Shown here piece after piece: positions 1 to 64,000 of a DNA stretch of 64,000 bases. The notes beneath the pieces were generated by a model. The model did not search any database. It saw nothing but the letters and a program-made list of their open reading frames with translations, and had not been told where the DNA came from. The stretch is from Branchiostoma floridae (Eukaryota > Chordata > Leptocardii > Amphioxiformes > Branchiostomatidae), in contig NC_049995.1 in assembly GCF_000003815.2 (NCBI RefSeq), positions 12,691,436 through 12,755,435 of the forward strand, read 5' to 3'. Position 1 is the first letter of the stretch. The number at the start of each line of letters is the position of its first letter. The position numbers and the translations under genes were made by a program.

Positions 1-175
1 TCTATTTATCACAGACATACTTTGGTATTATCACACATAATTTGTGTCTTTTGGACTTCGTTACTCCCACGGTCAGCTTTTACAGATTAGTATCTTAGAT
101 GTTTATCTGTATGTCTCTGTGAAGAGTCAATTACTTTAAGTTTCTCCAAAGTTGAGACTGCAACTTACGCATGCA

Positions 176-370
176 TACTGTAAATGCAGAAATGTTCGCG
201 GTTTTCGCGGTGACCACTTTACTGAGAATTTAAAACCACCGCGAACATTTTTCTATTATGATATTAGACTGCAGTCTATGGTGTTACTGCGAACTTAAAT
301 CCACCGCGAAAAGTCCTTTTTCCTGCTACTGCGAAATTAAATCCCCGCGAACTTAAATACATTTACAGTA
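176..370. repeat. Palindromic MITE, family A, copy 1
   Basis: The element is about 195 bp and runs from TACTGTAAATGC to its near-mirror ACATTTACAGTA. Inside are repeated GCGAACTTAAA/TTTAAGTTCGC blocks and a central palindrome around AGACTGCAGTCT. Much of it can fold on itself. Four relatives occur in this window (2172, 6800, 10907 and 40734). The outermost T and A could be a TA target duplication. No coding capacity is visible, so it is a non-autonomous DNA element. Confidence 0.85.
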
Positions 371-2080
371 TATGTACAATATAGAACATTGAGTAATCAA
401 AAGTATTTACATGTACCTCTTTTCCAGTATTATACAACAAAATTGTAACAGATGTTGGTTTTACATACATTCTAAGATTGATAGTATCAATAGTTAGGAA
501 TTCGTCCTTTTTTCTAGTTTTCGGTTACACCCATTTTTGTACCTCATGAAAAGGGAATGTTCTGCAATAGAACACTGCTCGTAACATCAGCTAAACATAG
601 CCATTATCCTTAGCCTGTTTCCTATCTAATTTGATAGTAATTACCAAGGACGTTATTACCTATGATTTTAAAAGGCCTTGATCCAGTCAAGGACTACAAA
701 TTTGTCAAGGGCTGGGAATCGGCTTGGGTACGTACTGTAAGCTCATTTATTTTTGTTGGGCAGTAAAACTAAAAGCAGAAACGTTTTCACTGTGTTTTTA
801 AGGAGAGAGAGAGAGAGAGAGAGAGAGAACTTTATTGCACGACATTTGTACATGGTACAATGTATGGCAACAACTATTACACAAAGTACAAAATAGGTGT
901 ATAGAAATTAGAATATGCAATTATGTAGTACAGGAGTGATACATTGCAAACACAACTTCAAGGTGTTTGTTACCCTTCCAAAACTCAGTTCAATAGTCAA
1001 ACTCAGGGGAAACACAGGTGAATCACACCCAGCAGAAGAGTATCTCCTGTGTGTATCCTTCCTTTTTTTCTCTAGTCAGAGGGTTCCTAATATTTGCTTT
1101 AGGTTTTGTTGGTTTTGTTAGGTTTTGTTGCCAATAACAGAGACTGTGATTCGATGTGTTGTGTAATCAATAACTCCTTAAGGGGAGGACTGGGCTGCAG
1201 CAGGCATGCAGGTCCTTGTGTTTCTGTGGGTGGAGTACTAGTAATTGCTCAAGGATACTAGCTATGATTCCAATGGGTTTTGCATGTGTATCCTTCAGTC
1301 ATACATTGGAATCAATGTAGGAAAGTGCATCTGTCCAGTATGTATATAACTATACAGCGAGCTTCTTATTTTGTGCTTGAGAGGTCAGCTGAAAATCAAG
1401 TTGCAAACATTTTCAAATTTACAGTAGAAGCTGCCAGACAGATAATTAATTCTTACCCTAGATAACAGGACACTTATTTTCTTATAACAATCAGTAAATT
1501 TTGTTTGATAGAAGATCTACATGACTTTCAAATGTGTTAAAAACACATGTTAACTATACAAGCCATGTTTGTGTTCTGTCATGTGAACTTGATGTGGGAG
1601 CAACACAGGTGTTGTTATGACATGTTTAGCCTGTGGGACTAGTTATCCTTGTCCCGATAGGTAAATACAGGAGATATGGGTAGTGGTTTTCAGGTAGTGG
1701 TACCCTATGATATGAATCATACATGTTATGTGTCACAGGTCTACTTCTGCTACTAGTACTTGTACCAGGTTGTTCGAAGGTGGGAGTTAAAAATATTTCA
1801 AATGTCATTCCTAACCTGTACACAGTATTCTCAAGAGAATATTTTGCACAGCATAGGGGGCATTTTCGCATGGCAAGTAGTTCAGAGGTGGGGGGGGGGG
1901 CGTTGTGATCTGGGCACGCCCTTAACCAGAAAATGTCGTTATTTTTGAGTATCACTCATTCACAAGTTTTCACAAATGATAAAGTCCAGGTTCAGGTCTG
2001 GACCTGGTCCTGATCCCCTGGACCTGGCTGGACCTGATCTGGACCTGAATTTTCTGTATCGATACCCGCCCCTACTATCC
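371..2080. other. Intergenic sequence with simple repeats and repeat debris
   Basis: I see no gene here. A GA microsatellite lies at 803-829 and runs straight into TTTATTGCACGACATTTGTA, which looks like the reverse complement of a LINE 3' tail (similar text occurs at 9205, 24880 and 59527). A segment at about 1960-2075, rich in GGACCTG and its complement, recurs at 58330-58455 and, more loosely, at 8490-8560 and 24360-24610. It is a dispersed repeat. Confidence 0.6.
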
Positions 2081-2084
2081 ATGC

Positions 2085-2171
2085 TTACTTGACTGTTCAG
2101 AACAACACTGAGGGTACGTGGAATAAGCCTCTACTTTCTAGCGGACTGAAGCGATGTACGCGTTTATGCAA
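2085..2171 (+). pseudogene. Decayed copy of the VAC8-like 5' UTR and start codon region
   Basis: This stretch parallels 2535-2625, the 5' UTR and first codons of the VAC8-like gene: both hold a GGTACGTGGAA block, the motif CTCTAGCGGACTGAAGCGATG (split here by small changes) and GCGTTTATG after the ATG. In this upstream copy the codons have drifted, and the similarity stops where a family A MITE begins at 2172. It is probably a partial tandem duplication of exon 1 interrupted by that element. Confidence 0.7.
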
Positions 2172-2382
2172 TACTGTAAATGCATTTAAGTTCACAGGGA
2201 TTTAATTTCACGGTAGCGGGAAAATGCACTTTTCACGATGGATTTAAGTTCGCGGTAATACCATAGACTGCAGTCTAATACCATAGTAGAAAAATGTTCG
2301 CGGTGGTTTTAAGTTCGCGGTGAAGTGGTCACCTGGAAAACAGCCAATATTAATCCACTGCGAATATTTCTGCATTTACAGT
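2172..2382. repeat. Palindromic MITE, family A, copy 2
   Basis: This is the same family as 176-370, in the opposite orientation. It starts TACTGTAAATGC and ends GCATTTACAGT, with internal TTTAAGTTCGCGG blocks and the AGACTGCAGTCT core. It interrupts the duplicated first-exon fragment of the VAC8-like gene. Confidence 0.85.
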
Positions 2383-2595
2383 GCTGCGCATGTTTCTGCA
2401 TCATTTAAAGGAAACACAGCGGGTTTTCCCACAATTGGAGCCAGCAAATAAAAGTAGGACGGGCCACATAGAAGCATGATTTAATCAGGCTAGATTAAAT
2501 CTGTTCCATGTATCCATACTTACATGTAGTATTTCTGTTCAGAGTGACACTGACGGTACGTGGAAGACAGCTCCACCCTCTAGCGGACTGAAGCG

Positions 2596-4928
2596 ATGGA
2601 GGCGTTTATGGAATACTGCGCTTGTTGTCTCTGCTGTGGATGTTACCCCGCCCGAAGGTACCGTGGCGACCTGTACGAACCCCTCCTATTGGACAACGAA
2701 AGAGAGGCCGTCAACAGGTTGCTGAGATTTCTAGAACAAAGTAAGGACTTTGATGAAGATACTTTCTGTGTTATGTATCTGCATGCTATAAAATTTTGAT
2801 TTTCTTTGTTCAATTACTGTAAGTTTTTATAATGTTCTTGGGGATGTTATTTTCACAGTTTTCATATTTCACCACAAAATCTCAACAAAATTAGAAATAT
2901 GCATGTAGGTACTCTGTTGCAACTTGTACAATTGCATTTCAGCCACATATTAAACTGTCAATGATTTTTCTATGGAGGATGTTGACAAAAGTGACTAATG
3001 TAATTGATGGAAAATGGACCATACTAGATGAAATACAGAATTTCAGACTTGTAAATGTTTTGTTTGATTTTTCAGAAGAGGAAAAGCCCCATCTAACAGA
3101 TGAGAGACTCCACGCTCTGTGTACCCTGTCCTACTCTCACTGATAATATTTCATACTTGTTACTGTCTTTTTTCAGAAGAAGAAAAGCCCCACCTAACAG
3201 ACGAGAGACTCCACGCCCTGTGTACCCTGTCCTACTCTGATAATGTGGAGCTGCAGAGGTCTGCAGCGCTCTGTTTCTCTGAGATCAGCTCCAGAAGTGA
3301 GTAAAGCAGTAATTCTTGAGATTTTTGTTACTGTTAGGGTCTTAACCATGCGGCCCAATACAGTCATGTACAACCAACAACTCTACATTGTACAGAAGTT
3401 ATAATTCTCCTTCCAATAGGTAAACAAAATACCGGTATGGCTCTCACAATCACTCACACACAGACTCATTCACTCACTCAATCACTTACCCACTCATTCA
3501 CACTCACTCACTCACTCACTCACTGTCACACTCATTCTCTCACTCACTCCTTCACTCACTCACTCACTCACTCATTTATTTACTCACTCACCCCTCACTC
3601 ATTCTCATTTACTAACTCACTCACTCACTCAGCAACACAAGTGCTCTTTTACTACTCTCACTCATTCACTCTCACACTCACTCATTCAATCTTTGTTAAT
3701 TGATTTCTATTAATTGAACTTTTTTTATTCTTTCTATCCTGTTAGCATTTTCCCAGTAAATTTGTCATCCATGAAATCAAGTTCCAATACAAGGTGCTTT
3801 TAGTAGTAGTTTACATTCCGAATTCTAAATATGGAACCCTTGCTTGCTCCCTCTAGTGCTGGCACCGGTCTCTGTTAACATGATGGAACCTCTGGTGGCT
3901 CTGTTAGAGTCTGAGGACACCCAGGTACAGAGGCACGCCACCCTGGCTGTCAACAACTTCACCCTGCATGGACCTGGTAAGTCTTTATTAACCTTAACTT
4001 GATCACATACCCCATGTGGAACCTCTGGTGGCTCTGTTAGAGTCAGAGGACACCCAGGTACAGAGGCACGCCACCCTGGCTGTCAACAACTTCACCCTGC
4101 ATGGACCTGGTAAGTCTTTATTAACCTTGATCCCCCCATGTGGAACCTCTGGTGGCTCTGTTAGAGTCTGAGGACACCCAGGTCCAGAGACACGCCACTC
4201 TGGCTGTCAACAACTTCACACTGCATGGACCTGGTAAGTCTGTCCTGCAAAAAAGAGTCTACAATCATTTACTTTAAAGGTATATTTAATGATGAATGTA
4301 AAGGTAATCCAATGGCCTTTTTGAGGCCATAGGGGCAGTGGGTTGTTATCCATAGTGTATTGTAAGGCAGAGTCCAACCCTCTCCTTCCACTGCCTCTTG
4401 CCTTTCCAACCAAAGTAAGGTACCAGTTTTTACACCTTTTTTGGAATGAGGAAAGTTGTGTTAAGTGCCTCTCTCAAGGACACAACATCCAGGCAGAAAT
4501 GCCAAGAATCAAACCTGGTACCTGTCAAACTGGAGTCCTCTTGATCACATAACAGAATTAAATATACCTTGAGTCGTCATAACACAGGTGTTTAATTGAT
4601 TATTCTTCCATGACCCCAGAGTCCAACATCCGGACGACCCTACAGAGCGGTGCACTCCATCCCCTGCTGACTCTGCTGAACTCCCCTGACACAGAGGTGC
4701 AGTGTAACGCCTGCGGCTGTATCACTTCACTGGCTACTAATGGTGAGTATAGATAGAAGGTTATGTTTTTGGTAGTGTGTGTGTCTGTGTGTGTGTGTGT
4801 GTGCATGTGTGTGTGTGTGCTGACCCTGCTGAACTCCCCTGACACAGAGGTGCAGTGTAACGCATGCGGCTGTATCACATCGCTGGCTACTAATGGTGAG
4901 TAACTCAGTACCTGTGTGTGCGTGTGTT

Positions 4929-4961
<33 letters not shown>

Positions 4962-7900
4962 CGTGTTTGTGTGGACGTGTGTGTCTGTCTGTGTGTCTGT
5001 GTGTGTGTGTGTCTGTTTGTGTGTGTTTGTGTTTACACACACACACACATGTGTGGACGTGTGTGTGTGTCTGTCTGTCTGTTTGTGTTAACACACACAC
5101 ATGTGTGGACATGTGTGTGTGTGTGTGTCTATGCGTGTGTCTGTGTGTCTGTCTGTCTGTCTGCATGCCTGGATGGATTATCGCAATACTTTGTGTGTAT
5201 ATACTAGTACATACTATTAGGATAATCTTCAGGCAGATTTACTAGTGCATATTATGATAATATCAAAGCTGACCCAGAAGTATAGCTGGCCAAAGGTAGT
5301 CAGCCAGGCAAACCGTGGCTTAGCAGGTGGCACCCTTTGACTATACTCCTTAGCCAGCTTCGATACTATCTTATGCCACTGGTAAATCTGCCTGGAAATT
5401 ATATGTACCAGAAGATATTCGTGAGACCTCCAAATGATTAGATTTTCGCCCCTGGTGAGTTTCTATTGTACTGCAGAAAAACTCCCGGTTATGATATTAC
5501 AGGTCAGTCTGTTCTTTGCAAGCTGTGGTCAAGATTTTTGTGTGGTTGATTCTAAGTTCTTGTGATTAGGAAGAAGTGACATGAGTGACAGTTTGGATCC
5601 TCTCAAATCACCCAGAAAATTACTGTATTAACTTGTATGTTTTAAGCTTTAAGGAGTTCCGTCCACCGTTTAAGTCCCAATTAGATTTTGAATTTTTCTT
5701 TGTTGTTGTTCACTTGTGCTGACCTAAATAAATATTGGATGCAAATTAATGGAACAAAGAAAAGGTGAATATTAGGAATGCAGTGCAACCAGTCACTGAT
5801 TCAAAACCTGTGCATATCTCAGGGTTTTTACGCTGCTTCCTAAATGGATTATCACAGCCATGACTTCAAGTACCAAGCTAGGATTGATGTGTTCAAAAAT
5901 TCGTACTTTCCCAGAACTATCGTAGAGTGGAACTTATTATCACCAAGTACAGTAGAGGCATCTTCTCTGGATAGTTTTAAAGAACGCTTGCAGATAGATG
6001 TGCAGAAGTTAGGTGTGACGGATCGTTCAGTGTAATATAACCAGCTGCTGCCGCACCGCGTGCCTGCGAAGCTGGTGTGTTACGCCGAAGGGCGGTTATA
6101 CCGGCTATATAGATACAGATACAGATACACATGCAATACAAAGTTGTAGAAGTGGATATGCTATATTTCAATCCTCCAGACAACCTTCCAACTTTTTGGT
6201 AAAGAGGCACTGGTATTCCAACCTAAAGTCAACCTAAAACATTTATCAAAATTCATGGGTTCTAAGTGGTGCAGTTGTATACTTACAGCAAAAAAGTGCC
6301 TCTTGCAGGGAGCGACAAAGTGTTGTTTGTTAAACAAAGAATGTATGGCTTATTGGTCATTGGCAATTTTTCTCATGATCTAAGGAAACTGTGCTCAACA
6401 AAGAATGAATAATATGGGGAGGTAAAAGATTTTTTAAAAATTTTTTTCCTTTCAATGGAGTGAAAAGATCTCGTGAATGAGACACTAAGTATGACAGATT
6501 CTGACTGGTCAGATGTGCCAGCTGTCAAATGTTGCAATTATCATTTTGACCTTGTCCTTGTAGCTAAAGCAAAGAGAGAGATCGTGGTGAAACGGGGCTC
6601 CCGACCGCTGCTTCGACTGGCCGCGGACGCAGTAGACCCCAGGGTACAGCGAAATGCAGTTGGAGCACTTCTAAACCTTACACATTTAGGTAAGATTATC
6701 GTTATGTAGATCAATATTATAGTTGTTTATCATTTTAAATATGTTATACACATTGTATATGTTACATTGTATACTCTTTTGTACTTTGTATTGTTACCAT
6801 CGCAGGGATTTACTTTTGTGGCAGCGGGAAAATTGAGTGTTCGTGGTGGTTTTAAGTTCACAGTAGCACCATAGACTGTAGTCTCATACTATAATGGAAA
6901 AATGTTTGCGGTGGTTTTAAGTTCACGGTGAAGTGGTTATCGCAAAAACCGCGAAATCAAAACCACTGCAAACATTTCTGCATTTACAATAGTCTTCAGG
7001 GGTTTGTGATCCCTTATGTCCCACAAGTGGCTTTGGGAACAATCCAGCTTTTATACTGCCTGCCATGTCAGATAATGTTTTCTTTTAATTTCTTCTTTTG
7101 CTAATAGAAAGCAACAGAAGTGACCTGGCAAGAGAAGGCGCTATCAAGGTCTTCAATGATCTCCTATTGGATGATGATACGGAGATTCAGTATTACTGCG
7201 CCGCTGCTCTCAGCAACTTTCCTGTGGACTTTTGGAACAATCAACCCTTTATGCTGCCTGTCATATCAAATAATGTTGTTTCTTTTTACTTCTTTTGCTA
7301 ACAGAAAGCAACAGAAGTGACCTGGCAAGAGAGGGTGCTATCAAAGTCTTCAATGACCTCCTATTGGACGATGATACTGAGATTCAGTATTACTGCGCCG
7401 CAGCTCTGAGCAACATGGCCGTTGACCAGGAGCACAGGAGGATCATGGGTAGTCTGTGGGAGAGGAACATCCCCGGACGACTTATCGCTCTGTTGTCTTC
7501 CATGTCAGACAAGGTTTGATGTCTTTAAATTTACTTTTGTTTCTAAAATTTCTTTTATGGGAGTACATCTAGTAGACATTGTTACTTCTGGCAAGGGATA
7601 AAATGCTTGAAGCATGATTATGCCCTTTTGTGCACCAAAAATTATCCTGGAAAGCAGAGTTTAGCCAGGGCCGACAGAGAATTTGTTTGGCAGCCAAGGA
7701 CCCTAGTTAAGCACTCTGGGGTGGAGTCATTCATGGAGAGAGTTGCTGGCCTAGCTAGGCCAATACTGTAGCTTGTTAGGGAGAGAGTTACTTTGAGAGA
7801 GTTGCTTTGATTTTTTTTTAGCTTAACAGTAATTGTTCATTCTTCTGTAGGTAAGGTGTCAAGCCTGCCTTGCTTTAAGGAATCTTGCATCTGATGGTAA

Positions 7901-10900
7901 GTACATCATAATCATAATAAGTATATTATAAACCCAGCCTTCAAGCTACATTATATAATGCCATATTTTGAAACACATTACTTTTTTTCTCAGAAACAAA
8001 CTAGCGTATAGTGTTTGATCATGTGTAATGGTGCCCTCCAGATTTTAGCGATTTCATTTTTACATTTCAAGGAAAAATATTTGTTTGGGGTACGGCCATA
8101 AATTTTACCAGTAAACAGAATGGTACATCCTACTGTAGAGGTTGTAGAGTTATAAAAGCATTAATATTTATTTTTTCCTCAGAAACGAACCAGCGGTTGA
8201 TCGTGCGTCAGGGCGCCCTGCCCAAGCTGTACCACCTGCTAAAGACAGGCAGTAGGGACACGCAGGTGGCAGCTGCGGCATGTGTCAGGAACCTGTCCAT
8301 CTGCAAGGCTAACCAGGTGATCTAGCAGTAGTAGTATTAGTAGAAGTAGTAATTGTTAGTATCCAGTACTTGATTACACTGTTGCTGTGATCCCTAACAC
8401 ATGGGTAGGCAGTAGGGACACGCAGGTGGCAGCTGCGGCATGTGTCAGGAACCTGTCCATCTGCAAGGCTAACCAGGTACTTGATAACTATTAGGAGTGG
8501 GTATCGGTACGGTACTAATGCAAAACTGTATTTGCTTGTTTGATTGGTTCAGAAAAATTTCAAAAAACGGACCTAAGAAAATGAGTGGACCAGATTTTGG
8601 ACTGATTAGAAAATAAACAGATTATACTGGCAGGTGTCCACATGTTTTGGGAGCTTAATGGTCCAAGAAAATAGTAGTGGAATGAAGTAAAGGAGAGTTG
8701 ATAGTCATTTTTACTTTACTAAGTTTCTACTGTCAATTAAGGGTTACTTACATTCTACTGAGCCCTGCTCCAAATTAACTAGGTTTCAAGCAAAATATGT
8801 GTTTGTCTCTCAGTCTGATAATTTTGAAATTCAGCAACAAATCAACAAATTCAGCTTAAGTTAGTTGACCATGTGAAGCCAGCTTATGGATGATGCAATT
8901 TCTACTTCTATTGCCAGGCGGAGCTTCTACAGGACTGGTTCCTGGCCATCCTTCCCAGGATGCTGAGCGACAAGTCCACAGCTGTGCGCTGCCACGCCGC
9001 AGGCACAGTCAGGAACCTAGTGGACACCGAGAACGCTGAGGTGAGACCTAGGCCTGTTTGGCATATTGAATGTGTTTTGGGTTACCCAACTGAACCTGGC
9101 AAAAACCTGCAGAACATTGGGTACCTTTGTTGGACGCTGCTAAGGGAGCCAGTTCACCTTTAAAAAGTAAATTACAAACTTAAGGTTTTTACAATAGTTA
9201 AGTCAAGTCAAAGTTTATTGTACAGCAGTTGTAATGGGTACAATGTAAGGCAAAGTCATGTACATTGCATAAGACAACTGGCCATATAGAAATATTGATC
9301 TTATATTGACAGGTTACATTAAGATTTAGGTAACAATATTCTGACTAGTACCAGTACTTGCCATTTACATTATTCTAGTACAAAGTATATGTAGGTTCTA
9401 TGCTGTACAATATTGAATGAATATTCTGAAGTCATTTTATGACATCAATATGCTTAGAATTTCTTTTGTTTTCCTCAGGCATTTGTCCAAGCGGGAATTC
9501 TGGATGCCCTGACTGGAAACCTGGTGGACTCAGCCAGTAGTGTGGAGCTGCAGTCAGAAGTCACAGCTGCGGTGGCCATCATGGCTAACAGGGGTGAGTA
9601 ACGGCAACTCTTACAGTAGGGAAGAGATATGTAACAAGATTTGAAAAGCACTACTTTTAAAGATTGTTTTAAACTTAAAAATACAAACTTTTCTGATCAG
9701 AGTTCAACATGTGGCCATCATGGCTAACAGGGGTGAGTTAGCAACTCTTACAGTAGGGCAAGAGATATGTAACAAGATGGAGAAAGCACTACTTGTAAGA
9801 GATTGTTAGAAACTTGTTCACAGAATGGACCCGTCTACCATAGCAACACATCCATGAACTTGGCTGCAAATTTTGGCAAGTCTCAACTATCCTTTAAAAG
9901 ATGTGTTTGTTAGATAAAGTTCATTTGTTTCAATATCTTTTACATGTATTTTAATATCATTCAATTGACATACACATACTGTTGCGCCAAATATGCACAC
10001 CTATGCAATTAAATATTAGACCGTCATGAAATTGTTCATGTAAAAAGAATATGACAGCTAATAATATCAAAATATAGTAGAGTAGAGTAGAGCTACTAGA
10101 GGTCTTCGGTAAACATTGTGCCAAGTTCAAAACTAGCAGCACAGTGGCTCAAGTCAAGGAAAATCCTCTTTTGAAAAGGGGTGAAAGCAAAGTTTTAGTT
10201 TACGATGTCTTGTAGTAAAAACAAGTGTATTGTTCCAGAATCGCCATTAGTGATATTATATGTTACCTGTTGTAACTCTTAGTGTCTTAGTTCTCTTTCC
10301 ATCTAGCCTAGTTTAAAATCACTGTATAAGTTTAGTTTTGCCTTTGCATCCATTAGACCACATGTGGTCCTTCTGTGCATTTAGCCTTTGGGCATGAATA
10401 TGCAATAAAGATTACTAGTATAATGAATTATTATTGTTACAGAGTCTGTCCGAGATCACTTGCACCACACCCGGGAGGGGATTGTCTTCCCAAACCTTGT
10501 TTCCGTGGCAACCAACTGTGAGAATTTGAACGTGCAGTACAACTGTGCCAGTATCATCGGTCAGCTGCTGGTCACAGGTGAGACAATCCACATGAATTGT
10601 TTTTATCTTATGATTCATCAGGGAAAAGGAAATACTTTTTAATTGTGTTAGTCAAGCATAATGATTTGATTGCAACTTTTGTACAATACAAACATTGTTT
10701 GGTCAACTTTTTATGTTCTGTTGAAGTTCTAATTTTAGAAAGATTATCTAAGGTGGTGGGTTTGAACCCAAGCAGGCTTCACTGTTGTAGAAAAAGCACT
10801 TTTAAGTCATTTTCTCACTTGGCTCAGGTGGAAATGAGTACCTTAAGCTATAGTTAGGGACGACCTTCGGATGAGACATTTAATGGGGCTTTTACTTGCT

Positions 10901-11787
10901 AACAGGTACTGTAAATGCATTTAAGTTCGCGGGGATTTCATTTCGCGGTAGTGGGAAAAGGGAATTTTCGCGGTGGATTTAAGTTCGCAGTAACACCATA
11001 GACTGCAGTCTGATACCATAATAGAAAAATGTTTGCAGAAAAGTGGTCACCGCCAAAACCGCGAACATTAATCCACCGCGAACATTTCTTCATTTACAGT
11101 ATATTCTGTGTTTCGCTAGTTAAACAAAACAAATTGTACAAAATGCACCTTATCTCCAGGCATAGAAGCTGAAACCATAGAGCCCAACGTTCCCGGCCTC
11201 CTGTGCTACCTGGAAAGACTGCTGAACAGTGGGGACGCCAACAGTATCCAGATCTCTCTGTGGTCACTTCTTCTACTCGCAAAATGTAAGGCTCATTTTA
11301 CTCTTTTCAAATCCTTTTACATCAATAATATTTTTTTTCTCTGCATTGGTACATTATACACAATTAGTTTATACAATTTGAAGGTATTTAAAAAAAGGTA
11401 ATACCTTGTGTTGTAAGGTCAGATTGTATTCTTCCTTATTGACACTTGTAGTGTACAATGTATGTAGTACTACATGAATCCTCATGATCTAGCTAAACCT
11501 GAAAGTTTGCCTAAAATCTGGTAAATAGCGGTTATCAAGTATCCTTAAAACATTTTAAACATATGTCTTTACTTGCATACATCAAAACAGATATTAACCA
11601 TGTTGTTCTACTGGTGACTTTTTCAGTTCCTGATATCTCAGTTCTTTCTGTTTCAGATGACAACTTCCAGAGAGTGTATCCTTCGAGTGCCCTTCCCCAG
11701 AAAGTGCAGGGTCTGCTGAGGGCGAGTCTGCCTGCAAACATACAGGAGATGGCCAGGAGTGTTGTGAACAAGTACACACCCAGTTAA
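2596..11787 (+). CDS. VAC8: VAC8-like armadillo-repeat protein, 13 exons
   Basis: Exons: 2596-2740, 3177-3296, 3857-3976, 4620-4742, 6564-6689, 7305-7513, 7851-7896, 8183-8316, 8918-9040, 9479-9593, 10443-10577, 11160-11285, 11657-11787. They join in frame to 550 codons, close to yeast Vac8 (about 578). An in-frame TAG at 2581 supports the start. Residues 8-16 hold six Cys, a likely palmitoylation cluster; unlike yeast Vac8 there is no Gly2 for myristoylation. Then follow DNEREAV and armadillo repeats, many on single phase-1 exons ([60 protein letters not shown]). Order and wording follow yeast Vac8, a vacuole-membrane scaffold for inheritance, fusion and autophagy; its role in this animal is inferred. 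The exon 6 donor (GTTTGA) is weak. Many exons have partial copies nearby. Alternative: a related ARMC-family protein. Confidence 0.85.
3076..3137 (+). pseudogene. Partial copy of VAC8-like exon 2 (5' part)
   Basis: A 3' splice site (TTTTTCAG) is followed by 62 nt matching the start of exon 2 (3177-3296). The match stops after TACTCT with no donor. By my reading the four differences from the intact exon are all synonymous. The copy lies 101 bp upstream and keeps an acceptor, but it cannot make a complete exon. Confidence 0.8.
3440..3705. repeat. CACT/CATT simple-sequence array
   Basis: This is an imperfect tetranucleotide array (CACTCACT, CATTCACT) of about 265 bp in an intron of the VAC8-like gene. 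It yields a low-complexity open frame of Ser, Leu, Thr and His that is not a gene. Confidence 0.9.
4014..4233 (+). pseudogene. Two partial copies of VAC8-like exon 3 (3' part)
   Basis: Two tandem copies, 4014-4109 and 4138-4233, repeat the 3' part of exon 3 with its GTAAGT donor and some downstream intron. The offsets between copies are about 133 and 124 bp. Neither has an acceptor. The first differs from the intact exon by one synonymous change and the second by about four, all synonymous as read. Confidence 0.8.
4285..4555. repeat. Dispersed SINE-like repeat
   Basis: Landmarks are GGCCATAGGGGCAGTGGGTT, CAACCAAAGTAAGGTACCAG, a GGAATGAGGAAAGT block and a CTCAAGGACACAACA block. The same order of blocks recurs at about 35770-35995 in the syndecan gene, so this is a dispersed element. 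I see no coding capacity and cannot place it in a named family. Confidence 0.6.
4765..5160. repeat. TG/CA microsatellites flanking an exon 4 copy
   Basis: Long TGTG and CACA runs lie at about 4770-4818 and 4910-5160, with interspersed TCTG units. Between them sits a partial copy of exon 4. The runs generate long but meaningless open frames on both strands. Confidence 0.9.
4819..4895 (+). pseudogene. Partial copy of VAC8-like exon 4 (3' part)
   Basis: This copies the last 77 nt of exon 4, including the GTGAGT donor, and follows directly on a TG run with no acceptor. Four differences from 4666-4742 are all synonymous as read. Confidence 0.8.
5222..5402. repeat. Palindromic MITE, family B, copy 1
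   Basis: The ends read ATAATCTTCAGGCAGATTTAC and its near-mirror (CTGCCTGGAAATTAT). Internal blocks are GATAATATCAAAGCTG and its mirror CAGCTTCGATACTATC. Seven relatives are at 14388, 37374, 51768, 58734, 60085, 61131 and 63230. It is a non-autonomous hairpin element with no coding capacity. Confidence 0.8.
5760..6130 (+). mobile_element. 3' end of a non-LTR retrotransposon
   Basis: An open stretch at 5844-6035 encodes [20 protein letters not shown], then RTIVEWNLL and SLDSFKERL. This is the signature of the region after the reverse transcriptase domain in CR1/L2/jockey-like LINEs. It ends in a short GATACA-type tail at about 6110-6130 after CCGGCTATATAGATACAGAT; the same tail recurs at 47880-47935. 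It is a 5'-truncated copy in an intron of the VAC8-like gene. Confidence 0.8.
6800..6990. repeat. Palindromic MITE, family A, copy 3
   Basis: This copy is diverged: the left terminal block is degraded, while the TTTTAAGTTCAC blocks, the GACTG-AGTC core and the CATTTACAAT right end remain. It lies in intron 5 of the VAC8-like gene. Confidence 0.75.
7013..7217 (+). pseudogene. Partial copy of VAC8-like exon 6 with upstream intron
   Basis: A segment of about 205 bp is repeated directly downstream. It covers some 90 bp of intron, the acceptor and the first 110 nt of exon 6 (copy exon part 7108-7217). The match stops in mid-exon after AGCAAC with no donor. Eight differences from 7305-7414 are all synonymous as read, while the intronic parts differ more. 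Confidence 0.85.
7985..8040 (+). pseudogene. Decayed relic of VAC8-like exon 8 start
   Basis: A run of T and CTCAG is followed by AAACAAACTAGCG and TTGATCATGTGTAATGG, paralleling the 5' part of exon 8 at 8176-8235. It has an in-frame stop (TAG) and small insertions, so unlike the other partial copies it has clearly decayed. Confidence 0.7.
8407..8476 (+). pseudogene. Partial copy of VAC8-like exon 8 (3' part)
   Basis: The last 70 nt or so of exon 8 (8247-8316) are repeated without any change about 160 bp downstream, again ending at a GT. There is no polypyrimidine tract in front of it. Confidence 0.8.
9710..9810 (+). pseudogene. Copy of the exon 10 end and following intron
   Basis: About 20 nt of exon 10, its GTGAGT donor and about 80 bp of intron are repeated from 9571-9671. 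The intronic parts show small insertions and substitutions. Confidence 0.75.
10300..10425 (+). mobile_element. LINE-like 3' tail in VAC8-like intron 10
   Basis: The text ACCACATGTGGTCC, GGGCATGAATATGCAATAAAG is typical of the 3' ends of non-LTR elements in this window, with a polyadenylation-like AATAAA near the end. No coding part remains. Confidence 0.45.
10907..11101. repeat. Palindromic MITE, family A, copy 4
   Basis: This is a well-preserved copy beginning TACTGTAAATGC and ending CATTTACAGTA, with the GACTGCAGTC core. It lies 58 bp upstream of exon 12 of the VAC8-like gene. Confidence 0.85.
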
Positions 11788-11810
11788 CCGGCAATGCTGA
11801 GAGAACCAAG

Positions 11811-12117
11811 CAGGGTTGGACAAGTCCACTAACCCAATTGTCCAGGGCAAGTGAAAGTGCTGATAGGGCAAGCACATGTCCTACCCCACTTGTCTGATCG
11901 GGCAAGTAGGATATTTCCATGAGTGTGATTTTGATGTACTTGTTACCTTTCACAGCCATGACATCAAGGTTTGGTCAACACAGAAAAGTAGAGCCAACAG
12001 TAAAACAATTCTATAGATGGAAATGTTTGGAGAAGTGAAAAGTTAGTTTGGGCAAGTCAATTTTCTATGTACTTGCCTGATCAGACAATTGAATTTTAGA
12101 AAATTTGTACAACCCTG
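11811..12117. mobile_element. Short inverted-repeat element in the VAC8-like 3' UTR
   Basis: The ends read CAGGGTTGGACAA and TTGTACAACCCTG, a terminal inverted repeat. The direct repeat CCAAG flanks both ends (11806-11810 and 12118-12122) and may be a target duplication. The interior holds repeated GGGCAAGT/ACTTGCCC blocks and no coding frame. It inserted 23 bp after the VAC8-like stop codon, so it is probably transcribed as 3' UTR. Confidence 0.75.
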
Positions 12118-12255
12118 CCAAGACATATGCAAACATGGTCAACTTTTCTTGCACAGTTGTAATACAAACGGTCGTTGTTTGTAGTACAACAGTTTTGAGC
12201 ATTGTTCCAACACAAGGAAGACACTCACCGTGAATTTTCAGTTGATATTGTCGAC

Positions 12256-12639
12256 CAGGGTTCTAGCCAGCATTTGTCCTTCCGTCCTTTGACGGAATTT
12301 TGCTGCTAGGGACTGACACATATTTGCCCATTCCCTCCTCTGTGATGGACAAAAATCAGCATAATCAAGATATCAATTGCCCATTCCCTCCTCTGTGATG
12401 GACAAAAATCAGCATATCAAGATATCAATTGCCCATTCCCTCCTCTGTGATGTACAAAAATCAGCATATCAAGATATCAATTGAACCAAGCTGAGTCTAC
12501 CAGCAATATTTGCCCCTCAAAGGAAAAAGCATTTCAGATGGTCTAGATTTCAACATTTTCCCGAATAGCATACCCCCCGACCCCCCTAGGATCATTGTGC
12601 CTTCGACAGGATGTTTATTTCAGGCTGGCTAGAATACTG
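12256..12639. mobile_element. hAT-like MITE with 8-bp target duplication
   Basis: The ends CAGGGTTCTAGCCAGC and GCTGGCTAGAATACTG form a terminal inverted repeat. The flanks TTGTCGAC (12248-12255) and TTGTCAAC (12640-12647) match at seven of eight bases, fitting the 8-bp duplications of hAT transposons. Inside are three tandem units of about 60 bp (12325-12485) carrying CCCATTCCCTCCTCTGTGAT. There is no transposase. Confidence 0.75.
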
Positions 12640-14387
12640 TTGTCAACCTTCATCAGATGACTGATTCACTGCGCTGACGTTCCGCAAGTCAGAAGCGACG
12701 TCAGGTGAAGGACATCCTTATATTGGAACATAGCTCAGAACTGGTTAACTATGGATTCTACCAGCACAAATGAGTCTTCAGTCAATCGCTGTATTTGTTT
12801 ATATCTGGGGTATTCTACAACTATATATATAGTGCCTACCAGGATGCCAGCTTTTAGATTGATAGTGAATACTGAAATTAGCAGATCAATTTGTCTTCCA
12901 CCTGATTTTTGCCTGCCAGGCATCATTGTGACGTCATCTTGATTAATCCTGCATTGAAAAAGCTTTTCTATTTGCATGATTTTAATGGTTGTAGGAATTC
13001 AGTGCATTTTTAGACCGGTCTGAATCTCCATAGTGACAATTGAGATCAGGTGAGGTCATTTAGGCCTTTAAGGAACATTTCTACTTTTTTTGCACAACTT
13101 TTGTACATTGTGATTTTCCACTTAGATGTACATGTATTCAAAGCCCTCATTTATAATTTACTTTAAAACAATCTAAACAAATAAGAATTGGGACTAAAAT
13201 TATGTGGATGATATTTAACCCTCTTCTGCTGAGGTTGTATTTCAGCACCAAGTATATATTGGTCATAGCATCAGCTGGAAGGTTAAAGATTTTTAATTCT
13301 ATTAAGACAAATGTCATGTGGGGTTTAAGAAAGTGTTAGGAGCTGAACCATTGTTGTCAACAATCTCCTGATCCCAGAAAATTTCACCTACCTTGAAGGT
13401 AGCTATTTGACACAATATCTGTGTTGGTGATGGGGTTTGGCAGTAGGAAAAGTTTTAGCCATTTTATTTTCTATTCTCTTAAATTTTAACTTTTGAAATT
13501 ATAGCTGATGAAATTGCTTGACTTGTTGTTTCCAAAGGTATTGAATTGCCCTTGAGTTTTGATAAGATTTGAAAATCATGTCAGTTATTCAGACAATGCT
13601 TGGCTATAATATCTATTTGTTGTCATCTTTTGTGATGGTGTTTTAAACCTCATAATACAACTCAGCACTATGTATGTTGTATGGCCTAAATAACTGATAT
13701 AGAATTTAAAATTTTAGTAGCTTTTGGAGTGTTGATTTTAATTTAAGCGGTGGTTATTCTGTTTATAATATTAGTCATTAAATGTTTCTATATTTAGCAT
13801 CCATGCCACTGTAAAAACGGACAACGTTTTAAGCTGTGCATTCTTCATTTAAAAAAGCAACAGGGTTTTAAAGAAAAACTTCACTTTATACTGATAATTT
13901 ATACTACTATGCACAGATTTGTATATTCCTGCATTCTATGTCATAATCTCTTAACTTAGAATCCCATGTCAGGGACATACAAGATAGTAACTTATTGTAT
14001 TTAGTTTTGGAATTCAGGATGGCAGTATGGTCAGTACAAACCTTTGTTAAGTGTACCTAGTTTTGCTACTTTGTGTTTTGAACATCGGTCATTTTAAGTT
14101 GCAAGGTAAGACAGTAAAAAATGTAAATCTAAAGGTGTTTAGTAAGCTCTCTAAGTCAGTTTGTAAGCTATAAGTCAGTCTGTTAGTTATTCTTGTGCAT
14201 TTATTCTTATGTGATTGTGTTAATTCTATTTGATATGGTAGGTCTTCCAAATGAAGCAACTGACTATGCAATTCTGTATACAAACATAATTTCACCATTT
14301 ATATGACAGTGTGCAGTCTTGATTTATTGTGATGTGGTGTTTGGGGCCTAGCATATAGACAATGAATGGCCATGGCCATTTTAATCT
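12640..14387. other. AT-rich downstream region, probably VAC8-like 3' UTR or spacer
   Basis: I see no gene. The sequence is unique-looking and AT-rich. An AATAAAG at 15297 followed by GT-rich sequence is a possible distal polyadenylation signal for the VAC8-like gene; nothing in the sequence proves how far the transcript runs. Confidence 0.4.
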
Positions 14388-14513
14388 CGAACCAGATCCA
14401 CGGTGCGTAATGTATAGTATCAAACTTCCCGTTTGACTCCCTTAGCCGGCTATACTCCCTGGCCAGCTTTGATACTATCTTATGGCACCGTAGGATCTGC
14501 TTGGAGATTATTA
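14388..14513. repeat. Palindromic MITE, family B, copy 2
   Basis: Blocks TAGTATCAAACTTCCC, GTTTGACTCCCTTAGCCGGC and CTTTGATACTATCTTATGG, ending CTGCTTGGAGATTATTAT, are shared with the copy at 51768, which is a near reverse complement. Confidence 0.75.
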
Positions 14514-15034
14514 TCTTTGACCTTCGACCATGATGTGTACATTTGCACTAATACCTGTGAAATGGCTTATTTAAAGTTGTGGCTTGTTACTACTCAGGCT
14601 GTGGTGAACAATCAAACTTTGATATACTGTAGACAAATGTTATAGGAATGATATTACCAAGAATTTCTTTAATCATTACACTCATAAAGAATGCTGCAGA
14701 AAAATAAGGTCATTGACATTTTAGAAACGAAAATCTACTTAAAATTTTCCAGAAATTAAAGGTTTTTCTTTAGTTTAATGAAGAGTCTGGGACGTTTAGG
14801 TCTGCATAGAAATGGTATTGTTTTTGTGACTGATGCTAACATTTGAATAGGGCTCCAGTGCCACTCCACTCAAGTGCCTCACAGGTTTTGTGCAATCACT
14901 ACAGCAGGGAGCTAGTCCGCTGGTAGAGATGTGTGTTCAGCTTCCATTATGATACTCTTTCCCAAATATTGAGTGCTATATAAAGCAGAGAAAGCAAGTT
15001 GAACATGTACAATTTTTTTTTTTTGTACAAGTCT

Positions 15035-15115
15035 TTGGTATGACTCAGGTGGGAACTAAACTCACGACCTACCGACTGCAAGGCGACCTCTCTTGCACCG
15101 GTCATGAAAGATAAG
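15035..15115 (-). repeat. tRNA-derived SINE-like fragment
   Basis: Read on the minus strand, GTCGGTAGGTCGTGAGTTTA is followed by GTTCCCACCTGAGTCAT. This resembles the 3' half of a tRNA-like SINE head with a degenerate B box. A possible A-box-like TAGTCCGCTGGTAGAG lies at about 14908 on the plus strand. No cloverleaf can be drawn, so it is not a tRNA gene. Confidence 0.35.
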
Positions 15116-15479
15116 AATCCAATATACATTTTGGCAAGAAGAATCTAGTTTTGATGTAAGTCTTACTGGGGTACATTTTAATACATGGACGTTGAGTTAT
15201 TAGTGTGTTGTTATTTTTTAAGTTAAAAGGTAGTACTCTTTTATAGATTACAGTGTATCATTTGTTGTTTTAACATTGAATCTGTTTTAGACTTGCTAAT
15301 AAAGACTCACTGACGTCTTGAGTGTGTTTTTGCGTAATGTCTGTGACAGACAAAAGATAACGGATGTTATCTGAAACGTTTGACCATTTCCAAAGCATAT
15401 ACTAGTACAATTATTTTAGTAATTGCTATTTCGCATGTGTGTGAATATCATTTATATGTTAAAGGATTTTCACTTTTTA

Positions 15480-16090
15480 CGTTTCCATCCGCCTAAGTGA
15501 AATGCTGTTTTATGAGCGAGAAGAAGTTGAACCTTTTAACATACTAGAATGTATGAAGAAATCTGAGCATATTCGGAAAGTGTTAATAAGTTAACTGAGT
15601 TTCCTATAAGCCGGGAAAGTTTGCCGACGAGTAATAACCTGTGGTTGATGTAATTAGGGCAGTGGAGTATGTAATGGGCGACTGTTTCGGCCATTGACCT
15701 TTCTATTTACGGTAGATTTTCCACCTGTCCTTATGTTTACAACTGTTTTAAGAAGCGAGAAGAAGTTGAACCTGTACATACTAGAATGTATGAAGAAATT
15801 TAAGCCGGGAAAGTTTGCTGACGAGTCATAACCTTTGGTTCATGTAATTACAGCATTGGAGTATGGTCTGACCTTTCTACTTACAGTACATTTCTGTACA
15901 AATTTGTCCTGATGTTTACAACTGTTTTTAGAAGCGAGAAGAAGTGGAACCTGTACATACTAGAATGTATTAGTCTATGTAGATGTAGTAAGATAGCACT
16001 TTATCATATCAAAACTTGTACCTTATAGATATTGCTACGACCCGTACTTAGCTTGTTTGAGCGTAATTGCAAAAGAAAGGTCACTTACCC
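15480..16090 (+). mobile_element. Tandemly repeated LINE 3' ends
   Basis: The block GCGAGAAGAAGTTGAACC, then ACATACTAGAATGTAT, occurs three times (about 15515, 15752 and 15935). It matches the 3' end of the LINE at 60250-60640, where it encodes the last residues. The copies are truncated and partly duplicated with flanking sequence. No intact reading frame remains. Confidence 0.7.
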
Positions 16091-16798
16091 AATCATTAAA
16101 AACCGGTCCTTCTGGTTAGTATAAACAGTTACAGGTCATTAACAGGTCATATCAAAGTTCTGGTGTCTGAGGTTTAAAGATTGTACACGAAGACCTACGT
16201 GGAAGTTTGTACATATTTCCGTACGTGGTGGAATACTCAGAACGCCAAAGTGTGACGGCAACGTCTCGGGCTGCACTCACGGCAGGTTTGTGGCATTTGT
16301 TCCGCTCAAATTTCGCTCTAAGTTGTAGTTTGGCAATGAAAAGTAAAATCATCAATCAAACGCTGTCAAACAGGCTGGTATACTAGTACATGCACAACAA
16401 CGCAAAATTTCACTTCTCTTCTCAAACCAATGTGTAATGTCCAGTGCCTTTGAGTATTTTAACATTGTGAATTATGAAGAGTAGATTTTCGTGAAATCGA
16501 GTGGGAGAGAGAGGAGAGGGGTGTAGCAAATAATCGGGACCTAAAATGAGGTGACCAAGTGTCAATGTACCCATTACAACAATTTGTTTACATATGTAGA
16601 AATCTTTCCAAATATTATACATATTTCAGACTTACATACATGCATTTAGATAAAGATATATAAATCCAGCTAGAAGAAAACATAAAGTAGGGTATGTTTC
16701 TTTCCATGAAAAACAAGAATCACTCGAGGAACAAAGGCTGAATTATATCTCTATCAATTTGATCTAGAATCGTCGAGGTGGAAAACGCCACGTCGAGT

Positions 16799-18556
16799 AT
16801 GGCGAGACCGACAATGAAATTATGGGGTTTTGTTCTCATGGTTCTTTTCTACATTGGGCTCGGCTGTTATATCCATTTCAGGCGGCCACCCTACTGGATT
16901 TTCAACAGGTAACTAGTATCTTCTTAAATATATCTGTAGACGTAGTGGCGACGTAGTAATTACGTCATGTTCAGAGCGAAGCCATTCTTGACTGACAATG
17001 CTTTTTTTAAGACATTCAGGTATAATTACTTCATGTATCATTAAGAAAGAAATATCAACTTTCCAAGACAAGTTTGATTGCCGCGGCGGCTAAAACCCCC
17101 TTGTGTAATGAGACAGTGGATTATCAAAACAATCACAGCATCGTCAACATGTATCTTCTTCATGAGGACTACATAATTATGTCATATTGTTCCTGAAAAA
17201 AATTTATCAGTTTGTTTTATTCTTCTGTAAACGTTTTGACGACCATCAGTCGTCTTCATCAGTACAAAATTATGAAGACGACAGATGGTCATCGAAACGT
17301 TTACTGAAGAATCAAAGAAGGTTGTAAAACGAAGAAGATTTTGTTCAAAGGAATATAAAATAATGTTTACTTCTTTTTTACTGCATGTCAGGAAGCTTAC
17401 AAGGGAAGGTGCCTGTGACGCCAAGCGAAACTTCATGTTCGTCAAAGTGCACAAGGCTGGAGGCACGACAGCCACCTGCATCTTCCAACGCTTCGGGTAC
17501 GAACACAACCTGACCTTCGTTCTGCCTGTCATCAAGACTGACATCGGTTGGCCCAACCTCTTGAGACAAGAAGACTTCATACCGTCGGCAGACGGTACTT
17601 ATAATGTTCTAGTCGACCACACGGTTTACAATAGGCAGTTGTTAGACCATCTCATGCCTCCTGACACTGTGTACATCTCTATCCTTAGGCAGCCACTGGC
17701 TCAACTTCGGTCTACGTTCAACTGGTATCACCTTGTTGACCACATGAATGGGTTGAACGGGTCGAAAGATCCTGTTGCGTCCTTCTTAAAAAGGCCGAAC
17801 AAATTTCACATCCCGTATGTCAAAGCAGATATCCGTACAAGAGTGCCATATACCCTCGAAAAGAATCTCATGGCGTATGACCTTGGCTTTCCTCTCGGAC
17901 TGTCTGACAGCCAATCGTCCATTGATGAGTATATCGAAACGCTGACCAGAGAAATTGACCTGGTTCTCATTTTAGAACATATGGACGAATCTCTTGTCTT
18001 GTTGAGGAGGATGATGTGTTGGACCTTAAAAGACATTCTTTATAACGTCGCACCCAAAAACCTGAACAAATATGAAAGGTCACCAATGAGCGCGGCCTTG
18101 CTGAATCAGCATCGCCAATGGAGCAATGTAGATTATCAGCTGTACGATCACTTTAACGCGACACTTTGGCAGAAGATACAAAGAGAAGGCGCCGATTTTC
18201 TACACGAAGTGCACCATTTTCGAAACGTGCTGAATCAAACGACTATCTTCTGCGCGAAAGCAATCACGAAAGTACCTGTATACAACAAAACAAACAATAA
18301 CATTGTTGGGCGGAAGGTTGGTTTAAATCCGACAGCTGGCAAACTTACAATTCCAAAGACAGCGTGGCATGAAAAATTTGACATAGATCCGACCTTCTGT
18401 CTAAAACTAAAAATGGAATGGCGTGACTGGGCATATGTTTTAAAAAAGAAGCACAGAATGCCACGGAACATATCTCCCGATATTAGAAGTGCTATTGAAT
18501 GGCCTGACACCAAAGTTCTGGATAAATCTCTAATGCGAAAAATTTTTCACGTTTGA
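16799..18556 (+). CDS. GAL3ST: Gal3ST-family galactose 3-O-sulfotransferase, 2 exons
   Basis: Exon 1 is 16799-16908 and exon 2 is 17392-18556. Joined in phase 2 they give 424 residues, the usual length for this family. Residues 9-27 form a signal anchor, so the protein should be a type II Golgi membrane enzyme. The 5'-phosphosulfate loop is KVHKAGGTT (55-63) and the 3'-phosphate region is YISILRQP (121-128), the two PAPS-binding motifs of sulfotransferases. DESLVLLRRMMCWTLKDILY further on is typical of galactosylceramide/galactose-3-O-sulfotransferases, which sulfate terminal galactose on glycolipids or glycans. The acceptor substrate cannot be told. Exon 2 is also open upstream, but that extension lies across the acceptor and a repeat and would lack the anchor. 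A near-identical inverted paralog lies at 61908-63075. Confidence 0.9.
17221..17312. repeat. Inverted repeat with hairpin core (intron of Gal3ST)
   Basis: Two arms of about 41 bp (17221-17261 and 17271-17312) are near-perfect reverse complements. Each contains a small hairpin, GACGAC facing GTCGTC or GTCATC, followed by AAAACG or GAAACG. Related hairpins are at 19866, 39424 and 61482. It lies in the only intron of the sulfotransferase gene. Confidence 0.8.
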
Positions 18557-19455
18557 CATGGTTGAGGTGGATTTCGCTATACGCTTAGGACCGATAAACT
18601 GTCAAATACATTTTGTAACAATTACTCAAGCAACTGGACATGCATGATTTTGGAAACGGTCAGATGTTTCAGATAATATCCATTACCTTTCATCAATGAC
18701 ACTGAAGATATCATGTAATTGCTAATACCGGGGTATTTGGCGTATTTTACTACCTGGATGTCTAACTTTCATCGACGTATCATGATGAAATCGCATTACA
18801 AAGAACCATATCCATAAACTTACAGTTTGGTGTTGACGTTACAATGACCCCTGTCGGTGTTTCTCTCTAAGAGGCCTAGGGTCTGCATGCTCTTTTCCGT
18901 GAGGCGTAGGCAGCCTATTTCTATTCCCGTAACTCGTCGGGAAAACCATCTTAGCTACGTAATTCGTAGCTAGGGCCTAGGCGATCAAACTTAGCGTAAT
19001 TGCCTTCCTTGGTATAGCGTAATACGAGTGAGATCTTCTGAATTCGGCGTAAATCGTTGTCGGGATCCCCCATGCAGACCCTCCTCTAACCAAGATGGTT
19101 CTTAATACCAGGCCGAATGACATCTCGAAGCTTTATCAAATACAACAAAAGGCACAGTGAGTGGTCGACTATCAACTAAAAGATAGAGATACAAAGTCAA
19201 GCTTGAAATTCCAATGACTAAATAATGTAGGATAACAAACTTGAATCTCTATTCTTGATACAACCATGTGGGACTAACGTGAGTGTTATCATGTTTAATT
19301 TCTAATAACAAACCATTCTTTTATGTATTTACTTATCTGAGCATTATGATGCGGCGAAGAAGATAGCTGTCAGATATAATATAAGGTCAAATATATATTT
19401 ACTTCTGATATCGGGTTTGTATTTCGACAGAATGATTGATTTTATAGTTTTGGTA
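18557..19455. other. Spacer after the Gal3ST gene
   Basis: I see no gene. Part of it (about 18840-19080) contains repeated GTAATTCGTAGCTAG- and GCGTAAT-like blocks and is probably repeat-derived. The rest is AT-rich and may include the 3' UTR of the sulfotransferase. Confidence 0.4.
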
Positions 19456-19790
19456 ACGTAGTCGTAGAAGATCAAGTACATTTCACGGTAGATTGTCCTT
19501 TGTATGATAGCGATAGAAGAATTCTATTCGACTTTGTGTTAAGTATGTTGCATCACTTCAGATACTTGAATAGTAAAGAGAAATTTATATTCCTTGCAGC
19601 TTTCCATAAATCAACCTTAACCAACCATACAGCTAGCTACATTATTTTATACAATTACCAAGAAGCGAGAGGAAGTCGAATGTAGATTAGACGGTTATAT
19701 GTACAATGTATATGATTGTTACCATTTTAACATGTGACCTGTATTTAGCGCAATGGGGCAAAAATGTACAATAAAGGCCTCCACCAGGCC
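19455..19790 (+). mobile_element. 3' end of a non-LTR retrotransposon
   Basis: The frame reads VEDQVHFTVDCPLYDSDRR and later KEKFIFLAAFH, the C-terminal His/Cys segment of CR1/L2-like LINEs, ending in ARGSRM and a stop at 19683. About 90 bp of 3' UTR follows, with ACAATAAAGG. It parallels the element at 60250-60640. Confidence 0.75.
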
Positions 19791-19865
19791 TCCCTAAGAG
19801 GGTACAAATCATAAAATTGTGCCAAAGAAATGACAAATTGGCCAGTCAGACTCTTTTTATACAAC

Positions 19866-19935
19866 CAATACTTTATTCTCACCGACGTTTTGGCGACCGT
19901 CTGTCACCTTCTTCAAGGCATTTCTGACTGGTTCA
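19866..19935 (-). repeat. Hairpin repeat downstream of XBP1
   Basis: On the minus strand a hairpin GGTGACAGACGGTCGCC is followed by AAAACGTC and then GAGAATAAAG. It resembles the hairpins at 17221, 39424 and 61482. The AATAAA it carries (19873-19878) is the nearest polyadenylation-like signal behind XBP1. Confidence 0.6.
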
Positions 19936-20005
19936 CATTGTACTGCAGGACAGGTGTCGCTGCTCACATTTCAGATGCGGTCACAAAACGTAAAAAGTAT
20001 ATTGA

Positions 20006-22085
20006 CTATGGCCACCAGGCGCTAGACGCACTAAACGCGGGGACTTTTGGGTTGAAGACCGGGTCGGAGGCCGTGATACCCTCGGTCTGCTCCCGGAGCT
20101 TGGTGAAGAAGACGTCGGCGTCCAGGTGCCCTAGAAGCCGGAGAAGGACGTCGCACTGAGCGTCAGGATCCATGCCACGAGGCTGGAGGTGAACCAGACC
20201 TGCCCCTGCTGCAGAGGTGCACGTAGTCTGAACGCTGCGGGTTCAGAGGACCTGGATCTCTCCATCCTAGTGGCATGGCCTTCAACTGCCGGCGACATCT
20301 CCCTTCGGCTGCTGTTTGTACCGGGCCTCGTCTCCTGTTGGCACCAGACCTGCCCCTGCTGCAGAGGTGCACGTAGTCTGAACGCTGCGGGTTCAGAGGA
20401 TCTGGGTATCTCCCTCCTGGTGGTGCGGCCTTCGGCTGTCGGCGACATCTTTCCCGTCTCCTGTTGGCTCATCTTCCCCTGCTGCAGAGGCGCACGATGT
20501 CTGAACACTGTGGCTTCACAGGACCTGGATCTCTCCCTCCGGATGGGACGGCCTTCGGCTGCCTGTGACATCTCCCTCGCCTGCTGCAGCTTTTCACACT
20601 GGACCTCGGACTGCTGAAGATCTAGAGGTGCATGTAGGCTGAACGCTGCGGGCTCAGAGGACCTGGGTCCCTCCCTCCGGGTGCTATGGCCTTCAGCTGC
20701 CGGCGACATCTCCCCCGCCTGCTCGGACAGACCGAGTCGCTTCTTAAGCTCGGCGATCTCCATCGTTAGGCTTGCGTTGTACAGTGCGGGTTCAGAGGAC
20801 CAGTTTCGCTCCCTCCAGACGGTACGGCATTCGGCTGTCGGCGACATCTCCCTCGCCTGTCGCTGCTTACACCGGACCTCGGACTGCTGAAGATCTGAAG
20901 TTGCACGTAGTCTGAACGCTGTCGGTTCAGAGAATCTGGATCCCTCCATCCTAGTGGTACGGCCTTCGGCTGCTGTCGGCAACGTCTCCCTCGTCTGCTG
21001 TGTGTACCGGACCCCGGACTGACCGAGCAGTTTCTTGAGCTCGGCGTTCTCCACCGTCAGGCTGTTGGACTCCTGTTCTAGGCTTGAATTCTGTTCTTGT
21101 AGAGCCTTGTTCTATAGGAAGGGAAAACGATTTGATTAGCATGTCTTAATAATGAAAGTTTATTTACAAGTTCATGCCCGGAGGCTAATTGAAACTACAT
21201 GGTGAAGACATACAAGTGGCAATGAACAGTGATAAACATCATTGGAAATAGAAGTTACTCGAATTCCAGCGTTAACTATTTCTAAAGGGTTTGGCCGGGG
21301 TTTAACTTCTTCTTTTTTTTAAAAAAAGGAGACGAAAAGCCCATTTTTTTACAGTTTTTGACAAAAAGGCTTTCTGTCCACCTGTGGATGTGAGTTGCTG
21401 TGGATGTGAGTTGGGGTATGTCTTTGTGGCTTCCCTAAACAAAGTGATTATTCCGGATTGGTTGAATGAACACTTAGAAATAAAATGTGTTTCGTCTTCT
21501 ACACTGCTTTTAAATTGCACATCACTTTCAGATGGGATGTTCAAATTCTGTCTTAAACTTTGAAGTGTTAGTTTGCCATTTCTTCACCGGTGATTTCAGA
21601 ATAACCAGAGAATGACTTTAATTGGATAAAAATGTCAAAGGTTAGAGGTAAAAGGGCACTTAGATATTATGAAGGCTTACCTGTTCTTCTAGTTTGGCTG
21701 CAAGAAATTCCAGTTCGTCCATTTTGGCCTTCTTTCTGTCCCTTGCTGTTTGCGCTGCCGCTCGGTTCTTCATTTTTCTACAAAAAAAAAGGAAAGAAAA
21801 TCCCCATCATTAGTTCAAATACATTTCTCACAATAGCTTTGTTGGATTTCTCAAAATCATTTTTTCTGCTACTAGCCCAATCGATGCTTTTCTGACCTAC
21901 ATCTACATCCTTGTCTGCATATGGAAGTCGTCAGACAACTTTTCTGACGCTCTCTGGATAATGTCTTTCACAGGAAGGTCTAAGGAAACAGTGTTGCCGC
22001 ACTCCAGAACCGACTCACGGAAGCTTAACTCTTAAACACTCACAAATCCTTTTGTTTGTAAATCAACATTGTAACAAAAGTACAA

Positions 22086-22138
<53 letters not shown>

Positions 22139-22534
22139 ACGACGAAAACAACACGGTAGATGCCTGGAGGCATGAGCAGACAACTTCTTGCCACCCAGTT
22201 TATATGACACAGCAGGAATGGACAAACAAGAAGAATCGTATTATCATTGTTTTTACTTTTTCACCAAAAAGGAAAAAGAAAAGAAAGTCACGTAGAAGAA
22301 CTTGGCAAGAGAGGGAGTAGCTACAGATTTTTTTTGTCAAGAAGCCTTGTGCCACTAAGACAATTATCTTAAGTGTCACTTCTGGTTGAATAGTCACCTT
22401 CTCATCGCCTTCTGCTCAGGTGTCAGGTGGTTGAGTCTTTTTCTCCTCCTTGGTTGTTCCGTCAGTCCTGATGAAGACGCCATGTTGGTGTGAAGTCCTG
22501 TCGCTGTCCCACAAGCGATGTTCATCGGCGCCAT
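20006..22534 (-). CDS. XBP1: XBP1, bZIP unfolded-protein-response factor, with repeated IRE1 cassettes
   Basis: Exons: 22534-22398, 21777-21681 and 21111 onward. Unspliced mRNA stops at 20131 (404 residues); removing the 26-nt IRE1 intron at 20237-20212 shifts frame to a stop at 20006 (437 residues). The bZIP is clear: basic region N50 to R60 (RAAAQTARDRKKAKM) and leucines at 68, 75, 82, 89, 96 and 103 in exact heptads. Residues from about 110 are a six-fold repeat of 41-50 residues (AEGRTTRRE, SSEPAAFRLRAPLQQ), unlike the 261-residue human unspliced protein. The spliced tail keeps CDVLLRLLGHLDADVFF, which parallels the human activation domain, then ends early beside a repeat. In animals IRE1 and RtcB splice this mRNA at the ER during stress. 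The start is the first in-frame ATG with a good context; ATGs at codons 4 and 18 are alternatives. Confidence 0.93.
20212..20237 (-). other. XBP1: IRE1-type 26-nt intron of XBP1, cassette 1 (3'-most)
   Basis: The 5' stem-loop is CUGAAC-CCGCAGC-GUUCAG, with a perfect 6-bp stem and a seven-base loop. The 3' loop is CUGCAGC on a stem UGCACCU/AGGGGCA with one mismatch. Both loops fit the IRE1 consensus CNG|CAGN, giving an intron of exactly 26 nt, the vertebrate length. Removal gives the frame that encodes the activation domain. Confidence 0.92.
20362..20387 (-). other. XBP1: IRE1-type 26-nt intron of XBP1, cassette 2
   Basis: This is base-for-base the same as cassette 1 in both loops, both inner stems and the 26-nt intron, and lies exactly 150 nt upstream in the transcript. 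Excising this cassette alone leads to a TGA at 20284-20282, before cassette 1, so it would give a protein of about 345 residues without an activation domain. Confidence 0.9.
20485..20510 (-). other. XBP1: Degenerate IRE1 cassette 3 of XBP1
   Basis: The 26-nt spacing is kept, but the 5' loop is CCACAGU (consensus G changed to A at the cleavage position) and the closing base pair of its stem is lost. The 3' loop CUGCAGC is kept on a weaker stem. It is probably not cleaved at the 5' side. Confidence 0.8.
20612..20655 (-). other. XBP1: Degenerate IRE1 cassette 4: 5' site intact, 3' site lost
   Basis: The 5' stem-loop CUGAGC-CCGCAGC-GUUCAG is intact (one G-U pair); its cut would lie between 20649 and 20648. 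At the 3' side a six-base insertion and a G-to-T change replace CUGCAGC. The 5' site could pair only with a 3' site further downstream. Confidence 0.75.
20885..20930 (-). other. XBP1: Degenerate IRE1 cassette 5
   Basis: The stem CUGAAC/GUUCAG is perfect, but the loop is CGACAGC, lacking the G before the cleavage point. The 3' site is replaced by CUUCAGAUCUUCAGC. It is the copy furthest from the active end. Confidence 0.7.
22085..22135. repeat. GA microsatellite in XBP1 intron 1
   Basis: A GA run of about 45 bp lies within the first XBP1 intron. It has no coding meaning. Confidence 0.9.
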
Positions 22535-22652
22535 CCTCAGTTCTCGGCGCCGACCATAGCGTACGCAACGCCCGGTGGTATATCTCGGACTCCTCTGGGT
22601 TTTAGGCGGTTGGCATCACAAACTTACTTGTCCAGGTAAGGTAGTATGAGAT

Positions 22653-22671
22653 CGTGTCGATCTATGATTGG
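22653..22671 (-). promoter_or_regulatory. XBP1: ERSE-like site 1 (CCAAT-N9-ACACG)
   Basis: On the XBP1 strand CCAAT is followed by exactly nine bases and ACACG. The ER stress element is CCAAT-N9-CCACG, bound by NF-Y and ATF6 (or XBP1), so one base differs and the spacing is exact. Confidence 0.6.
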
Positions 22672-22814
22672 TCGTTGCTCTAGTTTGAATATCAAACATA
22701 CAGATCTGATTGGTCAGTGCCGAAGATGACGTAAGCGTGTTCTAAGGTGATACATCTCTGTCCTCCCTGGTAGTTGTGTACGAACCTACTTATCTGGGTA
22801 GAAGAGTATGAGAT

Positions 22815-22833
22815 CGTGTCGATATATGATTGG
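22815..22833 (-). promoter_or_regulatory. XBP1: ERSE-like site 2 (CCAAT-N9-ACACG)
   Basis: This has the same half-sites and nine-base spacing as site 1; only a nine-base spacer position differs. It lies in the second promoter repeat unit. Confidence 0.6.
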
Positions 22834-23017
22834 TCGTTGCTCTAGTTTGAGTAACAAACATACAAATCTGATCGGTCATTGCCGAAGATGACATAAGCGT
22901 GTTCTAAGGTGATACATCTCTGTCCTCCCTAGTAGTTGGTGACGAATCTACTTTTCTATGTAAGACCAAGGACGTTATATGAGATAATATTACGCCCTTG
23001 GTAAGACAGTATGAGAT

Positions 23018-23036
23018 CGTGTCGATCTGCGATTGG
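23018..23036 (-). promoter_or_regulatory. XBP1: ERSE-like site 3 (CCAAT-N9-ACACG)
   Basis: This has the same half-sites and spacing in the third unit. The spacer differs from sites 1 and 2, while both half-sites are unchanged. Confidence 0.6.
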
Positions 23037-23110
23037 TCATTTCTAGTTTAAATATCAAACATACAGCTCTGATTGGTCAGTGCTGAAGATCACTAGAAGA
23101 TCACGAAAGA

Positions 23111-25468
23111 GAGTTCTAAAGTTATCGCATGCGCCATCAAGACTAATTATACGTTATGCTCTTCTGGTACGCAAAATAGCAGTTAGTCACTGGATATGAT
23201 TTTGGACAGGTGGCGTCCACTGTACTCTGACACTGAGCAAATCTGTTAAAAAGCATGTTTTATACATTAGCTGTGAATAGTTATGAAAATGAGATGAAGA
23301 CAATTTTAGATAGTTCTATAGGAAAGCAAAGTAGTACAAGTCCAAACAAGTCTGATTCAAATGAGCCAGTTAGCTCCTATTGTCTAATGTTGTCTCGCTC
23401 GGAAGGGTAAGGGTGGGATTCTACCTTGAATTTCCCTTATTATAGGATTACCTGTAACTCATCTTTCGAACCAGTCGGAGTTCAAGGTCTAGAATAAAAG
23501 GTACTGCATGCTACCTGAAACGTCTGACAGCCTTCCAAAATCATAAAAAGTTGCTTGTTACCTGGATATCTTATATTATAATTATTCTTAAACTTTCGTC
23601 GACGTGATCCACTTATTGGATTTCGCAGCAACAAGGCCAACTTTAGAGGTGTGTATAAAATAACCCAACATATTGATGGCAAACCAAGTTTAATATTGCA
23701 AAATAACGAGACGCCTTCATTGTTTTATTTTGATGTTTTGATGTCTTGATGGAATAGTCCTACAGATGGCAAAACTGTGTATGTTTAATACAATTATCAT
23801 GTAATTTCCATACATATTAAAAGCACAAATGACCATATGATATCACACTGACAATCCAGGAGCACTCCAGAGCTACGTGATACTTGAGAATGTCCCCTTT
23901 CCCTTTGTTAAAATCACCAAAGCATCATAGCATGAGGAAAACTTGTAGATAGCGGTTGTTTTTCCGCACTTGTAACTAGGAGTCATTTTCATCGGTATCG
24001 ATATTATCCTGAGTATAAGGCATACGAGTCCATCTTTGACCTCTCCTTTGTTTGACCTATGACCCTTCTATTCGACACCGGTACACCGCCAAATTTGTTC
24101 TCGTAACGTCTGGGCCTTTTGAAGACAAAAATCTACGCAAGAAACCGGTCAGAGCGAAAAAAGACTAGAGGTATGTTGAGGTCAGAAGTTTTGGATCATT
24201 TATTTTGGTAACAGACTGGAAAATATTGTGTTTGACGCATAATTGTGGAGTGTAAAATTTTGGGATATGTGAAGGGGGAGGGGGGCGAAACCAAACGTAC
24301 GCGAGGCCTACACTAGCTACAAGAGCTGTGTAACGATTGCCTAAATAAATTCTAGATACAGGTCCAGACCTGAACATGTAACCTTAGCTTTATCAACTAT
24401 CTGTAAGTTATAAATGTAGCCAACTTACTTTTATAGTTATGAATTCTCATTTTGTATGAGTATATTGTACATTTTCGTAATAATTTCTACAAAATCTTTT
24501 TGGAATTTACTTAGCTTAAGTCTTAAAAAATATTGTTCACTAGTGATTTAATTTGTTCAGGTACAAGTACACCAGTTGTTCAGGTCTGGACCTGGACCTA
24601 TATAATTTTGGAGGTAGAGGTACGGTACATCATCATCATCATCATCGGTCGACGTGATCAAATGTAGACATGTTCGCACATGTCTACACACGACAGGGTT
24701 ATACGGTACAGGTATTAGGGGTATTTAGATACACAGCCCTGCGCACTACCAGCATATCATATATCATGCAAAAGTAACCATTTTAGTATGGACTAGTATG
24801 CATGTGTTCTGAAATCATTTGGGTTGACGCATCATAATGCAATGTGAGAAAATTTAAATCAGTACCAAGCTTGATAGAAGAATTTTATTGCACTACAATT
24901 GTAACAGGTACTGTACATGTTGCACCTGTACGACTAAGTGCGGCAGCTGACGAGAGGGTGGAGAAGGAAGTTCACACCCCTCCTTCACCTTAAAAAGACA
25001 CGTGCAGGCCAGGCAGACAGGGTCACCTAACCCACTGTCTGCCTACCATTGTCTTCCGAGACAGACGGATGCCAACAGATGTACAATGTACATGTATATG
25101 TATGAAAGTTGAACTAATGTAGTGTTGTTAGAATCTAAGAACTAATTTAATCTAATCTAATTAAGTTATCATAAACAACAGACACTAAGACCTCTCAAAC
25201 CCTTTTTTTACTAGGCTTGGCACAGCAAAGACGGATTTCAAGCCTGCCTATTCAAAAAGCTGCTGTGATGGGATGAAGTGCCCAGCTAGCTCTTCAACTG
25301 AGGTATTGCATAAGGGTCTCCTACCAAAGTTTTCTCGGGCTGCCTAGGAAGGTATCCCACTGGAGTTACCCAAAATTGCCCAGGAAAGTATACCACCAGG
25401 ATTTCTGAGAGTGAGAAAGACAGTGTTACTTTTTATACAAGCCTGCGGACCTAGATTTCAAGGTAAAT
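23111..25468. other. Spacer between XBP1 and the zinc finger gene
   Basis: I see no gene. About 24355-24610 carries GGTCCAGACCTG/AGGTCTGGACCTGG blocks of the dispersed GGACCTG repeat. A CAT triplet run lies at 24640-24655. At 24880-25110 a TTTATTGCACTACAATTGTA tail is followed by CACCCCTCCTTCACC and CTGTCTGCC blocks, probably an inverted LINE 3' end. The zinc finger promoter and any 5' exon should lie here but cannot be pinned down. Confidence 0.45.
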
Positions 25469-28400
25469 ATGTTTCAGATACTAGTACTCAATACGAACAC
25501 GGAACCTCAAACTCTGGGAAAACTCCACACCTGCTGGTATTGTGAGTTCAGCACCTACAGCAGCTCGGAACTTTCTGAGCACGAGAAAACCCACCCAAAA
25601 GACAAACCCTTCAAGTGCAACCACTGCGACTTTTCTGCAAAATATAGGTCCACTTTGCGCCAGCATCTTCTCAGGCACACTGGTGAGAAACCCTTTATGT
25701 GTAAAGACTGTGGGTTCAGGACAGCTCAAAAGAGTCGCCTATCTGAGCACATGAGAACCCACACGGGTGAAAAACCTTACAAGTGTGACCAGTGTGACTA
25801 TTCTGCTGCCCTGAAATCTACTTTGGCCAAACATCGAACAAAGCACAATACCAAGAAGCCCTTTCTGTGTGATGAGTGTGGATTCAGGACAACTCATAAG
25901 GCTTTCTTAAAAGGCCATATGAGAAGTCATACAGCAGAGAGGCGCTTCAAGTGTGACCAGTGTGACTACGCTGCAGTGAAGCAGTCAAATCTGACTCGCC
26001 ATCTCGAAAAACATGCGACTGAGAAGTCCTACGTATGCGGGGAATGTGGGTTCAGTACAGCTCGCAAGGACAGCCTTATCAAACACTTGCCTGTCCACGC
26101 AGGACCAAGACCATACAAGTGTGACCAGTGTGAGTACGCGGCAACACGGAAACGCCATGTGAAGATCCATCTAGCAAGATATCATACAAGTGAGGAACTC
26201 CACTTAGAGGCAGATGATAAGTGTCCCGATGCTGATGATGAAAGCTCCTGTGATGAGTCCCCCACGGAAGTTTTCCAGAACTGGTCAGTAGGGTCTCCCT
26301 CAGTAGTTTTCCACGATAGCGAAGCTGGACCTACAAATGAAGTTCCGAAAAACTGCCAAAGTGGGTCTCCCAATGAAGTTCTTCCTAACTGCCCTACTGG
26401 ATCTGCAAATGAAGTTTCCCAGAACTGTCAAAATGGGTCTCCCTCTGAAGTTTTTCAACAGTGCCTAGAAGGGTCTCCTACTGGAGTTGTACAGAACAGC
26501 ACCAAAAGTTATACCACTGATGTTTCTGAGAGTCAGGAAGGCGGTGCTAGACAGCAGACAGCTGCACAAAGTTCCAATCAGTCCAGCACAACTAATAGCT
26601 CCGCACTTTCTAAACAAATTGAGGCACAGACAGTAGACAAGCCCTTCAAGTGTGACCACTGCAACTTTTCTGCGAGATATAGGTCCACTTTGAGACAACA
26701 TCTTGTCAGGCACACTGGAGAGAAACCCTTCATGTGTAAAGACTGTGGGTTCAGGACAGCTAATAAGTATCAGTTAACTAGGCATATAAGAATCCACACA
26801 GGTGAAAAACCTTACAAGTGTGACCAGTGTGACTACTCTGCTGCAGAGAAATCTACTTTGACTAAACATCAAACAAAACACAATACCGAGAAGCCCTTTC
26901 TGTGTAATGAATGTGCATACAGAACAACTCACAAAGCTTACCTAAGAGATCATATGAAAAGCCATTCAGCTGAGAAGCCCTTCAAGTGTGACCAGTGTGA
27001 CTTTGCAGCAGTGCGGAAGTCCAATCTGACACGACACCTTGCAAAACATGCGACTGAGAAACCCTTTGTTTGTGAGGACTGCGGTTTCAGAACGGCCCTC
27101 CATCATGTCCTAACCAAACATTTGTTGTGCCATGCAGAAAAGCAGTATAAGTGTGACCAGTGTGACTTCTCCACAGCACGTGAGTCTTCACTGAAGCTCC
27201 ATCGCGCTAAACATACCGGTGAGAAACCCTACAGGTGTGGGGAGTGCGGGTTCAGAACAGCCATAAAGAGCAGCCTAACACAACACTTGCTGCTCCATAC
27301 AGGACAAAAACCCTACAAGTGTAAACACTGTGACTTTTCCACAACACAGAAAGCCCATCTGAAGGCTCACCTCGCAAAACACCCCGGCGAGAAAGCATTC
27401 ATCTGTGAGGTATGTGGATACCGGACTGGTTTGAAGGATCAATTTTCTAGTCATATGCTGATCCACACAGGTGAAAAACCACACAAGTGTGACCAGTGTG
27501 AGTTTTCTGCAAGAAAGAAGTCCACTTTGCGTCTACATCGTGTGAAATACCATGGTGCCAGAGGTTACACGTGTAGCGAGTGTGGATACAGGGCAGCTAG
27601 AAAAGCTGTCTTCATCCGGCATATGAAGGTCCATACAGGGGAGAAACCGTACAATTGTGACCAGTGTGACTTTTCTACTGCACACCGACCCACTCTGAAG
27701 CGACATCAAGCAAAACACACTGGTGAGAAACCCTTTGCTTGTGTGGAATGTGGATTCAGGACAACTTGTAACAGTAGCTTATTGGCTCACATGAAAACCC
27801 ATTCAAGTGAAAAACCTTACAAGTGCGACCAATGTGACCATTCTACAGCACATAAATACGCTTTGAACCGACATTTGCTCACTCACACTGGTCAGAAACG
27901 GTACATGTGTGACCAGTGTGACTTCAGGACTGCCAAAAGGTATAACTTACTACGACACGTAACAATGCACACAGGGAAAAAGATTTACAAATGTAGCAAG
28001 TGCGACTTTTCTGCCGAGCAGAAATCTAGCGTGGACGAACATTATGTGATACACACTACTGGTGGGAAACCTTTCATGTGTGGCCAATGTGAATATAGGA
28101 CAGCTCGAAAGTCTGACTTAACCGAACATCTGAAAGTTCACGGAGGTGTGAGACCCTACAAACATACCCATGGCGAATTTTACACAATCGAGGAGTCGAC
28201 TTTGGACTATGACTTAGCTCTAAACACCGGTGAGAAACCCTACATGTGTGAGATGTGTGGGTACAAGACTGCTGGAATGACTGAGTTATCCCACCACATG
28301 AGAACCCACACAGGGGAAAATCCTTGCCAGTGTGACCAGTGCTACTCTTCTGCAACAGAGAAGTCGAGTTTGAATCACCATCATACAAAACACACTGGAG

Positions 28401-28807
28401 AGAATGGGTTAAGAACAGCTAAAAACTCTCAAGGATCAAATCATTTGAGAACGCACACAAGTGAAAAACCCTACAAGTGCAACCAGTGCGACTATTCTGC
28501 TCCACAAAAATCGAGCTTGGACAAACATCTAGCAAAACATGCCGAAGAGAATCTCCTTGTTTGTGTGGAGTGTGGGTACAGGACGTCTAACAAGACTAGC
28601 TTAGCCAATCACTTGAAAACCCACTCAGGGGAGAAACCTTACAAGTGTGACCAGTGTGACTATTCTGCAGCACAAAAAGGCACTTTGACGCGACATCTAC
28701 AAACTCACACTGGTCAGAAACGGTACATGTGTGATCGTTGTGACTTTAGGACTAACGCTAAGTTTAATCTATCCCGACACATGAAAACGCACACTGGAAA
28801 ATTGTGA
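25469..28807 (+). CDS. Poly-C2H2 zinc finger protein, about 32 fingers
   Basis: A single open frame of 1,112 residues. Eight C2H2 fingers (about residues 22-240) are followed by a low-complexity acidic and Ser/Asn linker (about 245-390) with some seven degenerate copies of a 14-residue unit (GSPNEV, NCPTGSANEV). About 24 further good fingers follow. Most are joined by TGEKP(Y/F)-type linkers and alternate between YKCDQCDYSA and F-C-ECGFRT forms. Two units are broken: one near residue 895 (YKHTHGEFYT, Cys and His lost) and one near 985 (NGLRTAKNS). Such proteins are usually nuclear, sequence-specific DNA binders; no KRAB, BTB or SCAN domain is seen. The start is uncertain: TTTCAG just after the first ATG could be an acceptor, so an upstream exon is possible. 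I do not recognise an orthologue. Confidence 0.92.
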   Translation: MFQILVLNTNTEPQTLGKLHTCWYCEFSTYSSSELSEHEKTHPKDKPFKCNHCDFSAKYRSTLRQHLLRHTGEKPFMCKDCGFRTAQKSRLSEHMRTHTGEKPYKCDQCDYSAALKSTLAKHRTKHNTKKPFLCDECGFRTTHKAFLKGHMRSHTAERRFKCDQCDYAAVKQSNLTRHLEKHATEKSYVCGECGFSTARKDSLIKHLPVHAGPRPYKCDQCEYAATRKRHVKIHLARYHTSEELHLEADDKCPDADDESSCDESPTEVFQNWSVGSPSVVFHDSEAGPTNEVPKNCQSGSPNEVLPNCPTGSANEVSQNCQNGSPSEVFQQCLEGSPTGVVQNSTKSYTTDVSESQEGGARQQTAAQSSNQSSTTNSSALSKQIEAQTVDKPFKCDHCNFSARYRSTLRQHLVRHTGEKPFMCKDCGFRTANKYQLTRHIRIHTGEKPYKCDQCDYSAAEKSTLTKHQTKHNTEKPFLCNECAYRTTHKAYLRDHMKSHSAEKPFKCDQCDFAAVRKSNLTRHLAKHATEKPFVCEDCGFRTALHHVLTKHLLCHAEKQYKCDQCDFSTARESSLKLHRAKHTGEKPYRCGECGFRTAIKSSLTQHLLLHTGQKPYKCKHCDFSTTQKAHLKAHLAKHPGEKAFICEVCGYRTGLKDQFSSHMLIHTGEKPHKCDQCEFSARKKSTLRLHRVKYHGARGYTCSECGYRAARKAVFIRHMKVHTGEKPYNCDQCDFSTAHRPTLKRHQAKHTGEKPFACVECGFRTTCNSSLLAHMKTHSSEKPYKCDQCDHSTAHKYALNRHLLTHTGQKRYMCDQCDFRTAKRYNLLRHVTMHTGKKIYKCSKCDFSAEQKSSVDEHYVIHTTGGKPFMCGQCEYRTARKSDLTEHLKVHGGVRPYKHTHGEFYTIEESTLDYDLALNTGEKPYMCEMCGYKTAGMTELSHHMRTHTGENPCQCDQCYSSATEKSSLNHHHTKHTGENGLRTAKNSQGSNHLRTHTSEKPYKCNQCDYSAPQKSSLDKHLAKHAEENLLVCVECGYRTSNKTSLANHLKTHSGEKPYKCDQCDYSAAQKGTLTRHLQTHTGQKRYMCDRCDFRTNAKFNLSRHMKTHTGKL

Positions 28808-29132
28808 CTTCTGCAAACATTTCAAAGATCATCTTGGAGACAAGCCCTACCACAAGTGTGACCATTCTGCAACATAGCAACCAGATTTGAACTATCATAT
28901 TGCCACACACTCAAACCTTAATTATGTGGGGAATGATCCAATGTCTCATCCGATGTCCGGGCATTTTTTGACAAATACTGGTGAAAACCTTCCAGATGTG
29001 ATTCATGTGACTATTTTGGCTATATGTGAGAGAACACTGGTGAGAAACTCCATATCTGCAAGTGTGGGGAGTGCAGCTACAGAGCAGTCCAAAAGTCAGC
29101 TATCTCAGGAAAACATGTTTAGGAGAAACTAA
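28808..29132 (+). pseudogene. Decayed zinc-finger units after the stop codon
   Basis: Fragments of finger coding sequence continue past the stop in shifting frames: GACAAGCCCTACCACAAGTG, ACTGGTGAGAAACTCCATAT and GGGGAGTGCAGCTACAGAGC. They correspond to linker-YKC and CGECxYR pieces. The gene once had more fingers, or a tandem copy decayed here. Confidence 0.7.
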
Positions 29133-32100
29133 CTAGTGTACAATGATGATAACAAATATGTTGTAGTTGCATACACAACTGCATGTCTACTGACAAGGTT
29201 GTTGGTACTTTTTTGTGTAGTAGTACATTCCAGTTATAGTAAGATGAGTGCAAACAAATAATATGTACTTCTTGTGTGCTATTTCAATCACTGATGTTAT
29301 TGCACTCTAGTATTACTGTAGATAACATTATATGCCATTGGTGTAACTGTCAATGTTGAACATTTACATGTAGTTGACTTGACTTAGTGGAGTATGCTAA
29401 TATTTATAATTTATAAATCTACTTGTATTCCTGCATGATAGATCTTATACTTCTTTCAGACTCTATATATTGTTTCAAGGTGATTCTGTACTGTGTAGTA
29501 AAATATTGATTTGTTCAATGTTTTCTAGAACTAACTTAGCTGGCAGAATAGTAACTACTGGTACTAGTTTTGTATGCATGCATTTTGCACATTGTTTTGA
29601 TTTGTATTGTATATGGAAATCCATCAACTGTGAAAAAAAACCAGGTCCAGTATAATTGGGAATTGTAAAACTGGGGAGAAACCCTACCACAGTTGGGATT
29701 TTTTGGTCGTCTTATTTCCCCCAAGCTGTTCCAGATATTGTATTGTTTCAGTGTTCTGGAATGTTAGCCCTTGTGTCATCCTGGTTAGTTTACCAGGGCT
29801 CCCATACTCTTACAGTACTAGTATGGGACTAATGGGAGCCCCAGTAAACTAATAGGAATAATAGTATTGAATAAAACCTTCAAAGTTCAATTAACCATGT
29901 TTCAAGCTTTTATGCTTTTTTCTTCTATACTAGTAAATACTTTATCAGGTTCCTAAAATGACTGAAGATTTCGGACACATCTTTTTATATCGGTACGCCC
30001 TTCCCAAACTCAGTTAATTTAGCTTCAGTTCTAGACTATCCTGTATTCTCATTTCATGACTTCGTCGGGCACCTGCAGCTTGAATTATAGTCTTTTTACT
30101 CAGGGTCTTGTTTCAAGTCCAGCCTGCAGCTGTCCATACGGAATGATTACACATAACCTATTGCACTGCCCGACCTTAACTTACCAGTGCTCAGTCCTCT
30201 TCGGCAAGCTTTCTGGGATACTTGTAGCCTGAGTACCATCCTCAGTAGTGACCGCTGGCTCAGTACTTTCGCTTGCTAACCGTGGTTAACATTTAGCTAA
30301 TTTTAACACTTTCTAATAATGCGAAACAAATGTTAATTTTATGTGGTAGTCCTCTGTTCCTTTAATAGTAGTACAGACAGACAAACACACATTCTTGCCT
30401 AGCAACACATAATCTATTCCTCAGCTCAAAAAATCATTGTGATTTATCAATCCATGCACACCAACAAATAAAGCAACAAGTATAATCAAAGACACAGCCT
30501 GATGTAGAAGTAAAGGTGTTTATTGAAGTCCGGTGAGTACAACACAAACTGTGGACCCGTCTCTTGAAAACCGTGTGGAGTTATCTTATTACCTATTTCT
30601 CTTAAATGGAATGATCCAATGGTGCAAAACGGACAGTTCCACTCATAGAATAGGTGTGGACGGTTTGTGTTACAAAGTTGCTATTTTTTGTTGTATCTAC
30701 ATGGTACTGGAGTTTTCATGTTATGAAGTTATGGGTAAATACAATGTAGTTAGTGTTCATGTTTCAAACCCAAATGCTCAGTTTTCATTGGCTGTCATGA
30801 GGTGATTGACAGATAAACAGTAGCCAATAGGATGTGTTTCATGACCAAGAAGTAGTCTTTTGAGATTTTATGACTTTCTTTTTTTTGGGGTGTAACTTTG
30901 CAATAAAAAGTGAGCATTTTGAGTCCATCCAAAACATTGTATTGGATTGTAATGAGACGATATAACACTGGTATAGGTTGGTGAAAAATATGTCAAATCA
31001 TCCTTGTACAACCTACAGTCCCCACATCCCACCAGTGGAACAGTCCAACAAATGCAATCGGACCCTTCCACTGGTGATTTGTGGGGAGTGAGGTAGAGGG
31101 AAGAATAGGGACAGAAAAAACTGAGGTATTCCCTACCTATTAGTTGAAGAGTAACATTTTTTGGGAGCTAATATACACATATCTGTTCTTACCTGCACTA
31201 CAGAGTTCTTACACCAGGGGGCAGGCTTGAGCACAATCAAAGTTTGAAGAAGTACATACATCTTCATACGATGGAAACCATAACAATATATTTCTTTTTC
31301 TTATCTTTGATCCTTTTTTTTTTTTTGCTTCAACAAGACTCTTCAACATTCGAATTGTCCCAAGCCTGCCCGTACACTAAGTAGGAATTATGCCATTTTA
31401 ATTAATCAGGGCCCAATTATTATCAATTATCACTCCGTGCTATAAAAATATATTAAGCATCCTTACTTATCGGGAATGGATAATTCTTTAGCTGAGCAGC
31501 CTACACTTTTCTCCTGGATTTCATTGGTGCACCCCCACACATCAGTTGGTACCTTCCAACCTCACATTCAGAATTGGATGGCATACATACAATACAATGA
31601 CATCACCTCCTCATTTTTCCTGATGGTATATTCCATTACATTATTTTTCGACTGTACCAATACCTGATGTGGGGGTGAACCAAAGCCTAAGCAAAGTGGT
31701 GACTGTCACTTAATATTACATACATAGTATTACTAGTTGGTGTTAATAAGAACAAAAACAATCAAGCAGAAAGTACTGAATTGTATACAACCTTACATAT
31801 ATATATGGATGCCAAGCAAAAAAATCTACACACATTCTAGCCACTCAATAAAGGCCATTCAAGCACAAAATCAGACGCTCGCTCTCTTTTCCTCTACAAA
31901 TATAGCGTTAAACCCCGGTATAATCATCCAGGGTTTGGACCATCATCAGAAATTTCTGCATGCTATTTGCACGCGTGTCAACGTTCACAACAAGAAGAAA
32001 AAAAAATAACAAGCTGTCACCGTGGATTTTTTATGGCCACCTAATAAATACTACCATTATCTCAGCAACTGAACAATTTCGGCAATTTGGATGCAGCAAA

Positions 32101-33359
32101 ACGCTAGCAAGCACGATACTGGCTGAGTTCAAGTAAGAAATGTCGCTGTAGACATATCATACCAAGTTGTGTTCGTTTCTTCCCCTGTAGTCTGTACCCC
32201 CCTCCCCACCTGAAAAGACCTACATGTATATCCTAACCTTATTACCCAGCCAGCTGGCTAAAGTTTCATGTTTTCATATCAAGAACAGACTGAAGGACAA
32301 CCCACCACCTCTAAACCTACCACAAAGCAGTTCTTTCTTTCTTCAACGAAAGGTCAAAAAGTGCGAACTTTTCTACATACAGTGAGAAGAGCAGTTATTA
32401 AACTTATGTACTAGCTGTATACGGCTTCTCAGAGAAAACCCGACCTTCCGTCCCTGGTCGTGGGAGTGCTCTCGAAAGGCTTTCACACTGAGGTTGGAGA
32501 CCATTTCTACATAGTATACCCTGATACGAAACAACTTGAGGTGAAATATATCGGTGAAGAATAAGTTACGTTATTTGTTGTTGTTCAAAGATAGATAAAA
32601 AGGAAAAAAATCTTTAAAAGTTACAAAAACTAATTCGCAATCACGAGTAGTGGAAGGTTGACACTTTTGTAACCGTTGCCATGGCAACAAGAATATCACT
32701 ACTCCCCGCAACTGAATCCCTCACTTCCTGTTGGTCAGCAGCTTCTCTTTCATGTCCAAATATGGAAGGCACACTTAAAATCTCAACCAATCAGGCTGTA
32801 GCCAATGTAAACTAAGAGTATACGAAACTGACCAATGAAATCAAAGGAGTCAAACTTCCAACCAATCGGATCCAACCTTACAGCAAGTGGCATTCAGTTG
32901 TGTCTTACATTCTCATTGGCATAGCAACCATGAGTCTTACAAGAATTTTTTAGCATAGGTTGTGGCCCAGGCAAGGTGACTTTTTCTTTGTTAAAACGAT
33001 CAATTGTGTGATTGGTTAATTAACAGCTCGTTTAACCATATACATAATCATCACAGTTTGGCAGATGACAAAATTACAGCGTTTGAGTCAAGAATCAATA
33101 ATTCACATCACTAATTAGTATACAGCAAATGATGTACCATTAACCAATCACAGCTTCTTTTGTGCTACTTTATCTTGTGCTTCTTTACCATATATGGAAG
33201 AGACCTTGCATCTGATCCTCCATAACATCTCTTCTCCCATTGGCTGTTTTCTCCCACCTACGGTAAAGCGTAGCCAATCATAGCATTTCTACAGTACAAG
33301 TCACTTATCAAAATAAAGCAGACCCTGGCCGGTGGTTACATGCACGCGCGTCGTCGTCT
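29133..33359. other. Zinc finger 3' flank and syndecan 3' UTR region
   Basis: I see no further gene. The plus strand has AATAAAA at about 29872, a possible end of the zinc finger transcript. On the minus strand AATAAA at 30512-30520 could end a syndecan 3' UTR of about 2.8 kb; this is a guess from the signal alone. A stem-loop lies at 31018-31087 (TCCCCACATCCCACCAGTGG and its near-mirror), and a MITE at 31524-31683. Confidence 0.4.
31524..31683. mobile_element. 160-bp palindromic MITE
   Basis: The ends TTGGTGCACCCCCACACATC and GATGTGGGGGTGAACCAA mirror each other, and the match continues with GTTGGTAC/GTACCAAT. No coding capacity is seen and I found no other copy in the window. Confidence 0.7.
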
Positions 33360-36300
33360 CTACGCGTAGAACTCTTTCGAAGTTTTGCCGTAGGCGTTGG
33401 TGTTGAGCTTCTTGGCGGGATGATCCTCCAAGGAGTAGGACCCCTCATCCTTCTTTTTCATCCGGTACACGATGAACATAATGAGGAGGATGGCGCAGAG
33501 CAGACCCACAACTGCACCACCGATAACAGCTGAGCAACACAACAGGAAACAACAACATTGTCAGTAAACAAACAACATTGTGAATAAACAACTGCACCAT
33601 CAAAAATAGCTGAACAACACAACAGGAAACAGCATTGTCAGTTTATGAACAACATTGTCAGTTAACAACTGCACCACAACAGAAAACAACATTGCCAGTA
33701 AATAAATATTCCTCATACAAATAACTTACTTTTTCACTCTTATCAATACATAATTGCATGCAGCTACTATCAAATTCTAAGATTCCTTTTTCTAGTAAGA
33801 CATAAGATAACTCAGGAAATCAAATATTCTTTTTCCTCCCTTGAAATACCAAACAGAATACAGAACTAGATCTATCTCAAATACCTGGTTTGTAAAAAAA
33901 GGCCCTTCATTCCCTCATATTCAAAATAGAAGATCTGTTACCTACCATATGTTAATGAATTCATAGAAATGAGCTCAACAACAATCAAAATACAACTACC
34001 AGTAGTTTTTCAAATTGTATCTCCATTATGATCAACAATCACCATGGGGATGTGATGGAGTGACACAAACACAAACAACAACAGGTACAAAACATCACAA
34101 GACCCTGCCATCCCCATTTTCATAAATATCACTTAACCATTCAACTTACAGGAGCAGCAATGTCATGTACTGTGGGGGGAGGGTGCCAACGATAATTTAA
34201 GAGCTGTGGGAGAGACTAACTACTGGGTAAAGTAATGTAAGTTTTGGGGAAGACGTGCTTTTCTTGGAGTGTGCGGGGAAAGGTTTTATTCTACCGTTAG
34301 GTGGACGATCTCATTGTGTAAAGAAGGAAAAGGTAGTATGGGGGAAATACACTAAGTATGAAGTGACTAGAGAGTAGTAGATGTGTTTCATTGACGCTGT
34401 TAAGTCCACAACATCACACCCATGGTCTCATGGTCCAAGCTACACTATCCCATGTACGTTTCTCCCTTCTAGATTTCTTTTTCGAAGTGATCTTGAAATA
34501 CTGAGCAACTTTCTACCTTTTCAGGGGGACAGTCACTGTCTTGAGTGAGTTAATGATATGGCCTTGGTAAAATGGTAAATGTCATATCATTCACTCAAAT
34601 AATTCAGCAGCCAACTGTACTAGACTGGAACCAACAAAATTTTGATAACATGGTATCAACTGGTAGAATCCAGGGCTGTCTTCAGGTTTTAATTTTTTCT
34701 CTGTCCTATTTATTGTTTGGGAGTCCAATTTGTTGATTTTCCTTGTTAAACGTGTCATTTTTTAAGCTCATGAAAGTAGATTTTCAACAGTTTTATGTTG
34801 TGAAGTTTAGATTTTTTCGGACAGGTAATATTCCCATCCCGACAAGCAAACTTCCATCCAGGGACGGGTCCTGAAGATAGCCCTGGTAGATTCACAGCCA
34901 AATTCCACCCAAGGGAACAAAGGTTAACCTGGACCATCAGACGTCTTCATGGGTGTTGATCGGGATAGAGTCAGTGCCGTTGTAAGGTACAGCAGGTAAG
35001 GAAGAAGTGGCTGGAGCACTAGTCTATAGTTAGGCTAAGTTTGGAAGGGGGAGCTAGTTACCTTCGAACTTTCCAACTTTAAGTTAGGACAGAGCAGTTG
35101 TTCACAAGGAGAGAGTGGAGGGGACAGGCGTTAGCTTGGTTAGTTTTCACATCCTGCCACCCTGCCCTACCCCATTCACACAATGGTGTGGTCCATTTGG
35201 CCATACTTCGTGCCCACTTGGGTCAAACCATGTTGAACAATTTAGGGGGGAACATAGACCAGCAGAAGACAACCACTCAGAATGGCAATGTCCGCTATTG
35301 TCGCTGCTCGAACAAATAGAACCCCCTATTCTATTTCGAACACCTCCGTCAAAAACAGCCCCAGTGGGACAGAAATGGCTGAAGAAACAGCTTTGCCTTC
35401 TTTGTTGCTTTGTTGAAGACTACACCCACAAAGTATAATTGTTTTGGGAGTGAGAGCCACTGCATAGCATTACATTGTCAGTGGGCAGTTGTAAAGCAGG
35501 GTATGTATAAGTCAGTCAGTACTATCAGATAGATAGTGGCAGTGACCAGTTCTATCCTACTAGCGCTGTTTTTGACGGAGGTGTTCGGAATAGAACCATG
35601 ATCGAACAAGGGGCGGGGCTTCCGGATCGGTCCATTCCAGTACCACAAATGGGGATGGACAGGGCGGAACGGGCCACATATGGAAACACACAAGAGCACA
35701 ATATAGAACAACATCACTACACGTCACATGGGATGCTCCAAACTGCAGTACTGTATTGTCTTCCAAAATAAAAGGTAAGGGCAGTCCCATAGCTATTGGG
35801 AGGCCGTTGTTGCAGTAGGTTGTTATCAAGAGTCTTGGGCAAGGTATTAGAAAACAGAGCCAAATCTATTCCTTCAACCACATTTTACATCCCCAACCAA
35901 AGTCGGATACCCAATTTTAACAACTGGGTGGAATGAGGAAAGTCATGTTCTCAAGGACTAGAACCAATGACCTCTTGATCATGCGTCTACTAGCTATTTT
36001 AAACCACATTTATTTTTTCTTACTCCCTTTAAAAAAAGGCTATGACCACTCTTAACTTGGGGTCTGATGGTTTGAAAAACTGAAGAAATTTTGGTGGACT
36101 GTACCATTCTAGACTGGGGGTTTGAAGCATTCCATCTGATGTGAGACAACAACAACGTGTACAAGACAGAGTTTAGTTCACAAGTCACAGTATGGAGGAA
36201 GCATGCACAGCAATATGGATCAGACCAAGTCAGAATAGGGGTGGAGGAAGGGATTTACAATGTAGCAAAATGATATTTGCTGTATAAGGAAGTAGAAAAT

Positions 36301-39300
36301 GTTTAATTTTTGTAGCCTTATAAAAATGGTTAAGACCTTATCATAGCAATGTATGCAGGGAAGAACTTAGTTGATAATTTGTATGGTTAGAAAATCATTT
36401 GTAATTTTTGTAGCCTTATATAAAAGAAAACTATTAAAACCTTATAGCAATGTACACAGGTACACACAGAATTGATTATCGGTATAGTTAGAAAAATGTT
36501 TGTAATTTTTGTAGCCTTACATAAATACTGTTAAAACCTTATCATAGCAATGTATGCTGGGACTTACAAACTTCATTATCTGCTAACCCAAAACAAGCCT
36601 TAAGAAAACAAAACAAAACAGGGAGAAACTCACCCGCCATATACCAAGGGGACAGCTTATGGCCAGAAGTAGCTACGGCTAAAGTCACAACTGTGCACAG
36701 CAACAGAGCAAGATGGAAAGGAACGGGGGTGCAATAATGGTTGGGGGAGACAGGGGGAGTTGTTGATTAGATGGAGGATAAAATATAGCAAAGGTATGTA
36801 GGAAAGGTATAGATATACAGATAAAGGAACGGGGATGGAAAACAGAAGGTAAAATGGACAGGGGAAAGGGAAGTCAACAAGACAAACATGGGGAGGGATA
36901 GAATAATACAAATGAAACAGAATGGTAGATACCACCAAAACAAAGACAAAGAAATTCAAAATGAACACAAAATGAATGGCAACTGGTGGAATGGACAAAA
37001 ACACAGTCTCGTTGATGTCTTTCCACCATATAAGACAGGGTTCCCTGAGAAAAGGTTCCCCTCTCAAAGGCATGGTTCCCCACTCCTAGGGTAAGGTCCC
37101 CACCCCCAAGGCAAGATTCCCAACCCCTAGTACAAGGTTCCCCATCCCCAAGGCAAGATTCCCTACCCCTAGGGCAAGGTTCCCCCACCCCCAAGGCAAG
37201 ATTCCCTACCCCTAGGGCAAGGTTCCCCCACCCCCAAGGCAAGATTCCCTACCCCTAGGGCAAGGTTTTCCACCCCTAGCACAAGACTTCCCATCCCTAA
37301 GTCAAGGTTTCAAATCCCTAGACATTTCCTTGGGCAACAGGCAGACACCCCTAAAGCAATATTCCCAAATATCTTAATCCCCAGGCAGATCTACTGATGA
37401 TCCCCAGGCAGATCTACTGATGGCATAAAGAGTTTAGCTGTCCAAGGAGTGTTCTGAGCCACGGGAGCTCAGCTAAACTCCTCATGCCACTGGTAGATCT
37501 GCCTGGAGATTACAATATGTAATGTGTTACTCCCTTTGTCCATTGTTTTATGTTCCCCTTGCACCACAATGACCTACCTGCCATGACCCCCGGGTGGGAG
37601 AAGAGCGCTGTGAACTTGTTGTTGGTGTTCTGTCGCTGCTCCACTCTGTTCACCAGCACCTCACTGGTGGGCTGTGGGGTCTCCTCCACCTAGCAAACAA
37701 ACACGGTACTGCAGCATTAGCATCGACATCTATATATGTTGATAGATTTATTAGGACTCGATGTAATCTTGGTGTGACTTCTTGGTGCGTTATTTTACCG
37801 GAAATGGTCTGTATCTCTGTTATATTCTATCTGACCCAACCTCCCTAATGACCTAAATCAAAAGCGACCGGAAGGCCAATTTGAGCTTCTCAAAGCTCAA
37901 ATAAACACCTGATCACCCATACTAGTCAAGTCTTTTTCACTAAGGCTGTGTAGTTAATACAACTTGTCTGGACCTCCATTGTACCTGTACAAAGTCATAA
38001 ACAAACTAAATCACTAGTGGACAAAACTTTTTAAGACTACAGATAAGTAAATCCTGAATCAACAATGTCAATATTGTGATGATCTTGCAGTTGAAAATTA
38101 AGAAAACTTGCATAGAATTGCTTTTAAGTTCTAAGGTCTCAGAGCAACACAGCCAGAATTGAACTCCAGCTTCCAGTTTCAGAGGCAGGGCCACCAACCA
38201 CTGGACTGGGTATTGAGGTCTCCATACCTTGTTGTTTTCCCTTGTGGGCTCTGGGTCCTTGGAAATGTGGTTGATGACTGGTTTCTTGGTTGGCTTCTCC
38301 TCAACAGGTATCTCTTTCTTGGGTGGCTTAATAAGAAAAAAAATGCACCTGTAAGGCTCTGTATCACACATGTACAAAGGAGTTGAAAACAAGGCATTCA
38401 CTTTTATACAGGTACTGGAATTTCTTTAGTCAAAGTTGATGGTATTTGAATCCTCACCATATAAAATAAAGAGAATTAAAGATAATTTGACTTAACATTT
38501 TTTCTGTTGTTTTTTGTATGCACAGGTTCTAAGGTAAAGATATAGAAGAGGAAGTAGAGAAATTTGAGTACAAGTGTATATGCACAGGTATTAAGGTAGA
38601 GTTATAGAAGAAGAAGAAGAATTTTATTTCAAAAGTCCAAGATGTCTTCAAAATTCTGTAAAAAGTAATCATCATCAAAAATCAAAATCATCATCTACAG
38701 ATTCTTTAACTTTACTGGCTATTAATCATTTTTTTAGGTAAAACAAAAAAAGAAACATAACACTTTTCCGGACAGTTATGTCATACTTTTGGAGGGTAGG
38801 TCTTGACAGGCCTTGGTGGCTTGGTTGGGTCTGGTTTGGGTGGCTTTATCTTTGTTGGTTTCTCCACCGGAGGCTGGTTGACTTCCTCCACAGGTTTGGC
38901 AGTGACTATCGTGTCCACGATACCGGGGAATACCTCGTTAGGATCAGTCCACGGCATGCCTGGAGAGGGAACAATTCAGTATACTGTAATTCACTTTGTC
39001 TTCTCGATACTAAAGTTTCACGGACTGAGAAAATTTAACTTGTTCTCGGAACTTAATTTTCACTGTGGTGGCAGGTGGGCATTAAAAAGTCTCATGTATT
39101 ATTTTGTTATCAGTAGTGATAAGTTCACGTTATAGTCATCACCATGAAAACAGTGAACATAAAAGTCCATTGAAAAAATCAGGAATTACAGTAAATCATG
39201 ATCAGTATTGATCCTGACAAAGGTGACAGCGGCCGCTGAAAATTTGATCCGTGTGTACCTTTGCGTTGGAAGAAAGTTTAGCATTGTACTATGATTACTA

Positions 39301-42300
39301 CAAACACAGAGTCGAGATGAGATACCATCATCATGTGTCAGATAATTTCTTTTACTCCGTAAACAGTTTCATCAGCTTGCTTGGCAGGTCACCGAATAAC
39401 AAAACTCTAAATATATGACAAAGTGTTTTATTCAACCATTGTTTTGGTGACTCTCAGTCACCTTTTGCAGGGCAATTCTGACTGTATCACACTAAACTAC
39501 AACATAGGTGCTGCTGCTTACAGGACTTTCCTCATCAATTAACTAGTTGTGATAAAATGCACTTGACAGCCCACACTTTGGGGGCTTGGTTGGTGCTATT
39601 TGCTGAGCCCATAGTACAAAAGAGTGTAGATTTTCCTGATCTCATCATCTTTCATGGTACGGAGGATTACGTTGCCATGAGAACGAACCTGATCCTGACT
39701 CCTCTAAGTCTGAGAATCCGTCAGGTCCTAGCCCTGACCCGTCCTCGTTAACGTGTTAGGGAGGATGCCCCCTATGCTATGAAAAATTGCTGTTGAGAAC
39801 CCTGTAACGGTTGCCATGACAACAACCAACCTGAGCCGGACTCCTCTGAGTCTGAGAATCCATCCTCATCGTCAGGCCCGAGCCCCGACCCGTCCTCGTG
39901 GTCCACGAAGTCATCGATGGCGCCCGCCCCGGAGCCCCCGTCCACGTCGATGTACATGGTGGCTGGCTTGTGCTCCTCCCCAGCCTCCAGACTCTGTGTG
40001 TTTAACAACAGTGCCAAGCCATCCTGAAATGGACAAAACATTGTGTTTAACAATAGGGCTCAACAACAGGGCCAAGCCATCCTGAAACATTTGAAGAACA
40101 ACATGTGAATTAGTTTTTAGTCATAGGCAAAAGTAAGACTTGAAAATTAGGACAAGAACTGTCCAAAACAATAGGGCCAAGCCTTCCTGAAATATATAAA
40201 ACATGCAAGTGGGGCCAGTTGGTAGTGGGGCGGGTGTATAGTTGCGGGCACGCGTGAGGCAGGAGGGGATCGGTAACTCTTCTTTGTGCTGCTTCTTTGA
40301 GTTTGGTTTCCCTGGGTACTCTTGAATTTGCTTGTGAATACCTCATTCATGCTCTTAGTTATACTATACTTGTAATATCATAAACTATAGTTGTATATTT
40401 ATAACCTGCTCCCAGAGGAAGCTACACAAAATGATGTAATTTTTTTAATATTCACAGTGTTAACAACAAATTTGTTAGTTAGTTTGATTATGTTCCAACT
40501 TGTACTAAGTTGTAGCTTCCTGTGGTGTGGTACCACAGTAGAACATAGGTTGTAATACATCATCTTGCATGAGTGCCTAGAGTGTAAATTCTAAATACCA
40601 AGTACTATGGCATCAATGAGTATTGTCACACTGCACTTAACACGTAGGCCAAGCATTAAAGGAACAAGATTTATAAAAGAACAGGTAGTACACAGAAAAC
40701 CATGTCAGCAATGTTGGTGTATCCATTGTGTAATACTGTAAATGCAGAAACTTTTGCAGCAGTTTAATGTTTGCAGTTTTCGCGGTGGCTGCTTCACCGC
40801 AAATTTAAAACCACCACAAACATTTTTCCATGGCAGTAAGAGACTACAGTGCATGGTGCTACCGCGAACTTAAAACCACCGCTAAAGGTTATTTTTCCCG
40901 CTCCCGCGAAATCAAATCCCGGCGAACTTAAATACATTTACAGTACCAGATGCAGACTAATCATAACAGAGGCCCCTTGCTGCCTGAGGCAGCTGCAGGG
41001 AACAAAGGGACCCGCATTTCTCCCCACTATTCATACATCCAGGTGAGCTTAGGAAGCTGAAACCTGCAGGGAACCCAGACACAAAATTGGCTACAAGAAT
41101 CCGCCCAGCTACAAAACAAGAAAATCTGAAAGCTTTATGTAAAACGTGAATGGTAAAAAGCAACCAAACTGTTTAACAAGGGTGACTGTGTAAAATATTT
41201 GCCTATTTCATAAGTCACAGATGCAAAAATCACTTCTAAAATAAAAGCTAGCTATAGCCTTAAGAGCTATCTTCCACTAAAAAATCACAACTGCAGTATG
41301 TCTGGAACACAAGATAAAAACTTGAACTTCCCCTGCAGTACTGAAACAAGCCACTAGGGTGCCCAAAATCTAGCCATTTCAAGATCTCATGAAGACGTAC
41401 CGGACCATTTACCAAACGATTAAGACAATACATCCAGACATCTCTCCCTGCTATTCATACATCCAGGTGAGCTTTAGGAAGCTGAAATCTGCAGGGAACC
41501 CAGACAGAAAATTGGCTACAAGAATCCGCCCAGCTACAAAACAAGAAAATCTGATGGGTTTACATAAAACGTCAGTGGTAAAAAGCAAACAAGTGTAAAA
41601 TATTTGCCTATTTCATAAGTCACAGGTGCAAAAAAATCCCTTTTAGAAGGCGCTAGCTATAGGGGGCCCAAACCTGCACCATTTACCAAATAGCTATCAA
41701 CCCCTCCAAAATCATAACCATAACATGTCTGGAACACAATATAAAAACTGGAATTTCAACTGCAATACTGTAACTAACTGCTATGAGACCCAAATCAAAT
41801 TATTTCAAGATCTACCTATATACTAAATATTAAGACAATTCGTCCTGGCAATTTCTTGAGTCATGCTGATAATCTACATACGTTGTAACCTTCTCAGCAG
41901 AGGTAATTTGCTTCCAATCACATATTTTATGTGATGATCCAGTTAGCTTGCACTACAACATGATCAGCTATCATACCAGATCTGTAACCAGCATTGTAAC
42001 ACTTTACACATGTCTTCGGGCACGCACACACACACACAAGCATCCATATATTTTCAGGTGGGTAACTATGTGTCAAGAAGCCACAAAACATGTGCATACT
42101 TAACCCAGGTAACCACAAGTGGCATGCGAAAACAAAGGGAACAGTGGCAGCTAGTCTTATCTTGTTTTGGCTGGTGGAAAATTCACCCAGAGGCAAAAAA
42201 GTCTACTGAACTCAGTCACCAAGACGTTTTGGTTTATTCTATATTGTTCTTTTCGTACTTTGAACTTAATTGGAATTCCTATTGAATGTGATGGCTGAAG

Positions 42301-45300
42301 CATAAGATACTGAAGTATTATATCGTTTGTCATTTGCAGTGGTTCAATATCCACAGTTTTTGCTGTGACCTCTCCATTAAAATCATGGAAAATCATTGGC
42401 ATTGCAAATAAGCATTTCTACACTCACACTTAACTCATTTCTAATTTAATCTTTATAAATTACTTCACTGAAAACCATATTTTCTATTCTTGCGTACCAA
42501 TATAAAGTTGTTGGGAAAATAGAAAAGAATGTACATGTACAGTAACATGCTCTATTTTAGGGGACATTGACACAGACCCCCCACCCAAACCTGTCCCACA
42601 AGAAGGCCATCTCTCAAGGAAACCAGTTGTTAAGTTGTTAGCAGTAATTAAAGTGTAATTAGAGCATTCGTTAGACTGTTCCACCTGGTCTGGCAGGGCA
42701 GGTGTGAATCATTCAAAAGGTTAATTATAGGTTAACAACAAGAAGGCAACAGAAACCTGTTGGGCACATTTTAATGCACATACGTCTACAGTACTACAGC
42801 CCATACAAACCATCCCTTTCTCAGTCCTTACCAACAATTCCATGATCCATCATCGGTGTATATTGAAGTGTTTGTACCCACAAAGACTTGCCAACAACAA
42901 TTAGACATTATTTCATACATACCAAGATTTCTTTCTTATGCAAAACCCATAGGAGTGAGGTTGCATGCCTAGCATACCTGCACAGGTGAGGGGCACACCT
43001 GTGCTCCTTAGGGACCAATACATGTGTGATGCGGTGGTGGGTCTAAGGAGATACTGGCAAGTTTTAATGCATAACACAAGCTATTCTGAGAGGGTCTGGA
43101 TTACTTCACACCCCTGTTCTGTGTCAGACTTCACTGTACATACAATGTTGACAGCAAAAAGACAGCTAGCCTGGTCCCTCTCAACACTATAGGGGACTTT
43201 CCATGATGTACTTTGAAGGGATCTACTAATTCCAGCTCCCCAACATCCCTTCATTTAAATATTGAACTGCACACTTTCAGTATTACAGCTTACTATAGCT
43301 AGTACATGTAACTCTAATAAGCATTAGAATGTAATATTAAATTTGTCTGCTTATTCACAATGATTTTGTTACAGAGTGTTCCCTTAGTGAGTATGCACTT
43401 ACATTATCTACTGTTTATAAATACTTAGCACTTTAGAGGGAGAGTGTGGAAGTGTATTGTAAATGTCTGCAGGTTGTGCAGTGCCACCAAGGGGTCAAAA
43501 GTTTAAGTTGGAACTTGAACTTGAACTACTAAATATAGCTGCTCTTAATCTCAAATATCCCATCTCTGCTGTGATTATGGTCACAGAACACAGTATGTAT
43601 CTTTAACCCATGCATACAGAAATAGTTTGGGTACAAAGAAGTGTGTCACTACTTAAAATGCAGTAGATATTATAATCTTCAGTTCACGACAGCAAGGCGG
43701 AAACTGCTGAATTGTAGAGGAATATGACAGTTGCGAGACTGTAGAAGTTGGATCATGGTGTTTGTTTGGTTTGCATGAATACTTTTCATATAAAAGAGGG
43801 CTTTAAAAGATTCCTTGTTAATTTTCACATATTTGGTATCCTGAAGTCCAACATGTTTGATTCTTGTACCTTCTTTGCACACCCTACCACAAATTTTGAA
43901 GCATCAAAGTGTCTATCATTTTGGGGTTCTTTGACAGTGTAAACCTCCATTATTTGATAGACAAAATACATCAATACCTGGAATATGGGAGAACCCCCCC
44001 CCATACGCACACACAGACAGTTCTAAGAAGGGAAACAGACATGCGTTTGCACATGCCTACTACATGACTCACCCATACTGCCATAACCCCACCATTCCAT
44101 CCATACCATGTATGTGGATCTATCATGTCATTTCAGTATGATACGGTATGCACAGTATCCGCGATATCGGCCTCGTATGGCATGTCAAACTCATACAAGT
44201 CGTTCCTAACAAAATACTGAACTGATTGCTAATTGAGTCCCCTGTTTAAAGAAGCCAACTGTGCAAACCTCCAACTTCAGTATTAATGACCCTCAAATTG
44301 TTACCGAGATAACGTCAATTAAATAGTACTCTCTTTAATACTGAGTGACATGATGTAGCTAAAATGTAGCTCAAACTCTGGGCCAGATAATGTCAGCTAT
44401 GATACAATGTATTCAATCTGTGTATCAATTAAAGGTACTGTACTTACGCTGAGTACAAAGCACAGCAGGGTTAATAGCTGATATGCAAAGCATGGGATAT
44501 AAAATCATATGGTCCAAATATTTGTCAACTCTATGTCACTGATATGGAAGTGTAAAACATCTTGTTGTAAAAAAAATTGTTGCACATTGGATATCATATT
44601 TCATGCAATTTGAACTTCATTTTTCAGCAATTTTGTGTTTCAAGCTTAAGTTGGTTTGACAAAATAAGTCTACAGACAGGAATTTGTAGACAATGGCAAA
44701 CTATCCCATTAGCTTATTTATTTATGTAGTTTCACAGTAGGAGGGTAAAATTTTCTTGGCATTTGATATGAACAATTCTTTGGTACAGTAGTAGACAATA
44801 AAATACGCATTCCCATTTTGTGGCAGCGTGGGATTCGCAAAATTCAGCGGACATAGACTTATAAATCCAACACAAACATTTAAAGCTTTACAGCAGTACT
44901 TTCATAAGTTGAATGACAAGAAAACATCATCAACTCCACTCAGAGCAATGAGTTTCTGCCTAGCAACAAGATGTTACTGCTATGCATTTAGTGATGGAAA
45001 ATCTTTAAACTTTAAAGGTTAAGCCTGTTATAGGCCAGGGTTGTCTCAGGCTTAAAAATCCATCCCACTCCCTTTTGGGGGGCTCATACTCTTGATTTTC
45101 TTTGTGAAGTTTCAGATTTCAACCTTACTAGAACATATTTTCATCAATTTCATGTGATGAAAATCAGTTTTTTTTTTAGGAGGAATGGGGCAAACTTTTT
45201 GTATGTCCCAACATTCAAATTTGTCCCAGGAACGGGCCCTGGGTTAGCCCTCAGTCACCTGTAAAAACCTTTCTGATTCAAACACTGCATTCAAACATAG

Positions 45301-48300
45301 CCTTCTTCTGTAAGTGTAACTTGGCTTTCTTGAGCTGGATAACTGTTTTGCAGCGATGACACATTCAAAACAAGTGAGCGATGCACAGTTTGGTCACAGA
45401 GGATTTCACTGATCAATACAACACAGGAGTAACTTGATTATGTACCACTACCTTCTAGGTCAATGCCATTTGTCATGGAGGAGCAATGCCTTAATAGCTT
45501 TGACGAAATTGATGGCAAATTCATGTTACCTCAAAAGACCCTTAAAAAAACGCCACCAAGAACAAGAGCTTAATATTTGTACTGGATCAGTGGATGTTTT
45601 TATGTACATTTTCTCACTAAAAGAAGAACAAAAAGGCTACAAAAAGAAACCTTCATGGCCGAAATACTAATGTTATTTTCTGACCAGGCCATCTGTTGTG
45701 TCACTTGCAATGACTGAATACCTATTTTCTTCTATAGCAGGATACATTGCATTGAAAAGCGAAATGGTTATCACCTGTAAACTGTTAGGTTACATAAGAC
45801 AAGAGAGACAATTTTGAATTTAGAATGAAAGTGCTTACTTTCTGACTGGGAAGATGACTATACTGACACGTATTAGGAAGTATTAACCTCCACTATAGGA
45901 AGTCTGGCAGACAAGTCTGAAGGAATAACTTCCCACCTAACTTCCACATTAGCACAAGGCTCAGTAACTTCCTTTTTAGAATAAACAAAAAAGTGATGTC
46001 AGTCATGTCACCTGAACTTATATTTGGACATTGATCTAGACAACCTCAATATAATCCTGACTTTCTAAAGCCAATTATAACATTAATACACAACATATTA
46101 TAAACCTCAGACAGCGTAAGCTATCACACAGTCAAACTTTTCATTCAACACACACCACATGGACGTCACTTCACTCGTAAGTAGAATGTAGAATGAAAAT
46201 TGTCTTTCTTGGCCAAGGTAGAGGAGGAAAAATGTTTACTTGACATACAGTTCTTGTGGTACCAAGTGAACCAACCATGTTTCATTATGAATATGATGCA
46301 TCAAACATACTTACTAAAGCAGTGTATTTTCTATAGACTGGTTCAAACCAGCCATTTTGGGAAAAGGAAACAGACTGTATTACATTAGGTCGGTACATAC
46401 TGAGTGCTCATTTAGTATGATTGGTTACACGGGTGGACCGTCCATTTAGGTCCATGTTGTCAGCTTGTATTCAAGGCCAGTCCCGGGCATACTCGTAACA
46501 CAAAAGTCCCGTACCGGGGTGGACTAATTTGCATATGCATGCATAACTGATTGGACAGGGCTTTGTGCCGTCCCGCTACGGTCCTTTCACCCTTTCTGAT
46601 TGGACTTGGCATCCCCTCCGAGGTCAGCGTCTTTGTGACCTTTCGTCTTTCATTTCTGCATATTTCCTGGCTTCAAAGGAATCGGCTGTAAATGTTTCAG
46701 ACAGGATGACAGGACCAACCACACTCTTCTTAACTCTTCATGTTGCTATGTCCTAGTTGTAGATGTCCCAGATGTAGTGCATTTGGTTTTGAGAGAGGAC
46801 TTAATTGTGAGACAATTAAGGTAAAATGTGACAGGTAAAATGTACTACAGCTTGTGCCATCTCTATACGTAGCAGTTTCAAAGGATTCTGCTGTAAATGT
46901 GTCAGACAGGATGACAAGACCAACCACAATGTTTTTAACTCTTCATGTTGCTATGTCCTAGTTTTCTAGTATTGTATAAGTATTAGCAGATGTAGCATGT
47001 TTGGCTTTGCGAGAGAACTTTTCTGTGCAACAATTGTAACAGGTAAAATGAATGACAACTTGTACACACTGTATACAGGGTAGTTGAACTCTTACTAATA
47101 TTTAACAATAATTAAGACTAACTGCAAATAAATATATTACTAATATTCAATAACAGTAATTCACAGAAATGAATAGTATACTGCATCAGGAATTAAAAAA
47201 AAAAACGTGTTTCATTTTTGCATAAAATCAGAGAGATATATAATTTGGCCTAAAGTGTGGAAGGTCTTTGCACAAGCATGCTTACAATACAAGTCCTCTT
47301 TGCCTATTCATTCGAGTACATGATATCCAACTTGCTGCTTTGGAGACATGAGATGAGAGCTCTAGAATAGGTTACATATAAACATCTATGAATGGGAACT
47401 TGCACTTGTTGAGGTACAAAAACAAGCACTGGAATATCTTTATTGTGTTTTGAGTACAGCCGTTTCTTTGAGTTACATTGTTTAAGGGTACAATAAAGTT
47501 CATTTCACACAGACTGTCAACAAATGAAAGTGGTCTAACTCTTAACACAAAATTTGAAGACCAAGTCTAAACATTTTTTGGTCTCTTTTGGAGGGCCATA
47601 TCCACATTTTTTCATACTTCGGACATTCAGACATTGTTCCGCAAATAAATATACTGCTAAAGTTCCATTACGCTAGTCGAAAATTACCGTAAATAACTAA
47701 TAGTACTCATTTAGTATGGTGGTCACCTATTAAAGTGTGGTCGTATGTTACACTAAATTGAAAATACACAAGGCAAACCCTGACATCTACTGGCATCAAA
47801 GGCCCCTAAAAGAGGGGGTCTAGTAAACATATTTAGCATTGGTTAGTCTGTAATGTATATGTAACTGTTCAACCTCGAAGCTAGTGTGTTAGGCCAAAGG
47901 CCTGTTATACCGGCTATATAGATACAGATACCGAACCCGAAGAAAACGTTCAGCGTTTCATAACTGAAGTGACCTACTTATGTTATGGTATAGCCAAAGC
48001 ATAGCTTTAATCGTCTTATTACCACTGAAATGTTACAACTTATATGTCCCAGCGTGCAATATACCCACTTGCACACTTGCACATTGCAACCACTTTTTGC
48101 TTGGTGCAACTTACTTCTTAACTCGGGTTGCACAGGGTGCAACTTAGATTTTGAGCCTCAGAACTTGATTTTGTTCTCAATTTACTTGGAAGAAATAAAT
48201 GCTCCATTTCATATCAGTCAAACACATATGTATTGTATTTTTTTCTTCAGAAATTAGTGAATTGTAAGTGGTGCAACTTGAAATTCAGTTGTGCAACCTA

Positions 48301-51300
48301 GTTTTTGCCCCAGGTTGCACACTGTGCCACCTGGCTCAGAAAAGTATTTTGCACACTGTGTCCCCTGCATCCTTGCATGGTAAATATGACAGATAGTTAA
48401 CTACAAATATTGGTTTCACTGCTGACCAAGCATGCCTACTGCCCTGCTTCGATGGACACAGACTACTTTATGAGGGCCTCAAAAGGGGGGTTCCGTTCGA
48501 TGCCTCACAAAAGAGGAGGTAATCTGGCAACAGGAAAGACCTTCCAAAACAAGATTTCCATTTGGTTGGCTTCGTATCAAGCCTGTAGACTTGTTGACAT
48601 GACCATCATCATTTCGTACATGACCTGTGATGACACCAAGACAACTAAGCTCACTCTATAATAGTCTATTCAAAGGAAACATTGGCGGGGGATATGCTTT
48701 ATCAGTGGGATGTAATCTTTTTCTCATTTATCAAACTTCCCAAGTCCAAGTTGTTTTGATGAATGTGTTTGTACATGTCTGTGCATTTCAGCACTTAATA
48801 AGTTGCTGCAAAGCCGTGTATTTTGAAATAAACCTTGTCCAAAAAAAGTCCAAAGCTACATATATTGTGGGACTATCCTTAATAGGTATGCTGGATATAT
48901 CATATTCAAAGGCTGATCAGAAATCAGTCAAATCACTGTGGAAACAAAAGCGGTTGTCATCTGAGTCGCCGATGCTTTTAAGCCAAGATACACGTTGGTG
49001 ATCGGCTTGCTCAGACATAGAATCGTGAATGCTCCATGAAAAGTCCTTTATTGACTTCATAATTAATGTGGGTGAATGCAGTCAACTGAACCATGGGAAC
49101 ACAATATGGTGGCAACAGCTTTAAATTCGTGATGTATGAAAACTTCTACAGAGTGCAGTAGCCAAAATAAAGTGCTGATCAGATCATCATACATCTGCTA
49201 TTTTTATCTCCTTGTTGCCAACTGCAACAGCTTTAAATTCGTGATGTATGAAAACTTGAAACAAGTGCCAATACAAGAAGTACTGAAGCCAAAATAAAGT
49301 GATTAACCAATATTGTCATTCATCCTGTATGTGCCTTTTTTTACATCTTCTTGTCGCCTACTTAGCTACTGTTGACTACGGAAGAATAGCTGGGTTCAGA
49401 TAAAAAGGAGTTTCCCTTTGTGCAAAGTTATGTTCTGGGTCAGGTAACAAACATATAAGCTGGGCCCTACACGTCAACCTTATTTAGTGACACTGACATG
49501 TCTGTTCACAGGAAAGTCAAAGGTCTCTTACCCGCACCTGGCTTTGCTGGGAATCCAGCACAGAATACAACAGAATCTTTCACCGAGTTGGAAGAGTTTT
49601 TGCACAAAGTCAAACTTTCTGGCACCCAAATCTGAGCCTTAATGAAGCTGCTTGGACACTAAAGACTGTGTCCTTTGCCATATTTGTTGCCAGAATCTTT
49701 TCAGACTTTCCATATAAAGCCAAGATTTCTGACACCTAGATCTGGGCCTAAATGAAACTGTCAGAACACTAAAGCCTGTGTTCTTTGTGATAATGTTCTT
49801 TGTGATAATTTGTTGACAGAATCTTACACTGAACTGGTAGACTTTTCATATAAAGCAACTTTTTGGCACCCAAATCCCAGCCTAAATGGAGTTGTCAGAA
49901 CACTATAGCTTGTCTTCTTTGCCATAATTTGTTGGCAGAATCTTTCACTGAACTGGTAGACTTTTTTCATACAAAGACAAAGGCTTTTCTGGCACCCAAA
50001 TCCAAGCCTAAACGAAGCTGTCAGAAGACCGAATTTTGCCCATAATTTGTCGCCAGTCTTTGCAGAATTGATCCCACATATTGTCTCCTTACTTATCTTG
50101 CACCTTCTACCAGACAGACAGGAACTTCCTGAGTCTTCTCTAAAGCACCTCGTCATGGTAACACATCCTCATCTCGCCTCAACACCTGGGGCACTATGAC
50201 GACTTAACTCTGCCTTCTTAGAACATACTTATCACTCATCCGTCCGCAACAGTCACAAAACCACATTTAATTATCCTTGTGGGCAATATAGTAAAAGGAT
50301 TCTAACATGGCCTTTGCTGATCTGGTAACTTAGGTTTGTAAACAGAACCAGCACACATCTTCCCACATCACAAGATATGACAACGAAAGTCTACCTTCTT
50401 AGAACATACGTAAACCACTCAGATCCGTACGCAACTGTTATATAACCCACTTATATAGTTCCTGGGTAATACAGTAAGGGGATTTTTAGATGGCCTTTGC
50501 TGATCTGGTACAATTAACTTCTTAGTTGGAATCAGCAAATGTCTTCCCACATCACAAGATATGACAACTTAAGTCTGCCTTCTTACAACATACTTACCAC
50601 TCAGATCCGTACGCAATAGTTATATAACCACGATTATATAGTTCAATAGCATATGGTAAGATAGTGAGGGGATTCTTGGATGGCCTTTGCTAATCTGGTA
50701 CGATTAAGTTCTTAGTTGGAACCAGCAAATGTCTTCCCACATCACAAAATATGACAACTTAATTCTGCCTTACCACTCAGATTTGTCTGCAATTGTTATA
50801 TAACCCACTCATATAGTTTGATAGCATTTGGTAAGATAGTGAGGGGATTCTTGGATGGCCTTTGCTGATCTGGTACGATTAAGTTCTTAGTTGGAACCAG
50901 CAAATGTCTTCCCACATCGCAAGATATGACGACTTAAATCTGCCTTCTTAGAACATACTTCCCACATAGATCCGTCCCCAACTGTTGGACACAACCACGC
51001 ATATAGTTTCAGGAGTGGGCAAAATAGTGAAATGATTCTCAGATGGCCTCTGCTGATCTGGTACAATTAAGTTGTTAGTTGGAACCAGCATTGGTGTTCC
51101 CACGTCACAAGGTATGACGTTCAACAACAAAGCATCAGCCATAATTGAGCACATCCTCTATACTTCTATTGAAGAGGACTTACTTAAATCCACTAGAGGT
51201 AGAATCAAATGACACGCTTGCAAAAGGTATCTAAAAAAAAAAACGTCATATGACTGCTCAAATCATCTTCTCATGGGGAAGAAAGCTATCACCAGCAATA

Positions 51301-53291
51301 TCAACATTTGTGTGTTACTGGGCCTTAGTTCCCTATACCGTACCCATACTGGGAAGGGTTGGGGATTTCCCTCTAGTACTTTGTTGTCTTTACACAAGTA
51401 CATTCTTCCTTTGCATAGAAAATAGTCCACTGTACAAAATGGCAGCAGCTTGTACTATTGAAAGAAACCACAGCTCTTGTGGACTTACTTGGTTTACTTT
51501 TGAGTAAAGATGGCTTTTGTCTCATCCTACCTGACACTGGACACTGACTTTATCCAATTAAATTATCCCTTATCAGTATATCACACCACCTAAGCCAATC
51601 AAATTACAAGCTTTATCTGCGACAACATAGCCATAACAGCTAAGTAATGGGATCCTAAGTGATCGATACCATCGCAAAGTTATAACGAACTCACTCAATC
51701 AGATACCAGCCATGCCAGTTCAGCACTGCTCTTTCCTACAGGCATACTGCAAAAGCGTGGTGTGAAGATAATCTACAAGCAGATCCTATGGTGCCATAAG
51801 ATAGTTAAAGCTGGCCAAGGAGTATAGCCGGCTAAGGGAGTCAAACGGGCACCAGTAAGTTTGATACTATACATTACGCACTGTGGATCTGTATGGATAT
51901 TAGTGCAAAGACTAGCCGACTGCTGCCTACCCGTGTCAGGGACTCCATCAGCAGTATAATCAAACAACGGATAATGAGTGATCCCACACAAGTTGGGAAA
52001 AAAAATCTACCTTCTCGTGAATTTCCTTTACAATATTCTAAAAGTATTTACGACTGAGGGAACAAGGAAAACGTTTTTCTAATAAACTAGTGGTCGATCA
52101 AAGTTAGACATTCTTTGTTGTTGTTGTAAACGTCATGTTCAGTGTTCTCACCAGGCCTTTTCAGCATAGCGGGCCGATACGCTGTGGGCTGGAAAAATGA
52201 CGCTGTAAAAAGCCCGCTACGCTGTATTTTCACCCAGCGTAGCGGCCAAAAAATGGGGGAAAACTGGAAAAATACCGTACTAAAAATACGAAAGCACGTG
52301 CCAAGCACGCGCCTCCGCTGTTTCAGGAAGTTTCAGCTCGAAGGGAGGTGTTTTACAGCACCCCGCGTACCGCTATCTCGCAGCCCCCACCCAGGACCGC
52401 CCCTTGCGCGGCGTGCGTTCTGTACTGTAAACAGAGAACCGGCACAAAACTTGTAAAAAGTTTCGGTTCAAGTCCGGTCAAAATCGGAACGGCAAGAAAC
52501 GCTTCTTGGACTTGCACAAAATAGCACTTGTATATATTCCCTTTTATGTTGCAGTATACTTGTAAATCATCTAAAACCTTCCAAAGATCGAGAAATTTGC
52601 GTTGAGAAATGACGAAAAACATCGTGCCTGCATGCATGCAGACAGCTAGCAGTAATGGCGGCGAAAACATCGTAAAATCTCGCAAAAAATTCTCGCGAGA
52701 TCTGATGCGTCTCTGTGACGTCAGGGGAAACTAGCGATCTCATTGGTTTAGGCAAAGACTTTAGGATAAACAACAGCAGCGACCGCCATTTTTGGAGCAA
52801 ATTTTACCGTATTTTACCCCGAAAATTTCTGCCGTTTTGGAGATTTTGCGGGCCCAAAACTCATATCAAAAGGAAGCAAAGGTATTCTTGTTGTTTTTAC
52901 GTCCAACACCTCTTACGTGAACGCATTATTCGTCCGCCGATCGCGAACTTGAAAGTCGGCCGGGGATGCCCCGGGCCGTGCCGAGCACATGTTTCTGCGT
53001 GTTTTGTTCTGTTTACGATGAAAAAAAATACGATGAAAACAGAGACTGTCAAAGTTGTTTATTCTAGTCGATAAAGTTGGTGGCAAACCGGACAATATTT
53101 ATTAAAGTACGGTTGAGCTGAGTAAAGTATGTTGTTTATGAGTTTTTAGTTGTCTTTGATGCTTTGACTCAAAGTATCGTTACGTCAAACTGCTACAATT
53201 ATCGTATATATGCCCCTAAAAACTGATACAATAAGCCTTCTGAATAGCCTAAAATGCAAGAGCTTCCGGGGGGCTTCGCCCCCCTCGGTTC

Positions 53292-53322
<31 letters not shown>

Positions 53323-56300
53323 CGGGGGCCTTCGGCGGCCCCCGGACCCCTGCCCGACGCTGTGAAAAATTCCTGGTGAGAACACTGAATATTGTTTGTT
53401 GCTATTTCATCATCCTCAGCGTAACGTCCTGTACAGAGAGTGTGCAAGGCCAGCAGGACCCATTATAGATATTCAATACTTCTGATCGAACAATGCCCTC
53501 TGCTATATACAACGACACCCTTGCTAATATTCTACTTACCACTATACATCCCTAAACCCTGCCATGGAATAAGATGGATGGAAAATTATCTGCTATAATT
53601 CCCATCCAAACTGGTAGTATCTTTCAGCCAACCTTTATAGCAAACCAACAAGTTGTATCAGCTGTTACCAAACAGTAATGGAATGGTCCCAAGAGGAAAC
53701 AGACATCTCATGCAAAAATGGGATGGGAACATTTCCTTTTCATGTTGCCCACATAAACCTCTGTTGCTGTCTATCTGCTACTTGTTAGTATAACCTAGCA
53801 CTCGATTTTTGTTGCACAATAACTACTTTGTTTGAATACAAAATGGTGACATATTATTCCAGAGATTATCAAATGAAACCCCATCCTGGAAAGAAACCCC
53901 CTTAAACGTACCCCTGCCATTTCTGACTCCCAACATTTGTCATTAACCAAACCAACCAGACATGATAATTGTGCCGCATCTCCCGAGCTTTCCTTCCCAA
54001 GTACGACCATATTTCATTAACCATCAACGGTAATAACTATCTGTGAATTCATACGTCTTTGCAGGGACTTAATCTCATGGAAAATGGGAGAAGGGGATTT
54101 AAAAGGGTTTTCAATTCTGGGTTGAGACAATTCTGTACGGCAGTAGTAATGAAATGGAGACACTTAAACGCAGGAGAGGTCAAAACAACGGTTATTACTA
54201 GTATATTTCAAGATCTTCGGTAGTCATGGTCTCTAGCCCCCATTACATTAATGGACAATCCCCCCTGCTGTCTGTGAAATCTTCCTTGAAGTCTTTCAAG
54301 ATAAAGAAATAGTAAATTTCCTCTCTGTCTGCTTCCACTTAGGATGGTGATAAATAATTATTGTCAACAGCAGTTTACCAAAACCCCCACAGTAAGAATT
54401 GTTGAAATTTTCATGCTGGTTTAATGTTTATGGTGATAATAAAAATGAAATTGCCGGCTTTATTGTTTTTTTCTTCTGCCTGACTACTCTCTTGTATAAT
54501 GGCATTAATGGTATGAAAAAAATCATAAACCAAATCAAACATATTTTCTCCACACCGCAAAATCAAACCATGCAAACTTGTGCATTTCTATATTATGGCA
54601 GTCAGTGACTATTTTGCCAAGTTGGTCGTCTCTCGCTTACAAATCACACCCAGTGATATGCTTCTTTGACAAAAAGGCCAGTATTACTGTATCAATCAAC
54701 TGCAGCTAGAGATTTTGTCAAAACAAGCAGGCGTTTTGTCTTTTTTGTATTTGCAGCAAATATTGCTTGCAAATTACACATTTCGAGGCAAAGGTATAAC
54801 AATAACTGACTGTACTTTCAACTTTTGTGAACAACTTTACTCCTAACAGTGTGTAATGTTTCTGTTCACTAGTTTATCCTCTTGATCTCTGGAGAGACAT
54901 AAGGCCATGTTTTTTGTGTAAGCTGGACAAATTTGGCATTAGAGTCCTCCCCTACCCCCCATGAACACCCCTACCCCCTGGGACCATGATTTTTCAACAC
55001 AATTGTTGCCATATGGCACAAGGTAGCAAACATACAACAAACACCTTTGAGACTATGATCACAAAAAACAATAGGCCTACCCTTAGCAGCTTTGTATATT
55101 ATTTTTGTTCCAAAAACTATGCACTATTTGTTTTCAACTTAATTATCACTCATGAGTGATTTCAACTACTAACAAATTCACCAGATGCAGGTAACTTGCA
55201 TCATATCATTTTTGCTGACCGAACACTAAACAGAGGTTCAGAAGAAAGACAACTTGGTTCACATAAGGTATCTTAAAACTTACTAAAAGAAGAAATTTGG
55301 ATAGTTTCAACATTAAAAAAAGCTTACTGGCTGTTTTCACCAACATAAAATAAGCCTTTCAGCTATTTCCAACGACTGGAAAAAAGCTCATGATCTCAAG
55401 TATTTGGCTCTTTACTCTTTGACCCTGTTTATTTGCATGAGTCACACTAAGACGACTAACGTATCCTGTTTGACTTTACAACACCAACCAGTACAAAATT
55501 TGCCCCTTTTCCTACCTCAAAGTCGTATTAAATGTGCATGACACTATTTTCTAGCAATATGTGGTGTAGTTTTATATCTTGATTTGTTCAGTACCCCGTG
55601 GTGTGTTATAAAGTCGGGAATTATCTCTCAGTATGAGGGAGGGAGACCGCCATCTTGGATCCCCCTCCCTCCCACATCTAGGCACTTCCTGTGGCCACAG
55701 TTCCCTAAAATTATCTCCATGCACATCAAAATTACAGAAGTCATACCCAGAAACACGTCAGCAACAAATTTTGACTAAAAATGTGCGCCTGGATGCGCCA
55801 AAGTTGGATTAAATGGCAGAAATGTTGGTGTAGCGAATCAGTATGTTATGTTGTGACTCAAACTTGCATGAACATGTTCAGACGGTCTTTTCCTGTCAAA
55901 AATCATTTCGTAGCAAACCTAACAAGACTTCAGTGACATTCTGTGTAAATATTGTACATGAAAGTACTAAAATTTACTTGTCGTTGATACAGCACCGAAA
56001 AATAATGAACGTCGCTCTCAGCAATTTTTCGTCTGTGATTTTTTTTTGTTGACACTGAAAAAAGCATGGCGCAAAAGTGAACAACACTTTTGGCAATGTT
56101 CGCCTTAAAACTACTATAACAACTTTGTTTTAGACACCAAACATTCGTAAGCTTTCTGAAAAACCTGTTTTACTATTATCTAACGTCGTTATGGTCTATC
56201 ATGTCGCAACACGAGTACAAAGACGAGCACACCAACTGGCCCCACCACCTCTGCAGTTCTGCATACGACTTACCGATTTCTCTTGTCCACACACTGTCGT

Positions 56301-56345
56301 GGCAGCCGCCAAAAACAGCAGGAATATCGCCCGCCACTTCACCAT
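33360..56345 (-). CDS. SDC: Syndecan, transmembrane heparan sulfate proteoglycan, 6 exons
   Basis: Exons: 56345-56274, 40023-39831, 38959-38787, 38326-38228, 37689-37578 and 33529-33360. All junctions agree in phase; total 272 residues. Residues 1-20 form a signal peptide (MVKWRAIFLLFLAAATTVCG). Exon 2 has Ser-Gly pairs in acidic context (S55, S70, S86, S88), the expected glycosaminoglycan sites. Exons 3-5 are a Pro/Lys/Thr-rich stalk (KPPKPDPTKPP). Residues 217-238 span the membrane with a GGAVVG stretch as in other syndecans. The 34-residue tail begins RMKKKDEGSYSL (C1) and ends KEFYA (C2, PDZ ligand). Syndecans bind growth factors and matrix through heparan sulfate and link to syntenin, CASK and the cytoskeleton. 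Intron 1 is about 16 kb and repeat-rich. A single syndecan fits an invertebrate chordate. Confidence 0.94.
35329..35601. repeat. Inverted repeat, MITE-like, in a syndecan intron
   Basis: Arms at 35329-35361 and 35569-35601 are near reverse complements (GAACACCTCCGTCAAAAACA and its mirror). About 205 bp of unrelated sequence separates them. Confidence 0.7.
35770..35995. repeat. Dispersed SINE-like repeat, second copy
   Basis: It shares the ordered blocks of 4285-4555: GTAGGTTGTTATC, CAACCAAAGTCGGATACC, GGTGGAATGAGGAAAGT, CTCAAGGACTAG and CCTCTTGATCA. It lies in the last intron of syndecan. Confidence 0.6.
36280..36570. repeat. Three diverged tandem units of about 120 bp
   Basis: The block TTTTTGTAGCCTTATA, then CCTTAT and ATAGCAATGTA, recurs three times at about 36310, 36405 and 36500. 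It is a short intronic tandem repeat. Confidence 0.7.
37076..37330. repeat. Minisatellite in a syndecan intron
   Basis: Alternating units near CCTAGGGCAAGGTTCCCC and CCCCAAGGCAAGATTCCC form a higher-order unit of about 50 bp, best preserved at 37150-37265. Read on the minus strand it makes Gly-rich open frames that are not genes. Confidence 0.9.
37374..37513. repeat. Palindromic MITE, family B, copy 3
   Basis: CCCCAGGCAGATCTACTGAT appears twice at the left end, and its mirror ATCTGCCTGGAGATTAC closes the right end. The central hairpin GAGTTTAGCTG/CAGCTAAACTC is intact. It lies 65 bp from the donor of syndecan exon 5. Confidence 0.8.
39424..39482 (-). repeat. Hairpin repeat in a syndecan intron
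   Basis: On the minus strand a perfect hairpin GGTGACTGAGAGTCACC is followed by AAAAC and then GAATAAAAC. It is related to the hairpins at 17221, 19866 and 61482. Confidence 0.6.
39670..39755 (-). pseudogene. Partial copy of syndecan exon 2 (3' part) in intron 2
   Basis: Read on the minus strand it encodes EDGSGLGPDGFSDLEESGSG and keeps a GT at the donor position. It matches the end of exon 2 (39831-39905) with three codons deleted, one Ser-to-Leu change and otherwise mostly synonymous changes. There is no convincing acceptor. It lies downstream of exon 2 in the transcript. Confidence 0.75.
40734..40945. repeat. Palindromic MITE, family A, copy 5
   Basis: TACTGTAAATGC at the left and ACATTTACAGTA at the right, in the orientation of the copy at 176. 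The central GACTGCAGTC is partly changed to GACTACAGTG. Confidence 0.85.
41020..41880. repeat. Tandem duplication of about 425 bp
   Basis: CTATTCATACATCCAGGTGA at 41026 recurs at 41451, followed in both by AGGAAGCTGAAA, CAGGGAACCCAGACA and GGCTACAAGAATCCGCCCAG. Similarity continues for most of the unit, with small deletions. Confidence 0.8.
46665..47060. repeat. Tandem duplication of about 200 bp
   Basis: TTCAAAGGA-TCGGCTGTAAATG, GACAGGATGACA, ACCAACCACA and AACTCTTCATGTTGCTATGT recur in order at 46672 and 46876. Confidence 0.75.
47880..47935 (+). mobile_element. LINE 3' tail
   Basis: The text GCTAGTGTGTTAGGCC, CCTGTTATACCGGCTATATA and GATACAGATAC matches the end of the LINE at 5760-6130. 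Only the last 55 bp or so remain. Confidence 0.65.
48050..48380. repeat. GTGCAAC/GTTGCAC-rich element
   Basis: Many direct and inverted copies of GTGCAAC and TTGCACA surround an AT-rich centre, with CACTTGCACA-like blocks near the left end and TTTTGCACACTGTGTCCCC near the right. It is probably a non-autonomous element; its ends are not clear. Confidence 0.5.
49060..49310. repeat. Short direct duplication
   Basis: GCAACAGCTTTAAATTCGTG and ATGTATGAAAACTT, with a downstream AGCCAAAATAAAGTG, occur at about 49115 and 49223. Confidence 0.75.
49573..50056. repeat. Tandem array, four units of 118-126 bp
   Basis: Each unit starts AATCTTTCACTGAACTGGTA (with variation), passes TCTGGCACCCAAATC and ends near TTTGTTGGCAG. 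Minus-strand frames through it repeat FRLGFGCQK and are artefacts of the array. Confidence 0.8.
50211..51115. repeat. Tandem array, five units of about 180 bp
   Basis: Each unit carries CTTCTTAGAACATACTTACC, ACTCAGATCCGTACGCAA, TGGCCTTTGCTGATCTGGTA and TCTTCCCACATCACAAGATA. Starts are near 50213, 50393, 50577, 50760 and 50941. Confidence 0.85.
51768..51892. repeat. Palindromic MITE, family B, copy 4
   Basis: ATAATCTACAAGCAGATCCT, GCCGGCTAAGGGAGTCAAAC and TTGATACTATACATTACGCA make it a near reverse complement of the copy at 14388-14513. Confidence 0.8.
52140..53387. mobile_element. 1.25-kb non-autonomous hAT-like transposon with GC hairpins
   Basis: The ends CAGTGTTCTCACCAGG and CCTGGTGAGAACACTG are a perfect 16-bp inverted repeat (18 bp with the adjoining TT/AA). 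The CAGTG start fits hAT-type termini. No matching 8-bp flank is visible and there is no transposase. The left end carries repeated CCGCTACGCTG/CAGCGTAGCGG blocks. The right end (about 53255-53355) is over 75% GC with nested hairpins such as GGGGGGCTTCGCCCCCC. It is embedded in AT-rich syndecan intron 1. Confidence 0.75.
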
Positions 56346-57647
56346 TTTCTTCAGGTTTGGGCCCTCTCTGGTGTTGCTGTCCTTCCAAGGGCCCCAAAAT
56401 ACGAGAAAAACGAGTTGAGAACGTAAAAATTCGTCCGTAAAAATGATTTTTCACTCTTCCTGTCCCGCTTTTCCAGCAGGCCTCTTCCTCACCCAGACAC
56501 CTCACCTAATTACGGAATATATCACTCCGCACCGAATTCGCGACTTTTGCCTAAAAAATTAACAACCAAACGAAAACACCAATATATATCAGCTGAAATT
56601 CCCCTTTTAGTACTAGATACTGAAGTTTGAACCGAAATTTGTTTCGTTTTCTGATGATTTTACGAGTTTTCCTTTCACAGATCTATTTTTATCGCGGACG
56701 ACGAATGGTTGGTGAGAGGGACTTCCCGGCCAGCCACAAAAGGTAGTGACGTCACACATTCCACGGAAAATGTCACGTGACCACTACACCTTTGTTTTGT
56801 TGTTTTCCTGCGTTTGACATAAGTTTCTTTTCTACTTCGAACTTTTGGGGTCATCTTTACACATCATACTTCAATTTTATCGTCAAATCATACATAAAAT
56901 GTGTGCGAAAATGTCGTTTTCAATATATTTACTGACTTCATACCTTTTCGGACACACCTGGCCGATTGCTCGACAAACAATCTCAATGATTGGAATGGAA
57001 ACAATGACGCACACCGGAAAAACATCTCACGACAAAAGTTTTCCTCGTAAATAATTATCTATGCACATAGATAAGTTCATGAATCACAAATGAATTCCCG
57101 GCTAAATCTTACAGATGATATTGAATACCAAGTCACATTCTTCTAGTTACCAAAATTGCGACATTGTATAATCAAGCCATAGTTTGCTCCTGGTATACTA
57201 GTAACGTTAGCGATCGAATATTTAAATGATACATTTTGTACCTAAGTTGCATGAATATGGATAAGATGTATGCGACTGAGCAAAATGAAACGCAAAACGA
57301 ATTCTTATTCTAAAATTGGTGCTCAGAATGTACTTTCTTGTGATAAATTTTCGATTCTATAGAGAAAAAAAAACATGAAGACCGCAATAGTGTGACAAAC
57401 TAAAATGACAACCAATGACTGGGGCTTTAAGCCAAAAACGTGGCATCATTCAAATTTTACTCTCTTAGCGTTCTTTTCACACAAAGGACACAGCACTCTG
57501 GCTATATTCAACTTTTCAACTTTTCTTGTAACGTTACGCCGAAATTGGTCGTGCTACTAAATATAACATCAGGAAAACAAAACATTCATTTACCTCTTGT
57601 ATTTATGATCGCATATTGTCCGGCGATGACGTCACACTACTGTAAAC
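56346..57647. other. SDC: Syndecan 5' flank and promoter region
   Basis: Sequence upstream of the syndecan start, with no coding sequence seen. The ATG has A at -3 and G at +4. TGACGTCA, a perfect CRE palindrome, occurs at about 56749 and again at 57627-57634. The transcription start cannot be placed. Confidence 0.4.
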
Positions 57648-58129
57648 ATGGAAGTGGACTGGTTGTACCAGTATGTATGCAGGGATCGAAATTCTTTTTT
57701 TCTACATACCTGCATCGGTGCAAATGACATTGAAATTACCTGCACCGGACAAATTTTACCTGCACCACTCTGAATCATTTAGGAAGTATGGATCATACTA
57801 AAATTATTAAGGAACCATTTCTATTTTTTTTTTCTTTTATACACTATAGGTGGTAACAGTCAATGCAGCTAATAACAATCCAAATAGACCTACATTACGG
57901 GACATTTATGTATAAAACCCAGTACATGGACCAGTGCAAGTTAGCTGCAGGTAGACACCAGAAAAACCTGCACAACTTTAATGTTACCTGCATATGCAGG
58001 TGGTATTTCGAGCCCTGATGTATTCTCCCCCCACGCACGTGTGACGTGCCACAACTATGACGAACGGGTTCCGGACTTACTTAGAAAAGAAACAGGATTT
58101 AGACACGGTCTACGTTCAGAAGACATGCG
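57648..58129 (+). other. Possible first exon split by a MITE
   Basis: An ATG 14 bp after a CRE palindrome opens a short frame (MEVDWLYQY) that is interrupted at 57680 by an inverted-repeat element. After that element, sequence from 58018 continues an open frame (VTCHNYDERVPDLLRKE) to a GTAAGAG donor at 58130. Joined across the insertion it would be about 45 codons. I recognise no protein family and no downstream exon, so this is only a candidate; a plain chance frame is possible. Confidence 0.25.
57680..58017. mobile_element. Inverted-repeat element (hAT-like MITE)
   Basis: The ends CAGGGATCGAAATTC and TATTTCGAGCCCTG mirror each other. The interior has TACCTGCA/TGCAGGTA blocks in both orientations. 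ATGTAT is present on both sides, offset by one base, so it may be a target duplication. There is no coding capacity. Confidence 0.7.
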
Positions 58130-58329
58130 GTAAGAGATTTGGGGAGGGTCCCAGAAAAAATATACCTGAAGCCAAAGTTACTAATGTCACCATGTTTATT
58201 TTGGAGGGTAAACTTTTACAGTCAATCGTACAGAGGCTGTAGGATAACTTTGTAGGATTTTAAAACACCAGTGGGAGTCGAATACTACACAAAACAGATT
58301 TCTTTGTAGCAAAATGAGCCATTGTTTTG

Positions 58330-58455
58330 AGTGTCGTCCATCACAAGTTTTCACATAATGAATCAGGTCCAGGTTCAGGTCTGTACCTGGACCTGATCCT
58401 CTGGACCTGAACCGGACCTGGACCTGAATTTTCTGTACCGGTACCCATCCTTAAT
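58330..58455. repeat. GGACCTG-rich dispersed repeat
   Basis: CACAAGTTTTCACA, AGGTCCAGGTTCAGGTCTG, several GGACCTG units, GAATTTTCTGTACC and GGTACCCATCC match the copy at 1960-2075 block by block. Confidence 0.75.
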
Positions 58456-58733
58456 CTGTATGGTTCATTTGTAGTCACCACACACACACGTCCGCACAAT
58501 CGCGGAACACAAAAACCGAACCACAAAACTTGCGCGCCGCGTCACCCTTGATTTGGCTCATGGCCTCTTCACTCAGTCTCTGTCACAGAAAAATGCTGCG
58601 CCTCCCCAGGAAAAATGTCCCCCATTGTCCGACTACAAGACATGGCAGATCATGTTACAACCCGCTAGGTGGCGCTTTCACAACCTCCCTGTGTGTTCAT
58701 ACCAACATAAGACATAACAGCAGTGGCACTAAA

Positions 58734-58911
58734 TAGTCTCCAAGCAGACCCTACGGTGCCTTAGAGATAGTATCAAAGCTGGCAAAGGAGTTAGCCGGCC
58801 AAAGGGAGATAGCCGGCTAAGGGAGTCAAACGGGCACCGGTGCCGGTATACCAAGTCCCTGGCCAGCTTTGATACTATTTCTAAGGCACCGTAGGGTCTG
58901 CTTGGAGACTA
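58734..58911. repeat. Palindromic MITE, family B, copy 5
   Basis: TAGTCTCCAAGCAGACCCTA at the left and TAGGGTCTGCTTGGAGACTA at the right are exact reverse complements. GATAGTATCAAAGCTGGC and its mirror lie inside. This is the best-preserved family B copy. Confidence 0.9.
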
Positions 58912-58921
58912 GCACTAAATA

Positions 58922-59036
58922 CTCTCCAAGGTTGAATCGCGCAGATATATAGTAGTAGTCGGAAAAATTACACGTGCGCTCTTGCTACTTCCGACTACTA
59001 CTATATCTGTGCGATTCAACCTCTGCTTGGAGAGTA
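58922..59036. repeat. Second palindromic element beside family B copy 5
   Basis: CTCTCCAAGGTTGAATCGCG with ATATAGTAGTAGTCGGAA on the left is mirrored by TTCCGACTACTACTATAT and TGCGATTCAACC on the right. It begins 10 bp after the family B element. Confidence 0.85.
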
Positions 59037-59212
59037 GCGCTGAAGAAAAGCTGCATATACTGTAGTTGCAAAGAAAACTTCCTTGAGCATATTAGTTGTC
59101 CAGGATCCTTCTATAAGATTATGTCGGAGCGTGCGTAGACCATTTGTGATCATCTTATGCGCCAAATATACAATACCTAGACACATCTCATAAGTTTTAG
59201 GGTAGATGTAGC

Positions 59213-59463
59213 CTCCATAGCAGGCTCTCTATGGGCTTTTTTGGCACTTTTGCTGGCCATTTCTTTTTGTACTGGGTCGCAGAGTGCTGGCCTCTCTCAT
59301 AGCCGCCCATTTTAGAAATCTAAAATGGGCGGCTACGAGAGNNNNNNNNNNNNNNNNNNNNNNNNNNNNNNNNNNNNNNNNNNNNNNNNNNNNNNNNNNN
59401 NNNNNNNNNNNNNNNNNNNNNNNNNNNNNNNNNNNNNNNNNCCCATAGAGAGCCTGCTATGGG
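59213..59463. repeat. Inverted repeat containing an assembly gap
   Basis: CCATAGCAGGCTCTCTATGG at the left is mirrored at 59442-59463. A perfect inner hairpin (TAGCCGCCCATTTTAGA facing its mirror, about 59302-59337) directly precedes a run of 100 N (59342-59441). Confidence 0.85.
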
Positions 59464-60084
59464 GGCTAGGGTAGATGAATGATAAGTAGAAAATGCAACA
59501 GGCCATTAATACAATTATAAATACAGCGTAATAGTTTATTGCAAATTCTTGCCCTAGGGCTAATATGGTAGGTACAATGTAACATGGAAGGGAACAAATA
59601 AACAAATAGTGTAGAACAGTATATGTCTACTCTTGTGCAAAAGCTTTTTTTTTGGCGCAGCAAAAAGCACATGCTTAGCACTCTATAGGTTGGTGACGTA
59701 GTACATTGTATGTAGACGCTCTATAGCAATTCAGTGAACAATATGTTATATGTATCCGTATATTATAACAATATGTATCCGTAAGAGGGGATAGCAATGT
59801 CCAGGAGAGGTAATATTTCATTCAGCAGCCTTCATCTGGTATTACAAAAGTTGTCTGGGTGAGTAGACACTGTATCTTTAGGCTAACGTTACAATTCCAA
59901 ACCGTGGCAAAAAAAAAAAAAATAGACATGTACACGTAAAAATATACACAAATGATACCCACAACTATTCTCTTTGCGTCTTGTGTAGTTTGGTGTCTTT
60001 TATCTCATACTTTTTGTTCCCGAAAGCTGTCCGACCGGGTCCCGGTTTGGAAATGTGACGTAGGCCTAATAGGGGCCTGATAGC

Positions 60085-60235
60085 TAGTCTCTAAGCAGAC
60101 CCAACGGTGCCTCAGAGATAGTATCAAAGCTGGCAAAGAAGTATAGCCGGCCAAAGGGAGTCAAACCGGCCAAAGGGAGTCAAACGGGCACTTTGATACT
60201 ATTTCTAAGGCACCGCAGGGTCTGCTTGGAGACTA
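60085..60235. repeat. Palindromic MITE, family B, copy 6
   Basis: TAGTCTCTAAGCAGACCCAA, GATAGTATCAAAGCTGGCAA and the closing GGGTCTGCTTGGAGACTA identify it. GGCCAAAGGGAGTCAAAC is duplicated in the centre. Confidence 0.85.
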
Positions 60236-60249
60236 CCTGATAGCTATAG

Positions 60250-60640
60250 TAAGACCACATTCCTCTGGAAGAAAGAATCTGCCAATACTGTAACTTGAAT
60301 AAGATAGAGGATGAGTGTCACTTTATTGTTGACTGTACTTTATACAACAACGAAAGAAACGTCCTTTTTGAAAATATACAACATATGTTTCCTAATTTCC
60401 GATTCTTGAATACCACGGAAAAATTCATATTTCTCATGCAACTAGATAACCCATACATTATTGATTCCATCTGTCCTTATGTTTATAACTGTTTTAAGAA
60501 GCGAGAAGAAGTTGAACTTGTACATACTAGAATGTATTAGCATATGTAGAGATGATAAGATACCTTTTTGTCAAAATTGTACCTTATGACTAGCGCTACG
60601 ACCTGTACTTAGCTTGTTTGAGCACAAATGTACAATAAAG
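60250..60640 (+). mobile_element. 3' end of a non-LTR retrotransposon
   Basis: An open frame from about 60268 to 60540 encodes RICQYCNLNKIEDECHFIV, then DCTLYNNERN. This is the Cys-Cys-His-Cys segment at the C terminus of CR1/L2-like LINE proteins, closing with KKREEVELVHTRMY. The 3' UTR ends in ACAATAAAGAG. It is 5'-truncated and is the best copy of the element seen at 15480 and 19455. Confidence 0.8.
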
Positions 60641-61130
60641 AGAGGCACTGTAATACATTCAGTAACCTTCCTCCTGCATGACAAAAGAGCGACTTAAGTA
60701 ACGTTTTGTCTGGTGAGAACAAAGTCAGCCTGCCCTGGGGAGTGGGCTCAGCTGACGGGTAAATATTTATACAATGCGGTAGGTGAGTCAGGTGGGTGCA
60801 TTAGCGGACGGTGTATATAGGTGGGGTCACACATGCGTATATATTCAAGTCCGTTTCTGAGGTGCGTATGACACTCTTAGTCTCTACCAGGCTCCACAGG
60901 TCGCGGGAAAAATAGTACAAATTAGACAAATATAGATACATAACATGCCAGATTAGTTAGCTGACCGAGAAGTACGGTTAGTGACTCAGCTAACTTCGCT
61001 GTTACCTGTTTACTTTTGTCCAATTTCTAATATTTTTCCAATGACCTGTGGAGCCTGGTGGAGGCAAATACTCCCATGCGCGCCTCATATGGACCTAAAT
61101 ATATACGCAGGTGTGACCCCACTTTATGTA
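60640..61130. other. Spacer, no gene seen
   Basis: The stretches GAGGTGCGTATGACACTC and GGAGGCAAATACTCCCATGC, with AGGTGGGGTCACACATGCGT and its mirror at about 61107, suggest another large inverted repeat (about 60815-60905 against 61045-61125). No coding sequence is seen. Confidence 0.5.
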
Positions 61131-61253
61131 CTAATCTCCAAGCAGATCCTATACGGTGCCACAAGATACCAAACTGGCTAAGCAGTGTATTCAGCCAAGA
61201 GGTGTCAATTTGCCATGTAGCGAAACACAATCCTGCTTTTCTGCTTGGAGACT
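61131..61253. repeat. Palindromic MITE, family B, copy 7
   Basis: The terminal CTAATCTCCAAGCAGATCCT and its partial mirror CTGCTTGGAGAC are present. The interior is diverged. Confidence 0.7.
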
Positions 61254-61481
61254 CTGGCCTAGTCTCGTGCTCTCTCGTGAGATCGAGACTATGTCACTCT
61301 CCGTGAATAAGATGGACTGATAGCCTTCGAAAATTTGGAGGTGTGTACCTTACCTTTAAAACCAGTCATTGCTTGAGGAAAATTTTGAGTAACTGTTTCC
61401 ATACGTGACTAATGAACTTCTTCAACGATAACGTTTACAGCAAACGAAAAGTTTACGGATATTGGACACAAGAGTTTTATT

Positions 61482-61783
61482 TTACACGTACAACCAGTTT
61501 TTCTCATCTGCTGACGCTTCGATGTCTGTCAGACATCTTCCTCAGAGCTTCTAACTGGAGTTCTGCTACTCGCCATCAGTCTGGATAAGGAAGTCCAACC
61601 CAGTGATGAACGGGGACAAGCTCAGCCATGTTTGGGATAGTGATCTCCCCGCAAAAGCGCCACCTAAATCGGCTACATAATTATAAGGCGGTGAGAAGCA
61701 TAACTCCAGTTAGAAGCTCTGAGGAAGATGTCTGACAGACATCGAAACGTCAGCAGGTGAGAAAAACCGGTCGTACGCGTAAA
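61482..61783. repeat. 79-bp inverted repeats with internal hairpins
   Basis: Arms 61482-61560 and 61705-61783 are close reverse complements. Each arm contains the self-complementary GATGTCTGACAGACATC followed by GAAACG or GAAGCG, and CTGAGGAA just before. A spacer of about 145 bp separates the arms. Confidence 0.85.
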
Positions 61784-61907
61784 AGAAAACTCTTAGGACG
61801 TACGTCCTATGATCTACCAACCTGATGAAATTATTTCCGAATGTACGGATATTGTTGGGTTTTTTTTTTCATCGGTACAAAACGATTACCACAATCATGT
61901 ACTGTTT

Positions 61908-63075
61908 CTAATCAACGTGAAAAATCTGTAGCAGTAGAGATTTATCCAGAACTTTGGTGTTTGTCCATGAGATGGCCCTTCTGACACCGGAAGATAAATT
62001 TTGAGGCATTTTGTGCTTCTTTTTTAAAACATGCGACCAATCGTGCCACTCCATTTTTAGTTTGATACACAGAGTCGGGTCTATGTCAAATTCTTCATGC
62101 CACGCCGTCTTTGGAATGGTCAGTTTGCCAGCTTTCAAATCCAACTTAATTGTCCACCTAACAACTTTTTTGTGTTTTTTGTCATAAACGGGTACTTTCA
62201 CCATTGCTTTGGAACAAAAGATAGTCGTTTGTTTCAGCACGTTTTGAAAATGGTGCACTTCGTGTGGAAAATCGGCGCCTTCTTTTTGTATCTTTTGCCA
62301 AAGTGTAGCTTTAAAGTGATCGTACAGCTGATAATCTACATTGCTCCATCGGCGATGCTGATTCAGCAAGGCCGCGCTCATTGGTGTTTTCTTATATTTC
62401 TTAAGGTTTTTGGGTGCGACGTTATAAAGAATGTCTTTTAAGGTCCAACACATCCTCCTCCTCAGCAAGACAAGAGATTCGTCCATATGTTCTAAAATGA
62501 GAACCAGGTCAATTTCTCTGGACAGCGTTTCGATAAACTCATCAATGGACGATTGGCTGTCAGACAGTCCAAGAGGAAAGCCAAGGTCATACGCCATGAA
62601 ATTCTTTTCAAGGGTAAATGGCATATATCTTGTATGGCTATCTGCTTTGACGTATGGGACGTGAAATTTGTTTGGACTTTTTATGAAGGACGCTACCGGA
62701 TCTGAACGGCCCAAACCTTTTATTTTCTTAGCAAGGCCATACCAGTTGAACACAGACCGAAGATGAGAAAGTGGCTGCCTAAGGATAGAGATGTACACAG
62801 TGTCAGTGGGCATGAGATGGTCCAACAACTGCCTATTGTAAACCGTGTGGTCGACTAGAACGTTATAAGTACCGTCTGCAGACGGTATGAAGTCTTCTTG
62901 TCTCAAGAAGTTGGGCCAACCGACGTCACTCTTGATGACAGGCAGAACGAAGGTCAGGTTGTGTTCGTAACCGAAGCGTTGGAAGATGCAGGTGGCTGTC
63001 GTGCCCCCAGCCTTGTGCACTTTAACGAACATGAAGTTTCGCTTGGCTTCACAGGCGCCCTCACTTGTAAACGTC
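61908..63075 (-). CDS. GAL3ST: Second Gal3ST-family sulfotransferase, main exon
   Basis: This exon corresponds to exon 2 of the gene at 16799-18556. After an acceptor (ATGACAG, ending 63076) it reads TFTSEGACEAKRNFMFVKV and then HKAGGTTATC, the 5'-PAPS loop, and later DTVYISILRQPL, the 3'-phosphate motif. The exon of 1,168 nt is three longer than its relative, and most residues are identical. The phase (needs two bases from a previous exon) is the same, so a short signal-anchor exon is expected further along the minus strand. I do not find it up to 64000, so it lies outside or is lost. An in-frame ATG overlapping the acceptor would give a protein without the membrane anchor. Confidence 0.88.
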
Positions 63076-63229
63076 CTGTCATACAGCAAAGTAAATGTTT
63101 CTATTTGTTATGTGTTGATATATCATTTTCGAAAATCTGAAGACTATGGTTGCACACACTACGTTTATGAAGGTTGCATAATCCTAGTGAGCCATATTCA
63201 AACAAGGACTACATAACGTTCTTGATTCA

Positions 63230-63462
63230 AATAATCTCCATATAATACCGGTGGCATAAGATAGTATCAAAGCTGGCCAAGGAGTATAGCCTGGATAACT
63301 CCCTTTGGTCGGCTATACTNNNNNNNNNNNNNNNNNNNNNNNNNNNNNNNNNNNNNNNNNNNNNNNNNNNNNNNNNNNNNNNNNNNNNNNNNNNNNNNNN
63401 NNNNNNNNNNNNNNNNNNNTACTATCCTATGGCACCGGGGTAAGTCTGACTGGAGATTAATA
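63230..63462. repeat. Palindromic MITE, family B, copy 8, with assembly gap
   Basis: AATAATCTCCATATAATACC, GGCATAAGATAGTATCAAAG and the closing GACTGGAGATTAATAT mark the ends. A run of 100 N (63320-63419) replaces the middle of the hairpin. Confidence 0.85.
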
Positions 63463-64000
63463 TTCAATCTCTACAACTGGACGCTCTTCTTCAGCTTCAC
63501 TTAAATGACCTGGCAGAACAATTCATTACGAGTATATCTAACTAGAATGGTTCAACATATATTAATTATGAGGATCGTATGTAAATTTCACTCTTATGCA
63601 AATCATGTCTAGATGGTTCACCACTTTAACTTAACCCTATCCAGATGGGGGGGGGGGGGGTAAAAGTTTCTGCGCCAACTTTGACGTCCTACAGCTCCCA
63701 AACGGCTCGTGCTAGAACAATCAAACTTAGTGATTTTTTTTAAATTTTTGGCAACAATTTAAAAGGACTTGGGTAAGTTTATAATTTTTCGTGTTGCCAT
63801 GGCAACGGGTTTCTGAAAGGCAAATTTTACGAAAATCACTAATTTTGGTTTAAACAACGGGATTTTAAGATTTTCTTGCTAAACTAAACTTCTTTTCATA
63901 TATCTTTAATATCGAACACATCTTAGTTTAACATTTATAATAAAATATTCATAGATTACTAGTATGCTAATGAGATGACGTAATTGGTCAAAATCCAAGA
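63463..64000. other. Terminal stretch without a recognised gene
   Basis: A run of 13 G lies at 63648-63660. The rest is AT-rich, and I see no exon on either strand. Confidence 0.5.

Follow-up and report, generated by a model that had tools for sequence, protein, structure and literature searches.

A second XBP1-type bZIP gene in Branchiostoma floridae with two intact IRE1-type intron cassettes in one exon

IRE1 cuts the loops that flank the XBP1 intron at CNG/CAGN (the slash marking the cut), and a pair of such loops spaced 26 nt apart constitutes the motif. To our knowledge, every known XBP1 or HAC1 gene has one IRE1 intron, which works as a binary switch. We have analyzed a 64,000-nucleotide stretch of the Branchiostoma floridae genome (C17:12691436-12755435; the window) in which two such cassettes had been predicted in tandem within XBP1, and the question it raises is whether this is a stress switch that has become a choice between introns, or something else.

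Both cassettes lie where they had been predicted, on the minus strand. The proximal (20387-20362) and distal (20237-20212) 26-nt introns are identical and 150 nt apart, and share the loops and stems ascribed to them: a CCGCAGC loop whose 6-bp stem (CTGAAC/GTTCAG) is perfect and, 26 nt further on, a CTGCAGC loop on an interrupted 3' stem with four of its five pairs. The identity is longer than the original prediction had it, and covers 58-nt blocks at 20400-20343 (the fifth unit of the array described below) and 20250-20193 (the sixth). RF04247 is the Rfam family of metazoan Hac1/Xbp1 non-canonical introns (described in PMC11701678). The two cassettes score 43.8 bits (E 2e-6) and 41.2 bits (E 9.5e-6) against its gathering cut-off of 41 bits, the second only barely clearing it, so that by score both belong to the family, in agreement with the claim that they are complete IRE1-type cassettes. 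Like the curated family members, each has its two CNGCAGN loops on stems 26 nt apart; the difference is that here one exon contains two full members separated by 150 nt.

The short motif CNGCAGN is by itself weak evidence, and it is frequent in exon 3, with 18 matches in 21111-20000. Pairs of these loops exactly 26 nt apart are confined to the two cassettes when both strands of the window are searched, and 60 first-order Markov shuffles of the window yielded three pairs at this spacing, none of them with both stems. No RF04247 match beyond the two cassettes was found in 19000-23000 at E values up to 1, and in the whole 513-Mb assembly, with 75 of 17,078 first-look candidates scored, there are at least three, one on C11 and two on C17. 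On the RF04247 scores, the shuffles and the assembly-wide scan we reject a chance motif. At the innermost position of the 5' stem the C11 cassette pairs T with A and both window cassettes pair C with G, a compensated change. Judged by sequence, these are genuine cassettes in an XBP1-type bZIP gene, and putative sites of IRE1 cutting.

The gene is nonetheless not the canonical amphioxus XBP1. The exons at C11:11132779-11134904 encode the known B. floridae XBP1, C3XVR6, with 97–100% identity per exon, and because this canonical, single-cassette XBP1 sits on C11, the window gene is a second, diverged XBP1-like paralogue. A bZIP protein search of the assembly (six exon matches, with all 27 candidates scored) finds only two XBP1-type bZIP loci, those on C11 and C17, and a DNA query of 20150-20450 matches the assembly five times on C17, once on C11, and nowhere else. 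The original prediction that XBP1 carries two cassettes was thus right in naming an XBP1-type bZIP gene, but does not apply to canonical XBP1, which has one cassette (45.2 bits) and no array. The proposal that XBP1's own stress switch has become alternative falls, since the canonical gene is single-cassette and the window gene is a paralogue of it.

The two genes have three exons each, with matching boundaries and a bZIP domain in both. On the minus strand of the window, the coding part of exon 1 extends from the ATG at 22534 to 22398 (assigned by splice sites, open frame and homology to C11 exon 1), exon 2 at 21777-21681 encodes the basic region and the start of the leucine zipper (splice sites, open frame and the Pfam bZIP_1 and bZIP_2 matches), and exon 3 runs from its acceptor at 21111 to 20006, the end of the TAG (20008-20006) that closes the XBP1s frame (splice sites and open frame). 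The joined protein matches both bZIP_1 and bZIP_2, and its nearest relatives are Branchiostoma XBP1 proteins; a structure search with the zipper and the residues that follow it, omitting the basic region, gave no meaningful match (best E 0.069). Four blocks of the window (22613-22376, 21847-21634, 21134-20899 and 20330-20049) are homologous to C11 by BLASTN. Both introns are retained, on which ground we reject a retrocopy, and because the same three exons, the homologous blocks and an upstream element also occur at C11, the window gene is a DNA-level duplicate of XBP1.

The upstream element (23162-23012, minus strand) is homologous to the 5' flank of canonical XBP1, with 68% identity over 165 columns by BLASTN, and shorter partial copies lie at 22836-22780 and 22748-22647 on the same strand. 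It looks as if the promoter region, too, was duplicated at the window gene. The element contains CCAAT boxes and a TTTAAA-like stretch, and is represented once in C11 and in three matched places upstream of the window gene. Neither 23400-22535 of the window nor the 900 bases before the C11 ATG contains an ERSE or UPRE motif. Long open reading frames of the galactose-3-O-sulfotransferase family (PF06990) are found on both sides of the gene (17285-18556, plus strand, and 61908-63089, minus strand), and an open frame of 1112 aa at 25469-28807 (plus strand) encodes many C2H2 zinc fingers in a single stretch.

Exon 3 contains the end of the zipper, a tandem array and the C-terminus. The array consists of six in-frame copies of the segment in which C11 has its one cassette, and thereby extends the two units of the original prediction to six; its start-to-start spacings are 150, 123, 138, 138 and 135 nt, every one a multiple of three. 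Unit 1 (21003-20869) retains the 5' stem (6/6 pairs), with its cleavage loop lost (CGACAGC) and its 3' part altered. Unit 2 (20868-20731) has a degenerate cassette and is closed by a second copy of the zipper end (family D3). Unit 3 (20730-20593) has an intact 5' hairpin and a 6-nt insertion in its 3' part, with no CTGCAGC loop at 26 nt and a CAGCAGT string 35 nt on, while unit 4 (20592-20470) retains the CTGCAGC 3' loop and has a broken 5' hairpin (4/6 pairs, loop CCACAGT). All four are on the minus strand, and none of them matches RF04247 at E values up to 1; the cassettes of units 1–4 are decayed, and those of units 5 and 6 intact. A tree of the six units is poorly supported. Tandem Repeats Finder reports only one two-copy array of 123 nt, at 20329-20573, as against the six diverged units in the exon.

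Units 5 and 6 differ from each other at none of 58 cassette sites and at 12 of 51 flank sites (Fisher p 5e-5), whereas each differs from C11 at six of the 58 cassette sites and 10 of the 51 flank sites. About 15 of the sites within the identical block are synonymous. The two cassettes may therefore be held alike by RNA-level selection, by gene conversion, or by both, causes that these comparisons do not separate; that they differ from C11 but not from one another is a pattern that fits gene conversion as well.

The reading frames show that the cassettes are not interchangeable. The unspliced frame encodes 404 aa and ends at a TAG at 20133 (20133-20131, minus strand), eight codons past an HR2-like segment and at a codon that is TCG in C11. 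Removal of the distal 26 nt gives 437 aa and enters the XBP1s frame, which closes with the TAG at 20008. Removal of the proximal 26 nt, alone or together with the distal, gives 345 aa, as translation of this frame reaches, after 26 codons, a TGA at 20284 (20284-20282, minus strand), which belongs to the XBP1s frame and separates the two cassettes. If the proximal 5' site is instead joined to the distal 3' site, 176 nt are skipped and the product has 387 aa, ending again with the TAG at 20008. The two cassettes are not equivalent, because proximal-only or double removal meets the TGA and only the distal splice or the 176-nt skip gives the spliced tail of the XBP1s frame.

What the frames encode has been shortened at both ends relative to canonical XBP1. 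The canonical ATG is ATA in the window gene, and the start now lies downstream at 22534. A six-codon upstream frame, MVGAEN (22557-22537, minus strand), ends 2 nt before the new ATG and reads as the remnant of the canonical N-terminus after the ATG to ATA change. The canonical unspliced form has 242 aa and ends WGPQRHTWNPLQN, as against 404 aa here. Both genes have the HR2-like segment SSLVAWILTL and a cassette with the same loops, although the residues that follow this segment in the unspliced form number 60 in C3XVR6, 65 in human XBP1u, and eight in the window gene, which has no XBP1u arrest peptide. In human XBP1u, translation pauses at a C-terminal arrest peptide, which leaves HR2 exposed to recruit the mRNA to the ER (PMC6624018); the HR2 of the window gene would still sit inside the ribosome at termination. 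The canonical spliced form (348 aa) has a full C-terminus ending ELFPQLISV. The window tail is partial: its alignment with C11 breaks off near 20010 and the frame stops at 20008, so that most of the activation region is missing. The sequence past the end of homology (20010-19600, minus strand) gives the impression of a repeat-element tail and holds an AATAAA.

The bZIP domain has also changed more than in the other Branchiostoma proteins compared. Of 78 core residues, 13 depart from the Branchiostoma majority in the window gene, compared to one in C3XVR6, three in B. belcheri, and four and eight in the XBP1 and XBP1-like proteins of B. lanceolatum. Pairwise dN/dS against C11 is 0.31 for the bZIP core and 0.42 with the N-terminus included, 0.41 for the unspliced frame (26 codons), 0.53 for the spliced frame (51 codons) and 1.35 over the 17 codons preceding the distal cassette, pairwise values to which the conserved C11 branch contributes and which are no proof that the window copy is under constraint.

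We consider it probable that this bZIP gene derives from XBP1 and that IRE1 could cut its mRNA, should one be made, at either cassette. That the gene is live is suggested, albeit no more strongly than that, by its open frame, the in-frame spacings of the array, the kept cassettes and the kept upstream element. The 404-codon frame has one stop, the terminal one, versus 12 and 15 in the other two sense frames. Under substitution-only simulation the 404-codon frame stays open in 0.001–0.0125 of runs at 0.10–0.16 substitutions per site and in 0.028–0.25 at 0.03–0.08, rough figures in that the units arose by copying and the distances are assumed; when only the non-repetitive bZIP part is considered, an open frame has a chance of 0.17–0.53 under drift at 0.05–0.16 substitutions per site. 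The open frame is suggestive only, because chance openness is not small at low distance or for the bZIP part. Counting against a live gene are the lost start, arrest peptide and spliced tail, the 13 of 78 bZIP changes, and the fact that protein searches limited by length and shared words found no public protein model of it.

These same losses, with the relaxed bZIP, the decay of four of the six cassettes and the missing gene model in those limited searches, would be expected of a decaying XBP1 duplicate, a pseudogene or near-pseudogene in which minisatellite-like slippage copied the cassette, conversion or chance keeps the copies alike, and nothing is spliced. The cassettes are closer to each other (0/58) than either is to C11 (6/58), which also suits it. 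It accords poorly with a 404-codon frame that has stayed open, at least at the larger simulated distances, with five array spacings that are all multiples of three, with a cassette that is unchanged between flanks differing at 12 of 51 sites, and with the compensated 5' stem pair. We regard this explanation as possible, although somewhat unlikely.

A further alternative is that the paralogue is functional but uses its distal cassette only, the proximal one being silent, with its 3' hairpin paired elsewhere, and kept by protein sequence or conversion. The frames agree with this in that, without skipping, the XBP1s frame comes from the distal 26-nt splice only. In local, both-cassette and full-exon folds, both 5' hairpins have pair probabilities of 0.92–0.99. 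The 3' stem as defined by Rfam is weak, none of its four inner pairs exceeding 0.03, and in a joint fold of both cassettes the 3' arms, being identical, pair between cassettes instead of locally. When the full exon is folded, all five pairs of the proximal 3' stem have a probability of 0 and the distal stem shows weak local pairing (0.03, 0.03, 0.03, 0 and 0.64), as a silent proximal cassette would have it. However, the 3' stem is equally weak in the canonical C11 cassette, for whose inner pairs the fold model also gives about 0.03, so that a used and an unused cassette look the same, and the modelled folding neither supports nor refutes use of a cassette. Moreover, the identity spans the synonymous sites noted above, which protein constraint would not hold. 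Use of the distal cassette alone appears unlikely to us. That a collapsed or duplicated stretch of reads made the second cassette, as the 58-nt block identical in both units might hint, is highly improbable, and we reject an assembly duplication because 12 of 51 sites have diverged between the flanks of the last two units, marking a duplication that is old and hardly an assembly error, and six diverged units with in-frame spacings are not the pattern that such an error leaves.

Two known systems help in placing the gene. B. lanceolatum has a second XBP1-type protein of its own, 'X-box-binding protein 1-like' (P0052, 189 aa), encoded on a different contig from its XBP1 (16.4 Mb versus 43.9 Mb). 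Its frame ends eight residues past the HR2-like segment, just as that of the window gene does, although its protein has a single unit and, unlike the window gene, retains the ancestral N-terminus. No bZIP-core substitutions are common to these two proteins alone, and a tree does not join them, the fork being open and the window gene forming a long branch. A query with the B. lanceolatum protein gave no further Branchiostoma copy besides C3XVR6 among the 120 proteins listed of 217. On sequence, this protein hints at an older amphioxus paralogue, and the early end in both could go back to one old truncation, or the arrest peptide could have been lost convergently.

The second system is the Drosophila Xbp1 allele Excision101 (PMC4138184), in which, as in the window gene, the targeting region at the C-terminus is absent along with most of the spliced tail and an IRE1 site is retained. 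It differs in being a laboratory deletion with one cassette that also removes HR2, whereas the window gene retains HR2, but only eight residues from the end of the protein. Splicing of this allele persists despite the loss of HR2 and the C-terminus, in 9 of 38 clones compared to 15 of 37 for the control, and the authors of that study infer that the spliced protein has little or no activity (PMC4138184). By analogy with this allele, targeting of the window-gene mRNA might be weaker than for XBP1 but not absent.

Returning to an XBP1-derived gene that IRE1 could cut at either cassette, we infer its history and any transcription, cleavage, ligation and protein action from the computed cassettes, paralogy, array, frames and truncations. 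The starting point would have been a duplicate of XBP1 that still had its three exons and bZIP domain as well as the upstream element; the stretch of exon 3 around the IRE1 cassette would then have been duplicated in tandem and in frame to six units, four cassettes decaying and full ones remaining in units 5 and 6. If the gene is transcribed, IRE1 would most likely cut either cassette and an RtcB-type ligation would give several products: the 437-aa form with a partial XBP1s tail, the 387-aa form with the same tail, and the 345-aa form that stops inside unit 6. Because no product carries the full activation region, we would expect them to serve chiefly as bZIP partners, or as antagonists, of canonical XBP1, as the Drosophila analogy also suggests, and not as a second activator of the UPR. 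In a stronger form of this proposal, which we put forward tentatively and think unlikely, the two cassettes compete in a working IRE1 substrate: the proximal cut would yield a truncated bZIP as an off branch, the distal cut and the 176-nt skip would yield the tailed forms, and the ratio of products would report or tune IRE1 activity and antagonize XBP1.

A natural gene with two intact and four decayed cassettes in one exon is a ready experiment, in which one can follow the decay of a redundant cassette and ask if IRE1 together with the ligase is able to choose between cassettes, to skip one or to exclude one. A full-text literature search, viewed as titles and abstract openings, found no report of repeated IRE1 introns or of an amphioxus XBP1 paralogue, and a two-cassette working substrate, if true, would be natural alternative IRE1 splicing with no earlier report found in that search. 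The window gene also shows a second XBP1-type gene evolving in amphioxus, one that has lost the peptide for mRNA targeting as well as most of the activation region, and which may be a dedicated antagonist.
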